From: Lachnospiraceae bacterium
GTDB taxonomy: Bacteria > Bacillota > Clostridia > Lachnospirales > Lachnospiraceae
Assembly (NCBI GenBank): GCA_017440575.1
Contig: JAFSGY010000111.1
Coordinates: forward strand, 1-46,521
Reading direction: 5' to 3'
Length of the DNA stretch: 46,521 nucleotides
The first letter of the stretch is position 1, and each line of letters opens with the position of its first letter. The notes under the pieces are model-generated. The model saw nothing but the letters and a program-made list of their open reading frames with translations. It was not told where the DNA came from and made no database searches. Made by a program: the position numbers and the translations under genes. Positions 1 through 46,521 of the stretch are shown here, piece after piece.

Positions 1-550
1 CAAGACCTAATGGCGCATTCATCCCGCCAGCATCATATTGATTAACGAATTCTTCAATATCAAAAACTTGTCCTGTATCAACGGGTATATCCAAAAATCT
101 TGATGCTATAAAACGATACTTTAATACAAGATCATGTGCAACTGTCCCAAGACCTATTAACTCAATTTTTACACCTTCAATTAAATTTTTAAGTGCTTCT
201 ATCTGTTCAATATGAATATTTGTAGACGTGTACGCACATATTATTTTATCTATCTTTTCAACTGGAATACTTAATTTACTTGCATCAAAGCATGATAATA
301 TATCGGATTCTAATTTTTTATAAGACGCTGCTTCAACCGAACCATACATAATGATTATATATTTTCCATTATCACATTCAACATAAGAATCTGGTGTCCC
401 CTTTGTTGGTTTATCGGTTCCTGTCTGAACTCCTAATGGGTGTATATTGCTAAACTGATATTTTCTCATAAGATATGCGTCCATCAGTTTCTGATATTTG
501 CCTCCATCTAATGATACTATCGCATTTTCTACTGTATTTATAATGCTCAT
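1..550 (-). CDS. N-terminal part of a nuclease-like-domain protein, possibly a STAND/NACHT-type defence ATPase (runs off the window)
   Basis: The open frame begins at an ATG (548-550) behind a good ribosome binding site (GGGAGGT, 8 nt upstream) and stays open for 183 codons to the window edge, so the C-terminus is missing. It starts MSIINTVENAIVSLDGGKYQ and contains KGTPDSYVE, then NGKYIIIMYGS, then a segment reading IPVEKIDKIICAYTSTNIH. This pattern (GTPD, then NGKY followed by a hydrophobic strand) is like the restriction-endonuclease-type N-terminal domain found on large NACHT/STAND or TPR proteins in bacterial defence islands; that is from memory of the family. The usual acidic residue and Thr after the second strand read M-Y-G-S here, so the nuclease site may be altered. 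The ATPase domain, if any, lies outside the window. It is probably co-transcribed with the small membrane protein 58 bp upstream. Confidence 0.6.
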   Translation of the reverse strand, partial: MSIINTVENAIVSLDGGKYQKLMDAYLMRKYQFSNIHPLGVQTGTDKPTKGTPDSYVECDNGKYIIIMYGSVEAASYKKLESDILSCFDASKLSIPVEKIDKIICAYTSTNIHIEQIEALKNLIEGVKIELIGLGTVAHDLVLKYRFIASRFLDIPVDTGQVFDIEEFVNQYDAGGMNAPLGL

Positions 551-608
551 CTTTTGTAACCTCCCATTATTCAAAATCAAGTATATTATTTTTACTACTG
601 CTAATTCC

Positions 609-1163
609 CTACCTCTTCATTTCCTTGTTATTAACACTAAAATTCATGTCACTTTCTTTTTCAATATTTTCTATTTTTTCTCTCTGCTCTTCTTCCTTCT
701 TTAAATTTGTTTTGTGATTAAATGATACTACTTCTTTCGTTTCAAATGCAATTGTAACACAAAGACACACAAATGATATCACTCTTCCCTTCACACTTGC
801 ATCTTCAATTTTTACCCCTATAACCATTGATACAACTAACACAATCGGTAATAATGTCAAATATATCGGTTCCATATATATGTATTTTTGACTATCATTC
901 ATTTTTTTATGAATAACGGATGCAACTAATACTGCAAACGACATGGCTGCTATCAAAAAATCTAAACCACTTGCTATTCCCTTATTTTCTTGAAAACAAA
1001 ATAAATACATCACACATCCCATACAAAATAGCGGCATTATAATTGGAAAAATCAATTCCACTCTATTCATTATTTTTTGTATATCTAACCACATCTTTTT
1101 TCTTTTTATCAGTCTAGCTTTCTTCTTCTTTTGCTCTTTTACAATCTTTCTTGCAGTATTCAT
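609..1163 (-). CDS. Hypothetical four-helix membrane protein upstream of the nuclease-like gene
   Basis: Protein of 184 residues that I do not recognise. The N-terminus is very basic (residues 4-24, rich in Lys and Arg), followed by about four hydrophobic segments near residues 37-55, 64-83, 100-117 and 126-142. The C-terminal tail is charged and probably coiled (KKEEEQREKIENIEKE), so both ends are likely cytoplasmic. The ATG at 1161-1163 has a strong site GGAGGTG about 5 nt upstream. The stop is 58 bp before the start of the nuclease-like gene on the same strand, which suggests an operon. Small membrane partners are common beside STAND-type defence proteins, but nothing in this sequence proves a functional link. 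Confidence 0.7.
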   Translation of the reverse strand: MNTARKIVKEQKKKKARLIKRKKMWLDIQKIMNRVELIFPIIMPLFCMGCVMYLFCFQENKGIASGLDFLIAAMSFAVLVASVIHKKMNDSQKYIYMEPIYLTLLPIVLVVSMVIGVKIEDASVKGRVISFVCLCVTIAFETKEVVSFNHKTNLKKEEEQREKIENIEKESDMNFSVNNKEMKR

Positions 1164-1417
1164 AACACACCTCCACGCTCACTAAAAATATCTTTCTTCT
1201 GAACAATCAATTATATCCACCATGTCACAGCTCCAAATCCCTAAAATTTTGGCTTAAATTTGGCTTAAAAATTCAATTCTTTTTCTCCACACCCCTTGAA
1301 TTTACTGAATTCTTCTAAAAACGCAACTTGCTGCCGTGTCAAATGAATAATACTTTTATCATAGTAATTGTTTGCTTGTCAACTAGGCAAATCATAGCAT
1401 AATTTAGCAAGTTGTGA

Positions 1418-1477
1418 CTACCTATTAGTAGTAGAAATAGTAGTAAAAGGAAAATTTGTACTACTACGTTTTTTCAT
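1418..1477 (-). CDS. Possible 19-residue peptide with a strong ribosome binding site
   Basis: ATG at 1475-1477 is preceded 9 nt upstream by GGAGAGG. The product would be MKKRSSTNFPFTTISTTNR, rich in Ser, Thr and basic residues. The same bases form an 8-bp perfect inverted repeat (TAGTAGTA...TACTACTA, about 1438-1466), so the sequence may act as an RNA hairpin and the ORF may be chance. It could be a leader peptide for the 1163 gene, which starts about 250 nt downstream. Nothing supports translation other than the ribosome binding site. Confidence 0.2.
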   Translation of the reverse strand: MKKRSSTNFPFTTISTTNR

Positions 1478-1504
1478 ATCAGAATACCTCTCCTGTACTA
1501 TAAA

Positions 1505-1744
1505 TCATTTTCTATAGGCTTTAATTCTAATAAAAAAATCTGTAAATAGGATTGCATTTAATGCCATTCTTTCTGCTTGGATATGTATCATACCAACAAT
1601 GAGCCATACACCCCCAAGGTCGATAGCGTACTTACTGTAATTGCATATTCTCCCTTGAATTTCATTCTCCAGTAGTTCTTCATCAGTTGCTCCTTCTACA
1701 TCAAAATAGCTGCAGAAGACCCGAATATCTTCCGCAGCCTGTGC
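1505..1744 (-). pseudogene. Start-less coding remnant, family unknown
   Basis: A frame of about 78 codons between an upstream TAA and the TGA at 1505-1507 reads like real protein: AEDIRVFCSYFDVEGA, then DEELLENEIQGRI, then YAIDLGGVWLIVGMIHI. It has no ATG at its front and no ribosome binding site, so it looks like the C-terminal remnant of a lost gene. I do not recognise the family. Confidence 0.35.
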
Positions 1745-1936
1745 TTAGAACCGAACCTCCGCACGCTTCTATGAAGCAGGTTTTCTACAAGGCAGCTGTT
1801 AAGAGATTTGCATCTAATTTTTAACCTACATTGAACATAAACCGATAACAAATAACCTATAACAGATATACCTTAACCTTGAACAAAAACTTCCGGATCA
1901 CCATAATCTTTGGAAGCCTTGTACGGAAAATATCCT

Positions 1937-2452
1937 TTAGATATCTACTTCAAATTGCACGGTCTGATTGTACTTATCCAGCGCCATCTGCATTTCCATA
2001 ATTTTCACAGAAACGCTCTCATACTCCTTCTTTATCAATTCCAGGTCATAATTGATGTATTTATATTCCGGAACTGAATTTCTGGACATGTAAGCGTGTT
2101 GCTCTACTCTTGCCTTGGGAAGCTGCTTACGCATCACATCGAGCACATATTTTCTCTTATTTAACTGAGCCATCTTGATGAGAATTGTATCAATGCTCAT
2201 TTCCACATCCCCTACCTGAACCCTAGCAGTAGCATTTGTTACATTAAGCGCATGCTTGATAATTGCGATTTTTTCATCAATTTCTGCAATTGTAGCTGCG
2301 ACCTCTGCATAGTCATATTCCGGAACCACCGGTTCCTCATTATTAGCTACAATGTATGTGCTGGATGTTGCCTCCTTATTCACCCAAAAGGCCTTATCCT
2401 CCTCCAGGCTCCTAAGCATTTTATTTGCATATGCTGATGTCATAGTCTGCAT
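1937..2452 (-). CDS. DIP1984/septicolysin-like protein of unknown role
   Basis: Protein of 171 residues when started at MQTMTSAYANKML, where GGAGGAG lies 9 nt upstream. A longer frame beginning MTNRMRG (to 2521) lacks a ribosome binding site, although it overlaps the previous stop as ATGA. The N-terminal YANKMLRSLEEDKAFW, the central EYDYAEVAATIAEIDEKI and the IDTILIKMAQLNKRK block resemble the family annotated DIP1984 or septicolysin in Firmicutes. That family is mostly alpha-helical and coiled and has no established enzymatic function. No signal peptide or membrane segment is seen, so it is probably cytoplasmic. Confidence 0.65.
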   Translation of the reverse strand: MQTMTSAYANKMLRSLEEDKAFWVNKEATSSTYIVANNEEPVVPEYDYAEVAATIAEIDEKIAIIKHALNVTNATARVQVGDVEMSIDTILIKMAQLNKRKYVLDVMRKQLPKARVEQHAYMSRNSVPEYKYINYDLELIKKEYESVSVKIMEMQMALDKYNQTVQFEVDI

Positions 2453-2517
2453 TCTAATATCTCCTCCGTTTCTTTTGCTTCGTTCTGATATTAGATTACT
2501 GCCTCGCATGCGATTTG

Positions 2518-2739
2518 TCATTGAACCAATAGTTTAAAATATATTCCCCTTAAGCCAACAATATCCCCGCCAATGACGAGGATATTTTCAATGCTTGTAT
2601 GTAGTAATCTGTTTAAAATTACAAAATTGTCTAAGCTCGGTAATGACCTACCGGAAATCCATTTGTAGATTGCCTGCGGATTCTCAAATCCCATGGCGCT
2701 CTGCACATCCTTTACGGTATAACCATTTCCCATGAGCAA
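2518..2739 (-). pseudogene. N-terminally truncated XRE-type helix-turn-helix regulator
   Basis: The reading MGNGYTVKDVQSAMGFENPQ followed by AIYKWISGRSLPSLDNFVIL and LLHTSIENILVI matches the helix-turn-helix of a common small XRE family in Clostridia. Intact members have about 10-15 more residues in front, roughly a helix of the KIKKLLKE type. Here the frame continues upstream as VAKKKLL but reaches a stop inside the end of the Na/Pi symporter gene, and there is no ATG with a ribosome binding site. The only starts are a TTG (used in the given range) or the internal ATG. The gene was probably cut at its 5' end. The 3' end overlaps a possible start of the next gene (ATGA). Confidence 0.5.
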
Positions 2740-2750
2740 TTTCTTTTTTG

Positions 2751-4550
2751 CTACTTCAAATCCTTAATCGGTGTTAAATACTGAGCCCTGCGATTCTCCT
2801 GCTCTGCCAGATAGGACTGATCTGCGGATGCGTGTAGCTCTTGCATATACAAATGATGATTTTGAGAAATCTCATCATTATTTTTACCAAGCAACAGCAT
2901 TGCAATACTAGAGCACTGGTCTGCTGTACGTTCCAGATAAGTCAAAACATCCATAAAAATCAATCCGCCATTAATCGAGCAAACTCCCTCACACAGACGA
3001 TCTGTATGACGGTTCTTAAGAAGTAATACCATATCATCAATTACTTCCTCTAACGGCTCAATACGTCTAGCTACATAATCGTTCTCATCAATCATTGCTT
3101 CAATCGTAAGTCGCAAAATCTCAGACACCGCATCATTAATAATAGCGAATTCTTTCTTTGCAATCTTAGAGAATTTCACATCTTTGTCTGCCTTTTTCTT
3201 AGCAAGTTCATTGAAATTCGTTGCATAATCGCCGATTCTTTCAATATCTCGAATACACTGCATCAACATATTATGCTGACGTTTGTCATTCGCATTCTTA
3301 ATATGACTGGACAAATCAATTAAATAATTGTCTGCCTGATCCGTGAAACAGTCCAATTTATCTTCTAACGCATCAATTTTCTCTGATCTTTCCATATCAA
3401 ATTCCTTGAACTGTGCTAAACTGAGCGATACATTTTCCTTCGCAATCTCTGCCATATTTACTGCTATTTTCGTAACCTCGGCAAGCGCTAGAGGTGGTGT
3501 AATCATAAGCTTATCATCCAATACAGCAAGCTCCGGATATTTTGCCTTCTCTTCTTCCTCATCATCTTTAATGACTACACACGCAATCTTAACAAGAAGC
3601 CCTGTAAATGGCAGAAGCACTACCGCTGTTACCAGATTGAAAATCGTTTGGAAATTAGCAATTGTACCGCTATTTACCACGTCCTCCCACAGATTCTGCA
3701 TAAATCCTAGATTACGTAGTAACGTCATCATAACCATAAATAATATCGTTCCAATGGTGTTAAACACAATATGTACCACACCTGTACGCTTTGCATCCTT
3801 CGAAGATCCAATAGAACAAACCATTGCCGTGGTTACACAGGTACCTAAATTAATTCCCATAATAATTGGATAGACAAGTTCAAAGGTCATTACTCCCGTA
3901 GACGATAATGCCTGGAGAATACCAACCATTGCAGAAGAGCTCTGTACAATAACCGTAAGTACAAGACCTGTCACAATACCAAGAATAGGCATATCTGAAA
4001 AACGTCCAAGAATATCTGCAAAAGCTTTTGAGCTGGATAACGGTTCTACTGCATCTGTCATACCAAGCAATCCCATAAAGAGAATACCAAAACCCAAAGC
4101 AATCATTCCGATGTTTTTACTGGTTTCTTTTTTAATAAACATCACACAGATGATACCAATAATAAGTGCAACCGGTGCAAGTGTGTCCGGCTTAAAAAAG
4201 GTCAGAATCGAACCGCCTGACGAATCAATATCCATTAATCGAATAATCTGTGCAGTTACTGTAGTACCGATATTGGCACCAAGAACAATACTTACTGCCT
4301 GGCGAAGATTTAAAATACCTGCGCCAATCAAACCTACTGTCAATACAATCGTTGCCGTTGAACTCTGAATGACTGCTGTTACCAGCGTACCTGTCAATAA
4401 TCCCAAAAATACATTCTGTGTAAGCTTTCCAAGTACATTTTTTAATGTGTTTCCTGAACCCTGCTTAAGACCGTCTCCCATAATCTCCATGCCATACAAA
4501 AACATGGCAAGACCACCTAGCAGCTTAATAATCATTAAAATCGTATCCAT
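2751..4550 (-). CDS. Na/Pi cotransporter family protein with C-terminal PhoU-like domain
   Basis: Protein of 599 residues. The membrane half has the two inverted repeats of the NptA/PNaS family, each with the QSS motif: TAVIQSSTATIVLTVG near residue 60 and TVIVQSSSAMVGILQA near residue 205. About eight to nine hydrophobic segments lie up to residue 325. Residues 340-560 form a helical PhoU-like domain (RDIERIGDYATNFNELA; ERTADQCSSIAML). The family imports phosphate with sodium across the cytoplasmic membrane, and the PhoU part is thought to be regulatory. The ATG is preceded by GAGG about 10 nt upstream. Substrate is inferred from the family. It is probably monocistronic; the broken XRE gene begins at its stop. 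Confidence 0.9.
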   Translation of the reverse strand: MDTILMIIKLLGGLAMFLYGMEIMGDGLKQGSGNTLKNVLGKLTQNVFLGLLTGTLVTAVIQSSTATIVLTVGLIGAGILNLRQAVSIVLGANIGTTVTAQIIRLMDIDSSGGSILTFFKPDTLAPVALIIGIICVMFIKKETSKNIGMIALGFGILFMGLLGMTDAVEPLSSSKAFADILGRFSDMPILGIVTGLVLTVIVQSSSAMVGILQALSSTGVMTFELVYPIIMGINLGTCVTTAMVCSIGSSKDAKRTGVVHIVFNTIGTILFMVMMTLLRNLGFMQNLWEDVVNSGTIANFQTIFNLVTAVVLLPFTGLLVKIACVVIKDDEEEEKAKYPELAVLDDKLMITPPLALAEVTKIAVNMAEIAKENVSLSLAQFKEFDMERSEKIDALEDKLDCFTDQADNYLIDLSSHIKNANDKRQHNMLMQCIRDIERIGDYATNFNELAKKKADKDVKFSKIAKKEFAIINDAVSEILRLTIEAMIDENDYVARRIEPLEEVIDDMVLLLKNRHTDRLCEGVCSINGGLIFMDVLTYLERTADQCSSIAMLLLGKNNDEISQNHHLYMQELHASADQSYLAEQENRRAQYLTPIKDLK

Positions 4551-4578
4551 ATATTTTTATCCTCGTACATAAAATGAA

Positions 4579-4603
4579 ATAGAGTGTCACGATAACACTC
4601 TAT
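4579..4603 (-). terminator. Hairpin downstream of the chemoreceptor gene
   Basis: A perfect 9-bp stem (ATAGAGTGT/ACACTCTAT) with a 7-nt loop lies about 75 nt after the chemoreceptor stop. The bases after it on the minus strand (TTCATTTTATG) are T-rich but interrupted, so it is a modest intrinsic terminator candidate. Confidence 0.5.
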
Positions 4604-4678
4604 CTCATAATCATACTGTATTTAATCCAAAGTAACAAGAGAAAATTTTACTTATTTTTTACATATTTTTTATTTCAC

Positions 4679-6100
4679 TCATACATTTCTAGTTCCTTCT
4701 ATCACTTTTTCAATATTCACCTTATACATGTCCATTGCCTCAATAATAGCGCCTACCGACTTCTGATTATCCGCAGAGTAACTCTGCATTTCCTCAACAC
4801 GCGCCTGTAAGTCATTAAAAATGGTTCCCACTTCATTTACATTATTATTCTGTGTTTCAATGTTTCCATAAAGGGCACCAAACTGCTTGGTAAGACGCTC
4901 AAAGCTTTCCTGTAGTTCTGCCATGGAAGCGGCTGATTCCTCTAATGCTTTTGTGCTACCTCTAAACTGCTGAGCCGTTTCACCTACTTCTTTCATTAAT
5001 CCCTTTGCAACCTCTGATACCTGTTCTGAGAATACGTTACTATCACTTGAAAGCTGACGCATTTCAGAAGCTACGACTTCAAAACCGGCTCCACTTTTCC
5101 CGGCTCTGGTAGCTTCAATAGAAGCATTCAAGGAAAGAATTGTTGTATTAAAAGAAATGTCACCTAGTTTCTTGGCTATCTTCGCAACCTCATCCATTTT
5201 ATTTTCCATAACCTGAAATACTTCATTCGCTCCATTTACCGTTACTGTAACTGCTGCTAACTGCTTTTCCATATTTGCCATGTTTGCTTGATTTTCTTTC
5301 AAAGCGATTTCAAAACGGGTTACTTCTTCATTTAATGCCAAAATGGACTGCTGTGACACAAAGATTCTATCCTGTACATCATCACAACTGCCCTGCATAT
5401 TTATAGCACTATCAACGATTGCTGCAGAACCCCTCTGTAATTCACTTGTGTTGTTATTAATTCGTTTCGAAGAACGGGCAAAATCCTGCTCTAACTCTTC
5501 TCCTATGTGCTTCATGGAGCCAACCAGCCCTTCTGCTTCTTTGGCACGCTCTTCACCAATGCCAATAAATGCTTTACCACGCTTAATCGTTTGAATAAAC
5601 AAAACACCTGTAAGTACAAATTCACCCCAACACTGAATGTACTGACCAATTGGATCTGCTTTTTCCGGATGCATGATATACATGGCAATCAATGCAATCG
5701 ACGCTAAAATAAGCTGACATATAGAATACTTTGGTTCCAAATATAAACCGGTTAATGCAATTACTGCCAAAAACATAATAAAGTCATCACTAAAGTATGC
5801 ACCACTATTCAACGCAATGACAAAGATTAAACACATCATCCCAATCGAAATAGCCATTTGCTTCGTAGCATCTTTTGCATTTCTAAGCTTTAAAACCCAA
5901 AATACTCCCGAAAAAAGCGCCATGCTGACACCTATTACAATTCCCGATTTTATGTTTCCACTCAATAAATTTTTTAAGAAGAATACGCCTGAAACTGTCA
6001 GTGTTATGATTAACATTATTTTAAAAATAGCTGTTGGCATAATTGGCGGCTTTTTTTCCTGTACCTTTGTTCCCATCTCTTTTCTCACATTTTCTACCAT
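4679..6100 (-). CDS. Methyl-accepting chemotaxis protein-like receptor with integral-membrane N-terminus
   Basis: Protein of 473 residues starting at MVENVRKEMG, where GGAGGT lies 6 nt upstream; the longer frame from 6124 has no such site. Residues about 18-175 contain roughly six hydrophobic segments with short loops, so there is no large periplasmic sensor domain and no clear HAMP. The rest is a long coiled coil with a signalling tip reading NTTILSLNASIEATRAGKSG then FEVVASEMRQLS. This departs from the canonical tip (TNLLALNAAIEAARAGE) at several positions. It may sense membrane state or small hydrophobic ligands and signal to CheA/CheW-like partners; no chemotaxis genes are in the window. 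A near-consensus promoter lies upstream (6138-6166). Confidence 0.85.
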   Translation of the reverse strand: MVENVRKEMGTKVQEKKPPIMPTAIFKIMLIITLTVSGVFFLKNLLSGNIKSGIVIGVSMALFSGVFWVLKLRNAKDATKQMAISIGMMCLIFVIALNSGAYFSDDFIMFLAVIALTGLYLEPKYSICQLILASIALIAMYIMHPEKADPIGQYIQCWGEFVLTGVLFIQTIKRGKAFIGIGEERAKEAEGLVGSMKHIGEELEQDFARSSKRINNNTSELQRGSAAIVDSAINMQGSCDDVQDRIFVSQQSILALNEEVTRFEIALKENQANMANMEKQLAAVTVTVNGANEVFQVMENKMDEVAKIAKKLGDISFNTTILSLNASIEATRAGKSGAGFEVVASEMRQLSSDSNVFSEQVSEVAKGLMKEVGETAQQFRGSTKALEESAASMAELQESFERLTKQFGALYGNIETQNNNVNEVGTIFNDLQARVEEMQSYSADNQKSVGAIIEAMDMYKVNIEKVIEGTRNV

Positions 6101-6137
6101 CTTAAACCTCCACATTCCACCCATACTTATACTCTAA

Positions 6138-6166
6138 ATTGTACATACTTTTTTATATATTTTCAA
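6138..6166 (-). promoter_or_regulatory. Sigma-A type promoter of the chemoreceptor gene
   Basis: TTGAAA (6161-6166) and TACAAT (6138-6143) are separated by exactly 17 bp and lie 40-65 bp upstream of the chosen ATG. Confidence 0.65.
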
Positions 6167-6182
6167 CATTTAAACCTTTCAA

Positions 6183-6211
6183 TTGTATTATTTCAGAAAT
6201 CTCGATATAAT
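6183..6211 (+). promoter_or_regulatory. Sigma-A type promoter of the 6247 gene
   Basis: TTGTAT (6183-6188) and a perfect TATAAT (6206-6211) are 17 bp apart, about 36 bp before the ATG at 6247. It is divergent from the chemoreceptor promoter, so the two genes share a short regulatory region. Confidence 0.65.
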
Positions 6212-6246
6212 ATATTATATATCTCATGAATAAAAGGAGCATCTAT

Positions 6247-7056
6247 ATGCAAAAGAATAATTATAATCTTACATATCGTATAAAGGGGCGAAAAAAAGTG
6301 TTACTTATCATATCCGGAATCATACTTCTTCTTATTCTATATCTTGTTATTATTGCAAATAAAAATGTAAAAGCCATGAACAACTGTGTCACTTCTGTAT
6401 TAAGTGAACTGGAACAACACTATACTGTAACTCCATGCGACACTGGACTTTATAAAGAAATGAGATTGAATGGCATCATGAAATTTCACGTTGAACAATA
6501 TGCCATAGAAAAATTAGGTAATCTCTCTATCATGCGTGTGAATATGGGTGTCATGCAGATGGCAACGGTTGTTATCACACCAAGAGATAAGAATCTGCCC
6601 CTTCTCTCTGCTGACTATATGTACATTTTATCAAACCGCAAAGCCTATTTGGAATTTTATGACGTAATAAAAGAAAAAGATAGCCAATACAATCAGTTGT
6701 TAAGTACTCTTTCCTCCATTCAGGAAAAGTATCATTATCTAAAAGATATACAAACTACACCTGCGTGGTATACTGATTTACTAACCGTAACCTCTTATAA
6801 AAGCGGGAAATCCAATGCAGATAAAGACTTAGAACAGATGTTGATTGACAGCTTAAAAACTTATCTGGAACATTCCAAACAGCTTCCATTGCTGTCTGAG
6901 TCAGAGAGAGCAGAAAAACTTGCTATTACCGTTGAATATACCGATGGTTTGATTGAAAAAGGCGGTATCTCTACCGATGTTTTCAAAAAAGAGCTTGGAG
7001 ATGAAGAAACAAAAAAATTCTTTGATTCCGTATTCTTTGGAACTGCAATAAAATAA
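6247..7056 (+). CDS. Membrane-anchored protein of unknown function, with faint resemblance to bilin reductases
   Basis: Protein of 269 residues, starting at MQKNNYNLTYRIKG with AAAGGAG 8 nt upstream. A basic stretch is followed by one transmembrane segment (about residues 20-40, VLLIISGIILLLILYLVII), which by the positive-inside rule puts the rest outside the cell. The soluble part has a strand-like VVITPRDKNLPLLSADYMYI followed by LEFYDV, then a helical region with PAWYTDLLT. The order 'hydrophobic-P-x4-LP-[LI]-x-[SG]-[AV]-[DN]' recalls the core of ferredoxin-dependent bilin reductases. This is only a pattern comparison, and an external location would be odd for a ferredoxin-linked enzyme. 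It has its own promoter and a terminator, so it is monocistronic. Confidence 0.75.
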   Translation: MQKNNYNLTYRIKGRKKVLLIISGIILLLILYLVIIANKNVKAMNNCVTSVLSELEQHYTVTPCDTGLYKEMRLNGIMKFHVEQYAIEKLGNLSIMRVNMGVMQMATVVITPRDKNLPLLSADYMYILSNRKAYLEFYDVIKEKDSQYNQLLSTLSSIQEKYHYLKDIQTTPAWYTDLLTVTSYKSGKSNADKDLEQMLIDSLKTYLEHSKQLPLLSESERAEKLAITVEYTDGLIEKGGISTDVFKKELGDEETKKFFDSVFFGTAIK

Positions 7057-7080
7057 ATGTTGCAATGCTTCAAATAATAA

Positions 7081-7117
7081 ACCTCCTAAACAGACCTCAA
7101 CAATCTGTTTAGGAGGT
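7081..7117. terminator. Strong bidirectional terminator between convergent genes
   Basis: A perfect 14-bp stem (ACCTCCTAAACAGA/TCTGTTTAGGAGGT) with a 9-nt loop lies between the converging 6247 gene and rsmH. It has AATTTT on one side and TTATTATT on the other. Confidence 0.85.
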
Positions 7118-7121
7118 AATT

Positions 7122-8174
7122 TTATGCTCTTATCGCCCAGCGCATCTTAGTACTCTTTGCTCTACTGTTTCTTGCACATTCCTCTGCGGAAGGACGAATC
7201 ACATCCTTGCATATCTCGCTGTAAATACCCGCATCATGCAATTGCTTGAAGGAACGCTTTACTAAGCGGTCTTCACCAGAATGGAAGGTCAGAATGGCTA
7301 CTCTTCCATTTGGTGCCAATACATCAGGAAGCTTTTCCAAAAAGGCATATAAGACCTCAAATTCACTGTTTACATCGATTCGCAACGCCTGAAAGGTTCT
7401 TGCACAAGACTTCTTAACAGCCTCTTCACGTTCTGCCTTTGGCACATAGACAAGTGCCTCCTCGATAACTTCCTTCATTTGTCTAGTGGTTTCGATTGCT
7501 TTTCCTTTCTTAAACCACTTCATAACAGTAGCTGCAATCTCTTCTGCATAAGGTTCGTCTGCATTTTCCAGCAACATTCCTGTTAGTTCTTCCTGTGTTA
7601 CTTCTTTCAGGCGCTCTGCCGCACTTGTGCCCTTTAACGGATTCATGCGCAGGTCAAGAGGACCGTCTACCTTATAGGAAAAACCTCTGTCCGGATTGTC
7701 AATCTGCATGGATGACACACCAAGGTCTGCCAACACGAAATCAAACTTCTTGCCTGTTTCCTTTGTAACCAGATCAATATCTGCAAAGTTCTGTAACCGA
7801 ACCGTCAAAATATCTTCTCCAAATCCCTGTTTTTCTAGACGTTCCTTGGTTTTTGCAGACTCTATCGGATCAACATCAAGTGCGTAGATATGCCCTTGAC
7901 CTTCCAGACACTGTAGCATTGCTTTCGTATGACCGCCATAGCCTAATGTCGCATCTAACCCTGTCATTCCCGGTTTAATCTGTAAAAAATCAATAATCTC
8001 CTTTACACAGATAGAAATATGCATCCCTGCCGGAGTACCACCCTTTTGAATCACTCGCTCTATGGTATCTGCATATTTTTCGGGATTATGCTCCTTATAC
8101 TTTTCCTTATAGCTCTTAGGATGCGTTCCCGAGTAGCGCACACGGCGCTTATGCTGTTTTTCCTGATTTTCCAT
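7122..8174 (-). CDS. rsmH: 16S rRNA (cytosine(1402)-N4)-methyltransferase
   Basis: Methylates N4 of C1402 in 16S rRNA using S-adenosylmethionine. The SAM site GLDATLGYGGHTKAM lies near residue 72; FVLADLGVSSMQID, PDRGFSYKVDGPLDLRM and CARTFQALRIDVNSE follow in the order expected for RsmH/MraW, and the C-terminus AILTFHSGEDRLVKRSFK is also typical. Compared with the usual enzyme of about 310 residues it has about 40 extra basic residues at the N-terminus (RRVRYSGTHPKSYKEKYKE). It is not in a dcw cell-division cluster, so it may be the longer Lachnospiraceae form or a second copy. The start at MENQEKQ is uncertain, since the best site (AAAGGG) is about 14 nt away; a TTG at 8195 is the alternative. 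Confidence 0.93.
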   Translation of the reverse strand: MENQEKQHKRRVRYSGTHPKSYKEKYKEHNPEKYADTIERVIQKGGTPAGMHISICVKEIIDFLQIKPGMTGLDATLGYGGHTKAMLQCLEGQGHIYALDVDPIESAKTKERLEKQGFGEDILTVRLQNFADIDLVTKETGKKFDFVLADLGVSSMQIDNPDRGFSYKVDGPLDLRMNPLKGTSAAERLKEVTQEELTGMLLENADEPYAEEIAATVMKWFKKGKAIETTRQMKEVIEEALVYVPKAEREEAVKKSCARTFQALRIDVNSEFEVLYAFLEKLPDVLAPNGRVAILTFHSGEDRLVKRSFKQLHDAGIYSEICKDVIRPSAEECARNSRAKSTKMRWAIRA

Positions 8175-8210
8175 ATCTATACCATGCCCTTTCAAAACCT
8201 ATATTTTTGT

Positions 8211-8239
8211 ATTTTAGCATATATATGCGAGCGAATAAA
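8211..8239 (-). promoter_or_regulatory. Possible promoter for rsmH
   Basis: TAAAAT (8211-8216) preceded by TGC makes an extended -10. A poor -35 (TTTATT) sits 17 bp upstream. It lies in the 72-bp gap after the ABC exporter gene. Confidence 0.35.
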
Positions 8240-8246
8240 GCCTGTT

Positions 8247-10013
8247 TTATCTCGCCAAATCGTAGTACAATCCCTTCTTTGCCATCAATTCTTCATGCGT
8301 ACCCTCTTCCGCAATTCCTTTGTTACTGATATACAAAATACGGTCAGAATTTCGGATAGTAGATAATCTGTGTGCAACAATAAATGCCGTTTTATTCTTT
8401 ATCAGCACATCCAAAGCTTCCTTAATCAGCAACTCTGTTTCCGTATCAATTGCACTGGTTGCCTCATCTAAAATAATCACTGACGGATTTTTTAATACGA
8501 TTCTTGCAAAGCTAATAAGCTGCTTCTCACCTGCTGACAGACCACTTCCACGCTCCTCTAACTGATGATAATAACCACCATTTAATTTCTGGATAAACTT
8601 ATCTGCAAAAATCATTTTCGCTGCTGCAATACACTCCTCATCTGTTGCATCCCATTTTCCATAACGGATATTATCGATTACGGTTCCCTTGAAGATAAAT
8701 GGATCCTGCATTAAAACACCAACCTCTTTTCGTAAGGAAAACAGACTAGCATCCCTTACATCCACTCCGTCTATCGTAACCTTACCTTCTCTTACATCAT
8801 AAAACCTGGTTAGCATATTAATAATTGTCGTTTTTCCGGCTCCTGTGGGACCTACAAGGGCAATGGTCTCACCCTCTTTTACATGCAGGTCAAAATGCTC
8901 CAAAATATTCAAGTCATCCTCATAGGCAAAGGTAACATCTTCAAAATCTACCTTACCTCTGACATTCTGTAAAGTAACCGCATCCTCTTTATCCTTTATA
9001 TCTAGTGGATACTCAATGGTGTCAAATACCTGTTCTAAGTTCGAACTTACCTGTGCAAGCTCCTGAATAATGGTTGACAACTGTGACAATGGATCCTGAA
9101 AGGAACTCATATAGGTCGTAAAAGTAATGACAACACCTGCAGTAATCACATCATTCCCACTCAGAATCAATGCCAGTGCTACACCATAGATACATAACGT
9201 TCCAATATGCCAGAAAGACATAACAACAGGACTGTTCAAACGTGAACGCTTTACAATGCCCCACCACATGAACATACTATCCTCATGTACCTGTCGATAA
9301 ATATCCTTGTTAATATCAATACGATTATAGTTCTTTACAATCTGCTCACCCATAATCGATTCCACCAAAAAGGCCGTACGATTGGAATTCTTGGCACGCT
9401 GCGCTGTATACATCTTACGCAGGGCAGAACGCAGTACAAAGACGATTGTCATCATCGGAATTACCGTTGCAAATACAATCAAAGTAAGCATTGGACTAAG
9501 CGACAGCATAAATACTGTAACTACTACGATTTTTACGATATAGATTGCAAACATCATAACGTAGTTAGAGAAAAAGTCAGCAAGTCCATTGATATATTCT
9601 GTTACACGCACAACGATTTTTCCATCAGGTCGGTTATCAAAATAGTCAAAAGACAATTGCTGGAGTCTTTCAAAAATATCGGTTCGAATGCTGGATATGA
9701 TGTTAAGTCCCATTTTTCCCATGCTTCTTGCCTGTATGAAAGTAGACAGAATCTCTACTGCTGCTAGCAACACCAGTCCAACTCCCACTAAAGCCAGTTC
9801 TCGATAATCCTTATTCACAACAATCTCATCTACAATCAGCTTCAAGAGTCTTGGTGGCAAGAGAGAAACCACAGCTGCAACCAGCATCATTATACTGACC
9901 ATAAGTAGTATCTTCTTATATGGCAGGATATACTGAACCGTTCTGCCAAGTTGCTTAATGTCTATCTTTTTTTCGATTTTCTCATCCTCGAAAAAAGTAT
10001 TACGTTTAGCCAT
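8247..10013 (-). CDS. ABC exporter half-transporter with consensus ATPase site (BmrD-like partner)
   Basis: Protein of 588 residues started at MAKRNTFFEDE, where GGAGG lies 8 nt upstream; this start overlaps the previous gene's end by 8 bp. Residues about 35-320 form a six-helix type IV exporter membrane domain. The ATPase domain has Walker A GPTGAGKTT, signature LSAGEKQ, Walker B VIILDEATSAID with the catalytic Glu, and the H-loop VAHRLST. Its overlapping partner has a degenerate Walker B, so the two probably form a heterodimeric exporter of the BmrCD/TM287-288 type for drugs, lipids or peptides. The substrate cannot be read from sequence. Confidence 0.9.
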   Translation of the reverse strand: MAKRNTFFEDEKIEKKIDIKQLGRTVQYILPYKKILLMVSIMMLVAAVVSLLPPRLLKLIVDEIVVNKDYRELALVGVGLVLLAAVEILSTFIQARSMGKMGLNIISSIRTDIFERLQQLSFDYFDNRPDGKIVVRVTEYINGLADFFSNYVMMFAIYIVKIVVVTVFMLSLSPMLTLIVFATVIPMMTIVFVLRSALRKMYTAQRAKNSNRTAFLVESIMGEQIVKNYNRIDINKDIYRQVHEDSMFMWWGIVKRSRLNSPVVMSFWHIGTLCIYGVALALILSGNDVITAGVVITFTTYMSSFQDPLSQLSTIIQELAQVSSNLEQVFDTIEYPLDIKDKEDAVTLQNVRGKVDFEDVTFAYEDDLNILEHFDLHVKEGETIALVGPTGAGKTTIINMLTRFYDVREGKVTIDGVDVRDASLFSLRKEVGVLMQDPFIFKGTVIDNIRYGKWDATDEECIAAAKMIFADKFIQKLNGGYYHQLEERGSGLSAGEKQLISFARIVLKNPSVIILDEATSAIDTETELLIKEALDVLIKNKTAFIVAHRLSTIRNSDRILYISNKGIAEEGTHEELMAKKGLYYDLAR

Positions 10014-11844
10014 GGTTCTCACCTCCATCCTTTTTTAGATTGTCATAGTCTATTGTACTTTCCTGTTGTTCCTGCTGCACACGATATACATGAGCAAAGC
10101 TGCCTCTCAAAGCCATAAGCTCCTCAAAGGTTCCTCGCTCTATAATCTCGCCATCCTGCATATAGAGAATCTCATCACAGTCTGCCACAGAAGAAAATCT
10201 GTGTGCTGTAATAATCAACGTTTTTTCAGAAAAGTTTTCACGAATATTCTTCAATAAGGTTCTCTCTGTATTCACATCAAGAGCACTGGTAGAATCATCT
10301 AATACAAATATCGGCGCATTTTTATGAAATGCTCTCGCAATAGAAACTCGCTGTTTCTGTCCACCGGAAATACCAAGACCACGCTCACCCACAATCGTCT
10401 TATATCGATCAGCAAGCGCATCAATAAACTTATCTGCCTGTGCATGAGTTGCCGCCTTTGTTACCATACGTTCATCAATATCTGGCTTACTGTAGGCAAT
10501 ATTAGATGCTATGGTATTAGAGAACAAAAACACATCCTGAAATACATAAGAATACATATTTCTCAGATTTTCCAGACTGAAATCCTTAATATCATGCCCA
10601 TCAATGGTAATACTTCCATCTGTAATATCACGTATACGCACTAAAGTCTTCAAGAGAATACTCTTTCCAGACCCCGTCTCACCTACAATACCAACTTTTT
10701 TTCCATATGGAATACTCAGATTAATATTATTTAAAATCTGTTGACCATCTATCTGCACTGAAACATTCTTTAGTTCAATATTTGGCGTATCACAATGAAG
10801 ATTTGGCTCCTTATTATCAGGAACCTTACTTTCGCTTTCCATAAACTTTTTCAGTTCCAGTCCTGCGATTGTCTGCTGCTGCATATTAAAAATATGGTTA
10901 TTAATTCCTGTAATATTATTCATAATGCGCATAACATACGTTGATGAAGCAAGAATATATCCCACTGTCATATGTCCCTGAATGACAAGGATTGCACCAA
11001 TAATAATCGTACTAATATAAGCAATCTGCTTAATAGAGTTAAAGGTCAGGTCGAATCCGGAAGATAGCCAAATCTGCTTCATACGTGTATTTAAGAAGCT
11101 TGTATTCACAGACTGGAATTTTTCTTTTTCCAATTCCTCATTTGTAAAAGAACGCACGATACGAACTGCTGCAATATTTTCCTGCGTTGTCAGATTCATA
11201 GCAGAACTCTTCTCTCGAATCTCCTTAAAGTTTATTCTTGCCTTTTTCTTAAAGTCCAGAACCGTAATTACCAAAAATGGCATAAGAATGAGCGGAATAA
11301 TAATAAAGGAAATATTAATACTGGAAATCAGAAGCAAGGTAACCACCAGCATAAAAATGGCATCACCCAGATAAGGAATTCTATGTGCAAATAATTCCTT
11401 AAACATAATCGTATCGCTATTCAAAATCTGCAACAGCTCGCCGGAATTGTGCTCCGCAATGGTCTCAGAGTCCAGTTCCATCAGCTTACCATAAGTCTCA
11501 TAACGAAGCTCTGTTTCCAGCTTCAGGCCTACCCATTCCTGCATCAGGTCTCGTACATAGATTAATACAATACGAAGAAAGAGCATCACTACATAGACTA
11601 CTGCTATGGTAAAAAATAACTGCATGCTATGTACGGCTCCAAATCTCCCTGACAGAAGAAAATGGAACATTCCTCCACTTTCCTCTGTCACCTCACCCTT
11701 TTGTATTACGAAATCTATCAGCATTCCTGATAAAAGCGGCATCAAAAGCTCCGCATAGATACCTAGAAAACTAAAAATTTCCGCCAATATTGCCATCGGC
11801 ATACTTTTCCGAAAGAACCTGTACCCAAACTTTAACGTTTCCAT
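10006..11844 (-). CDS. ABC exporter half-transporter with degenerate Walker B (BmrC-like partner)
   Basis: Protein of 612 residues with a perfect AGGAGG 7-8 nt before METLKFGYRF. The membrane domain spans about residues 15-320. The ATPase domain has Walker A GETGSGKSI, signature ISGGQKQR and Walker B IFVLDDSTSALD, in which Asp replaces the usual catalytic Glu; the H-loop TAHRFSS is kept. This asymmetry is typical of one half of heterodimeric exporters. The gene starts 27 bp after the aldo/keto reductase stop and overlaps the second half-transporter, so all three are probably one operon. Confidence 0.9.
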   Translation of the reverse strand: METLKFGYRFFRKSMPMAILAEIFSFLGIYAELLMPLLSGMLIDFVIQKGEVTEESGGMFHFLLSGRFGAVHSMQLFFTIAVVYVVMLFLRIVLIYVRDLMQEWVGLKLETELRYETYGKLMELDSETIAEHNSGELLQILNSDTIMFKELFAHRIPYLGDAIFMLVVTLLLISSINISFIIIPLILMPFLVITVLDFKKKARINFKEIREKSSAMNLTTQENIAAVRIVRSFTNEELEKEKFQSVNTSFLNTRMKQIWLSSGFDLTFNSIKQIAYISTIIIGAILVIQGHMTVGYILASSTYVMRIMNNITGINNHIFNMQQQTIAGLELKKFMESESKVPDNKEPNLHCDTPNIELKNVSVQIDGQQILNNINLSIPYGKKVGIVGETGSGKSILLKTLVRIRDITDGSITIDGHDIKDFSLENLRNMYSYVFQDVFLFSNTIASNIAYSKPDIDERMVTKAATHAQADKFIDALADRYKTIVGERGLGISGGQKQRVSIARAFHKNAPIFVLDDSTSALDVNTERTLLKNIRENFSEKTLIITAHRFSSVADCDEILYMQDGEIIERGTFEELMALRGSFAHVYRVQQEQQESTIDYDNLKKDGGENHG

Positions 11845-11871
11845 ATTTTCCTCCTATGTAAGGTATGATAC

Positions 11872-12855
11872 TTAACCAAGGATTTCTTCTATTCTACGCA
11901 ACTCTTCTTCTGAAAAATCTAAATGATTTAATGCTGCTACATTTTCCACAATCTGCTTAGAACGGCTTGCACCAATAATCACAGAAGTCAGCCTTCCCTG
12001 TTTCAGTGCCCATGCAAGTGCCATCTGCGACAGCTCCTGTCCTCTTTCCTTCGCAATGTCATTTAATCTTGTTACCTTTCCAATCACATCATCTGTAATT
12101 GCTTTTTCATTCAGAAATACACTATTTCCTGCCGCACGTGAATCCGCCGGTATTCCATGAATATACTTATTTGTTAATAATCCCTGTGCCAAAGGGCAAA
12201 AAGCAATAGAGCCCATTCCAGCCTCTTCAATAACCGGTATCAATTTTTCATTTGCTCTATCTAACATGGAATAACAATGCTGATGAATCAGACATGGCAC
12301 TCCCATTTCTTTCAGAAGTGCTGACGCTTCTTTCAGCTTTTCCGGACTATAATTTGATAATCCGACATACAGAGCCTTACCTGAACGTACAATTCCTGCA
12401 AGCGCATCCATCGTCTCCCAAAGAGGTGTTTCCGGATCCATTCTGTGATGATAAAAAATATCTACATAATCAAGTCCCATGCGTCTTAAGCTTTGGTCTA
12501 AGGATGCAACCAAATATTTCTTTGATCCCCAGTTACCATAAGGACCTTCCCACATGTCATAACCTGCTTTTGTTGAGATCATCATCTCATCTCTATAAGC
12601 AGATAACTCAGATGCCAATATTTTTCCAAAGTTGCTCTCTGCACTTCCCGGTGCCGGTCCATAATTATTCGCCAGATCAAAATGCGTAATTCCCAAGTCA
12701 AAGCTTGTAAGTACCATATCACGCATATTTTCATAGTTACTGCCGTCACCAAAATTATGCCACATTCCTAAAGATAAGGCAGGCAATTTTATTCCTGATT
12801 TTCCACTCCTATTATAAACCATTTTATCATATCTTTCTGCATTTGCTATATACAT
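11872..12855 (-). CDS. Aldo/keto reductase, YghZ-like (L-glyceraldehyde-3-phosphate reductase type)
   Basis: Protein of 327 residues with AAGGAGAG 5 nt before the ATG. The N-terminus ERYDKMVYNRSGKSGIKLPA followed by LSLGMWHNFGD is characteristic of the YghZ/Kv-beta-like group. NLANNYGP-type sequence (DLANNYGPAPGSAE) carries the catalytic Asp/Tyr, and YHHRMDPETP and the C-terminal IIGASRSKQI (NADPH binding) are present. The family reduces reactive aldehydes, including methylglyoxal and L-glyceraldehyde 3-phosphate, with NADPH in the cytoplasm. The upstream region has a MerR-type promoter (12912-12942), and the gene leads an apparent operon with the ABC exporter pair, suggesting a stress or toxic-aldehyde response. 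Confidence 0.9.
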   Translation of the reverse strand: MYIANAERYDKMVYNRSGKSGIKLPALSLGMWHNFGDGSNYENMRDMVLTSFDLGITHFDLANNYGPAPGSAESNFGKILASELSAYRDEMMISTKAGYDMWEGPYGNWGSKKYLVASLDQSLRRMGLDYVDIFYHHRMDPETPLWETMDALAGIVRSGKALYVGLSNYSPEKLKEASALLKEMGVPCLIHQHCYSMLDRANEKLIPVIEEAGMGSIAFCPLAQGLLTNKYIHGIPADSRAAGNSVFLNEKAITDDVIGKVTRLNDIAKERGQELSQMALAWALKQGRLTSVIIGASRSKQIVENVAALNHLDFSEEELRRIEEILG

Positions 12856-12911
12856 ATTTTCTCTCCTTTACTTATGAAACTGTTTTTTGTTACTGTTTTT
12901 ACTCCTTTTCC

Positions 12912-12942
12912 AAGGTAACACTTCAAGTATACTTGAACGCAA
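12912..12942 (-). promoter_or_regulatory. MerR-type operator/promoter of the aldo/keto reductase operon
   Basis: A perfect 16-bp palindrome TTCAAGTATACTTGAA (12922-12937) lies between a -35-like TTGCGT (12937-12942) and a weak -10 TACCTT (12912-12917). The spacer is 19 bp. The long spacer filled by a palindrome with CTTGAA half sites is the hallmark of promoters controlled by MerR-family regulators such as the AdhR type. The regulator gene is not in the window. Confidence 0.6.
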
Positions 12943-12967
12943 GAACAATTTTTTCAAAAATGAAAAA

Positions 12968-12985
12968 CCCCCTTTTATAAGGGGG
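12968..12985 (-). terminator. Intrinsic terminator after the broken alanine symporter
   Basis: A 7-bp GC-rich stem (CCCCCTT/AAGGGGG) with a 4-nt loop is followed by TTTTTC on the minus strand. It probably served the former symporter gene and now ends the plsC transcript. Confidence 0.8.
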
Positions 12986-13002
12986 CACATTTTTCTATCA
13001 TA

Positions 13003-13500
13003 CTATTTTTTCTTCTTTTCCACTTCACTAAGTGATGTCTTTACCATACCAGTCAGTGCAAACAGTGCAATCGCATTCGGAATTACCATCAGATAATTAA
13101 ATGCATCTGTCAACTCCCACACTAAGTCATTAGACATCATTGTTCCAAGGAAGATGAATGCCAGTGCAATTACGGTATAGATTCTAGTACTAATCTTCGC
13201 ATTTTTCTCACCAAATAAATAGATTACATTAATTTTTCCAAACATATTCCATCCAAGAATCGTAGAAAACGCAAAGAAGAAAAGACAAATCGCAACAAAT
13301 GCTGCACCAAGGCTTTCACCAAATACTGTACCAAATGCTGTCTGCGCAAGAATAGCACCCGGACCACCTGTCAGAATAGCACCGGATGCACCGATAACAT
13401 TACCTGTACCAACCTGAGCCGCAATCGCTGTGGCTAACGCCTGAAAGGAACTCATACCCTGTTCCTGACTTCCACCCTTTAAGGACAGATTACCAAACAC
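13003..13500 (-). pseudogene. Remnant of a sodium:alanine symporter (AGCS family) with two deletions
   Basis: The 165-codon frame starts at a GTG and reads VFGNLSLKGGSQEQGMSSFQ then ATAIAAQVGTGNVIG and GGPGAI. These are characteristic of residues about 50-110 of AGCS transporters. It then jumps directly to QTAFGTVFG and ICLFFFAFSTILGW, which belong near residue 330 or later, and ends with a normal C-terminus. So the N-terminal 50 or so residues and about 200 central residues are missing, the latter in frame. The remnant is fused tightly behind plsC: the plsC stop TGA is in the same frame, with 2 codons between it and the GTG. It cannot be a working transporter. Confidence 0.8.
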
Positions 13501-13506
13501 CTTTTT

Positions 13507-14238
13507 TCATACCTGCACCATCATTTCTTTTCGTATAGTATCCATACAGATTTCTATACGTTCTTTGACCATATTGCTAATTTCATTGGTCTTCATTCCT
13601 GCATATTCATCATAGGAAATCGCTGGCAGAAAGTGTACTTGAGTCACTACCCTTTTTAATGACTTACCTTCAAATGCTTTGTAGGAATCCCAGATTGCAA
13701 CCGGTACAATCGGACATTTTGCTTTTTGTACACATTTAAAGCTTCCCGCTTTGAATTCCTGTACTTCATTATGATTTTTATCGTATCCACCTTCCGGAAA
13801 TATCAGATAGCGTCTACCTGCTGCCACTTCTCCCGCTACCTCATTCAAGGTTCGCATCTGTTGACGCAAATCATCCCTTTTTAACCTTTTTCCCTTAATC
13901 AGCTCTATAAACTGCGTGACTCCAAACATATTAGAGCGTTCGTATTCCATAATAACCGAGCACGGCTGTTCATGCGCTGCCATAATTCCTAACGCATCAT
14001 ACTTACCCTGATGATTCGAGTACATCATATAGCCATTTTCTTTTGGCAAATTCTCCGTACCAAAGACCTTTGTCGAAATGCGTCCTCTTTTTTTCACCAG
14101 ACCGATAAGCTTCTGCGCCAGAGCATAGCACGAATACTCATCATATTTTTCCGGATGTGCTGCATAAATTGACATCACTGCTATATAAAAAAGAATCAAC
14201 GGAATCCCCGTTAAAATAACATAATAAAACCTTACCAT
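13507..14238 (-). CDS. plsC: 1-acyl-sn-glycerol-3-phosphate acyltransferase-like protein (PlsC family)
   Basis: Protein of 243 residues started at MVRFYYVILTG, with GGAG 9 nt upstream; the longer frame from 14268 lacks a site. One N-terminal membrane segment (about residues 5-24) is followed by the acyltransferase domain. The HX4D motif is NHQGKYD (His76, Asp81), and the FPEGGYD motif and a later PIVPVAIWDS block follow. The family transfers an acyl group to lysophosphatidic acid at the membrane in phospholipid synthesis. The promoter upstream has near-consensus elements with a palindrome in the spacer (14277-14306), so the gene is probably under a lipid-responsive or other repressor. Confidence 0.88.
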   Translation of the reverse strand: MVRFYYVILTGIPLILFYIAVMSIYAAHPEKYDEYSCYALAQKLIGLVKKRGRISTKVFGTENLPKENGYMMYSNHQGKYDALGIMAAHEQPCSVIMEYERSNMFGVTQFIELIKGKRLKRDDLRQQMRTLNEVAGEVAAGRRYLIFPEGGYDKNHNEVQEFKAGSFKCVQKAKCPIVPVAIWDSYKAFEGKSLKRVVTQVHFLPAISYDEYAGMKTNEISNMVKERIEICMDTIRKEMMVQV

Positions 14239-14276
14239 TTTTACTGCTCCATTTCCTTGGTAATGCATAATATTTT

Positions 14277-14306
14277 ATTATAAGTAACCATTACTTTTCT
14301 TGTCAA
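14277..14306 (-). promoter_or_regulatory. Strong promoter with palindromic operator before plsC
   Basis: A consensus TTGACA (14301-14306) and a consensus TATAAT (14277-14282) are separated by 18 bp. The spacer and the start of the -10 hold a palindrome AAGTAA-TGG-TTACTT (14282-14296). A repressor bound there would block RNA polymerase. A related half-conserved copy lies at 15603-15616 before the second acyltransferase. Confidence 0.7.
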
Positions 14307-14312
14307 TTCCTT

Positions 14313-15578
14313 TTATCGTTTCTTCCGCATTTTAAATAGTTCCTCTGTTGCAAGTCTTGTCTTTGCCACAACATCTTCTCCATTTTTCGGAAAGCAATAA
14401 TACTGCACCTGTTCATCGCCGACACATATCATATCGCCAATCTGATACCAGTTAAAGTCAGAATACAGGCTATAGGATGACTGTGGAAGCTGCCTGTAAT
14501 CAATCTGTCCATCGCAGCCGGTTAAATGAAAACCTTCCTTCGTATGTCGCAGGTGACCTTCTCCCACTCGATATATGAACTTGGTATCAACCAGCATACA
14601 AATATTCACATCAATATCCAATTCGTATGTATTATCTTCCAATTCCTTACGAACACACTCCCGCTCCCAACGATACCAGTCCGGAATGTGTGAAAATCTT
14701 CCTTCTCCAGAAACTGCCTGCAAATAGCCTAATTCCGTAAGCTCATATTCCTGCTTACACTCCTGACAGGCAATCCTTATTCCTTTTCCAAGCATCCTGC
14801 TTTCGGTTTCACAATGAGGACACTTGTATAAGACTCTATGTAGGCCATCTGCTCTGAACTTCTCTGTTACCTGTATCTGCTTTTCCTGCTGTTCTCTAAA
14901 ATTATCAAAGCTGAATTTATCTCTTAAAATGGCATTCAATTCTTCTACGGACTTCTGCTGAATCTCTTCTGGTGAAAGCAGATATTCCATCTTGGCAGAT
15001 ACCTTTACCTTGCGTCTCTGCAAACCATTATAAAGCGGATCCCTAATAAATGCCCCCTCTGTCCGAATCATAACCACCGGGACGCGTAAGAACTTCACAC
15101 ACTTTCCAAGACTATCCGGTAGAGGCGTCGCTGTCCCATCAAAGCTGTAGCTTGCCTCTGGGAACATCAAAATCGAACCTTTTAACTTAGTTATTGCATA
15201 CCGCATATCCTTTACCAGATTAATATCATTGATAAATTTTTTCGTGGAAATGCATCCCAATAACCGCAGTATGGGGCCTAACCCCACAAATGCATCCTGC
15301 GTACATACAATATGATATTTTCTGTCAGCAAGCATAAATGCCACAATTTCCAAATCAATAAAACTAGAATGATTCATCAAAATCAAACACGGTTCCTTTT
15401 TGCCAAGCCTCTCCATTCCTATTTTCTCATAGGAAAAGCTTGTCCGCTTCAAATCGACACGTGACAACACATTTACAAGCATACGAAGTGCCACACTTTG
15501 TCTCATTGGTTTTCTATGTACATTCTTAGGCATAGCCATAACTTCTGCATAGCTTTTTGTTTTGGTCAATGTTCTCAT
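14313..15578 (-). CDS. PlsC-family acyltransferase with a zinc-ribbon and C-terminal extension
   Basis: Protein of 421 residues started at MRTLTKTKSYAEV, with AGGAGG about 9 nt upstream. Residues about 55-215 form a PlsC-type domain with HX4D (NHSSFID, His70 and Asp75) and the motif FPEASYSFDG. It continues with a four-cysteine zinc ribbon (CPHC...CQEC, Cys253, 256, 271, 274) and about 140 more residues rich in beta strands that I do not recognise. The family acylates lysophospholipids; the extension could bind lipid, nucleic acid or a protein partner. It is followed by the second plsC gene, which has its own promoter. The combination of acyltransferase and zinc ribbon recurs in Lachnospiraceae to my knowledge but has no known function. 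Confidence 0.85.
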   Translation of the reverse strand: MRTLTKTKSYAEVMAMPKNVHRKPMRQSVALRMLVNVLSRVDLKRTSFSYEKIGMERLGKKEPCLILMNHSSFIDLEIVAFMLADRKYHIVCTQDAFVGLGPILRLLGCISTKKFINDINLVKDMRYAITKLKGSILMFPEASYSFDGTATPLPDSLGKCVKFLRVPVVMIRTEGAFIRDPLYNGLQRRKVKVSAKMEYLLSPEEIQQKSVEELNAILRDKFSFDNFREQQEKQIQVTEKFRADGLHRVLYKCPHCETESRMLGKGIRIACQECKQEYELTELGYLQAVSGEGRFSHIPDWYRWERECVRKELEDNTYELDIDVNICMLVDTKFIYRVGEGHLRHTKEGFHLTGCDGQIDYRQLPQSSYSLYSDFNWYQIGDMICVGDEQVQYYCFPKNGEDVVAKTRLATEELFKMRKKR

Positions 15579-15602
15579 GAATCGTCCCTCCTCATTCATC
15601 AT

Positions 15603-15622
15603 AAGTAACCATTCCTATTATA
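15603..15622 (-). promoter_or_regulatory. -10 element with partial copy of the plsC operator
   Basis: A consensus TATAAT (15617-15622) is followed immediately by AGGAATGGTTACTT (15603-15616). This contains the half site TGGTTACTT of the palindrome found before the downstream plsC, but the other arm is degraded. No good -35 is seen at 17 bp. The shared sequence suggests common regulation. Confidence 0.45.
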
Positions 15623-15789
15623 TTTGAAAAACAAAATATAATCTATGTTTTTTCTTTATTTACCAAAATGCAGAAACAACAATTTTTCTGTAATATTACT
15701 AATATCAGCTAATAAAACCGTAGTTTTTACTGAAATATCGTAGTATAGTAAAAATGTATGTAGTTATTCTCGAAAGTGAGGTTTTTACC

Positions 15790-17142
15790 ATGCATTCTTC
15801 AAAGAAAATAGATATGACAACCGGTCCTATCATGAAGCTTATTATATTATTTGCATTACCTATCTGTATCGGCAACGTTTTACAACAACTCTATAGCACA
15901 ATTGACACTCTGATTGTCGGTAATTTCTGTGGTTCCATTTCGCTCGCTGCCGTAGGAACAAGCGCTCAGCCTGTCGAAATGCTTCTATGCATTTTCCTTG
16001 GTCTTGGATCAGGCGTCTCTATTTTGGTATCACAGTGTACAGGAAGCGGAGACACGCAAAAGCTAAAAGACGTTGTTGCAACCGCTAATAGCTTCTTATA
16101 TATATGTGCCATACCTCTTTCTATACTGGGATTATATCTAGGGCCTCTTATTCTGAAATTCATGCAGGTTCCTGATGATACTTGGAACTATTCCGTTTCC
16201 TATATCCAGATTATCTTTCTTGGCACACTGGGAAATATGGGGTACAACATGAATGCAGGCATTTTGCGTGGAGTCGGTGACAGCCGTTCTTCTCTCGTAT
16301 TTCTGCTTATTTCATGCATTGTAAATATTGTCTTGGATTTAGTTTTCATTGCCGTATTCGGTATGGATGTTTCTGGTGCCGCACTTGCTACTATTATTGC
16401 CATGTTTGCATCATGGTTTTTCAGCATTGCTTACATACAGAAGAAATTCCCTGAGCTTGAATTTACTATTTTACCAAAAAAGCTTGATAAAACCATTCTG
16501 CGTGACATTATAAGCATCGGGCTACCTTTGGGATTAAATCATTCTCTTTACTCCGTGGGACATATTCTGATGCAGTCACTCATCAATATGCAGGGATCCA
16601 CCTTTATGGCTGCATGCTCTGTTGCAACAAAACTAACAGGTATCGCCAATGTTGCCATCAGCTCACTCTCCTCTGCTGCAACAACATTTTCTGGTCAAAA
16701 CCTCGGTGCCAAAAACTATGTACGACTCAAACAGGGCAGCCTTAGAATTCCGCTTTTTTCAGGACTGATTACCTGTTGTGCAGGATTACTTTTCACGTAC
16801 TTCTCACGTCCTGTATTAGGCATATTTACCGATGACCCTACCGTGCTTGACCTTGCAGTACGTTATGTTTATGTTGTTCTTCCATTTACTTGGATCTATG
16901 CTATATTCAACGGAATCATTAACTTCGTCAACGGTCTAGGAGAAGTTCGCTATCCTACCATTGTCAATATCCTAATGTTATGGGCGATACGCATCCCTTG
17001 TGCTTATCTTATTGCTCACTATTTCGACGGTGGTTATGTCATGGCAGCCATTCCGATTAGCTTTGTATTTGGTATGTTCTCAATGTTTGCTTATTATGGA
17101 ACGAAACGTTGGAAAAATATAAAGAGGCTTGCATCTTCGTAA
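15790..17142 (+). CDS. MATE-family efflux transporter (DinF-like/NorM superfamily)
   Basis: Protein of 450 residues started at MHSSKKIDMTTGPIMK, with GAGG about 9 nt upstream; the frame from 15754 has no site. Twelve hydrophobic segments span the protein in two similar halves. The N-terminal DMTTGPIMKLIILFALPICI, QLYSTIDTLIVGNFCG, LAAVGTSAQPVEM and GLGSGVSILVSQ are classic for MATE exporters of Firmicutes. Members export cationic drugs or metabolites by sodium or proton antiport. It is the only plus-strand gene in this part of the window, and its last codons lie in its own terminator. Confidence 0.92.
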   Translation: MHSSKKIDMTTGPIMKLIILFALPICIGNVLQQLYSTIDTLIVGNFCGSISLAAVGTSAQPVEMLLCIFLGLGSGVSILVSQCTGSGDTQKLKDVVATANSFLYICAIPLSILGLYLGPLILKFMQVPDDTWNYSVSYIQIIFLGTLGNMGYNMNAGILRGVGDSRSSLVFLLISCIVNIVLDLVFIAVFGMDVSGAALATIIAMFASWFFSIAYIQKKFPELEFTILPKKLDKTILRDIISIGLPLGLNHSLYSVGHILMQSLINMQGSTFMAACSVATKLTGIANVAISSLSSAATTFSGQNLGAKNYVRLKQGSLRIPLFSGLITCCAGLLFTYFSRPVLGIFTDDPTVLDLAVRYVYVVLPFTWIYAIFNGIINFVNGLGEVRYPTIVNILMLWAIRIPCAYLIAHYFDGGYVMAAIPISFVFGMFSMFAYYGTKRWKNIKRLASS

Positions 17143-17150
17143 GCCTCTTT
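17121..17150. terminator. Bidirectional terminator overlapping the MATE stop codon
   Basis: A perfect 10-bp stem (AAAGAGGCTT/AAGCCTCTTT) with a 10-nt loop includes the last MATE codons and the TAA. T-rich sequence follows on both strands, so it also serves the convergent phosphoesterase operon. Confidence 0.85.
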
Positions 17151-17169
17151 TCTATATTATAATTACAAA

Positions 17170-17985
17170 TTATAATTCTACTAACTCCATTGCCTCTTCT
17201 ATCTGTACCCTGACATCCTTTTCGCCAAGCCATTCATTATGATAATTCAGGCAACGGCACATCCAAGTTACACCGCTTTCCATAAAGGTATTTCGATAGT
17301 GCACATGGCCACAGATAGAATACTGCACCTGATTCTCTATACATAGCTTTGTCAATTCCCTACTCCCTAGAAAAGCATTAAAAAAACTCCATATATGATT
17401 CATTTCCTCTGGAACAGCAAATGCTTCATGCGAAATCATATGAGTCATAAGAACGATTTTCTTACCTTTGTCTTTATTATCATCTATCTGCTTCTGAAAA
17501 CGTTCCAAAAAACACTGACAGCATTCATCATTCTTCTTTGACCATGTATTAAACAGAGAATCCTGCCATGTTCTGCCCTCATAGGTCATTCTTTCAAAAT
17601 CCTTCTTCTCAAATTTCTCATGATTTCCAAAGCTATAATCATACCATGCCACATCACCGATTATGATACTATCATCCGTTTCAAAAAGTTTCCCTGAAAG
17701 ACAATGTTCATCCTCCAGATACATTTCATAGATTGCCTCATTACTTATATAGGCAGCATCCTTATTCCACATATCATGATTACCCGGCACATACCGCACA
17801 ATTGCTCCGCTTAGTTTTTCCAGCTTTCTTACTGTATCTACGGTTTTTTCAGGATATGAGCTGATATCTCCCGCAATCAATAGCAGCTCCACCTTCTTTT
17901 CTCGAACATAGTCTACGATTCCTCCAATCACATCATAAGACTCATTCACATCAATATGAATATCCGAAATTACTGCTGTTCTCAT
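17170..17985 (-). CDS. Calcineurin-like metallophosphoesterase
   Basis: Protein of 271 residues with the metallophosphoesterase motifs in order: SDIHID (residues 6-11), GDISSYPE, PGNHDMW, MTHMISH and CGHVHYRN. These bind a dinuclear metal centre and support hydrolysis of a phosphoester, but the substrate cannot be told. No signal peptide is seen, so it acts in the cytoplasm. It is the last gene of an apparent four-gene operon (25-bp gap) with the Gx transporter, NusG-II and ApbE genes, though its role there is unclear. Confidence 0.85.
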   Translation of the reverse strand: MRTAVISDIHIDVNESYDVIGGIVDYVREKKVELLLIAGDISSYPEKTVDTVRKLEKLSGAIVRYVPGNHDMWNKDAAYISNEAIYEMYLEDEHCLSGKLFETDDSIIIGDVAWYDYSFGNHEKFEKKDFERMTYEGRTWQDSLFNTWSKKNDECCQCFLERFQKQIDDNKDKGKKIVLMTHMISHEAFAVPEEMNHIWSFFNAFLGSRELTKLCIENQVQYSICGHVHYRNTFMESGVTWMCRCLNYHNEWLGEKDVRVQIEEAMELVEL

Positions 17986-18010
17986 TTCCCTATATCCTTT
18001 CTAAACACCT

Positions 18011-18514
18011 TTAGTCTATTGCCACCCTTAGATGCCTGCACACCTTTTTTGCTACGATTCCAATCAGCATCCCTGTTATCAATCCTGCCACTAACAATAC
18101 CGGCATATAATAGAACACACTCATATTCTCAACTACGATTGCCGCCACCAGAAGCTGCCCCACATTATGACTGACACCGCCTGCTATGCTGATTCCCATC
18201 ATGGAAAAACCTTTGCTCTTTTTTAATAGCAGCATCACCGTAAAGCTCAGAACACCACCGGCAAGACTATAAATCATCGATGGCATACTACCAAATAAAA
18301 ATGCTACCAATACAATTCTCACAACAGAAATGCTAAAAGCCTGCGAAGGCTTCAATAAATACAATGCTATTACTACCACCAGATTCGCCAACCCAAGCTT
18401 AATCCCTGGTATTCCAAAATGAAAAGGTATCAGCACCTCAACATAGCTGAATATCATTGCAAGTGCAACCAATATAGCTGAATAAGCAACCTTTTTTGCC
18501 ATTTTATTCTCCAT
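18011..18514 (-). CDS. Gx transporter family membrane protein (heptaprenyl diphosphate synthase component I-like)
   Basis: Protein of 167 residues with about five hydrophobic segments. The N-terminal KKVAYSAILVALAMIFSYVE, the FHFGIPGIKLGLANLVVVIA block and the SLAGGVLSFTVMLLLKK and GGVSHNVGQL motifs are typical of the family annotated Gx transporter or heptaprenyl diphosphate synthase component I, which has an ECF S-component-like fold. Next to NusG-II and ApbE it recurs in many Firmicutes, suggesting a part in supplying flavin or isoprenoid for extracytoplasmic redox proteins; that is inference. Confidence 0.85.
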   Translation of the reverse strand: MENKMAKKVAYSAILVALAMIFSYVEVLIPFHFGIPGIKLGLANLVVVIALYLLKPSQAFSISVVRIVLVAFLFGSMPSMIYSLAGGVLSFTVMLLLKKSKGFSMMGISIAGGVSHNVGQLLVAAIVVENMSVFYYMPVLLVAGLITGMLIGIVAKKVCRHLRVAID

Positions 18515-18544
18515 GCCTTTCTCTTTTAAGACTTATCTGTCACT

Positions 18545-18916
18545 TTATTGTGCTATACTATCAAAGTCGTCTTCTCTATTTTGTACATGCAATTCCACCA
18601 CCAGTTTATGTGGAAGACATACTATCGTTTCATTCGTCTTAGAAATCGCTTTATGCTCCACACAATACTGATCGGGACAATCCGCCTCCTGCATGAATAC
18701 TTCTCCATTTTCTATCACAATCCTGTTATATCCAAAGGCATTACCGATTTCTATAACGCTGTCTTCTCCCAGCGGATAACTTCCATATTCATTCCCATCT
18801 ATCATAATGCGAACCGTTTCACCTGTTTCTCCACTATATATGCGAAGGAAAGCAGCTATCAATCCTGCCAATATCAGGACTGCTATTATTAAAGTAACAT
18901 CTTTTTTCTTGAACAT
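18545..18916 (-). CDS. NusG domain II-containing membrane-anchored protein
   Basis: Protein of 123 residues with one N-terminal membrane segment (residues 7-25) and the rest predicted outside. The soluble part contains VRIMIDGNEYGSYPLGED and a cysteine-bearing stretch with CPDQYC and CLPHKLVVEL, the standard pattern of small NusG-II proteins. These are usually encoded beside ApbE and the Gx transporter. The function is unknown; the two-Cys motif suggests redox or metal chemistry. Spacing of 19 bp from apbE and 30 bp to the Gx gene supports one operon. Confidence 0.85.
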   Translation of the reverse strand: MFKKKDVTLIIAVLILAGLIAAFLRIYSGETGETVRIMIDGNEYGSYPLGEDSVIEIGNAFGYNRIVIENGEVFMQEADCPDQYCVEHKAISKTNETIVCLPHKLVVELHVQNREDDFDSIAQ

Positions 18917-18935
18917 ATTTCATCTTTAACCTTCT

Positions 18936-19967
18936 CTAATATTTAGAAATGATTTCATATTCTAACTCTGTCGAAAAACACTCTTTGATTCCTTCTGTCA
19001 CATACAATTTACACTCCTCATCACACAATATCATATCAAACATCTCACTATGCGCTTTCCAGAATGAAATTGCGGTTTCCTTTCCCATGACAAACAATGA
19101 CGTTGATAATCCATCCGCCATAGTGCCATCCTCACAAATAATGGTCACAGACACCAAGCCATTTTGCACAGGCATTCCTGTTTTCGGATTAATGATATGA
19201 TGATATCTGATTCCATCTTCTTCAAAATATCTCTCATACCCACCCGAGGTAATCACTGCCTTCTCAGCAATTGATATAACCCCTAAATACGGAACATTAT
19301 CATAAGGACTCTTTATCGCAATACGCCACAGACTCCCATCTGCCTTTGTTCCGACTGTCTGAACATTACCTCCAAGATTGAACATCGCACTCTGAATATG
19401 ATATTTCTTCATAATCTGTGCCACCATTGATGATGTATATCCCTTTGCAATTCCTCCAAAATCAATCTGTGCCTGTTCCGGTATCACTACCTCATTTGTA
19501 GTCTCATCATACGAAATCTTCGATGTATCTACATAAGTAAGCAAGGATTCTATCTCTGTAACAGATGGTACTCTATATTTCTTATCTGCAAATCCCCATG
19601 CCTGCATGAGTGGATAAACGGTAATATCAAAAGCCCCATCTGTCAACTTCCATAATTCCATAGAACGCTTCAGCAAATATGCATAATCCTCCGAAAGACT
19701 TCCTTTCTTCTCTCTGTTTACTATTGTTACCTCACTCATTTCACTTCCTGTCGAAAGCAATGCATCCAACCGCTGAATCTCCTGAACTGCTGCCTCTACC
19801 GCCTCTTCACTATTTCGACCATATGCAGTAAGCTCCATATAAGTATCCATAGCAAAGAGATTCTTTGTTACACTTTTATTATCATCTCGTAAAAAAAGTC
19901 CTATCGTAATTCCTACTATCATAAGTACACCTACCGACAGAACTCTCTTCCATCTTTCCTTCATCAT
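18936..19967 (-). CDS. apbE: FAD:protein FMN transferase (ApbE family)
   Basis: Protein of 343 residues started at MMKERWKRVLSVG with AAGGAACGG just upstream; the frame from 20033 lacks a site. A single membrane segment (about residues 8-26) anchors it with the enzyme outside; no lipobox cysteine is evident. Motifs in order are NLFAMDTYMEL, GAFDITVYPLMQAWGF, DFGGIAKGYTSS, FNLGGNVQTVG, and C-terminal DGLSTSLFVMG. The enzyme transfers FMN from FAD to a Thr/Ser of target flavoproteins in the presence of Mg2+. No target (RnfD/RnfG-like or FMN-binding protein) is encoded in the window. It leads the operon. Confidence 0.92.
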   Translation of the reverse strand: MMKERWKRVLSVGVLMIVGITIGLFLRDDNKSVTKNLFAMDTYMELTAYGRNSEEAVEAAVQEIQRLDALLSTGSEMSEVTIVNREKKGSLSEDYAYLLKRSMELWKLTDGAFDITVYPLMQAWGFADKKYRVPSVTEIESLLTYVDTSKISYDETTNEVVIPEQAQIDFGGIAKGYTSSMVAQIMKKYHIQSAMFNLGGNVQTVGTKADGSLWRIAIKSPYDNVPYLGVISIAEKAVITSGGYERYFEEDGIRYHHIINPKTGMPVQNGLVSVTIICEDGTMADGLSTSLFVMGKETAISFWKAHSEMFDMILCDEECKLYVTEGIKECFSTELEYEIISKY

Positions 19968-20001
19968 TCCGTTCCTTCTTATATAAATACAAATCATTCC
20001 T

Positions 20002-20030
20002 ATCATACCATAAAATGTCGATAGATAAAA
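20002..20030 (-). promoter_or_regulatory. Possible promoter of the apbE operon
   Basis: TATGAT (20002-20007) preceded by TGG makes an extended -10, with a weak TTTTAT 17 bp upstream. It lies 35 bp before the chosen apbE start and after the pectate lyase terminator. Confidence 0.45.
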
Positions 20031-20040
20031 CATACAAAAA

Positions 20041-20068
20041 TCGCAGCAGATGTTCTATCCTGCTGCGA
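20041..20068 (-). terminator. Intrinsic terminator of the pectate lyase gene
   Basis: A perfect 9-bp GC-rich stem (TCGCAGCAG/CTGCTGCGA) with a 10-nt loop is followed by TTTTTG on the minus strand. Confidence 0.88.
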
Positions 20069-20093
20069 CCTGTTCCCTTTATATGTTTAGCAT

Positions 20094-21623
20094 TTAAAAT
20101 CCTACACAGGTACCCTTTAACGTTGCACCCTTAATATTGTTAGAACCGTCTACGGAAGTACAATCCTGAATAATTGCCTTACCAAAGGTAACGGTATAGC
20201 CTAATGCGGAAGGTGAACCTGTTAATGGCCAGTTATAATTGTATTTCTTGTTTGACTTCGCATAGCAGCCAATCATGGTAACTACACCACTCTGATTATT
20301 ACGGTCAAAGCCTGTCTTATAGTTTCCGATAGCTGTACAATTAGTCAACTTATGATTCAGTGGATCTAAGTGTGCTGCAACACCTTCTGTCTTATTGTCA
20401 ACGCCACCTAATTTGAATCCATTACCATCTCCATAGAGGCCATCACAATATCCATTGTAATTTGCTGTGCAGTTTACAAATTCTACTGCACCGTGAGCTG
20501 CATATAAATCCCAACCATCATCTACATTGTAGCTTGCTGTACAATTTTCAAAATAGTTGCCCTCTCCGGAATGAAGCTTTACTGCAAAGCCGTCTGCATT
20601 CTCTGCCTTAGAATCTACATTGTGATGAGAATAGCAATCATAGAACTTATTATAAGCACCACCATCACTTACCTGAATACCGGTATCTGCATTATAACAG
20701 GTTTCTACATTCTTAAAAGTATTATTAGAACCTGTAACATAAATTCCATTATCTGCTGCATTCTTAATTACCACGTTCTCAATCGTACTTCCGTTACCAG
20801 AAATGGTAATACCCTTTCCTGAACTACCTGATGTCGATGAGAAATCAATCGTAGCCTTATTCTTACCTGAGATATTTACACCTGCTGGAAGAGAAATCTT
20901 ACCGGACTTTACCGTTCCATTAATTACAATCGTTGTTCCTTTTGAAGCACTCTTAACTGCTGCTTCAAGAGTTGTTCCACCATTCTTTACTTCAATCGTT
21001 TTTCCTGAAGTCGATGAGCTTGAGCTTCCAGAACCTGAGCTTGACGAGCCAGAACTTGATGAACCACTGCTTGAACTTGAATCGGATGTTACAGAATCTA
21101 CCTGAATCTTATAAATATTGATTCCGCTTCCTGCTGAATACAGATATACATAACCTGCATTACCGGAATAGAAGTAAGAGCCTCTCGCAGCTGTGGGGGC
21201 AGCTGAAATGGTTCCAAGCTTTTTACCGTTTGCATCAGCAACAATTAATGTTCTTGTACTACTTCCTGAACTTCTAAGGGTAACCTTAATGTTATCCTTA
21301 CCATATACAGGAACCTTAACTGCTCTATATGAGGTACTTCCTGAGCCACCTAATGCAAGTGCATAAGTATAAGATGTACCATCTACTGTTACATTCTCAG
21401 CCTTAACCTGCATGGTCTTAGAGCTTGTTGCAACCAAGGTTAATCCATCTACTGTTTTCGTAGAACTGATTTTTCCCAGGCTCTTGAAATTGGAACTCTT
21501 AAAATTCCATGATGTTGAAAAACTTGCTGCGTTTACGGGGATTGAGGTAAGCAAAAAAATAGCTACCATGAACATTGCAGCAAGGCGGAGACGCGCATGA
21601 CCTCTTCTAATGCATAACTCCAT
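20094..21623 (-). CDS. Secreted pectate lyase, polysaccharide lyase family 9, with N-terminal accessory domain
   Basis: Protein of 509 residues with AGGAGG before the ATG. Residues 1-32 are a signal peptide (hydrophobic AAMFMVAIFLLTSIPVNA). Residues about 34-178 form a beta-rich accessory domain, possibly carbohydrate-binding. Residues about 180-207 are a Ser/Gly linker. The rest is a right-handed parallel beta-helix with the PL9 signature blocks ADGFAVKLHSGEGNYFENC, NVDDGWDLYAAHG, GNGFKLGGVDN and TGFDRN. In PL9 enzymes the Asp residues here bind calcium and a Lys is the catalytic base. It should cleave polygalacturonate outside the cell by beta-elimination. The gene stands alone with its own promoter candidate and terminator. 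Confidence 0.88.
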   Translation of the reverse strand: MELCIRRGHARLRLAAMFMVAIFLLTSIPVNAASFSTSWNFKSSNFKSLGKISSTKTVDGLTLVATSSKTMQVKAENVTVDGTSYTYALALGGSGSTSYRAVKVPVYGKDNIKVTLRSSGSSTRTLIVADANGKKLGTISAAPTAARGSYFYSGNAGYVYLYSAGSGINIYKIQVDSVTSDSSSSSGSSSSGSSSSGSGSSSSSTSGKTIEVKNGGTTLEAAVKSASKGTTIVINGTVKSGKISLPAGVNISGKNKATIDFSSTSGSSGKGITISGNGSTIENVVIKNAADNGIYVTGSNNTFKNVETCYNADTGIQVSDGGAYNKFYDCYSHHNVDSKAENADGFAVKLHSGEGNYFENCTASYNVDDGWDLYAAHGAVEFVNCTANYNGYCDGLYGDGNGFKLGGVDNKTEGVAAHLDPLNHKLTNCTAIGNYKTGFDRNNQSGVVTMIGCYAKSNKKYNYNWPLTGSPSALGYTVTFGKAIIQDCTSVDGSNNIKGATLKGTCVGF

Positions 21624-21740
21624 GTTTTTTCCTCCTAACTCTTATATATTATGTAAATGTAAAGGGACTTTTTTACTTTATCACAATCTAAACTGCTTTA
21701 ATATTGACACAAATCATAAAGAATTTTTAATTTATTGTTA

Positions 21741-21769
21741 ATTATGCACAACTTTATGTTCATTGTAAG
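21741..21769 (-). promoter_or_regulatory. Promoter candidate for the pectate lyase gene
   Basis: CATAAT (21741-21746) and CTTACA (21764-21769) are 17 bp apart. This would give a leader of about 110 nt. Confidence 0.4.
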
Positions 21770-21912
21770 TATTTACATTTGTCTGATATCTCTAACATCT
21801 TTTGCTATACAATTGTCACTTATTATATTGCATCTTTGGAAAATAAATAGTAAAATGTCTATATAAGAGTAACATGACATAATCAAACGCTTATAACCAG
21901 TTTCCTATAAAA

Positions 21913-21955
21913 GAAAGAGCTTCCTTTACATGATTCATGTTTAGGAAGCTCTTTC
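21913..21955 (-). terminator. Terminator after the PilZ gene
   Basis: A perfect 13-bp stem (GAAAGAGCTTCCT/AGGAAGCTCTTTC) encloses a further ACATG/CATGT pairing. TTTTA follows on the minus strand. Confidence 0.85.
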
Positions 21956-21962
21956 ACTTTTC

Positions 21963-22310
21963 TTATTTGTCTATATATTTTTCCGATTCCGAAACTACAT
22001 TGTACACATCAATTCTCTGAAGATCCATCTCTGGCATTCCGATAAAGATTCCTCCATACTGGAATGTCTCCGGTTCTTTCTCAATTCTTACAACCTCAAT
22101 AAAGGCATGAAGAACTTCTTTGGTCCAAATGGTAAGATATGCTTCATATACAGCACCAATTTCAAGCAACTCGTCGCAAGTAAAACCGATTCCTGTCTTA
22201 GAAACATTCACTACATCAACACCTACTTCTTCTGTAAGACCTGAGTCTAATCTTTTTACAATAATTCTTGATTTTAATTCAGTTCTTTTACTACTTCTTC
22301 TTTCAACCAC
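21963..22310 (-). CDS. PilZ domain protein (cyclic di-GMP receptor candidate)
   Basis: Protein of 115 residues that is a single PilZ domain. The first c-di-GMP contact RxxxR is present (RRSSKR near residue 4), and the second motif reads NVSKTGIGF (D/N-x-S-x-x-G). The start is a GTG with GAAGGGG 8 nt upstream; an out-of-frame ATG lies nearby. Stand-alone PilZ proteins change motility or exopolysaccharide export on binding c-di-GMP in the cytoplasm. It is the last gene of a probable M18 peptidase-queA-PilZ operon, ended by a strong hairpin. Confidence 0.85.
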   Translation of the reverse strand: MVERRSSKRTELKSRIIVKRLDSGLTEEVGVDVVNVSKTGIGFTCDELLEIGAVYEAYLTIWTKEVLHAFIEVVRIEKEPETFQYGGIFIGMPEMDLQRIDVYNVVSESEKYIDK

Positions 22311-22424
22311 GACATTTACCCCTTCAAAATAAATAGAAATTTAATACCTTCGCATTTATATAAACAATCACGCAAGCGTATCGCCTATATTTATTCAATA
22401 TTTTACTCCAAATGTCATTTTATG

Positions 22425-23462
22425 TCAATTCGCAATAAACATTGCATCCCCAAAACTGAAAAAACGATACTTCATCTCAACGGCTGTCTTATATGCATTC
22501 AGCACCTGGTCTTTTCCAGCAAGTGCAGAAACCAGCATAATCAATGTCGATTCCGGCAAATGGAAATTTGTAATCAGATTGTCTAATACCTTGAATTTAT
22601 AGCCCGGATAAATAAAAATCTCCGTATTATCACAGCCCGCAATTACCTTTCCCTCTTCGTTTGCCGCACTTTCAATCGTTCTACAACTTGTTGTTCCAAC
22701 ACAGATTACTCTGCCACCTGCTGCCTTGGTATTGTTAATCAGCTCCGCTGCCTCTGGTGTCACCTGATAGAACTCAGAGTGCATATGATGATTCAATACA
22801 TTATCCTCTTTCACTGGACGGAAAGTTCCAAGTCCAACGTGTAATGTAACATACGCAATCTTTACGCCCTTTTCTTCTACTTTTTTCAGTAAGTCCTGTG
22901 TAAAATGTAAACCTGCTGTCGGTGCTGCTGCCGAACCTTCATACTTCGCATACACTGTCTGATATCGGCTCTTGTCCTGAAGCTTGTGTGTAATATATGG
23001 TGGAAGTGGCATCTCACCAAGTCTGTCCAACACCTCTTCAAAGATTCCTTCATAAGAAAACTGAATCAAACGATTGCCCTCTTCTACGATATCAAGAACA
23101 GTTCCTGTAAGAATTCCATCACCAAAGGAAATCACCGCACCTGGCCTTGCCTTTTTCCCTGGCTTTACAAGTGTTTCCCATATGTCATTTTCTCTTCTTT
23201 TTAATAATAATACTTCGATTGCAGCACCTGTATCTGCCTTAACCCCCATCAATCTTGCAGGGATTACCTTCGTATTATTCAAAACAAGACAATCACCTTC
23301 ATGTAAAAAGTCAAGAATATCCTTAAATACATGATGCTCAATCTCTCCGGTATTCTTGTTTAACACCAATAATCTTGAGCTTGATCTATCCTCCAGCGGA
23401 TCCTGTGCAATCAGTTCCTCCGGTAAGTCAAAATAAAAATCCGATTTTCTAAGTTCTTCCAT
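22425..23462 (-). CDS. queA: S-adenosylmethionine:tRNA ribosyltransferase-isomerase
   Basis: Protein of 345 residues, full length for QueA. Key blocks are [51 protein letters not shown] and [18 protein letters not shown]. It transfers the ribose part of SAM to 7-aminomethyl-7-deazaguanine in tRNA, giving epoxyqueuosine. The ribosome binding site is weak (GGAA about 12 nt before the ATG). It sits 64 bp after the peptidase gene on the same strand. Confidence 0.96.
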
Positions 23463-23526
23463 TTTTCGTCTTAATTCCTTTCCATATGAAGCAGTTCAAA
23501 GCCAATCACAGAACTACTTCAAGCAA

Positions 23527-24921
23527 TTACGCATTCTCCAGAAATGCCTTGTATCCTCGCATCGTCTCAAATGCATCCGCCTTACTTGTCACTTCAAATG
23601 GCGCATGCATATTCATGACCGCCGTTCCACAGTCTACCACATTCATGGCATACTCTGCAAGTATATGTGATACCGTCCCGCTGCCACCTAAGTCAATTCT
23701 TCCATATTCCGCAAACTGATACACCACATCTTCACTATCTAAAATGTCTCTAAGCTTTCCTAAGTATTCCGCATTCGCATCATTGGCACCACTCTTTCCA
23801 CGTGCACCTGTTACTTTATTAAATACAAGACCACCACCAAGAAGTGCCGCATTTTTCTTTTCAAAGGCATCTGCAAACATCGGATCAAAGACACTGCTCA
23901 CATCTGCGGACAGCAGATTGGATGAGGACATTGCTCGCCTGAATGCAATATTTGACTCTTCACCATGTAAATACATAGCTTCTGCAATCATATTTTCAAA
24001 GAAACGTGAGGTCATACCTGTTGCACCGTAGCTGCCGATTTCTTCCTTATCAGCGAGCATAACAACAGAGGTTTTTGTCAAATTCTTCACATGGAGCAAA
24101 GCATGAACTGCCGCATACGCACATACCTTATCATCCTGTCCATACGCCATAATCATGCTTCTATCAAGACCAGCCTCTCTTGCTTTTCCGGCAGGAACAA
24201 TCTCCAATTCAGCAGATAAGAAATCCTCCTCTTCCATATCATAGTACTCCTGCAATAATTGCAGAACTCTTGCTTTAACAGGCTCGTTATTTTTTTCTTC
24301 TTTTTCGCCCTTTTCTAATGGTCTATTGCCAACCACAACGTCAAGCGCTTCACCAGAAAAAAGCTTTTCTGCTGTCTTCTCCATCTGCTCATGCGCAATA
24401 TGAGGTAACAAATCAGAGATAAATACAACCGGATCATCCTTATCCTCGCCAAGGCATATCTCTATCGTTGTTCCATCCTTCTTAATCACAACACCATGAA
24501 TTGCAAGCGGAATCGTAACCCACTGATATTTCTTAATTCCACCATAATAATGAGTATCCAGATATGCCACACCTTCATTTTCATACAAAGGATTCGGCTT
24601 CACATCAATTCTTGGCGAATCAATGTGAGAAACAATCATATTCATCCCCTGTCCCATAGGTTCTTTTCCTATTCTCATCAATATAACAGCCTTATTCATC
24701 CAAGTTGCGTATACCTTATCGCCCTCTTTAAGCTTCTTCTTCTCTTTGATAAGCTTTGCAAGATCTGTAAACCCTTCCTTCTCTACCATATTGACAACCG
24801 TGTCACAGCACTCTCTTTCTGTTTTCGATTTATTTAGAAAATGCATGTAGTCTTTTGTATAATGCTCCATCTTCTCAAGACGCTTTTCACTGTATTCATC
24901 CCAACAATTCTTTCGTTCCAT
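23527..24921 (-). CDS. M18 family aminopeptidase
   Basis: Protein of 464 residues, a usual length for bacterial M18 enzymes. Metal-binding and catalytic regions are visible: IVSHIDSPRIDVKPNPLYE (first His and Asp), LADKEEIGSYGATGMTS (Glu residues), SADVSSVFDP, and near the C-terminus MNMHAPFEVTSKAD with the last His. The family removes N-terminal residues, often acidic or neutral, using two zinc or cobalt ions, and forms large dodecamers in the cytoplasm. It has a GGAGGAA site before the ATG and a promoter candidate at 24978-25006 overlapping the end of pheT. Confidence 0.93.
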   Translation of the reverse strand: MERKNCWDEYSEKRLEKMEHYTKDYMHFLNKSKTERECCDTVVNMVEKEGFTDLAKLIKEKKKLKEGDKVYATWMNKAVILMRIGKEPMGQGMNMIVSHIDSPRIDVKPNPLYENEGVAYLDTHYYGGIKKYQWVTIPLAIHGVVIKKDGTTIEICLGEDKDDPVVFISDLLPHIAHEQMEKTAEKLFSGEALDVVVGNRPLEKGEKEEKNNEPVKARVLQLLQEYYDMEEEDFLSAELEIVPAGKAREAGLDRSMIMAYGQDDKVCAYAAVHALLHVKNLTKTSVVMLADKEEIGSYGATGMTSRFFENMIAEAMYLHGEESNIAFRRAMSSSNLLSADVSSVFDPMFADAFEKKNAALLGGGLVFNKVTGARGKSGANDANAEYLGKLRDILDSEDVVYQFAEYGRIDLGGSGTVSHILAEYAMNVVDCGTAVMNMHAPFEVTSKADAFETMRGYKAFLENA

Positions 24922-24939
24922 ATGTATTCCTCCATGATA

Positions 24940-24974
24940 AAGAGGTTATCCCATCACTATCGGAATAACCTCTT
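24940..24974 (-). terminator. Hairpin after pheT
   Basis: A perfect 10-bp stem (AAGAGGTTAT/ATAACCTCTT) with a 15-nt loop lies just after the pheT stop, followed by TATC. The T tract is short, so termination may be partial. Confidence 0.6.
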
Positions 24975-24977
24975 ATT

Positions 24978-25006
24978 ATTGTAGTCTAACTAGCTTCTTA
25001 ATTCAA
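24978..25006 (-). promoter_or_regulatory. Promoter candidate for the M18 peptidase operon
   Basis: TACAAT (24978-24983) and TTGAAT (25001-25006) are 17 bp apart. The -35 lies in the last codons of pheT. The transcript would start near the pheT terminator hairpin. Confidence 0.45.
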
Positions 25007-27410
25007 CGCCAAACTTCTTATTCAATTGTTTTAAGATTTTCTTTACGAATGCGTCAACAGACTCTGTTGTGAATGCCTCATCCTTTGGAGTGAATACAAC
25101 AGTAAATGCCATACTCTTCTGGTCTGCTGCAATCTGTTCGCCCTCGTAAATATCAAACAAAGTAATCTTTGTAATGTACTTACATGCTTCCTTCATTGCA
25201 TCTTCCAGCTCACCACAAGTGATATTCTTAGCAACAACAAGCGCTAAGTCTCTCTGCTCCTCAGGGAACTTAGGTAATGGCTCAAATACCGGCTTCTTAC
25301 CATACCACTGTGAAACAAGCTTTAAGTCAATTTCTAATAAATACATTGGTGTACGAAGGTCACAGTCATCTGCGATATCGTAAGCAAGCTTACCAAAGTA
25401 ACCAATCTCTACGCCCTCACAGCTAATGCTTGCTGTCTGATATGGATGCATGAATGTGTTACTTGTATTGCTATATTTGAACTCCACATGCAATGTCTCT
25501 GCAATCTTCTCTGCAATACCTTTCATGGTGTAGAAGGATTCCTTTTCACCAAAGATACCAACACAAAGCTTTGCTCTTTCATCCGGGTACTCCGTTAACG
25601 GCAAGCTCTTTGGCATGAATACATTACCGATTTCAAATAATCTTCCTTCTAAATTGCCCTTCTTCTGGTTACGAACTACAGCATTAATCATAGATGCTGC
25701 TAACGTTGTTCTCATTAAGGATAACTCTTCACTGATTGGATTCATAATTCTGATTGCGTGACGTTCCACAGCATCCTCAGGTAATCTTAATAAATCTAAA
25801 TCAGAAGGTGAGAAGAAGGAATAATGAATGCACTCATAAGCACCTACGCTACAAAGAGCATTCTTTAATCTTGCTTCTGCTTTCTGCTGCAAATTCAATC
25901 CACCATTAGTAACCTGAGCGGAAGCAATAAAGGTAGGAACGATATTCTCATAGCCATACAGACGAATTACTTCCTCTGCAACATCCTGATAATTCTCAAT
26001 ATCTTCACGGAATGCCGGAACTTGTAAAATTAAGTCGTCTCCATCAATCTTTGGAGCAAAGGTAAGGTTATTCATAATACGAAGAATATCCTCGTTAGGT
26101 ACCTGAATACCTAAACACTTATTAACCTTATTAATGCTTACCGCTACTTCTCTTGGCTCTACACTATTTCCTGTATTTACATCAACGTGTGTACGTGCAA
26201 CCTTACCACAATCTAATTCTTCCATTAAATGAAGCGCTCTCTTCATTGCCATAACCGTTGCGTATTCATCAACACCCTTTTCGTAACGGGCACTGGAATC
26301 GGAACGCTTTCCTACAGCTCTGGAAGTCTTTCTAATATTATCACGGGCAAACTTAGCAGCCTCAAATAAAACAGTATTTGTTGTCTCACGAATCTCAGAA
26401 TTTAAGCCACCCATAACACCAGCTAAGGCAACTGGCTTAACGCCATCACAAATTACCATGTTTTCACTGGTAAGTGTTAATTCCTGCTCATCTAATGTAA
26501 CAATTGTTTCACCGTCATTGGCTCTTCTAACATTGATTGCATTTCCTTCGATTGTAGAACAATCAAAAGCGTGCATTGGCTGTCCTAATTCCTTTAAGAT
26601 ATAATTTGTAATATCTACCACATTAGAAATGGCATCAATTCCAACCAATGCTAATCTACGCTTCATCCATACAGGAGACTCACCGATTTTCACATCTGTC
26701 ACATAGTGAGCACTGTATCTTGGACAAAGTTCAGGACAATCAACTGAAACCTGGAATCCTTCTAACTCTGCGTCAGACTCTGTATAGCTTAAATCAGGAG
26801 CCTTAATCTCTTTTTCTAATACCGCTGCAACCTCTCTCGCAATACCATAGATACTCTGACAATCAGGACGGTTTGCTGTAATCGCAATATCAAACATCCA
26901 ATCATCAAGACCTAAAATCGGCTTTACATCTGCACCAATCGGAGCATCTTCAGGAAGTACTAATAATCCGTTATAGCCTGCGCCCGGATACATATTCTCA
27001 CTTACGCCAAGCTCAACGCCAGAACAAAGCATACCAAATGACTCATAGCCTCTAAGCTTACCCTTGCCAATTGTCATTACACCTTCTACAGTCTTATGAT
27101 CCTTAGCTGTTGCATACACAGTTGCTCCAACAAGAGCTGTTGGGAACTTTCCACCTGCTACTACATTATCTGCGCCACAGCAAATCTGAAACTGGCCATG
27201 TTCACCACAATCTACCTGACATACATGTAAATGAGTATCAGGGATTGCCTCACATGTTAAAACATGACCTACAACAACCTTGCTGATGTCTTTTCCTACT
27301 TCATATAATTCCTCTACCTCAAAACCGCAAGAGAATAATTTGTCCTGCAATTCCTGTGGAGTAATGTCGATATCTACATATTCCTTAATCCAACTTAATG
27401 GTGCTAACAT
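24990..27410 (-). CDS. pheT: Phenylalanine--tRNA ligase beta subunit
   Basis: Protein of 806 residues, full length. It starts MLAPLSWIKEYVDIDI. A tRNA-binding OB domain (about residues 40-150, with VGHVLTCEAIPDTHLHVCQV) is followed by the B3/B4 editing region, B5, the catalytic-like core (NPISEELSLMRTTLAASMI) and the C-terminal anticodon-binding FDX-ACB domain (PLPKFPEEQRDLALVV; TLFDIYEG). With PheS it forms the (alpha-beta)2 enzyme that charges tRNAPhe. It lies 135 bp after pheS, separated by two hairpins, and should be under the same T-box. Confidence 0.97.
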   Translation of the reverse strand: MLAPLSWIKEYVDIDITPQELQDKLFSCGFEVEELYEVGKDISKVVVGHVLTCEAIPDTHLHVCQVDCGEHGQFQICCGADNVVAGGKFPTALVGATVYATAKDHKTVEGVMTIGKGKLRGYESFGMLCSGVELGVSENMYPGAGYNGLLVLPEDAPIGADVKPILGLDDWMFDIAITANRPDCQSIYGIAREVAAVLEKEIKAPDLSYTESDAELEGFQVSVDCPELCPRYSAHYVTDVKIGESPVWMKRRLALVGIDAISNVVDITNYILKELGQPMHAFDCSTIEGNAINVRRANDGETIVTLDEQELTLTSENMVICDGVKPVALAGVMGGLNSEIRETTNTVLFEAAKFARDNIRKTSRAVGKRSDSSARYEKGVDEYATVMAMKRALHLMEELDCGKVARTHVDVNTGNSVEPREVAVSINKVNKCLGIQVPNEDILRIMNNLTFAPKIDGDDLILQVPAFREDIENYQDVAEEVIRLYGYENIVPTFIASAQVTNGGLNLQQKAEARLKNALCSVGAYECIHYSFFSPSDLDLLRLPEDAVERHAIRIMNPISEELSLMRTTLAASMINAVVRNQKKGNLEGRLFEIGNVFMPKSLPLTEYPDERAKLCVGIFGEKESFYTMKGIAEKIAETLHVEFKYSNTSNTFMHPYQTASISCEGVEIGYFGKLAYDIADDCDLRTPMYLLEIDLKLVSQWYGKKPVFEPLPKFPEEQRDLALVVAKNITCGELEDAMKEACKYITKITLFDIYEGEQIAADQKSMAFTVVFTPKDEAFTTESVDAFVKKILKQLNKKFGVELRS

Positions 27411-27448
27411 ATCTATACCTTACCTTTCCTATTCTTTCCAATATACTT

Positions 27449-27476
27449 GAAGAATGACTCTTTAGAGGCATTCTTC
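27449..27476 (-). repeat. Second intercistronic hairpin between pheS and pheT
   Basis: GAAGAATG and CATTCTTC pair over 8 bp, then one mismatch, then CTCT/AGAG around a TT loop. No T tract follows, so it is not an ordinary terminator. It may stabilise mRNA ends or be a processing site. Confidence 0.6.
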
Positions 27477-27477
27477 T

Positions 27478-27544
27478 GCATGAAACTTAGTACTTCTTGG
27501 CGTTGCATACTTTTATGCAACGTCTTTAGAAGTACTTTTCATGC
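27478..27544 (-). repeat. Long three-part hairpin directly after pheS
   Basis: Three perfect stems are nested: GCATGAAA/TTTCATGC, AGTACTTCT/AGAAGTACT and CGTTGCAT/ATGCAACG, split by small internal loops and closed by a 6-nt loop. It begins 1 nt after the pheS stop codon. No T run follows. The length and symmetry suggest an RNA processing or stability element, or a small palindromic insertion. Confidence 0.7.
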
Positions 27545-27545
27545 T

Positions 27546-28571
27546 TTAGTCATTTAACTGCTTTAATACTCTTAAATCAGATTCAAACAATAACTTGATA
27601 TTGTTGATACCATACTTTAACATTGCCGTACGCTCAATGCCGATACCAAATGCCAATCCACTATATTCATCCGAATCAATACCACAGTTTTCAAGTACCT
27701 TTTTATTTACAACGCCTGCACCGAGAATCTCAATCCAGCCTGTTCCCTTACAAAGCTTACAGCCCTGACCGCCACACTCAAAACAGCTACAATCAACCTC
27801 TACAGATGGCTCTGTAAATGGGAAGTAAGAAGGACGAAGTCTTGTTTTAGTACCTTCTCCATAAATCTTGCTAACGAATACATCAAGCATACCCTGTAAA
27901 TCGCAAAGCGTAATTCCCTTATCTACTACAAGACCTTCCATCTGCGTAAACATTGGTGAATGTGTAGCATCATCATCGGAACGGAATACTTTACCAGGAG
28001 ATAATATCTTGATAGGCGGCTTCTTGTTCTCCATAACATGAATCTGTCCTGCAGATGTCTGTGTTCTTAACAGAAACTCTGGTGACAGATAGAACGTATC
28101 CTGCATATCTCTTGCCGGATGATCCTGTGGTGTATTCAATGCGGTAAAGTTATAATAATCGGTTTCGATTTCTGTTCCCTCGAAGATTTCAAAGCCCATT
28201 CCTGAAAATACATCAATAAGCTGATTACGAATTAATGTGATTGGATGTAAGTTACCCTGCTCTGACTTCTCTGCAGGAAGAGAAATATCAATCTTCTCTG
28301 ACTCATATCTGTCCTGAAGCTCTTTTGCCTTCATCTTCTCGTCAAGTCCACCAATAAAGTCTAATGCCCAAACCTTTAATTCGTTCACACCCTTACCATA
28401 TTCAGCCTTCTGGTCATTCGGAATGTTCTTCATTTCCTTCATCAGTAAGCCAATCTTACCTGTTTTTCCATCCAAATACTTCTTTCTGAATTCATACACT
28501 TCCTTAGAGGAATTTAATTCATCGGCTCCAGCGATGATTTCCTGCTTAATCTGCTCTAAATTCGCGTTCAT
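27546..28571 (-). CDS. pheS: Phenylalanine--tRNA ligase alpha subunit
   Basis: Protein of 341 residues, full length. The N-terminal coiled coil (residues 1-90) is followed by the class II core with motif 2 [23 protein letters not shown] and motif 3 [18 protein letters not shown]. The zinc-like pair [19 protein letters not shown] sits in an insertion common to Firmicutes PheS. It makes phenylalanyl-adenylate and charges tRNAPhe with PheT. AAGGAG lies before the ATG. Upstream is a T-box leader, and between the T-box terminator and the start is the structured element at 28598-28674. Confidence 0.97.
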
Positions 28572-28597
28572 CTTATTACTCCTTTCATGATTAGCAA

Positions 28598-28674
28598 TCG
28601 AGTAGGTACTAACCTACTCGCTGTGCCAAGCGCATGCAGCAAAGCTGCAAATTACCTTATGCACTTGTGCACAT
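28598..28674 (-). repeat. Structured RNA/repeat element, copy A (5' UTR of pheS)
   Basis: Read on the minus strand: TGTGC-A-CAAG pairs with CTTG-GCACA (bulged A), enclosing an apical GCAGC/GCTGC hairpin. A 9-bp hairpin CGAGTAGGT/ACCTACTCG follows immediately. It starts directly after the T tract of the T-box terminator and ends 26 nt before the pheS ATG, just in front of its ribosome binding site. A second copy (46061-46134) has the same layout, with compensatory changes at three base pairs. Confidence 0.7.
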
Positions 28675-28945
28675 AAAAAGTCCCTTGTACTGTTAAGTAC
28701 AAGGGACGAATGTTATCGTGGTACCACCCAAATTCCCGTTTGTCTTATATATTTCAAACGGCTCTAACGAACGTAACGTGTTCTTCTACGTCTCTGCCTA
28801 CCTATTACAAAACACTTCAACAGAGCTGCTCCGGTGGGAAATTCGATACTATATCTGAACTTAGGAGGCTTTCAGCCGGTGACCTCCACTCTCTGGCAGA
28901 AAATATAGCTCTACTTTGCACCTTCCATGCATTTTTATTTTCATA
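28675..28945 (-). promoter_or_regulatory. T-box leader of pheST (tRNAPhe sensing)
   Basis: The minus strand shows the parts of a T-box in order. Stem I region has AGAGAGTGGAGGTCACCGGC and GCTGAAAGCCTCC. The specifier region GAATTTCCCACC contains the Phe codon TTC (28838-28840). The T-box sequence GGGTGGTACCACG (28717-28729) pairs with the tRNA acceptor end. A terminator (28680-28707) follows. Uncharged tRNAPhe stabilises the antiterminator and permits pheST transcription. The gene identity agrees with the specifier. Start is placed from the promoter at 28952-28980. Confidence 0.93.
28680..28707 (-). terminator. T-box controlled terminator of pheST
   Basis: A perfect 11-bp stem (GTCCCTTGTAC/GTACAAGGGAC) with a 6-nt loop is followed by TTTTTATG. 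It is preceded by the T-box sequence with which it competes. Confidence 0.92.
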
Positions 28946-28951
28946 TAAAAC

Positions 28952-28980
28952 ATAATAGACACTTTAAAAACAAAAGTCAA
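28952..28980 (-). promoter_or_regulatory. Promoter of the pheST T-box transcript
   Basis: TTGACT (28975-28980) and TATTAT (28952-28957) are 17 bp apart. The -35 lies inside the terminator hairpin of the upstream ABC gene. Confidence 0.7.
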
Positions 28981-28988
28981 GGACTTTT
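28972..28988 (-). terminator. Small terminator after the second ABC exporter pair
   Basis: AAAAGTC/GACTTTT with a 3-nt loop is followed by GTTTTT on the minus strand, right at the stop codon of the ABC gene. It is short but correctly placed. Confidence 0.5.
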
Positions 28989-30883
28989 TACGTCAAGGCA
29001 AAAGCTTTGTCCATACCTTTTTTACGATAATACTGTGCCTGTGCTTCCCACATTTCATAATATTTTCCGTTTGTATCTGCTACCAACTCATCATGATTAC
29101 CAAGCTGCACTAATTGTCCTTTATGAAATACTGCAATCTTGTCACAAAACTTACAGGATGATAAACGATGTGAAATATAAATCGCTGTCTTATTGCCTGC
29201 AATTTTGTCAAAACTGGTATATATCTCATACTCTGCAAGTGGGTCTAATGCTGCCGTCGGCTCATCGAGCAGAATAAAAGGTGCTTCCTTGTAAATGGCT
29301 CGGGCAAGAGCTATCTTCTGCCCTTCTCCTCCACTGATTTCTACACCGCTATCCTCATAGTCCTTGTATAAATAGGTCACAAGTCCCTGCTCCCATCCTG
29401 CAAGTCTCTCCCCAAATCCTGCATCCTCCAGGCACTTTTCTACCTTTCCTTCATCAAAGTCCACATTAACAGCTACATTCTGTGCCAGCATAAGAGAGAA
29501 TAGTGAAAAATCCTGAAATACCACAGAGAACAATCTACTGTATTCCTCTTGCTTGAACTTTTTGATGTTCACACCATTTAGCAAGATTTCTCCCTCCTGT
29601 GGGTCATAGAGCCTGCATAAAAGCTTAATCATTGTCGTTTTACCGGAACCATTCATGCCGACAATTGCAAGCTTCTCTCCTATTTTTAGTTTCAGTGAAA
29701 AATGACGCAAAGCATACTCCTCTGCACCCGGATAACAGAAAGAAACATCTCTAAATTCTATCTCATATTCGTTGTCACTGCGCTTTTCAACCGGCAACTT
29801 ACCCTTATACATCTCATCCTCAAGCGCAAGCATTTCCAAGGTACTAGCCTGTCTTCTTGCTGCTATGGCAAGCTTTTCCAGGTTGCTGGTAATACCATGC
29901 AATTCCAGCAAAAGATTTTTCAGACAGCCGGCAAGCCTGACTACATTTCCTACACTGATTCCTCCTGCAATCGCTAATATTCCTACAACCAGATAAGAGC
30001 CACCTTCTAATGCACCACCCACAGCCTGATAACAAAAACCACCACCACTTGCACCAATGGCAGCATCAATCGTCTTTTTCCGATACGGTTTTCTTTTTAT
30101 TGCATCGATAGTCCAACTTTTTAACAAATTGTAGCTTCTATAAATACGAATATCCTTTCCATTCTGATAGTGAAATTCAAACCCTGCTGCAAATGGCCAG
30201 CAAAAATCACTCTGCTCCTTTTTCTCCTCATCGGTAGGAATATGATACATAAAGTACTCTTCTGCTTTCTTGAAATAAGCGCCTGCCTTATGTCCAACAA
30301 ATGCCACTACCAGCAACACAAGTAATATCATAACGATTACATAACTCCTTGTCTGAAGCATATATTGCAGAACAGGAATACCAAATACTATTGCACCAGT
30401 AATATTAATGCAGCTATACAAAAATCCGTTAGAATACCAAAAAACACTATGTAAACCAGCTCCCCAGTTATTATCCTGTTCCGTACGTTTTCTAAGCTCC
30501 TTTACCTCTGGGCTGTCAATTCTGGAAAAATCCATATTCATCATTTTTTCTTCCAGCATGCAATGATACAGGTCACATATTTTCTGGCTCCGCACCTCTA
30601 AACGATTCCAAATAAAGCTGGCTACCATATGTAACATAAAGGTAAGCATGACTGACGCAAGCACAACTGACATAATTGTCATAAATTCTTTCTTGGCAGA
30701 CAGCGCATTTAATACATACGAAGATAACAACAGGTTAATATATATAATCATAGCATTGGCAATATGTACAACACATGTCGTCAGAAAATAAGTACTGTCT
30801 ATCTCCTGAATCACTTTCAGTATTTTTCTCACATTTTTAATATGCTCCTTCAAAGGAAGCTTGCCCATCAGATTCGATTCCAT
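28988..30883 (-). CDS. ABC exporter half-transporter, second pair, downstream gene
   Basis: Protein of 631 residues started at MESNLMGKLPLKEHIKN, where GGAGGG lies 8 nt upstream; the frame from 30952 has no such site. The membrane domain spans about residues 25-350. The ATPase domain has Walker A GMNGSGKTT, a signature reading ISGGEGQK (degenerate relative to LSGGQ), Walker B FILLDEPTAALD and H-loop YISHRLSS. It overlaps the preceding ABC gene by 47 bp, so the two are translationally coupled and likely make a heterodimer. The nearby LytTR two-component system suggests export of a peptide or defence against one; the substrate is unknown. Confidence 0.88.
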   Translation of the reverse strand: MESNLMGKLPLKEHIKNVRKILKVIQEIDSTYFLTTCVVHIANAMIIYINLLLSSYVLNALSAKKEFMTIMSVVLASVMLTFMLHMVASFIWNRLEVRSQKICDLYHCMLEEKMMNMDFSRIDSPEVKELRKRTEQDNNWGAGLHSVFWYSNGFLYSCINITGAIVFGIPVLQYMLQTRSYVIVMILLVLLVVAFVGHKAGAYFKKAEEYFMYHIPTDEEKKEQSDFCWPFAAGFEFHYQNGKDIRIYRSYNLLKSWTIDAIKRKPYRKKTIDAAIGASGGGFCYQAVGGALEGGSYLVVGILAIAGGISVGNVVRLAGCLKNLLLELHGITSNLEKLAIAARRQASTLEMLALEDEMYKGKLPVEKRSDNEYEIEFRDVSFCYPGAEEYALRHFSLKLKIGEKLAIVGMNGSGKTTMIKLLCRLYDPQEGEILLNGVNIKKFKQEEYSRLFSVVFQDFSLFSLMLAQNVAVNVDFDEGKVEKCLEDAGFGERLAGWEQGLVTYLYKDYEDSGVEISGGEGQKIALARAIYKEAPFILLDEPTAALDPLAEYEIYTSFDKIAGNKTAIYISHRLSSCKFCDKIAVFHKGQLVQLGNHDELVADTNGKYYEMWEAQAQYYRKKGMDKAFALT

Positions 30884-32723
30884 CTTCACATCCCTCCTCT
30901 TTCTCATAATAATTACTCTGTACCTGATACATTTTCGCATAGGCTCCGCCACTTTGCATTAGCTCTTCATGCGTACCGGACTCTGCAACACGCCCATGCT
31001 CCAGCATAATAATGCGGTCAGAAAAACTTGTACTGGCAAGTCTGTGTGATATAAAAACAGATGTTTTACCATCACTATACTGCTGATAACAGTCATATAT
31101 TTCACTTTCTGCAATCGGGTCAAGTGCTGCTGTAGGTTCATCCAATATCAAAATAGGTGCATTCTTATACAAGGCTCTTGCAAGTAAAAATCTCTGCTGC
31201 TGTCCACCAGAAAGCTCCACACCATCTTTTGATAAGGACTTTTTCATAAAAGAATCCATCTTGATTCCTTTTTCTTCAAATACACTCCGTAATCCTGCCT
31301 TCTCCAATGCTTCCCATGCTTTTTTCTCATCAAGCCTTTCTTTACAGTCCATCGACAGATTCTCTCCTACGGTAAACGGCAATATGAGCTGTTCCTGAAA
31401 AACAGCCGAAAATAACTGATACCATTCTCCCTTCGGAAAGCTTCTGCTGTCTATTCCATTGATTCTAATTTCTCCGGAATCCGGTTCGTACAGACCGCAC
31501 AAAAGCTTCACAAGCGTTGTCTTTCCCGCACCATTCACACCAACAATAGCCAGCTTTTCCCCTGCATGAATCGTTAGATTAAAATGATCAAATAATACAT
31601 CCTCTTCATAAGAAAAACAAACATCCCGAAACTCTATTTCCAGCGGCATGGATAACTCACTAATATGTCTGCTGCCACTTTCTTCATCCTCTTCCGCAAG
31701 CTCCATATATGTTCTAAAGGAATCTGCCATATTAGACGCATCACGCAAGCTTGCAATATTTCCCATGATATTGGTTACAAAGTTAGAAAAGCCTGTCACT
31801 GCGCCAAAATATAACACAAAATCACTTACCCCGATCCTTCCCTCTGATACCTGATATACCAGAAAAGCATATGCTGCAACATCCCTAATAACTGCCAGCA
31901 AATAAGTTAATTGCTCGCATACTGTCCTTCTGTCCCCAAGCTTTCTATGCAAAACACTCTGTTCATCAATCACCTTATTCAAAAGGCTTTTCAACCATGT
32001 TCCCATATGAAAAAGGCGAATATCCTTTGCTGCCTTTGTATTTCCCATAACTGATTTCACATAGTAATAACGCTTCTGAACAGTTGCTTTTTCCTGACGA
32101 AGCTTTTCAGCAAATCGTATCTCGTACATACTAACTAGATAGTTTAAAAGTGAAATTCCGATTAGCGCAATTACCATCCATGCATTCAGTGTACTCAACA
32201 CTGTCGAATATAGAAAAAAACATAATATATTACGAAGCAGCCCTACTGTATCACTAACAAAGCGTGAGCTTGCACTCCAGTCTCCACTGCTTAAAGCATT
32301 CTGTGCCTGCCAATACAGATTCTTTACCTTACCTGATTCCTCATAGGCATACTTAACCCTCTGACTCTTTAGAAACAGCATTCCCATGAAATTCGTTCTC
32401 TGCATATTATACAGGTGATACTTACCATACTCCGCTGCTGAATATCCACCATAGAGCAACATCATTCCTATTGTAAAAGGAATCAACACACCCATGAGCC
32501 GTTGTATCGTTACTCCCTCTGTTATCATATCAATCGTAAGCTTCGGAAGATAAATCCCTATCAATGGCATAATCGCAGCCAGTACAATTTCAATCCCACA
32601 CAAAAACAAAACAATCGGTTCATACATCCAAAAAAGCTTTGTAAAATACCACGTATTGCTAATGACCGAAAAATGTCTGCATTCCGGTTCCTTCCCATTT
32701 TCCTTGTTATTCTCGATTTCCAT
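30837..32723 (-). CDS. ABC exporter half-transporter, second pair, upstream gene
   Basis: Protein of 628 residues when started at MEIENNKENGKE. The frame runs open to 32912 without a convincing start, and GGAAGG lies about 15 nt before the chosen ATG, so the start is uncertain. The membrane domain covers about residues 40-340. The ATPase domain has Walker A GVNGAGKTT, signature ELSGGQQQR, Walker B PILILDEPTAALD and H-loop FISHRLAS, all canonical. It is separated from the histidine kinase gene by a terminator (32813-32842), so it likely has its own promoter, possibly one controlled by the response regulator. Confidence 0.87.
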   Translation of the reverse strand: MEIENNKENGKEPECRHFSVISNTWYFTKLFWMYEPIVLFLCGIEIVLAAIMPLIGIYLPKLTIDMITEGVTIQRLMGVLIPFTIGMMLLYGGYSAAEYGKYHLYNMQRTNFMGMLFLKSQRVKYAYEESGKVKNLYWQAQNALSSGDWSASSRFVSDTVGLLRNILCFFLYSTVLSTLNAWMVIALIGISLLNYLVSMYEIRFAEKLRQEKATVQKRYYYVKSVMGNTKAAKDIRLFHMGTWLKSLLNKVIDEQSVLHRKLGDRRTVCEQLTYLLAVIRDVAAYAFLVYQVSEGRIGVSDFVLYFGAVTGFSNFVTNIMGNIASLRDASNMADSFRTYMELAEEDEESGSRHISELSMPLEIEFRDVCFSYEEDVLFDHFNLTIHAGEKLAIVGVNGAGKTTLVKLLCGLYEPDSGEIRINGIDSRSFPKGEWYQLFSAVFQEQLILPFTVGENLSMDCKERLDEKKAWEALEKAGLRSVFEEKGIKMDSFMKKSLSKDGVELSGGQQQRFLLARALYKNAPILILDEPTAALDPIAESEIYDCYQQYSDGKTSVFISHRLASTSFSDRIIMLEHGRVAESGTHEELMQSGGAYAKMYQVQSNYYEKEEGCEDGIESDGQASFEGAY

Positions 32724-32812
32724 ATTTACACACCCATTCCTTCCTCTTTCTCCTTCGTAACGATTCTGCACCGCAAAATCATCATACCTGATTCTCTTCA
32801 AAAAAAGAAAAA

Positions 32813-32842
32813 TCGTGCACGAACGGTTCTTCTCGTGCACGA
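32813..32842 (-). terminator. Terminator after the LytTR two-component operon
   Basis: Two copies of the self-complementary TCGTGCACGA, 10 nt apart, form a 10-bp stem. TTTTTCTTTTTTTG follows on the minus strand. Confidence 0.88.
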
Positions 32843-32847
32843 ATGGT

Positions 32848-33576
32848 CTACAATGGTAGCATGACTTCTGTAGCAAATACTCCCTCTTCATCCTGTCTGT
32901 CCAGATATCCATGATAACGCTCCACTACCTTATCAATTCGCATAAGCCCAAATCCATGATAACCTTCCTTACCACTCTTAGTAGAAAGATACAGCTTGCC
33001 ACTTCTTTTCAAGGTCTCTTCCACAGAATTCATGACATAAATATAAAGCTGTCCCTTTAGAATATCAATATATACCCTGATAAAGCGTTTCTCTGCATCT
33101 TCCATTTTCATACAGGCTTCCATAGCATTATCCATAAGATTACCAACAATCAGACTAAGCTCCACCTCAGAAATTGCAAGCTCCTTAGGCACCACGGCCT
33201 TTGCCTCAACCCGTATTCCTCTTGCCTTTGCCAGAGAAATCTTGCTGTTTAGTATAGCATCCATCATAACATTTCCAGTCTTGATTACAGTATCTACAGT
33301 TGTAAGATCTGTATCCAGCTCGTTCAAGTATTGCTCCAGTTCTATCAGATTCCCCATGGTCAGATGTGCTTTCATGGTCTGAATATGATTATGATAATCA
33401 TGACGCCAGCCCCTGGTCTGCCGATACATATTTTCAACCTCTTCACAATGCTTTTCCAGTAAGTCATTCTGATAAGCACTGATACGCTTATCAACCATCT
33501 TTTCTATATAGTATTTTATCAAACCAAAAACCGCTGCACATAATACCATAGCAGCAATTATGAATCCTGCTTTCAT
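32848..33576 (-). CDS. Short sensor histidine kinase of the HPK10/AgrC type
   Basis: Protein of 242 residues. A single N-terminal membrane segment (about residues 3-22) replaces the usual six- or seven-helix sensor. The phosphoacceptor lies in GWRHDYHNHIQ (His59, RHDxxN type), and the GHKL ATPase has VGNLMDNAMEAC and a glycine loop KEGYHGFGLMRI. Its start overlaps the response regulator stop (ATGA). Without a sensor domain it may read signals through another membrane protein, such as the ABC exporters next to it. It should phosphorylate the LytTR regulator. Confidence 0.88.
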   Translation of the reverse strand: MKAGFIIAAMVLCAAVFGLIKYYIEKMVDKRISAYQNDLLEKHCEEVENMYRQTRGWRHDYHNHIQTMKAHLTMGNLIELEQYLNELDTDLTTVDTVIKTGNVMMDAILNSKISLAKARGIRVEAKAVVPKELAISEVELSLIVGNLMDNAMEACMKMEDAEKRFIRVYIDILKGQLYIYVMNSVEETLKRSGKLYLSTKSGKEGYHGFGLMRIDKVVERYHGYLDRQDEEGVFATEVMLPL

Positions 33577-34295
33577 CCTCTATTTCCTTTATCTCTTCGA
33601 TAGTATTCTATAAACGCCTTGTTCATCTCCTGATACATTCTTCTGCTGACTGGAATACTGTTTCCATCATCAAAATATATCCTTTCCTTATCAATCTGAT
33701 GGATATTTCCAACCCTGCACAAATAAGAGCGATGGCATTTTCGATATTCCTCTCTGTCAAGAAGCTGTTCTAACTCCGACAGACTTTCCTTACACTCTAT
33801 CTCTCCACCATAAGCAATGCCAATACAACTTCCATACCCCCTTGCTTCCACATAATTTATTTCTTCTGTTGAAAGCTTACGCATCTCCTCATTCAACGTA
33901 TGTATTATGACACAATCGTCAGTTTTTCTTATTTCTGATACCAGCTTTAAACAAGCAAAAACCTTTTCCTCCGATATCGGCTTTAACAAATATCGCAATG
34001 CTGCAACCTCATAGCCTTCTTCCAGATAATCCGTAATCCCTGTAGTAAAAACTATGGTTGTATTTGCATCCTTTGTCCGAATCTGTCTTGCCAGCTCCAT
34101 GCCATTCATACCGGACATCTGTATATCCACAAACAGCACATCAAAATTCATATCCTCCCACTGAAACAAGAAGCCCTCTGCATTCTCATAATGCTGAATC
34201 GTAAGCGTTACCTTCGAATCAATTCCCCATTTTCTGATATACGTATCTAACAGTTCTCTATGAACCTGTTCATCTTCAATAATTGCAATTCTCAC
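33573..34295 (-). CDS. LytTR-family response regulator
   Basis: Protein of 240 residues with a GTG start and AAAGGG 8 nt upstream. Residues 1-120 form the receiver domain with acidic pocket EDE and phosphoacceptor Asp57 (FVDIQMSGMNG). Residues about 135-235 form a LytTR DNA-binding domain (INYVEARGYG; YRKCHRSYLCRVGNI; IPVSRRMYQEM). LytTR regulators bind repeated sites upstream of peptide, bacteriocin or transporter genes. It is the first gene of the two-gene operon with the kinase. Likely targets are the adjacent ABC exporter genes, by position only. Confidence 0.92.
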   Translation of the reverse strand: MRIAIIEDEQVHRELLDTYIRKWGIDSKVTLTIQHYENAEGFLFQWEDMNFDVLFVDIQMSGMNGMELARQIRTKDANTTIVFTTGITDYLEEGYEVAALRYLLKPISEEKVFACLKLVSEIRKTDDCVIIHTLNEEMRKLSTEEINYVEARGYGSCIGIAYGGEIECKESLSELEQLLDREEYRKCHRSYLCRVGNIHQIDKERIYFDDGNSIPVSRRMYQEMNKAFIEYYRRDKGNRG

Positions 34296-34314
34296 GTCTC
34301 GTACCCTTTCAAAT

Positions 34315-34347
34315 ATCGTAATTATTCAGTACCTTCATAATTACGAT
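34315..34347. repeat. Inverted repeat in front of the LytTR regulator gene
   Basis: ATCGTAATTAT and ATAATTACGAT form a perfect 11-bp inverted repeat with an 11-nt spacer. Its position about 20 nt upstream of the GTG start fits an operator or leader hairpin. It is AT-rich and lacks a T tract. Confidence 0.5.
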
Positions 34348-34387
34348 GAAAAATCTATCTTAAATTTGCTTCGCAAATGGATTTTTC
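34348..34387 (-). terminator. Hairpin after the YihY gene
   Basis: GAAAAATC/GATTTTTC encloses an inner ATTTGC/GCAAAT hairpin with a 3-nt loop. It is weak as a terminator but correctly placed about 70 nt after the YihY stop. Confidence 0.45.
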
Positions 34388-34456
34388 ACTCTTGTATCAT
34401 TTTCTTACGGTCTCAGCAGCAAGTGCTTCGACCTGTCCTGAATAGTTACCAAATAT

Positions 34457-35326
34457 CTATTTATCAAAAAATCTTTGTATATCGTCCGCAAAATGTTCTT
34501 CCCAAAAGCGATTCATCAAAGCCCCACAAAAGAAGATATACATACAAAAATAAAGCCAGATCATCACAATAATTACCGTTGTCAGACTCCCATACATTGA
34601 AAAGCCGTTAAAATAATCTAAATAGACTGAAAATGCAAACGAATATATAATCCAGAAAACTGCAGCAAGCACTGCTCCAGGAAGCTGCTTTCTCCATGAC
34701 AATCGATTGTTTGGAAGCAGACAATAAAAAGTGCAAAATGCTAATGATAAAAAGCACGCAACAATAACATATCTCAAAGGACGAAGCCATCCCCAAATCT
34801 GGCCTATGATAGAAAATCTTGGATGAAACAACTCCACAACGGTATTACCAAACACCAACAATCCAATCGACAACAGGATGGACACCAGTAAAAATATGGT
34901 ATACACCAATGCCCTTAATCGCAGCATAACATAATTTCTCGACTCCTTGATTTCATATACTGCATTCATACCACGAATCAATGCCAGCATCCCCTTCGAT
35001 GCTGACCATACCGTTATTATCGCTGACACTGACACCAACGTCATAGGATTACCTTGATAAGTATTTATAATGTCTTTTAAAAAGTCAGCTATTTTCTCCG
35101 GAATAACTGCTTGCGATATATAAGACCATAATTCAATCTGAACATTTGGCGCATGTTGCAAAAGCGCACACACAATCATTACGATTGGAATAATTGACAA
35201 AAACAGGAAAAATGCCGCACTGGATGCATGCGCACCTATATTCTCCTCCTTAAGCATTTTCTGAAACACACGTATATATTGAATCAATTTCTTAACCACT
35301 GACTTCTTTTTCTCTGCCTCTCCCAT
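34457..35326 (-). CDS. YihY/BrkB family inner membrane protein
   Basis: Protein of 289 residues started at MGEAEKKKSVVKKL, with AAGGGG about 7 nt upstream. Six hydrophobic segments and the family blocks ASSAAFFLFLSIIPIVMIVC, VSAIITVWSASKGMLALIRGMN and SLTTVIIVMIWLYFCMYIFF are visible. The family is widespread and was once called RNase BN by mistake; its function is unknown, with a transport role suggested. It is followed by a hairpin. A probable separate transcript from the LytTR operon. Confidence 0.9.
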   Translation of the reverse strand: MGEAEKKKSVVKKLIQYIRVFQKMLKEENIGAHASSAAFFLFLSIIPIVMIVCALLQHAPNVQIELWSYISQAVIPEKIADFLKDIINTYQGNPMTLVSVSAIITVWSASKGMLALIRGMNAVYEIKESRNYVMLRLRALVYTIFLLVSILLSIGLLVFGNTVVELFHPRFSIIGQIWGWLRPLRYVIVACFLSLAFCTFYCLLPNNRLSWRKQLPGAVLAAVFWIIYSFAFSVYLDYFNGFSMYGSLTTVIIVMIWLYFCMYIFFCGALMNRFWEEHFADDIQRFFDK

Positions 35327-35406
35327 TTCAATCCCCTTTGTATTCTTATATTCGTTGTAACGATTCAGTACATTCATCGTTACATGCAAAAGAATAGCAT
35401 AGATTC

Positions 35407-36918
35407 TTATAAAAAAATAGATTTTATCTCAACATCACTATAAAAATATTTCAAAATATCTTCTGCTGCCATTCCGAGTTCTGCAAGACACTTTGCGCCA
35501 TTCTGTGACATGCCTGCTCCATGCCCAAAGCCACCACCATATAAAGTCATACTCTCCAGACAATTATCCTCATACATGGCATCAAAATAGAAATAGGCAC
35601 TTGGCAGCAGTTCTCCAAGTATAAACTCGGAGCCATCCTTTTTCTTAATTACTTCTCCATTTTTCGCCAATACCTCTCGGATACATTGCTGTGTCCTTAT
35701 TATGATTTCAAAATTCTCTGTCTGTATGCAAAGCTCCTCCACCATACCACTTGAAGCTCTTTCTCTAATTCTGCAGGAGCTAATTTCTGACTCCTCTGTC
35801 AGTTTTTCTTTTTTAGAGTACCTTGAGCCTATACTGATTTCATCCGGATATTTACTTGCCAAGGACTCAATTCGTTCCAGAAAACTCTGTACCTCATCAA
35901 AGTCTTTAGTATATTCCCAACGATACCACGCTTCCTGATATTCTACATCCTTTACATCACCTAAAGATATATAGGTTCGATATGCTTTCTCCTTCTCTCT
36001 GATTATCTCTATGTCCATCTGAGCATCATAAGAAAAATCATCAACTTTTTGCTGGCTTTCGGTCAAGGTCTTTCCTAAAAGCCACTGTTTTTGTTCCTGT
36101 GGCTTCCATACTTCATATCCAGAGCTTCTTCCACTTGAAGTCGAAAAATAAAAGCTTTCAATCAATTCATTCTGGTACTTTATGACTTGATCTTTTGTGT
36201 CATCCACAGCCTGATTCACATTCACATTTTCTGAAATATTCTTATACACCTGAAACGCGGTACTATCATCTACATGCGCTGCCCACTCAGGATAGGCATA
36301 GGACTGCATATGAAAATAGGTATAGGTTCTTGCACTAATTGCCTGCGCCTTTAGTGCCTCTACCGGATATCCAGCCGGCATTTCACTTGGAACGACTCCA
36401 CATAGATATTCTTCAACCGGCAATTCATTGACTAACACAATTCCATTCTCTGTTCCAAAACATTCCATTACTCCCCGATACCACACCTCTTCCGCACGAT
36501 TCACATTATGAAGCTTAATCAGACCGTTGTCATACGCCTTGATTATTATCTGCTTTCCTCGAAGTTCACTTCCTGTAATGCTAAACTCCTCATTCGATTC
36601 AAAGGTTGTTATCTTTTTGTTCTGTTCTATGTATAATCCAGCTTCACTGCTTACCCTTAACTCATCGTGATAAATACTATAAAATCCACTTGTCTTAAGT
36701 AAAACACGAATGTAGCCTTGCGGAACTATCTTCTGTTGCTCTTTTTTTACTTCATCCTTTACCAATCGTTTCTCTATTGTGCTTTCTTCTTGCTCGCTTT
36801 CATAAGTATTTTTCTGATTACTGATTACAGAATCTGTTTTACTGCACTGATATAAAACAACTGAAATCACAATCCAGACAACAATCACGGTAAGTTTTTG
36901 AAGTAATCTGGTTCCCAA
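35407..36918 (-). CDS. SpoIID/LytB domain protein (peptidoglycan lytic transglycosylase-like)
   Basis: Protein of about 503 residues. A TTG at 36918 lies 8 nt after GGGGG and is the better start; a GTG at 36924 is possible but too close to that site. One N-terminal membrane segment (about residues 8-25) puts the enzyme outside. The SpoIID domain shows the blocks NELPVEEYLCGVVPSEMPAG, EALKAQAISARTYTY and, at the C-terminus, GGGFGHGAGMSQNGAKCLA. The catalytic Glu is expected in SEMPAG. SpoIID cleaves glycan strands in forespore engulfment. A long insertion between the two conserved parts (residues about 260-420) suggests a vegetative or variant member. Confidence 0.85.
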   Translation of the reverse strand: MGTRLLQKLTVIVVWIVISVVLYQCSKTDSVISNQKNTYESEQEESTIEKRLVKDEVKKEQQKIVPQGYIRVLLKTSGFYSIYHDELRVSSEAGLYIEQNKKITTFESNEEFSITGSELRGKQIIIKAYDNGLIKLHNVNRAEEVWYRGVMECFGTENGIVLVNELPVEEYLCGVVPSEMPAGYPVEALKAQAISARTYTYFHMQSYAYPEWAAHVDDSTAFQVYKNISENVNVNQAVDDTKDQVIKYQNELIESFYFSTSSGRSSGYEVWKPQEQKQWLLGKTLTESQQKVDDFSYDAQMDIEIIREKEKAYRTYISLGDVKDVEYQEAWYRWEYTKDFDEVQSFLERIESLASKYPDEISIGSRYSKKEKLTEESEISSCRIRERASSGMVEELCIQTENFEIIIRTQQCIREVLAKNGEVIKKKDGSEFILGELLPSAYFYFDAMYEDNCLESMTLYGGGFGHGAGMSQNGAKCLAELGMAAEDILKYFYSDVEIKSIFL

Positions 36919-36972
36919 AGGCACATCCCCCTACCATATTATGATATCGTTCAGACATTGCTTACTCAACGT

Positions 36973-37001
36973 AAAAAGCAGCCCGTTAAAGGCTGCTTTT
37001 T
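36973..37001 (-). terminator. Terminator of the 6S-like RNA
   Basis: AAAAAGCAGCC/GGCTGCTTTTT form a perfect 11-bp stem with a 7-nt loop, followed on the minus strand by ACG after the T run. The arms are A/T-flanked, so it may act in both directions. Confidence 0.88.
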
Positions 37002-37191
37002 TTCATTCGTATACTCCAAAATGCCGGCTCCAGTATTTTGACTCCTAGCCAATGCTAGGTGGGTGACCGCAGCCTTTCTCTCTGCCTTCCCCTAGCCATA
37101 ATGGGGGGCATGACATCAATCAGGCGATATAGGAATCCCGTTTAAAGTGATGTAGGTTCAAAATAACAAGAGTAATCGCACATTTCAGATT
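36973..37191 (-). ncRNA. ssrS: Stand-alone structured RNA, probably 6S RNA
   Basis: A transcript of about 220 nt is bounded by a near-perfect promoter (37198-37226) and a strong terminator, with no ORF, in the 430-bp gap between SpoIID and a histidine kinase. It contains TTGAACCTACATC, GGGATTCCTATATC, GATGTCATGCC, then a CCCC/GGGG hairpin, and GGTCACCCACCTAGC with hairpin CCTAGC/GCTAGG followed by GAGTC. The ACCCACCT-hairpin-GAGTC block and the overall layout match my recollection of clostridial 6S RNA, which binds the sigma-A RNA polymerase holoenzyme and tunes transcription in stationary phase. The assignment needs a covariance-model search; as an independently transcribed RNA it is more certain. 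Confidence 0.65.
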
Positions 37192-37197
37192 AACCTT

Positions 37198-37226
37198 ATT
37201 ATACCCTGTAATCACAAAAATATCAA
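37198..37226 (-). promoter_or_regulatory. Strong sigma-A promoter of the 6S-like RNA
   Basis: TTGATA (37221-37226) and a perfect TATAAT (37198-37203) are exactly 17 bp apart. The next annotated start downstream on this strand is more than 270 bp away. Confidence 0.82.
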
Positions 37227-37347
37227 CATTATGTCACTCGTTTTTATATTTTCGTCAGAATGCATGAAACTGTTCAGAGCTAAGCAGAAGAATCTGAAAA
37301 TGCATGAAGAATACTTGCATTCATGAGTGCATTTATAGATTATTCTA

Positions 37348-39963
37348 TTAGGCGCACCTTGGCAATTCCAGCACAACCTTGAACAAATCGCCATCAACAT
37401 AAAGTACCATTTTCCCATTCATAAGCTCCATCAAACTCTTTGCTATGGAAAGCCCCAATCCATTTCCTTCCGTATTTCTGGAACTATCCCCTCTTACAAA
37501 TCGCTCCATCAATTCTTCGCTCGTAATATTAAGCGGATATTTTGACATATTTTTAAAAATCAATAATACGCTATCCGATGTTTCTTCCAGATTAATATAT
37601 ACTCTGGAATTCGGCTGTGCATATTTACAGATATTATTCATCAGATTATCCACAACACGCCAAAGATGTCTTCCATCCGCCAGAACCGGTATCTCTTTCT
37701 CCGGCTTATGGATAATCAGCTCTAATCCAGCTTTGGAAAGCTTTTCTTCAAATTCTCCCAAAATCTGTGTTACAAAGACATTTGCCTCAATTTCTTCCAT
37801 ACCAACTGCAAGATTACCGGTGGAAGCCTTAGATGCTTCTATCAAATCCTCTATCAGCTTCTTTAATCTCGCCGACTGTCGTTCCAAAACCTCTAGGTAT
37901 TCCTTAGCATTTTCATCCTGAATATCTGTCTTTTCCAACAAATCTACATAGTTTATAATAGAAGTCAATGGCGTTTTAATATCATGGGAAACATTGGTAA
38001 TTAATTCCGTTTTAAAACGCTCACTTTTCATACGTTCCTCTACTACATGAGCCATTCCCTCATTAATGCGGTTCAAATTCTCTGCATGCTTTTTGAATTC
38101 CCAGAACATCCTCTTCGTATCTATCTTATGCTGAAGATTTCCCTCTGCAATCAGTTTACTGCCGATTTGTAACTTACGGAATTGGAGCACTATCCATAAG
38201 AGCATAGGGCATGCAATGATATCAACAAACAGCATTGCTACCATGAATTCCTCTCCTGCTCCCATACAAGCACCCAGAAAAATGACCACTATGTTTATAA
38301 CAAGCAACACTGCTATAATCTTCCACACAATATGTATATTCTTCCACAGCACGCCACAGCCTTTGCCTAGCAGCTTACACACATCTCTAAGCTTTGCAAA
38401 TATCCAATAAGTAAGCGAATTCCTCCACCACTTCCCCATTTTGACTCTTACCACAAAACTAAGCAATGTCACCATCACCATAGCCGCCATCATAATGCCG
38501 ATTCCGACATATAATTGAAGCATGACCGCAACTGCATTCATGTATCCAATCTCTATTAGCACTACTGCTGCAAGTGCTTCTAAGAAAAATACAATAACGC
38601 ACAAGATATCCAATGGAATTCTATCTACAAAAGTAGGTACTATCTCCTCTCTTTTCTTCCTGTGTCCTGCAGCACACAGTAAAAAGCAAAAGCATACAAG
38701 AAAAACTCCCATCGTTCCAAAGAAAATACTAACAATCCCCTTTTCCATTTCGTATAATATATCCATTAGAACCGATACTCTTGCATAAGAATTCACATCC
38801 TTAGACATTACAATTGCTTCCAATATCTCTAAATATCCTGCATTCTCTCCAAGGCTGCTCAAAAACCTTTCTTTTTCTGCTTCTATTACGGCAGTATCTA
38901 TGTATGATACAACAATATAATTTTTTACAGCGTCCTTTTCACGAACATGCAAGGTATAATATTCATCCAGATAGGCTTCTTCTACCTCGACAAAGTCGTC
39001 CTGTGACATCATTGCAGAATCTATCAGGGTTAGTTCTGAAGCATTTAGTCTTCTTACTCCATCAAAAATGATACTTCCTAGCTTGGTATACTCTAACAAT
39101 GTACCATCAAACTGCTGAAATGTAAGCTCTGTTTCGCTTAACAGCATAGCTAGCTCATAGCTTCCAATCTTCAATATTGGCTGTTCCGAACACTTAATCT
39201 TTTCCTCTTCATCCAACCACACTTCATCCATTCGTGGCATTTCCATTGTTGCTGTAATATTCATATCTCTATTTTCGTATATCTTATGCTCACTAATGTC
39301 ATTCAGCAAGTCATAATTCTTATACTTTCGTGTAACATTATCAAATCCAAAATCAAAATCCTGCATTTCATATGTTCCATCTTCCAGCTCTCTTATCAAT
39401 ACCAAGTCCACATTCTGTATCGGATAATACTTTCCTTCTGCCCGATAATAGAAGATTCCTCCTGTTGTGTCATAGCATATTCTGTCGGCATATAATGTTT
39501 TCTCTGAATAACCACCTTCCTCAAAATATCCGTTTTCTCCAAAAATACCATCGTAATACCAAACCTGTGCCCCGTCTGCGAGCCTGAATGTTGATACCTG
39601 CATTTCTTTCTGATTAATATTCCCGATAAAGTTTCTCTCAGAATAACTGTTCTCATCATTCAAATCAACATCATCCAGACTTTCAGCTTCTATAATTCCA
39701 TAATAAAATGCCCTATCTTTGTTAAAATATTTCTCATTATTTTCAGTCAGACCATTTCTGAAATTATCAACTGCTCTCACTGCATAATTTTCACTGATAT
39801 AACTCCATTCTTCCTCTATCGCTTTTTCTTTTTTTTGGCGAAAAACACCATAATCTTCCATAGCCATCATAACAAGGAAGCTACCAATGCAAGCAACTGC
39901 ACTAACCATCAATAACAACCATGCAATCACCTTTGCAATTGCAGAACCCTTTATTCTATTCAT
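37348..39963 (-). CDS. Large membrane sensor histidine kinase
   Basis: Protein of 871 residues with GGGAG 9 nt before the ATG. One membrane segment (about residues 10-33) is followed by an external region of about 365 residues that I cannot assign, then about five membrane segments (residues 400-615). A helical linker leads to HisKA with NVSHDIKTPLTSIINYV (phosphoacceptor His660) and HATPase with VVDNLMNNICKYA and GNGLGLSIAKSLMEL. It should sense an outside or membrane signal and phosphorylate the OmpR-type regulator encoded 20 bp upstream. The signal is unknown. Confidence 0.92.
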   Translation of the reverse strand: MNRIKGSAIAKVIAWLLLMVSAVACIGSFLVMMAMEDYGVFRQKKEKAIEEEWSYISENYAVRAVDNFRNGLTENNEKYFNKDRAFYYGIIEAESLDDVDLNDENSYSERNFIGNINQKEMQVSTFRLADGAQVWYYDGIFGENGYFEEGGYSEKTLYADRICYDTTGGIFYYRAEGKYYPIQNVDLVLIRELEDGTYEMQDFDFGFDNVTRKYKNYDLLNDISEHKIYENRDMNITATMEMPRMDEVWLDEEEKIKCSEQPILKIGSYELAMLLSETELTFQQFDGTLLEYTKLGSIIFDGVRRLNASELTLIDSAMMSQDDFVEVEEAYLDEYYTLHVREKDAVKNYIVVSYIDTAVIEAEKERFLSSLGENAGYLEILEAIVMSKDVNSYARVSVLMDILYEMEKGIVSIFFGTMGVFLVCFCFLLCAAGHRKKREEIVPTFVDRIPLDILCVIVFFLEALAAVVLIEIGYMNAVAVMLQLYVGIGIMMAAMVMVTLLSFVVRVKMGKWWRNSLTYWIFAKLRDVCKLLGKGCGVLWKNIHIVWKIIAVLLVINIVVIFLGACMGAGEEFMVAMLFVDIIACPMLLWIVLQFRKLQIGSKLIAEGNLQHKIDTKRMFWEFKKHAENLNRINEGMAHVVEERMKSERFKTELITNVSHDIKTPLTSIINYVDLLEKTDIQDENAKEYLEVLERQSARLKKLIEDLIEASKASTGNLAVGMEEIEANVFVTQILGEFEEKLSKAGLELIIHKPEKEIPVLADGRHLWRVVDNLMNNICKYAQPNSRVYINLEETSDSVLLIFKNMSKYPLNITSEELMERFVRGDSSRNTEGNGLGLSIAKSLMELMNGKMVLYVDGDLFKVVLELPRCA

Positions 39964-39982
39964 CTTAGTTTTCTCCCATCTC

Positions 39983-40669
39983 TTATTCTTCCACCTTATA
40001 GCCTCTTCCCCAAACAGCTTTCAGATATCTTGGTTCAGCCGGATTATACTCTATTTTTTCTCTTAAATGTCTGATATGTACCGCTACCGTATTCTCTGCG
40101 CCATAAGGATTGTCCTTCCATACCGCTTCATATATCTGATGTGGCGAGAATACCTTTCCTTGATTTTCCAAGAGCAGCTTTAAAATATCATACTCTGTTC
40201 TCGTAAGTGGCACCTTTTCTCCATCCAATGTTACCTCCTTGGTTCGGTCATCAAGCTCGATTCCGCCCACCGCTAACACTTCTTTTTTCACATTTCCGCC
40301 ACCAAGCAACATATACCGTCTCAGCTGCGACTTTACCCTCGCTTGTAATTCCACCGGATTAAATGGCTTCGTCACATAGTCATCTGCACCAATCGTCAAG
40401 CCTAACACCTTGTCCGTATCCTCACTTTTCGCTGTCAGCAGAATAACTGGAACATTACTATGTTCTCTCAGCTTTACCATTGCCTCAATACCATCCATCT
40501 GCGGCATCATAATATCCATCAAGACCAGATGAATGTCATTTTTCTCCAGTACCTCTAATGCTTCCTTTCCGTTATATGCCTCCAATACCTGATAACCCTC
40601 TGCCATCAGATAGATTCTTAATGCCGAAACAATATCTTTTTCATCATCACATACCAGTATGTTGTACAT
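39983..40669 (-). CDS. OmpR/PhoB-type response regulator
   Basis: Protein of 228 residues with AAGGGGAG before the ATG. The receiver domain carries CDDE and phosphoacceptor Asp52 (LVLMDIMMPQMDG), Lys near residue 101 (YVTKPFNP). The C-terminal winged helix has LTRTEYDILKLLLENQGKVF and VAVHIRHLREKIE and ends GRGYKVEE. It is the first gene of a two-gene operon with the large kinase. Targets are not evident in the window. Confidence 0.96.
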   Translation of the reverse strand: MYNILVCDDEKDIVSALRIYLMAEGYQVLEAYNGKEALEVLEKNDIHLVLMDIMMPQMDGIEAMVKLREHSNVPVILLTAKSEDTDKVLGLTIGADDYVTKPFNPVELQARVKSQLRRYMLLGGGNVKKEVLAVGGIELDDRTKEVTLDGEKVPLTRTEYDILKLLLENQGKVFSPHQIYEAVWKDNPYGAENTVAVHIRHLREKIEYNPAEPRYLKAVWGRGYKVEE

Positions 40670-40832
40670 TATGTTCTCCCCTTAGTTGTCTTAATTTTAT
40701 GTGTTTTATCTATTTTTTTCACAATAAGTATTTTGCATGCGTTTTCTTATCTTGTCTATAGTGTACACAAATCTTTATAAAGTTCCAATGAGGGAAATCC
40801 TTAAGATTTGATTAATATATTTCATAACAGCG

Positions 40833-40868
40833 AAAAGGCAACAAACCTTTTTCGGTTTGCTGCCTTTT
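40833..40868 (-). terminator. Terminator after the phosphotransferase gene
   Basis: Two 15-nt arms, the left one AAAAGGCAGCAAACC on the minus strand, pair over 15 bp with one G-T wobble around a 6-nt loop. The 3' arm ends in TTTT. Confidence 0.85.
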
Positions 40869-40870
40869 TA

Positions 40871-41665
40871 TTAAAACAACTCATCCAACAGAATATAATA
40901 TCTTATCTTTTCCCAATCTGGTTCTATACCCAGTTCTTTGAAAAACATCTCTTCATCAAATTTCGGATATGCCTTTCCTGTGTATACTCCCGCGAAATTA
41001 TGCAACAAACTTCGATAGCACAAAGCAATATCCTGATATTTGTCAGCTATTCCGCAATTACCTAAATCAATAAATCCGCTAAATCTATCCTTATTCAGAA
41101 AAAGATTCGGCATACAGCAATCTCCATGAGTAAAAACGAATTCTTCCTCTGGCTTATGCTCCTTTAACCATGTAAGCAATTCTGCCGGATCACGAAATCC
41201 ATTTTCACCATACGTTTCCGGCTCTGCATCTTCTATATCACATAATCCGTTTATTACCCTGTATTCTGCTTCTTTCAACAATTTATCTATATTGTTCATA
41301 GAAGGACAGTCTGTTATATCCAGACTCCAAAGCTTCCTCATTCCTTCTGCCATAAGCTTTATTAATAGCTTAGGATTCTCCATATATTCATCACCACATG
41401 ACATGGTTCCTTCTACTCTTGTCATAAGAAGGTAGCTCATTTCTTGCTCTTTCTTAAAGCATAGAATCTCCGGAACAGACAATTTTCCATTTAACCATTC
41501 CATCATTCTATATTCATTATCAGAACTCTTATTTGTTTTTTCTATTTTAAGTATCATATCAGAATAACAAATAACTTTTGAGGACGACTTACCTACTTCA
41601 TCAACTTTACCAATTCTGTCTCCTATTAGTTCCTGTATCTCCTTTGGAATTGCTATACCTTCCAT
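40871..41665 (-). CDS. APH(3')-family aminoglycoside phosphotransferase-like kinase
   Basis: Protein of 264 residues from the ATG that overlaps the previous stop as TAATG; a longer start at 41689 has no ribosome binding site. The catalytic loop is FTHGDCCMPNLFL (Asp and Asn), and the metal-binding GFIDLGNCGIADKYQDIAL follows. The C-terminus EPDWEKIRYYILLDELF is almost identical to that of APH(3')-IIIa as I remember it. The family phosphorylates kanamycin-type aminoglycosides with ATP. The protein is otherwise divergent, so a role in resistance is possible but not shown. It is the third gene of a small operon, ended by a strong hairpin. Confidence 0.85.
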   Translation of the reverse strand: MEGIAIPKEIQELIGDRIGKVDEVGKSSSKVICYSDMILKIEKTNKSSDNEYRMMEWLNGKLSVPEILCFKKEQEMSYLLMTRVEGTMSCGDEYMENPKLLIKLMAEGMRKLWSLDITDCPSMNNIDKLLKEAEYRVINGLCDIEDAEPETYGENGFRDPAELLTWLKEHKPEEEFVFTHGDCCMPNLFLNKDRFSGFIDLGNCGIADKYQDIALCYRSLLHNFAGVYTGKAYPKFDEEMFFKELGIEPDWEKIRYYILLDELF

Positions 41666-41904
41666 TATTTTCCACGCTTTCTCATCCATAAAATAATTGT
41701 TATTGCTATGAGAATCACGCCTACTATAATCAAACTGACAGATGCGCCCGTTCCCACTTTACCAGCAAGAAAAACAGATGTCGGTCCATCTGCACCTCCT
41801 ATAATACTTATGGCTACCGCTTTTTTGGCTTTTGATACAACTCCTGCAATCGTGAGTAATATACCCATGATTCCCATTATAATGACTGCCATATACTTTT
41901 TCAT
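41665..41904 (-). CDS. Small membrane protein carrying the oxaloacetate decarboxylase beta-subunit motif
   Basis: Protein of 79 residues with GAGGAG 9 nt before the ATG, so it is likely expressed. Two membrane segments (about residues 5-23 and 53-73) flank the sequence AISIIGGADGPTSVFLAGK. That motif is a signature of OadB, the sodium-pumping beta subunit of decarboxylases (about 370-430 residues). Here it stands alone in a micro-protein. I recall similar short proteins in other Lachnospiraceae, but their function is not known to me. It lies between a phosphatase gene (26 bp upstream) and the APH-like kinase (overlapping), so it is part of the operon. Confidence 0.8.
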   Translation of the reverse strand: MKKYMAVIIMGIMGILLTIAGVVSKAKKAVAISIIGGADGPTSVFLAGKVGTGASVSLIIVGVILIAITIILWMRKRGK

Positions 41905-41930
41905 TCGTTACAGCTCCTCTATTCTCATTT

Positions 41931-43043
41931 CTATTTTTCACAATACCATCCGATTACACCGTTTTTCTTAACAATATATCCGAGTGAAGTCTCTTCAATC
42001 ACAGAGAGTCTGTCCCCTTCCTGCACTTCAAGATATGCATCTGTGTAATCACTGCAATGTGTCTTTTTCTTATATAAGTAGGATATCGGCACCATGAACT
42101 CCTTTTCAGAGGTTAGATGTCGCACTCTTGCCATATCGTCCTTCTCATCTAATACTTCAACCTTACTGTCAAAATAGCGAATACAAATTGTCTTCTCTTT
42201 TGCATTCTGGGACTTAGGAGCTACCATAACAGGGTAATCGTCAAATGCCTCAAAACGCAATTCCTTCATATCCGCATAAGCATGAGGAATCAAAAGAGCA
42301 TTCAGCTGTGCTCCAACCTTCAAAGCACAACCACCATCTATTGCTATAATATGCTTCTCCGTATCGAAAATAGGATTCATGCTGTCAATATCCTCACGAT
42401 ACAAGCATACCGGCCAATGCCCTACTACTACCTTTTTGGTAAAAGAAACCTCTTCCTCTAAAAACGCATCTCTTTTTAAATAGTCAAATCCATCTGTATC
42501 TTCCAGTTCTTCTAACGAATCCGTTGGAATACCGGCATGTACAAAAATATAATCTCCAATCTCCAAAATAGTCGGAAGTTCTCGTAAATACGATATTTCC
42601 TTGCTATATGTTTCCATGATCAGTGCTTTTATATCAGAAATATTTTCTTCGTTGACATCCTCCAGCTTAATCGAAAGCTCGTCCAGCATATCCAGAAAAA
42701 TACCTCTTTCCCACACGTTTTTCGTCCATCGAAGACCATTGAGAAAGTCTATCTCACCATCTCTGCCATCCTTAAAAAGCTTTCCGATTCTATCGGCATC
42801 TACATTTCCCATTGTGACATAGACACAATAATCCTGTTCTATTAAATCTAATACGAAACGTACTGTTTTTAAACTCTCTGTCCCCTTTTCTATCAAATCG
42901 CCAACTATAATCAACGTATCTTCTTTTGAAAATGCTACTTTCTTTAGTATTCCATCCAAATAATTTACCTGTCCATGAACATCGCTGACAGCAATGATTC
43001 TCCCATTTCCAGTATTTCTTATTCTTTCAATCCTAGTATCCAT
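41931..43043 (-). CDS. PPP-type metallophosphatase with C-terminal extension
   Basis: Protein of 370 residues with GAAGGAAG 9 nt before the ATG. The N-terminal 240 residues have the serine/threonine phosphatase or ApaH-type motifs: SDVHGQ (residues 19-24), GDLIEKG, TMGNVDAD, FVHAGIP, VVGHWPV and IAIDGGC. Substrates of relatives are phosphoproteins or dinucleoside tetraphosphates. Residues about 270-370 form an extra beta-rich region ending in GYIVKKNGVIGWYCEK, like an SH3-type fold. It is the first gene of an operon with the OadB-motif protein and the APH-like kinase, which gives a phosphatase-kinase pairing of unknown meaning. Confidence 0.88.
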   Translation of the reverse strand: MDTRIERIRNTGNGRIIAVSDVHGQVNYLDGILKKVAFSKEDTLIIVGDLIEKGTESLKTVRFVLDLIEQDYCVYVTMGNVDADRIGKLFKDGRDGEIDFLNGLRWTKNVWERGIFLDMLDELSIKLEDVNEENISDIKALIMETYSKEISYLRELPTILEIGDYIFVHAGIPTDSLEELEDTDGFDYLKRDAFLEEEVSFTKKVVVGHWPVCLYREDIDSMNPIFDTEKHIIAIDGGCALKVGAQLNALLIPHAYADMKELRFEAFDDYPVMVAPKSQNAKEKTICIRYFDSKVEVLDEKDDMARVRHLTSEKEFMVPISYLYKKKTHCSDYTDAYLEVQEGDRLSVIEETSLGYIVKKNGVIGWYCEK

Positions 43044-43087
43044 GTATCATTTCTTCCTTCAATAAGCATAAAACTTTTAGCTTAAAA

Positions 43088-43108
43088 GGAGAATTTTTTG
43101 ACTTCTCC
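43088..43108 (-). terminator. Possible terminator after aroA
   Basis: GGAGAA/TTCTCC form a 6-bp stem with a 9-nt loop, followed by TTTTAAGC, right after the aroA stop. Stem is short; strength is moderate. Confidence 0.5.
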
Positions 43109-43109
43109 C

Positions 43110-44402
43110 TTACAACTCTTCTTCATACAAGCTGTCAATAACCTCAAAATAGTTCTCAAAGGTCTTACCACAGCATAACGGATTCTTAATCACAATTCCC
43201 TCTGCCCTAAGACCTGCCAACGCAAAAGACATGGCTACTCGATGATCCTCGTAGGTCTCAATCTCTGCCGGCTGAATTGGTGCCGGTATAATCTCTACTC
43301 CATCTGCCTCCGTAAGCTCCTTACAACCAACTCCCATTCGATTCAATTCGTTTATCATTGCCTGAATTCTATCCGACTCCTGCATACGAATATGTCCTAC
43401 ATGTTCGATTCTTGTTGGCGAATCGGCAAAGGCTGCTACAACCGCCATCGTCAATGCCTGATCTGAGAAATCCTTCATATTCACTGTAATTCCCGGATAA
43501 TTTGAAACTCCTGTTACTGTTACTCCTTCGGATAAATCCTCAACCGTACATCCTAATTCACGCAGAATTCCTAAAAATTTTTTATCTCCCTGTAAAGATA
43601 TTTCTTCATGTGTTCCCAGCACAGTTACCTTGCGGTTCAGTATCGCTGCCATAGCATAGAAATAACACGCCGCTGACATATCTGGCTCTATATCATATTC
43701 CGACAAACCATATGTCTGCCCTGTCGTAATCTCACAATCTGCTCCATTTTTTGTAACTTGTATGCCAAACTGCTCCATCATGGATAAGGTCATTAATACA
43801 TAAGCGCCACTACTACGCTCTCCTGACATATGTAATGTTAATCCATCCGGCAGAAGGGTGGCAGACATTAACAGCGCACTTGCAAACTGACTACTGATAT
43901 TCGTATCAATTGTAAGCTCCCGAATATTTACCTTATTTGACTCAATTACAAATGGGAAATGTCCTTCCTTCTCCAGACAGGTAATCTTCACACCAGCCTT
44001 ACGAAGCTCTGACAGTAATGGCTCCATTGGACGCTTCTTCATTTGCTCGGAAGAATTCAATGTATAACATCCCCCTGCAAAAGCCAACATAACCGTCAAA
44101 AAGCGTGCCGCTGTTCCTGCACTACGCACATTAATGGTAGCAGTACGATTCGGAATCACACCACCCAAACCGGTTATTCTTACCTTCTTCTGTTCTTCCA
44201 CTATTACTACATCAAAGCCCAGCTCCTGTAAGCAGCTTAAAAAAGCTCTGGAATCATCACTAAACAAAACACCTCTAAGCTCGCAAGTCTGATTGCCCAA
44301 TGCTGCAAGCATTAACGCTCTGTTTGTAATACTTTTTGAACCCGGAACCTCTACTTTAATTGACTCTTTACCGATTAATGGTTTCACTTTATATTCCTTC
44401 AT
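43110..44402 (-). CDS. aroA: 3-phosphoshikimate 1-carboxyvinyltransferase (EPSP synthase)
   Basis: Protein of 430 residues started at MKEYKVKPLIGK with GGAAGG about 8 nt upstream. Key motifs are PGSKSITNRALMLAAL (phosphoenolpyruvate and shikimate-3-phosphate binding), NVRSAGTAARFLTV, KKRPMEPLLSELRKAG, MKDFSDQALTMAVVAAFA and ETYEDHRVAMSFALAGL near the C-terminus. It joins shikimate 3-phosphate and PEP in the pathway to aromatic amino acids. No other aro genes are near. It is separated from cls by 59 bp. Confidence 0.96.
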   Translation of the reverse strand: MKEYKVKPLIGKESIKVEVPGSKSITNRALMLAALGNQTCELRGVLFSDDSRAFLSCLQELGFDVVIVEEQKKVRITGLGGVIPNRTATINVRSAGTAARFLTVMLAFAGGCYTLNSSEQMKKRPMEPLLSELRKAGVKITCLEKEGHFPFVIESNKVNIRELTIDTNISSQFASALLMSATLLPDGLTLHMSGERSSGAYVLMTLSMMEQFGIQVTKNGADCEITTGQTYGLSEYDIEPDMSAACYFYAMAAILNRKVTVLGTHEEISLQGDKKFLGILRELGCTVEDLSEGVTVTGVSNYPGITVNMKDFSDQALTMAVVAAFADSPTRIEHVGHIRMQESDRIQAMINELNRMGVGCKELTEADGVEIIPAPIQPAEIETYEDHRVAMSFALAGLRAEGIVIKNPLCCGKTFENYFEVIDSLYEEEL

Positions 44403-44461
44403 ACTCTTTCCTTCCCTTTCATGTCCTTGCAACGATTCCCTATCTTTAGTGCTACATTCTT

Positions 44462-46036
44462 TTATAAAAGAGGGGACATTACCTTCATGACACGCCCTAT
44501 AAACTTCACTGTAAACTTTTCCTTTTTCATCGTTTCCACTGTTACCATTCTACTCTTTTCCAGCGTTTCCTGAAAGTCCTTTTCTATTTCTGAAATACAA
44601 CTTGTCTTATATAAATAAGTTGCACATTCATAGTGATGATATAGACTTCGATAATCCATATTTATCGTTCCTACAACAGCCTTACAATCATCACTGACAA
44701 ACACCTTGGCATGCACAAATCCCGGTGTATACTCATAAACTTTCACACCTGATTTCAAAAGTGAAGCATAGTGTGTCTTAGCCAAAGCGTAAGGAATCTT
44801 TTTGTCCGGAATTCCCGGAAGTATCAGTTTTACATCCACACCACGCTCTGCTGCAAATTTTAAAGAAGCTTCTAATTCATTATCCAGAATCAGATACGGT
44901 GACATGATATGTACATACTCTTGAGCACGATTCAGAATATCCATATACACACGTTCTCCAACCTTATCTTCGTCTAACGGACAATCCCCATAAGGTATCA
45001 CATAGCCTTCTGCACACTGTTTAGGAAACTCAACATCTGATAAATATTGATGAAACTCCGGCTTTTTCACATCCATATTCCACATCTGCAAAAACATCAA
45101 AGTAAAGCTTTTTACTGCCTCTCCTTTCAACATAATAGCGGTGTCTTTCCAATGACCAAATCTCTGGATATGATTAATATATTCATCCGACAAATTCACA
45201 CCACCGTTAAAAGCTGTATGCCCATCAATCACCAGAATCTTACGATGGTCGCGATAATTATAATGCGTTGATACAAATGGTGAAATCGGCGCAAACATCT
45301 TACATTGGATTCCCAATGCAGCAAGACGTTTCGGATAATCATGCGGAAGTAATGCAAATTCACACATTCCGTCATACATAACACGAACATCAACGCCTTC
45401 CTTAGCCTTTCGCGCTAAAATTTCCAACACCTTTCCCCACATCAAGCCCTCATCTATAATAAAATATTCTAAAAAGATAAATCGTTCTGCCTTTTCCAAT
45501 TGTACTAACATCTCTGCAAACTTATCTTCACCCAATGGAAAATAAGTTACTTCTGTATTATCATAAATTGGATAACAGCCTGTTCTCGCAATATAACTTG
45601 CCAATGCGACTGTTTCCGGACTCTCTGACTGAAGCCTATTGACCGTTTCTTCTTTTTGCGGAATACTATCTTTCGTTTCCTTAATTAACTGATTCAAGCG
45701 CCCCTTCTCTGCACGATGCCCTATTTCCATTCTTGTATATAATAAAAGTAAAGCCCCAAATATTGGAAGCAGTGTAATCAAAATCAACCACGTTATCTTT
45801 GCTGTTGCATCCATTGATGTATTCAGCAGATATATTACTACGCAAACACTAAACAAAACCGTTGCACCATAATAATGTGGAAGCAACTCCGAAAACCAGG
45901 TGAAAAAACTAAATAATAACCCAAAATTAACTAATAACAGAATTGCTATCAAACCGGTTCTTCCAAATATCGCCTGTAAGATTCCCTTTTGCCCCTTTTC
46001 CAGGAGCGACAATCCTTCGTTTTCTTTCTCTCTCAT
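44462..46036 (-). CDS. cls: Cardiolipin synthase
   Basis: Protein of 524 residues with GAGGG about 6 nt before the ATG. Two membrane segments (about residues 26-50 and 55-72, the second followed by TKITWLILITLLPIFGALLL) precede two phospholipase D domains. The HKD motifs are HRKILVIDGHTAFNGGVNLS in the first and VHAKVFVSDDCKAVVGTINM in the second. It condenses two phosphatidylglycerol molecules into cardiolipin and glycerol at the membrane. Just upstream of its ribosome binding site is copy B of the structured element. Confidence 0.95.
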   Translation of the reverse strand: MREKENEGLSLLEKGQKGILQAIFGRTGLIAILLLVNFGLLFSFFTWFSELLPHYYGATVLFSVCVVIYLLNTSMDATAKITWLILITLLPIFGALLLLYTRMEIGHRAEKGRLNQLIKETKDSIPQKEETVNRLQSESPETVALASYIARTGCYPIYDNTEVTYFPLGEDKFAEMLVQLEKAERFIFLEYFIIDEGLMWGKVLEILARKAKEGVDVRVMYDGMCEFALLPHDYPKRLAALGIQCKMFAPISPFVSTHYNYRDHRKILVIDGHTAFNGGVNLSDEYINHIQRFGHWKDTAIMLKGEAVKSFTLMFLQMWNMDVKKPEFHQYLSDVEFPKQCAEGYVIPYGDCPLDEDKVGERVYMDILNRAQEYVHIMSPYLILDNELEASLKFAAERGVDVKLILPGIPDKKIPYALAKTHYASLLKSGVKVYEYTPGFVHAKVFVSDDCKAVVGTINMDYRSLYHHYECATYLYKTSCISEIEKDFQETLEKSRMVTVETMKKEKFTVKFIGRVMKVMSPLL

Positions 46037-46060
46037 ATTTTCCCTCTTGTATCATATATA

Positions 46061-46134
46061 TCGAGTATTTCATGCATACTCGATGTACTAGGCGCAGGCA
46101 ACCTACTGCAGCCTGCGTAATGCACCTATGTACA
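46061..46134 (-). repeat. Structured RNA/repeat element, copy B (5' UTR of cls)
   Basis: On the minus strand TGTAC-A-TAGG pairs with CCTA-GTACA with the same bulged A as copy A. The apical part is GC-rich (CGCAGGC/GCCTGCG). It is followed directly by the hairpin TCGAGTAT/ATACTCGA. It begins just after the terminator of the upstream gene and ends 24 nt before the cls ATG. The layout matches copy A at 28598-28674. Confidence 0.7.
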
Positions 46135-46137
46135 TAA

Positions 46138-46163
46138 AAGGGACACATTTCCATGTGTCCCTT
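46138..46163 (-). terminator. Terminator of the upstream carboxykinase-like gene
   Basis: A perfect 11-bp stem (AAGGGACACAT/ATGTGTCCCTT) with a 4-nt loop has TTTTATG after it on the minus strand. Confidence 0.9.
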
Positions 46164-46194
46164 AAAGTTCATTTATAAAGCTATCGCGTACTAA

Positions 46195-46521
46195 TTAGCA
46201 CTGCTCAACAAGCTTCTTTAATGCTGCAAGAGCTTCATCAGGAAGCTTATCATAGCCATCCTTCTTTGTAGAGAAGCCTTCAACAGCGTCTACACGGTTC
46301 TGCATAGCATTCTTTAATGCTTCAACATAAGCAGCATCATTCATGTTTGGTGTGAAGTCTGCTGTCTTACCAGACCAGTCATTCATGATTTCGATATCAT
46401 CAAAGTTGCCCCACTTCTGGAAGTTAGCCTTTCCTTCAACGATTGTCTCAAGAATTCCTAATGTATCAGCTGGCTTAACCTTTGTTCCCATGAAGTCACC
46501 AGTATTAACGATGTAGCAATC
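46195..46521 (-). CDS. pckA: C-terminal part of a probable ATP-dependent phosphoenolpyruvate carboxykinase
   Basis: The frame runs open from the window edge to a TAA at 46195-46197, giving the last 108 residues of a longer protein. It reads DCYIVNTGDFMGTKVKPADT at the edge, then LGILETIVEGKANFQKWGNF and MQNRVDAVEGF. The VNTG-FMG-KVKPA-TLGILE pattern is what I recall from the C-terminal part of the PEP carboxykinase of Lachnospiraceae, but without the catalytic part this is not certain. Such an enzyme converts oxaloacetate and ATP to PEP or runs in reverse in fermentation. A strong terminator follows. Confidence 0.55.
   Translation of the reverse strand, partial: DCYIVNTGDFMGTKVKPADTLGILETIVEGKANFQKWGNFDDIEIMNDWSGKTADFTPNMNDAAYVEALKNAMQNRVDAVEGFSTKKDGYDKLPDEALAALKKLVEQC

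Follow-up and report, generated by a model that had tools for sequence, protein, structure and literature searches.

A short structured repeat of about 75–90 nt, built from two hairpins, a conserved one on the 5′ side (H1) and one on the 3′ side (H2) that ends in CTACTCGAT, is a real, abundant and mobile element that is undescribed in the sources searched and is not a regulator. Its insertion site, used in a single orientation, is TTTTTA^T immediately behind an intrinsic terminator. The 3′ hairpin, with its end (CCCTACTCGAT), corresponds to domain VI and the 3′ terminus of group II introns of the same genus that are here called IIC-like, an informal label based on their Rfam class, the similarity of the protein, the sequence of domains V/VI or the position at a terminator. 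The explanation that we favor, with a confidence slightly above even, is that of a non-autonomous, core-less element mobilized in trans by the machinery of IIC introns, in other words, a SINE-like parasite of group II introns.

The window, that is, the whole stretch of 46,521 nt analyzed here, is contig C71 of a genome of 2.83 Mb that is 78% complete, and it carries two copies of the element on the minus strand. The ends assigned by the covariance model R1 (see below) lie at most one base away from those first proposed. Copy 1 (28597–28673) has 77 nt, runs from TGTGCA to CTACTCGAT, and scores 99.9 bits with R1 and 83 bits with R2. Its H1 (28622–28673, minus), delimited by folding and by pair counts on alignment A5, consists of a 5-bp foot, a bulged A, a 9-bp stem, a AAGGTAATTT bulge and an apical hairpin. 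H2 (CGAGTAGG...CCTACTCG; 28599–28620, minus) resembles domain VI of IIC-like introns and is directly followed by the 3′ end AT (28597–28598, minus). Copy 2 (46060–46134) is more diverged, with 75 nt running from TGTACA to ATACTCGAT and 69.6 bits with R1. Both copies fold better than 200 of 200 shuffled sequences (z of -6.2 and -3.8, respectively), and each is immediately preceded by the T-tract of a terminator (TTTTTA or CTTTTA). For copy 1, this terminator (28674–28707, minus), recognized from the sequence, provides the T-tract and A (TTTTTA) that constitute the insertion target. It belongs to the T-box leader of pheS (28699–28936, minus; RF00230, 109.9 bits), which corrects the first description. 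The pheS gene itself (27546–28571, minus; TIGR00468) has its start ATG at 28571, 25 nt downstream of the copy. The terminator upstream of copy 2 (AAGGGACACATGGAAATGTGTCCCTTTTA; 46135–46164, minus) was likewise recognized from the sequence, and the gene downstream of the copy is cls, coding for cardiolipin synthase (44462–46036, minus; TIGR04265), whose start ATG at 46036 is 23 nt away; both gene names are those of NCBIfam models. The original prediction of two structured copies, each placed right after an intrinsic terminator and shortly before a start codon, is thus borne out. The window also contains a 6S RNA at 37009–37194 on the minus strand (RF00013, 59.2 bits).

The element is widespread in the genus. 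A 15-base motif with up to two mismatches gave 39 matches in the genome of the window, compared with 10 for the reversed control, and inspection of the first 30 of the 39 identified six real copies (three with no mismatch, two with one and one with two). With the covariance model R1, built from these six copies, nine copies in the same genome pass E ≤ 0.01; one more reaches E 0.057, and three matches are weaker still. A second model, R2, built from 55 diverse sequences and applied with a cutoff of E ≤ 1e-5, finds the element in 36 of the 38 genomes of the genus, the own genome included, so that the further copies anticipated in related genomes were indeed found. The highest numbers are at least 96 in G007, 80 in G015, 79 in G040, 71 in G042 and 63 in G021, all of them lower bounds, with up to 119 candidates scored per genome. 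At the other extreme, G016 and G052 have no copy and G001, G019, G046 and G051 have one each. When 196 genomes were drawn evenly from the order and searched with stricter filters, 8 of them, again including the own one, matched at E ≤ 1e-6. Genome contigs scanned with a strict pattern yielded 84 stretches, and the records concerned bear the titles Lachnospiraceae, Roseburia, Eubacterium, Eubacteriaceae, Clostridiaceae or Clostridia. One 85-nt query matched none of 72,556 plasmid and 50,697 phage records, and one strict pattern returned no stretch from viral contigs. No known class could be named at first, and Rfam likewise gave no match to the element in the loci searched from the own and other genomes; searches of the open-access PMC literature brought up no title or opening of an abstract on an element of this kind.

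The structure of the element is well conserved. H1 comprises the 5-bp foot TGYRC, a bulged A, 9 bp, a 5′-sided bulge or internal loop around AAGGAAAT, and a small apical hairpin, while H2 is formed by CGAGTAGGG...CCCTACTCG, followed by AT. For alignment A5, 11 of 147 hits were dropped, nearly all for a length outside 70–92 nt, followed by the near-identical ones, and seven of the 62 remaining rows (L059, L062, L063, L071, L083, L091, and L134), some with a different 5′ or 3′ end, were removed by hand. Among the 55 distinct sequences of A5, 93.1% of the cells pair and 23 of the 28 pairs have changed on both sides. Double changes amount to 228 cells, against a mean of 72 in shuffles, and pairing drops to 25–49% when the structure is slid along the alignment. 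The compensatory changes first noticed between the two copies are therefore real, and a selected structure is supported. An A·C mismatch in the foot of H1 (columns 4 and 55) is conserved in 32 of the 55 rows and replaced by G-C or A-U in other rows. Wobble pairs are divided between G·T (84) and A·C (70) and give no clear indication of which strand or nucleic acid folds.

The position of the element is fixed by the terminator. For the 91 copies that are first in their array and have enough flanking sequence, position -1 is A in 86 cases, the eight bases that precede it include five or more T in 81, and a stable fold lies upstream in 89; at random places, such folds were found in 705 of 2000 cases and the T-tract together with the A in 28 of 2000. 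Matches of 3 nt suggestive of a TSD were found at 7 of 119 copies, which is not above the shuffled level (mean 6.0), and the type 1 element has no terminal inverted repeats, its ends TGYRCA and CTACTCGAT not being inverted. Copies also accumulate in tandem: of 95 arrays, 78 consist of one copy, 14 of two and three of three, the gap between neighbors being exactly 0 in 18 of 20 cases. By eye, such neighbors often differ in subfamily. A TGYRCA-like start was seen after 32 of 90 arrays, in comparison with 50 of 5000 random places.

The mobility of the element is well supported. Five identical copies occupy five different places in Lachnospiraceae bacterium 28-4, and the same is true of CANDKY, where one of the five is at a contig edge. 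The pheS T-box locus was inspected in 30 of the 36 genomes that gave a match, and a clean full-copy model hit was found at the pheS terminator in seven of them. Two more hits at pheS, L223 (20.7 bits) and L224 (19.8 bits), correspond to a copy with an internal deletion, over which the model match is stretched. By eye, the pheS loci of G003, G014, G022, and G049 contain fragments, one further locus is masked, and the terminator is empty in many sister species. In G020, for instance, the pheS terminator is the same without the element, apart from a few flanking differences; G020 also lacks the element at dnaX, where G000 and G023 have it. In the G023 locus L207, between the pheS T-box and pheS, a copy lies behind a second long hairpin instead of the T-box terminator, and another long palindrome follows it. 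Several 5′ fragments of the element but almost no orphan 3′ hairpins were noticed by eye, most 5′-end hits of the regular expression being due to chance. Copying from the 5′ end, which this asymmetry of truncation might suggest, was not retained, since deletion between short repeats together with selection for the terminator explains it equally well. When placed directly 3′ of a terminator, the element should harm neither of its neighbor genes.

The original prediction had left the choice between a 5′ UTR regulator and a mobile palindromic element. The second half of this alternative stands, with the refinement that the element shares its 3′ end with IIC-like group II introns; the first half is contradicted by the orientation of the downstream genes, the abutting arrays and the empty pheS terminators. 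A cis-regulatory RNA acting on the downstream gene would account for the conserved structure and for the location of both window copies between a terminator and a start codon. Nonetheless, a fixed sense position before the regulated gene was not found: the downstream gene is on the same strand at 85 of 118 places and on the opposite strand at 33, while the upstream gene is on the same strand at 90 of 113 (simple ORF calls with some misplaced starts, after removal of four duplicate places). In other words, it is the upstream terminator, and not the downstream gene, which fixes the position of the element, and this, together with the 33 opposite genes, does not support a 5′ UTR regulator. Furthermore, the same pheS terminator lacks a full copy in 23 of 30 species, and copies lie against one another in arrays. 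Regulation of this kind is accordingly very improbable.

The preference for terminators leads to the group II introns. IIC introns insert after intrinsic terminators, as described in sections of PMC4424553 and PMC8919778, and recognize a DNA hairpin with short IBS1 and IBS3, according to passages of PMC4424553, PMC3898094 and PMC8919778. In G007, a group II intron (L187; RF02001 and RF01998; protein TIGR04416) is located at TTTTTTTA behind a hairpin and ends in CCCTACTTGAT; the T of an element follows without a gap. The intron L247 of G048, behind a tRNA and a terminator, likewise adjoins an element at its 3′ end; these are two of the 15 distinct IIC-like introns with a readable 3′ flank. Of the 12 IIC-like introns that were aligned, eight end in CTACTYGAT, one in CTACTCTAT and three identical ones in CTACCCTAT; the next base is T in all 12, and in the eight cases with a visible 5′ flank, a hairpin and then a T-rich tract lie before the intron. 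None of six distinct other group II introns ends in CTACTYGAT, although one is a single base away (CTACTCGAC followed by T). The arrays of the element end in CTACTYGAT in 33 of 90 cases and in CTRCYYGAT in 55 of 90. T follows the array in 73 of 90 cases; once those in which another copy or fragment begins there are set aside, it does so in 41 of 58. Searched with a sequence profile of H2, five of seven IIC-like introns gave a hit at the 3′ terminus, with 14.3, 14.3, 13.9, 9.3, and 4.7 bits, and the other two (L267 and L241) gave no clear hit there. The best of 35 shuffles reached 4.2 bits, hardly below the weakest of these hits (4.7 bits, in L247), and one hit of 5.7 bits falls elsewhere in L266. 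Three group II introns of Lachnospiraceae bacterium 28-4 (L267, L270, and L272) have equal protein scores and identical 3′ ends at different terminators; in L270, the 5′ end of a second intron is found 256 bases away.

On these grounds, the dependence of the element on IIC introns is likely. Of the features of these introns, the element has the insertion directly 3′ of an intrinsic terminator and the domain VI-like 3′ hairpin with a 3′ end AY, here CTACTCGAT with T mostly as the next base. On the other hand, it differs from them in its size of about 80 nt, in its start and in the absence of a detectable core: no match to RF00029 or D1D4, as a sign of domains I–V, was obtained on the element in six loci of the own genome (E ≤ 10) or in L099, L078, and L113 (E ≤ 1), and it encodes no reverse transcriptase or IEP. 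Instead of the GUGYG of group IIC introns, all 55 rows of A5 start with TGYRCA (the left-out L062 and L063 start otherwise, also not with GUGYG). The place of the bulged branch-point A of domain VI is occupied by a paired and covarying position (columns 65–88: U-A 29, C-G 18, and U-G 5). Genomes with hits to group II intron proteins (17 of 38) have a median of 26 elements versus 11 in the 21 genomes without (one-sided p = 0.27; Spearman 0.12), in a search with one IEP as the query at E ≤ 1e-20 whose hits include other group II classes; the element-rich G040, G021, G015, and G014 gave no hit to this single query. The absence of a correlation might be accounted for by MAGs that are incomplete and by a driver that has been lost, but as a null result it counts against the link with the introns.

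H1 has no counterpart in the introns. A profile of H1 searched against them with nhmmer gave nothing above shuffles, the best hits being shuffles themselves, and a derivation of H1 from DIVa or domain I of the intron was discarded on this result and on the folds of the DIV region, which show no H1-like shape by eye. This conserved, covarying hairpin weighs against the notion that the copies are dead internal-deletion derivatives of IIC introns that have never moved by themselves. Such remnants would share their target and 3′ end with the introns, as is observed, but they would not be expected as identical copies at different places, nor as many elements beside few intron proteins; we consider this origin quite improbable. 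A similarly small chance is given to a bacterial group III-like mini-intron, which would also be excised from transcripts in trans by a IIC core. In size and composition (a 5′ hairpin plus a domain VI-like hairpin, with no domain V), the element does resemble the Euglena group III introns as portrayed in parts of PMC4424553 and PMC2882425. However, its 5′ end is not intron-like, the branch A is not conserved, and most of the copies inspected sit between called genes.

H1 is also found in other carriers. In family f11, it lies within a unit of about 145 bp, between inverted-repeat ends (TATAGTAAACGAC/GTCGTTTACTATA) with TA flanks; near-identical copies of a unit of this type occur at L282–L284 and L288–L306 (G187, G211, and G126). 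In a third carrier (L065, L092, and L146), H1 is surrounded by a 5′ hairpin TATACTG..CAGTATA and a 3′ hairpin ATACTCAC..GTGAGTATA. The presence of H1 in these units indicates that it is a module of its own, and its presence between the inverted repeats of f11 that it can move without IIC-like ends; other carriers may thus move it. A long palindrome CGAGTAGACTTG..CAAGTCTACTCG, lying outside any H1 element, is present as one and the same stretch in two records, L088 (1871–1910) and L154 (4057–4096).

The main rival of intron-driven mobility is a mechanism acting at the DNA level, in which a non-autonomous element of the IS200/IS605 type, the REP/RAYT type or another folded single-strand system inserts 3′ of TTTTTA and has acquired its domain VI-like end by convergence. 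Two hairpins, the lack of terminal repeats or a TSD, and a fixed 5′ target are a hallmark of single-strand transposition, and this is the anatomy of the element. The occurrence of H1 in the inverted-repeat unit of another family is in line with such a mechanism, as are the genes for a Y1 transposase (PF01797) in 15 of 25 genomes. Nevertheless, the other 10 gave no Y1 match, among them G005, G006, G013, and G014, with 15 to 41 elements, and in the 30 Y1 loci only two model hits were close to the gene, at a distance of about 1 kb and 0.4 kb (L166 and L167). The Y1 transposase is therefore a weak candidate for the partner. In addition, regular-expression searches of the loci examined showed no longer element bounded by these two ends, and a DNA-level mechanism leaves unexplained both the CTACTCGAT common to the introns and the preference for terminators. 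Overall, we regard it as unlikely, although clearly ahead of the alternatives discussed above.

In its complete form, the intron-driven explanation describes a bacterial retroelement of a new kind. This RNA of about 80 nt, with neither an intron core nor coding capacity, would combine a novel hairpin with nothing of a IIC intron but the domain VI/3′-splice-site end, and would be copied in trans into terminators by the intron ribonucleoprotein. This version is plausible, at somewhat less than even confidence. The RNA of the element, with its domain VI-like 3′ end, would be taken up by the ribonucleoprotein of a IIC intron, possibly through binding of H1 to the intron protein. The intron core would then pair with the terminator target and join the 3′ end of the element to the DNA of the 3′ exon, after which the intron reverse transcriptase would copy the element RNA. 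The 5′ end may be joined by repair, a step that would need no intron-like sequence, and this fits the absence of GUGYG. At a terminator that is used repeatedly, newer copies would push the older ones downstream, giving rise to the arrays.

The palindromic repeats of the REP/RAYT, BOX, and MITE groups are also short, high-copy, intergenic and non-autonomous. The type 1 element differs from them in being bound to terminators, with no transposase adjacent in the loci examined; the terminal inverted repeats and TSD of MITEs are absent from it, whereas the f11 unit with H1 does have inverted ends. The ORF-less group II introns of Thermosynechococcus, as presented in part of PMC2882425, similarly rely as non-autonomous copies on a driver protein encoded elsewhere, but they have lost only the ORF and keep the ribozyme, which the element does not have. 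The group III introns of Euglena chloroplasts, in the portions of PMC4424553 and PMC2882425 devoted to them, measure 90–120 nt, in some cases contain only DI- and DVI-like parts with no DV, and presumably depend on trans factors. In those accounts they lie in genes and are spliced, whereas the element is intergenic.

If the proposed dependence on IIC introns is true, the element would be a bacterial counterpart of SINEs and of the Euglena group III introns. A separation of the intron core from its mobile substrate has been proposed for the origin of spliceosomal introns. This separation, inferred for the plastids of Euglena, would then exist in bacteria, where it could be tested in culture. 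For the Lachnospiraceae, the element is an abundant repeat found behind the terminators of many genes, and it is relevant to genome annotation and to surveys of regulatory RNAs.
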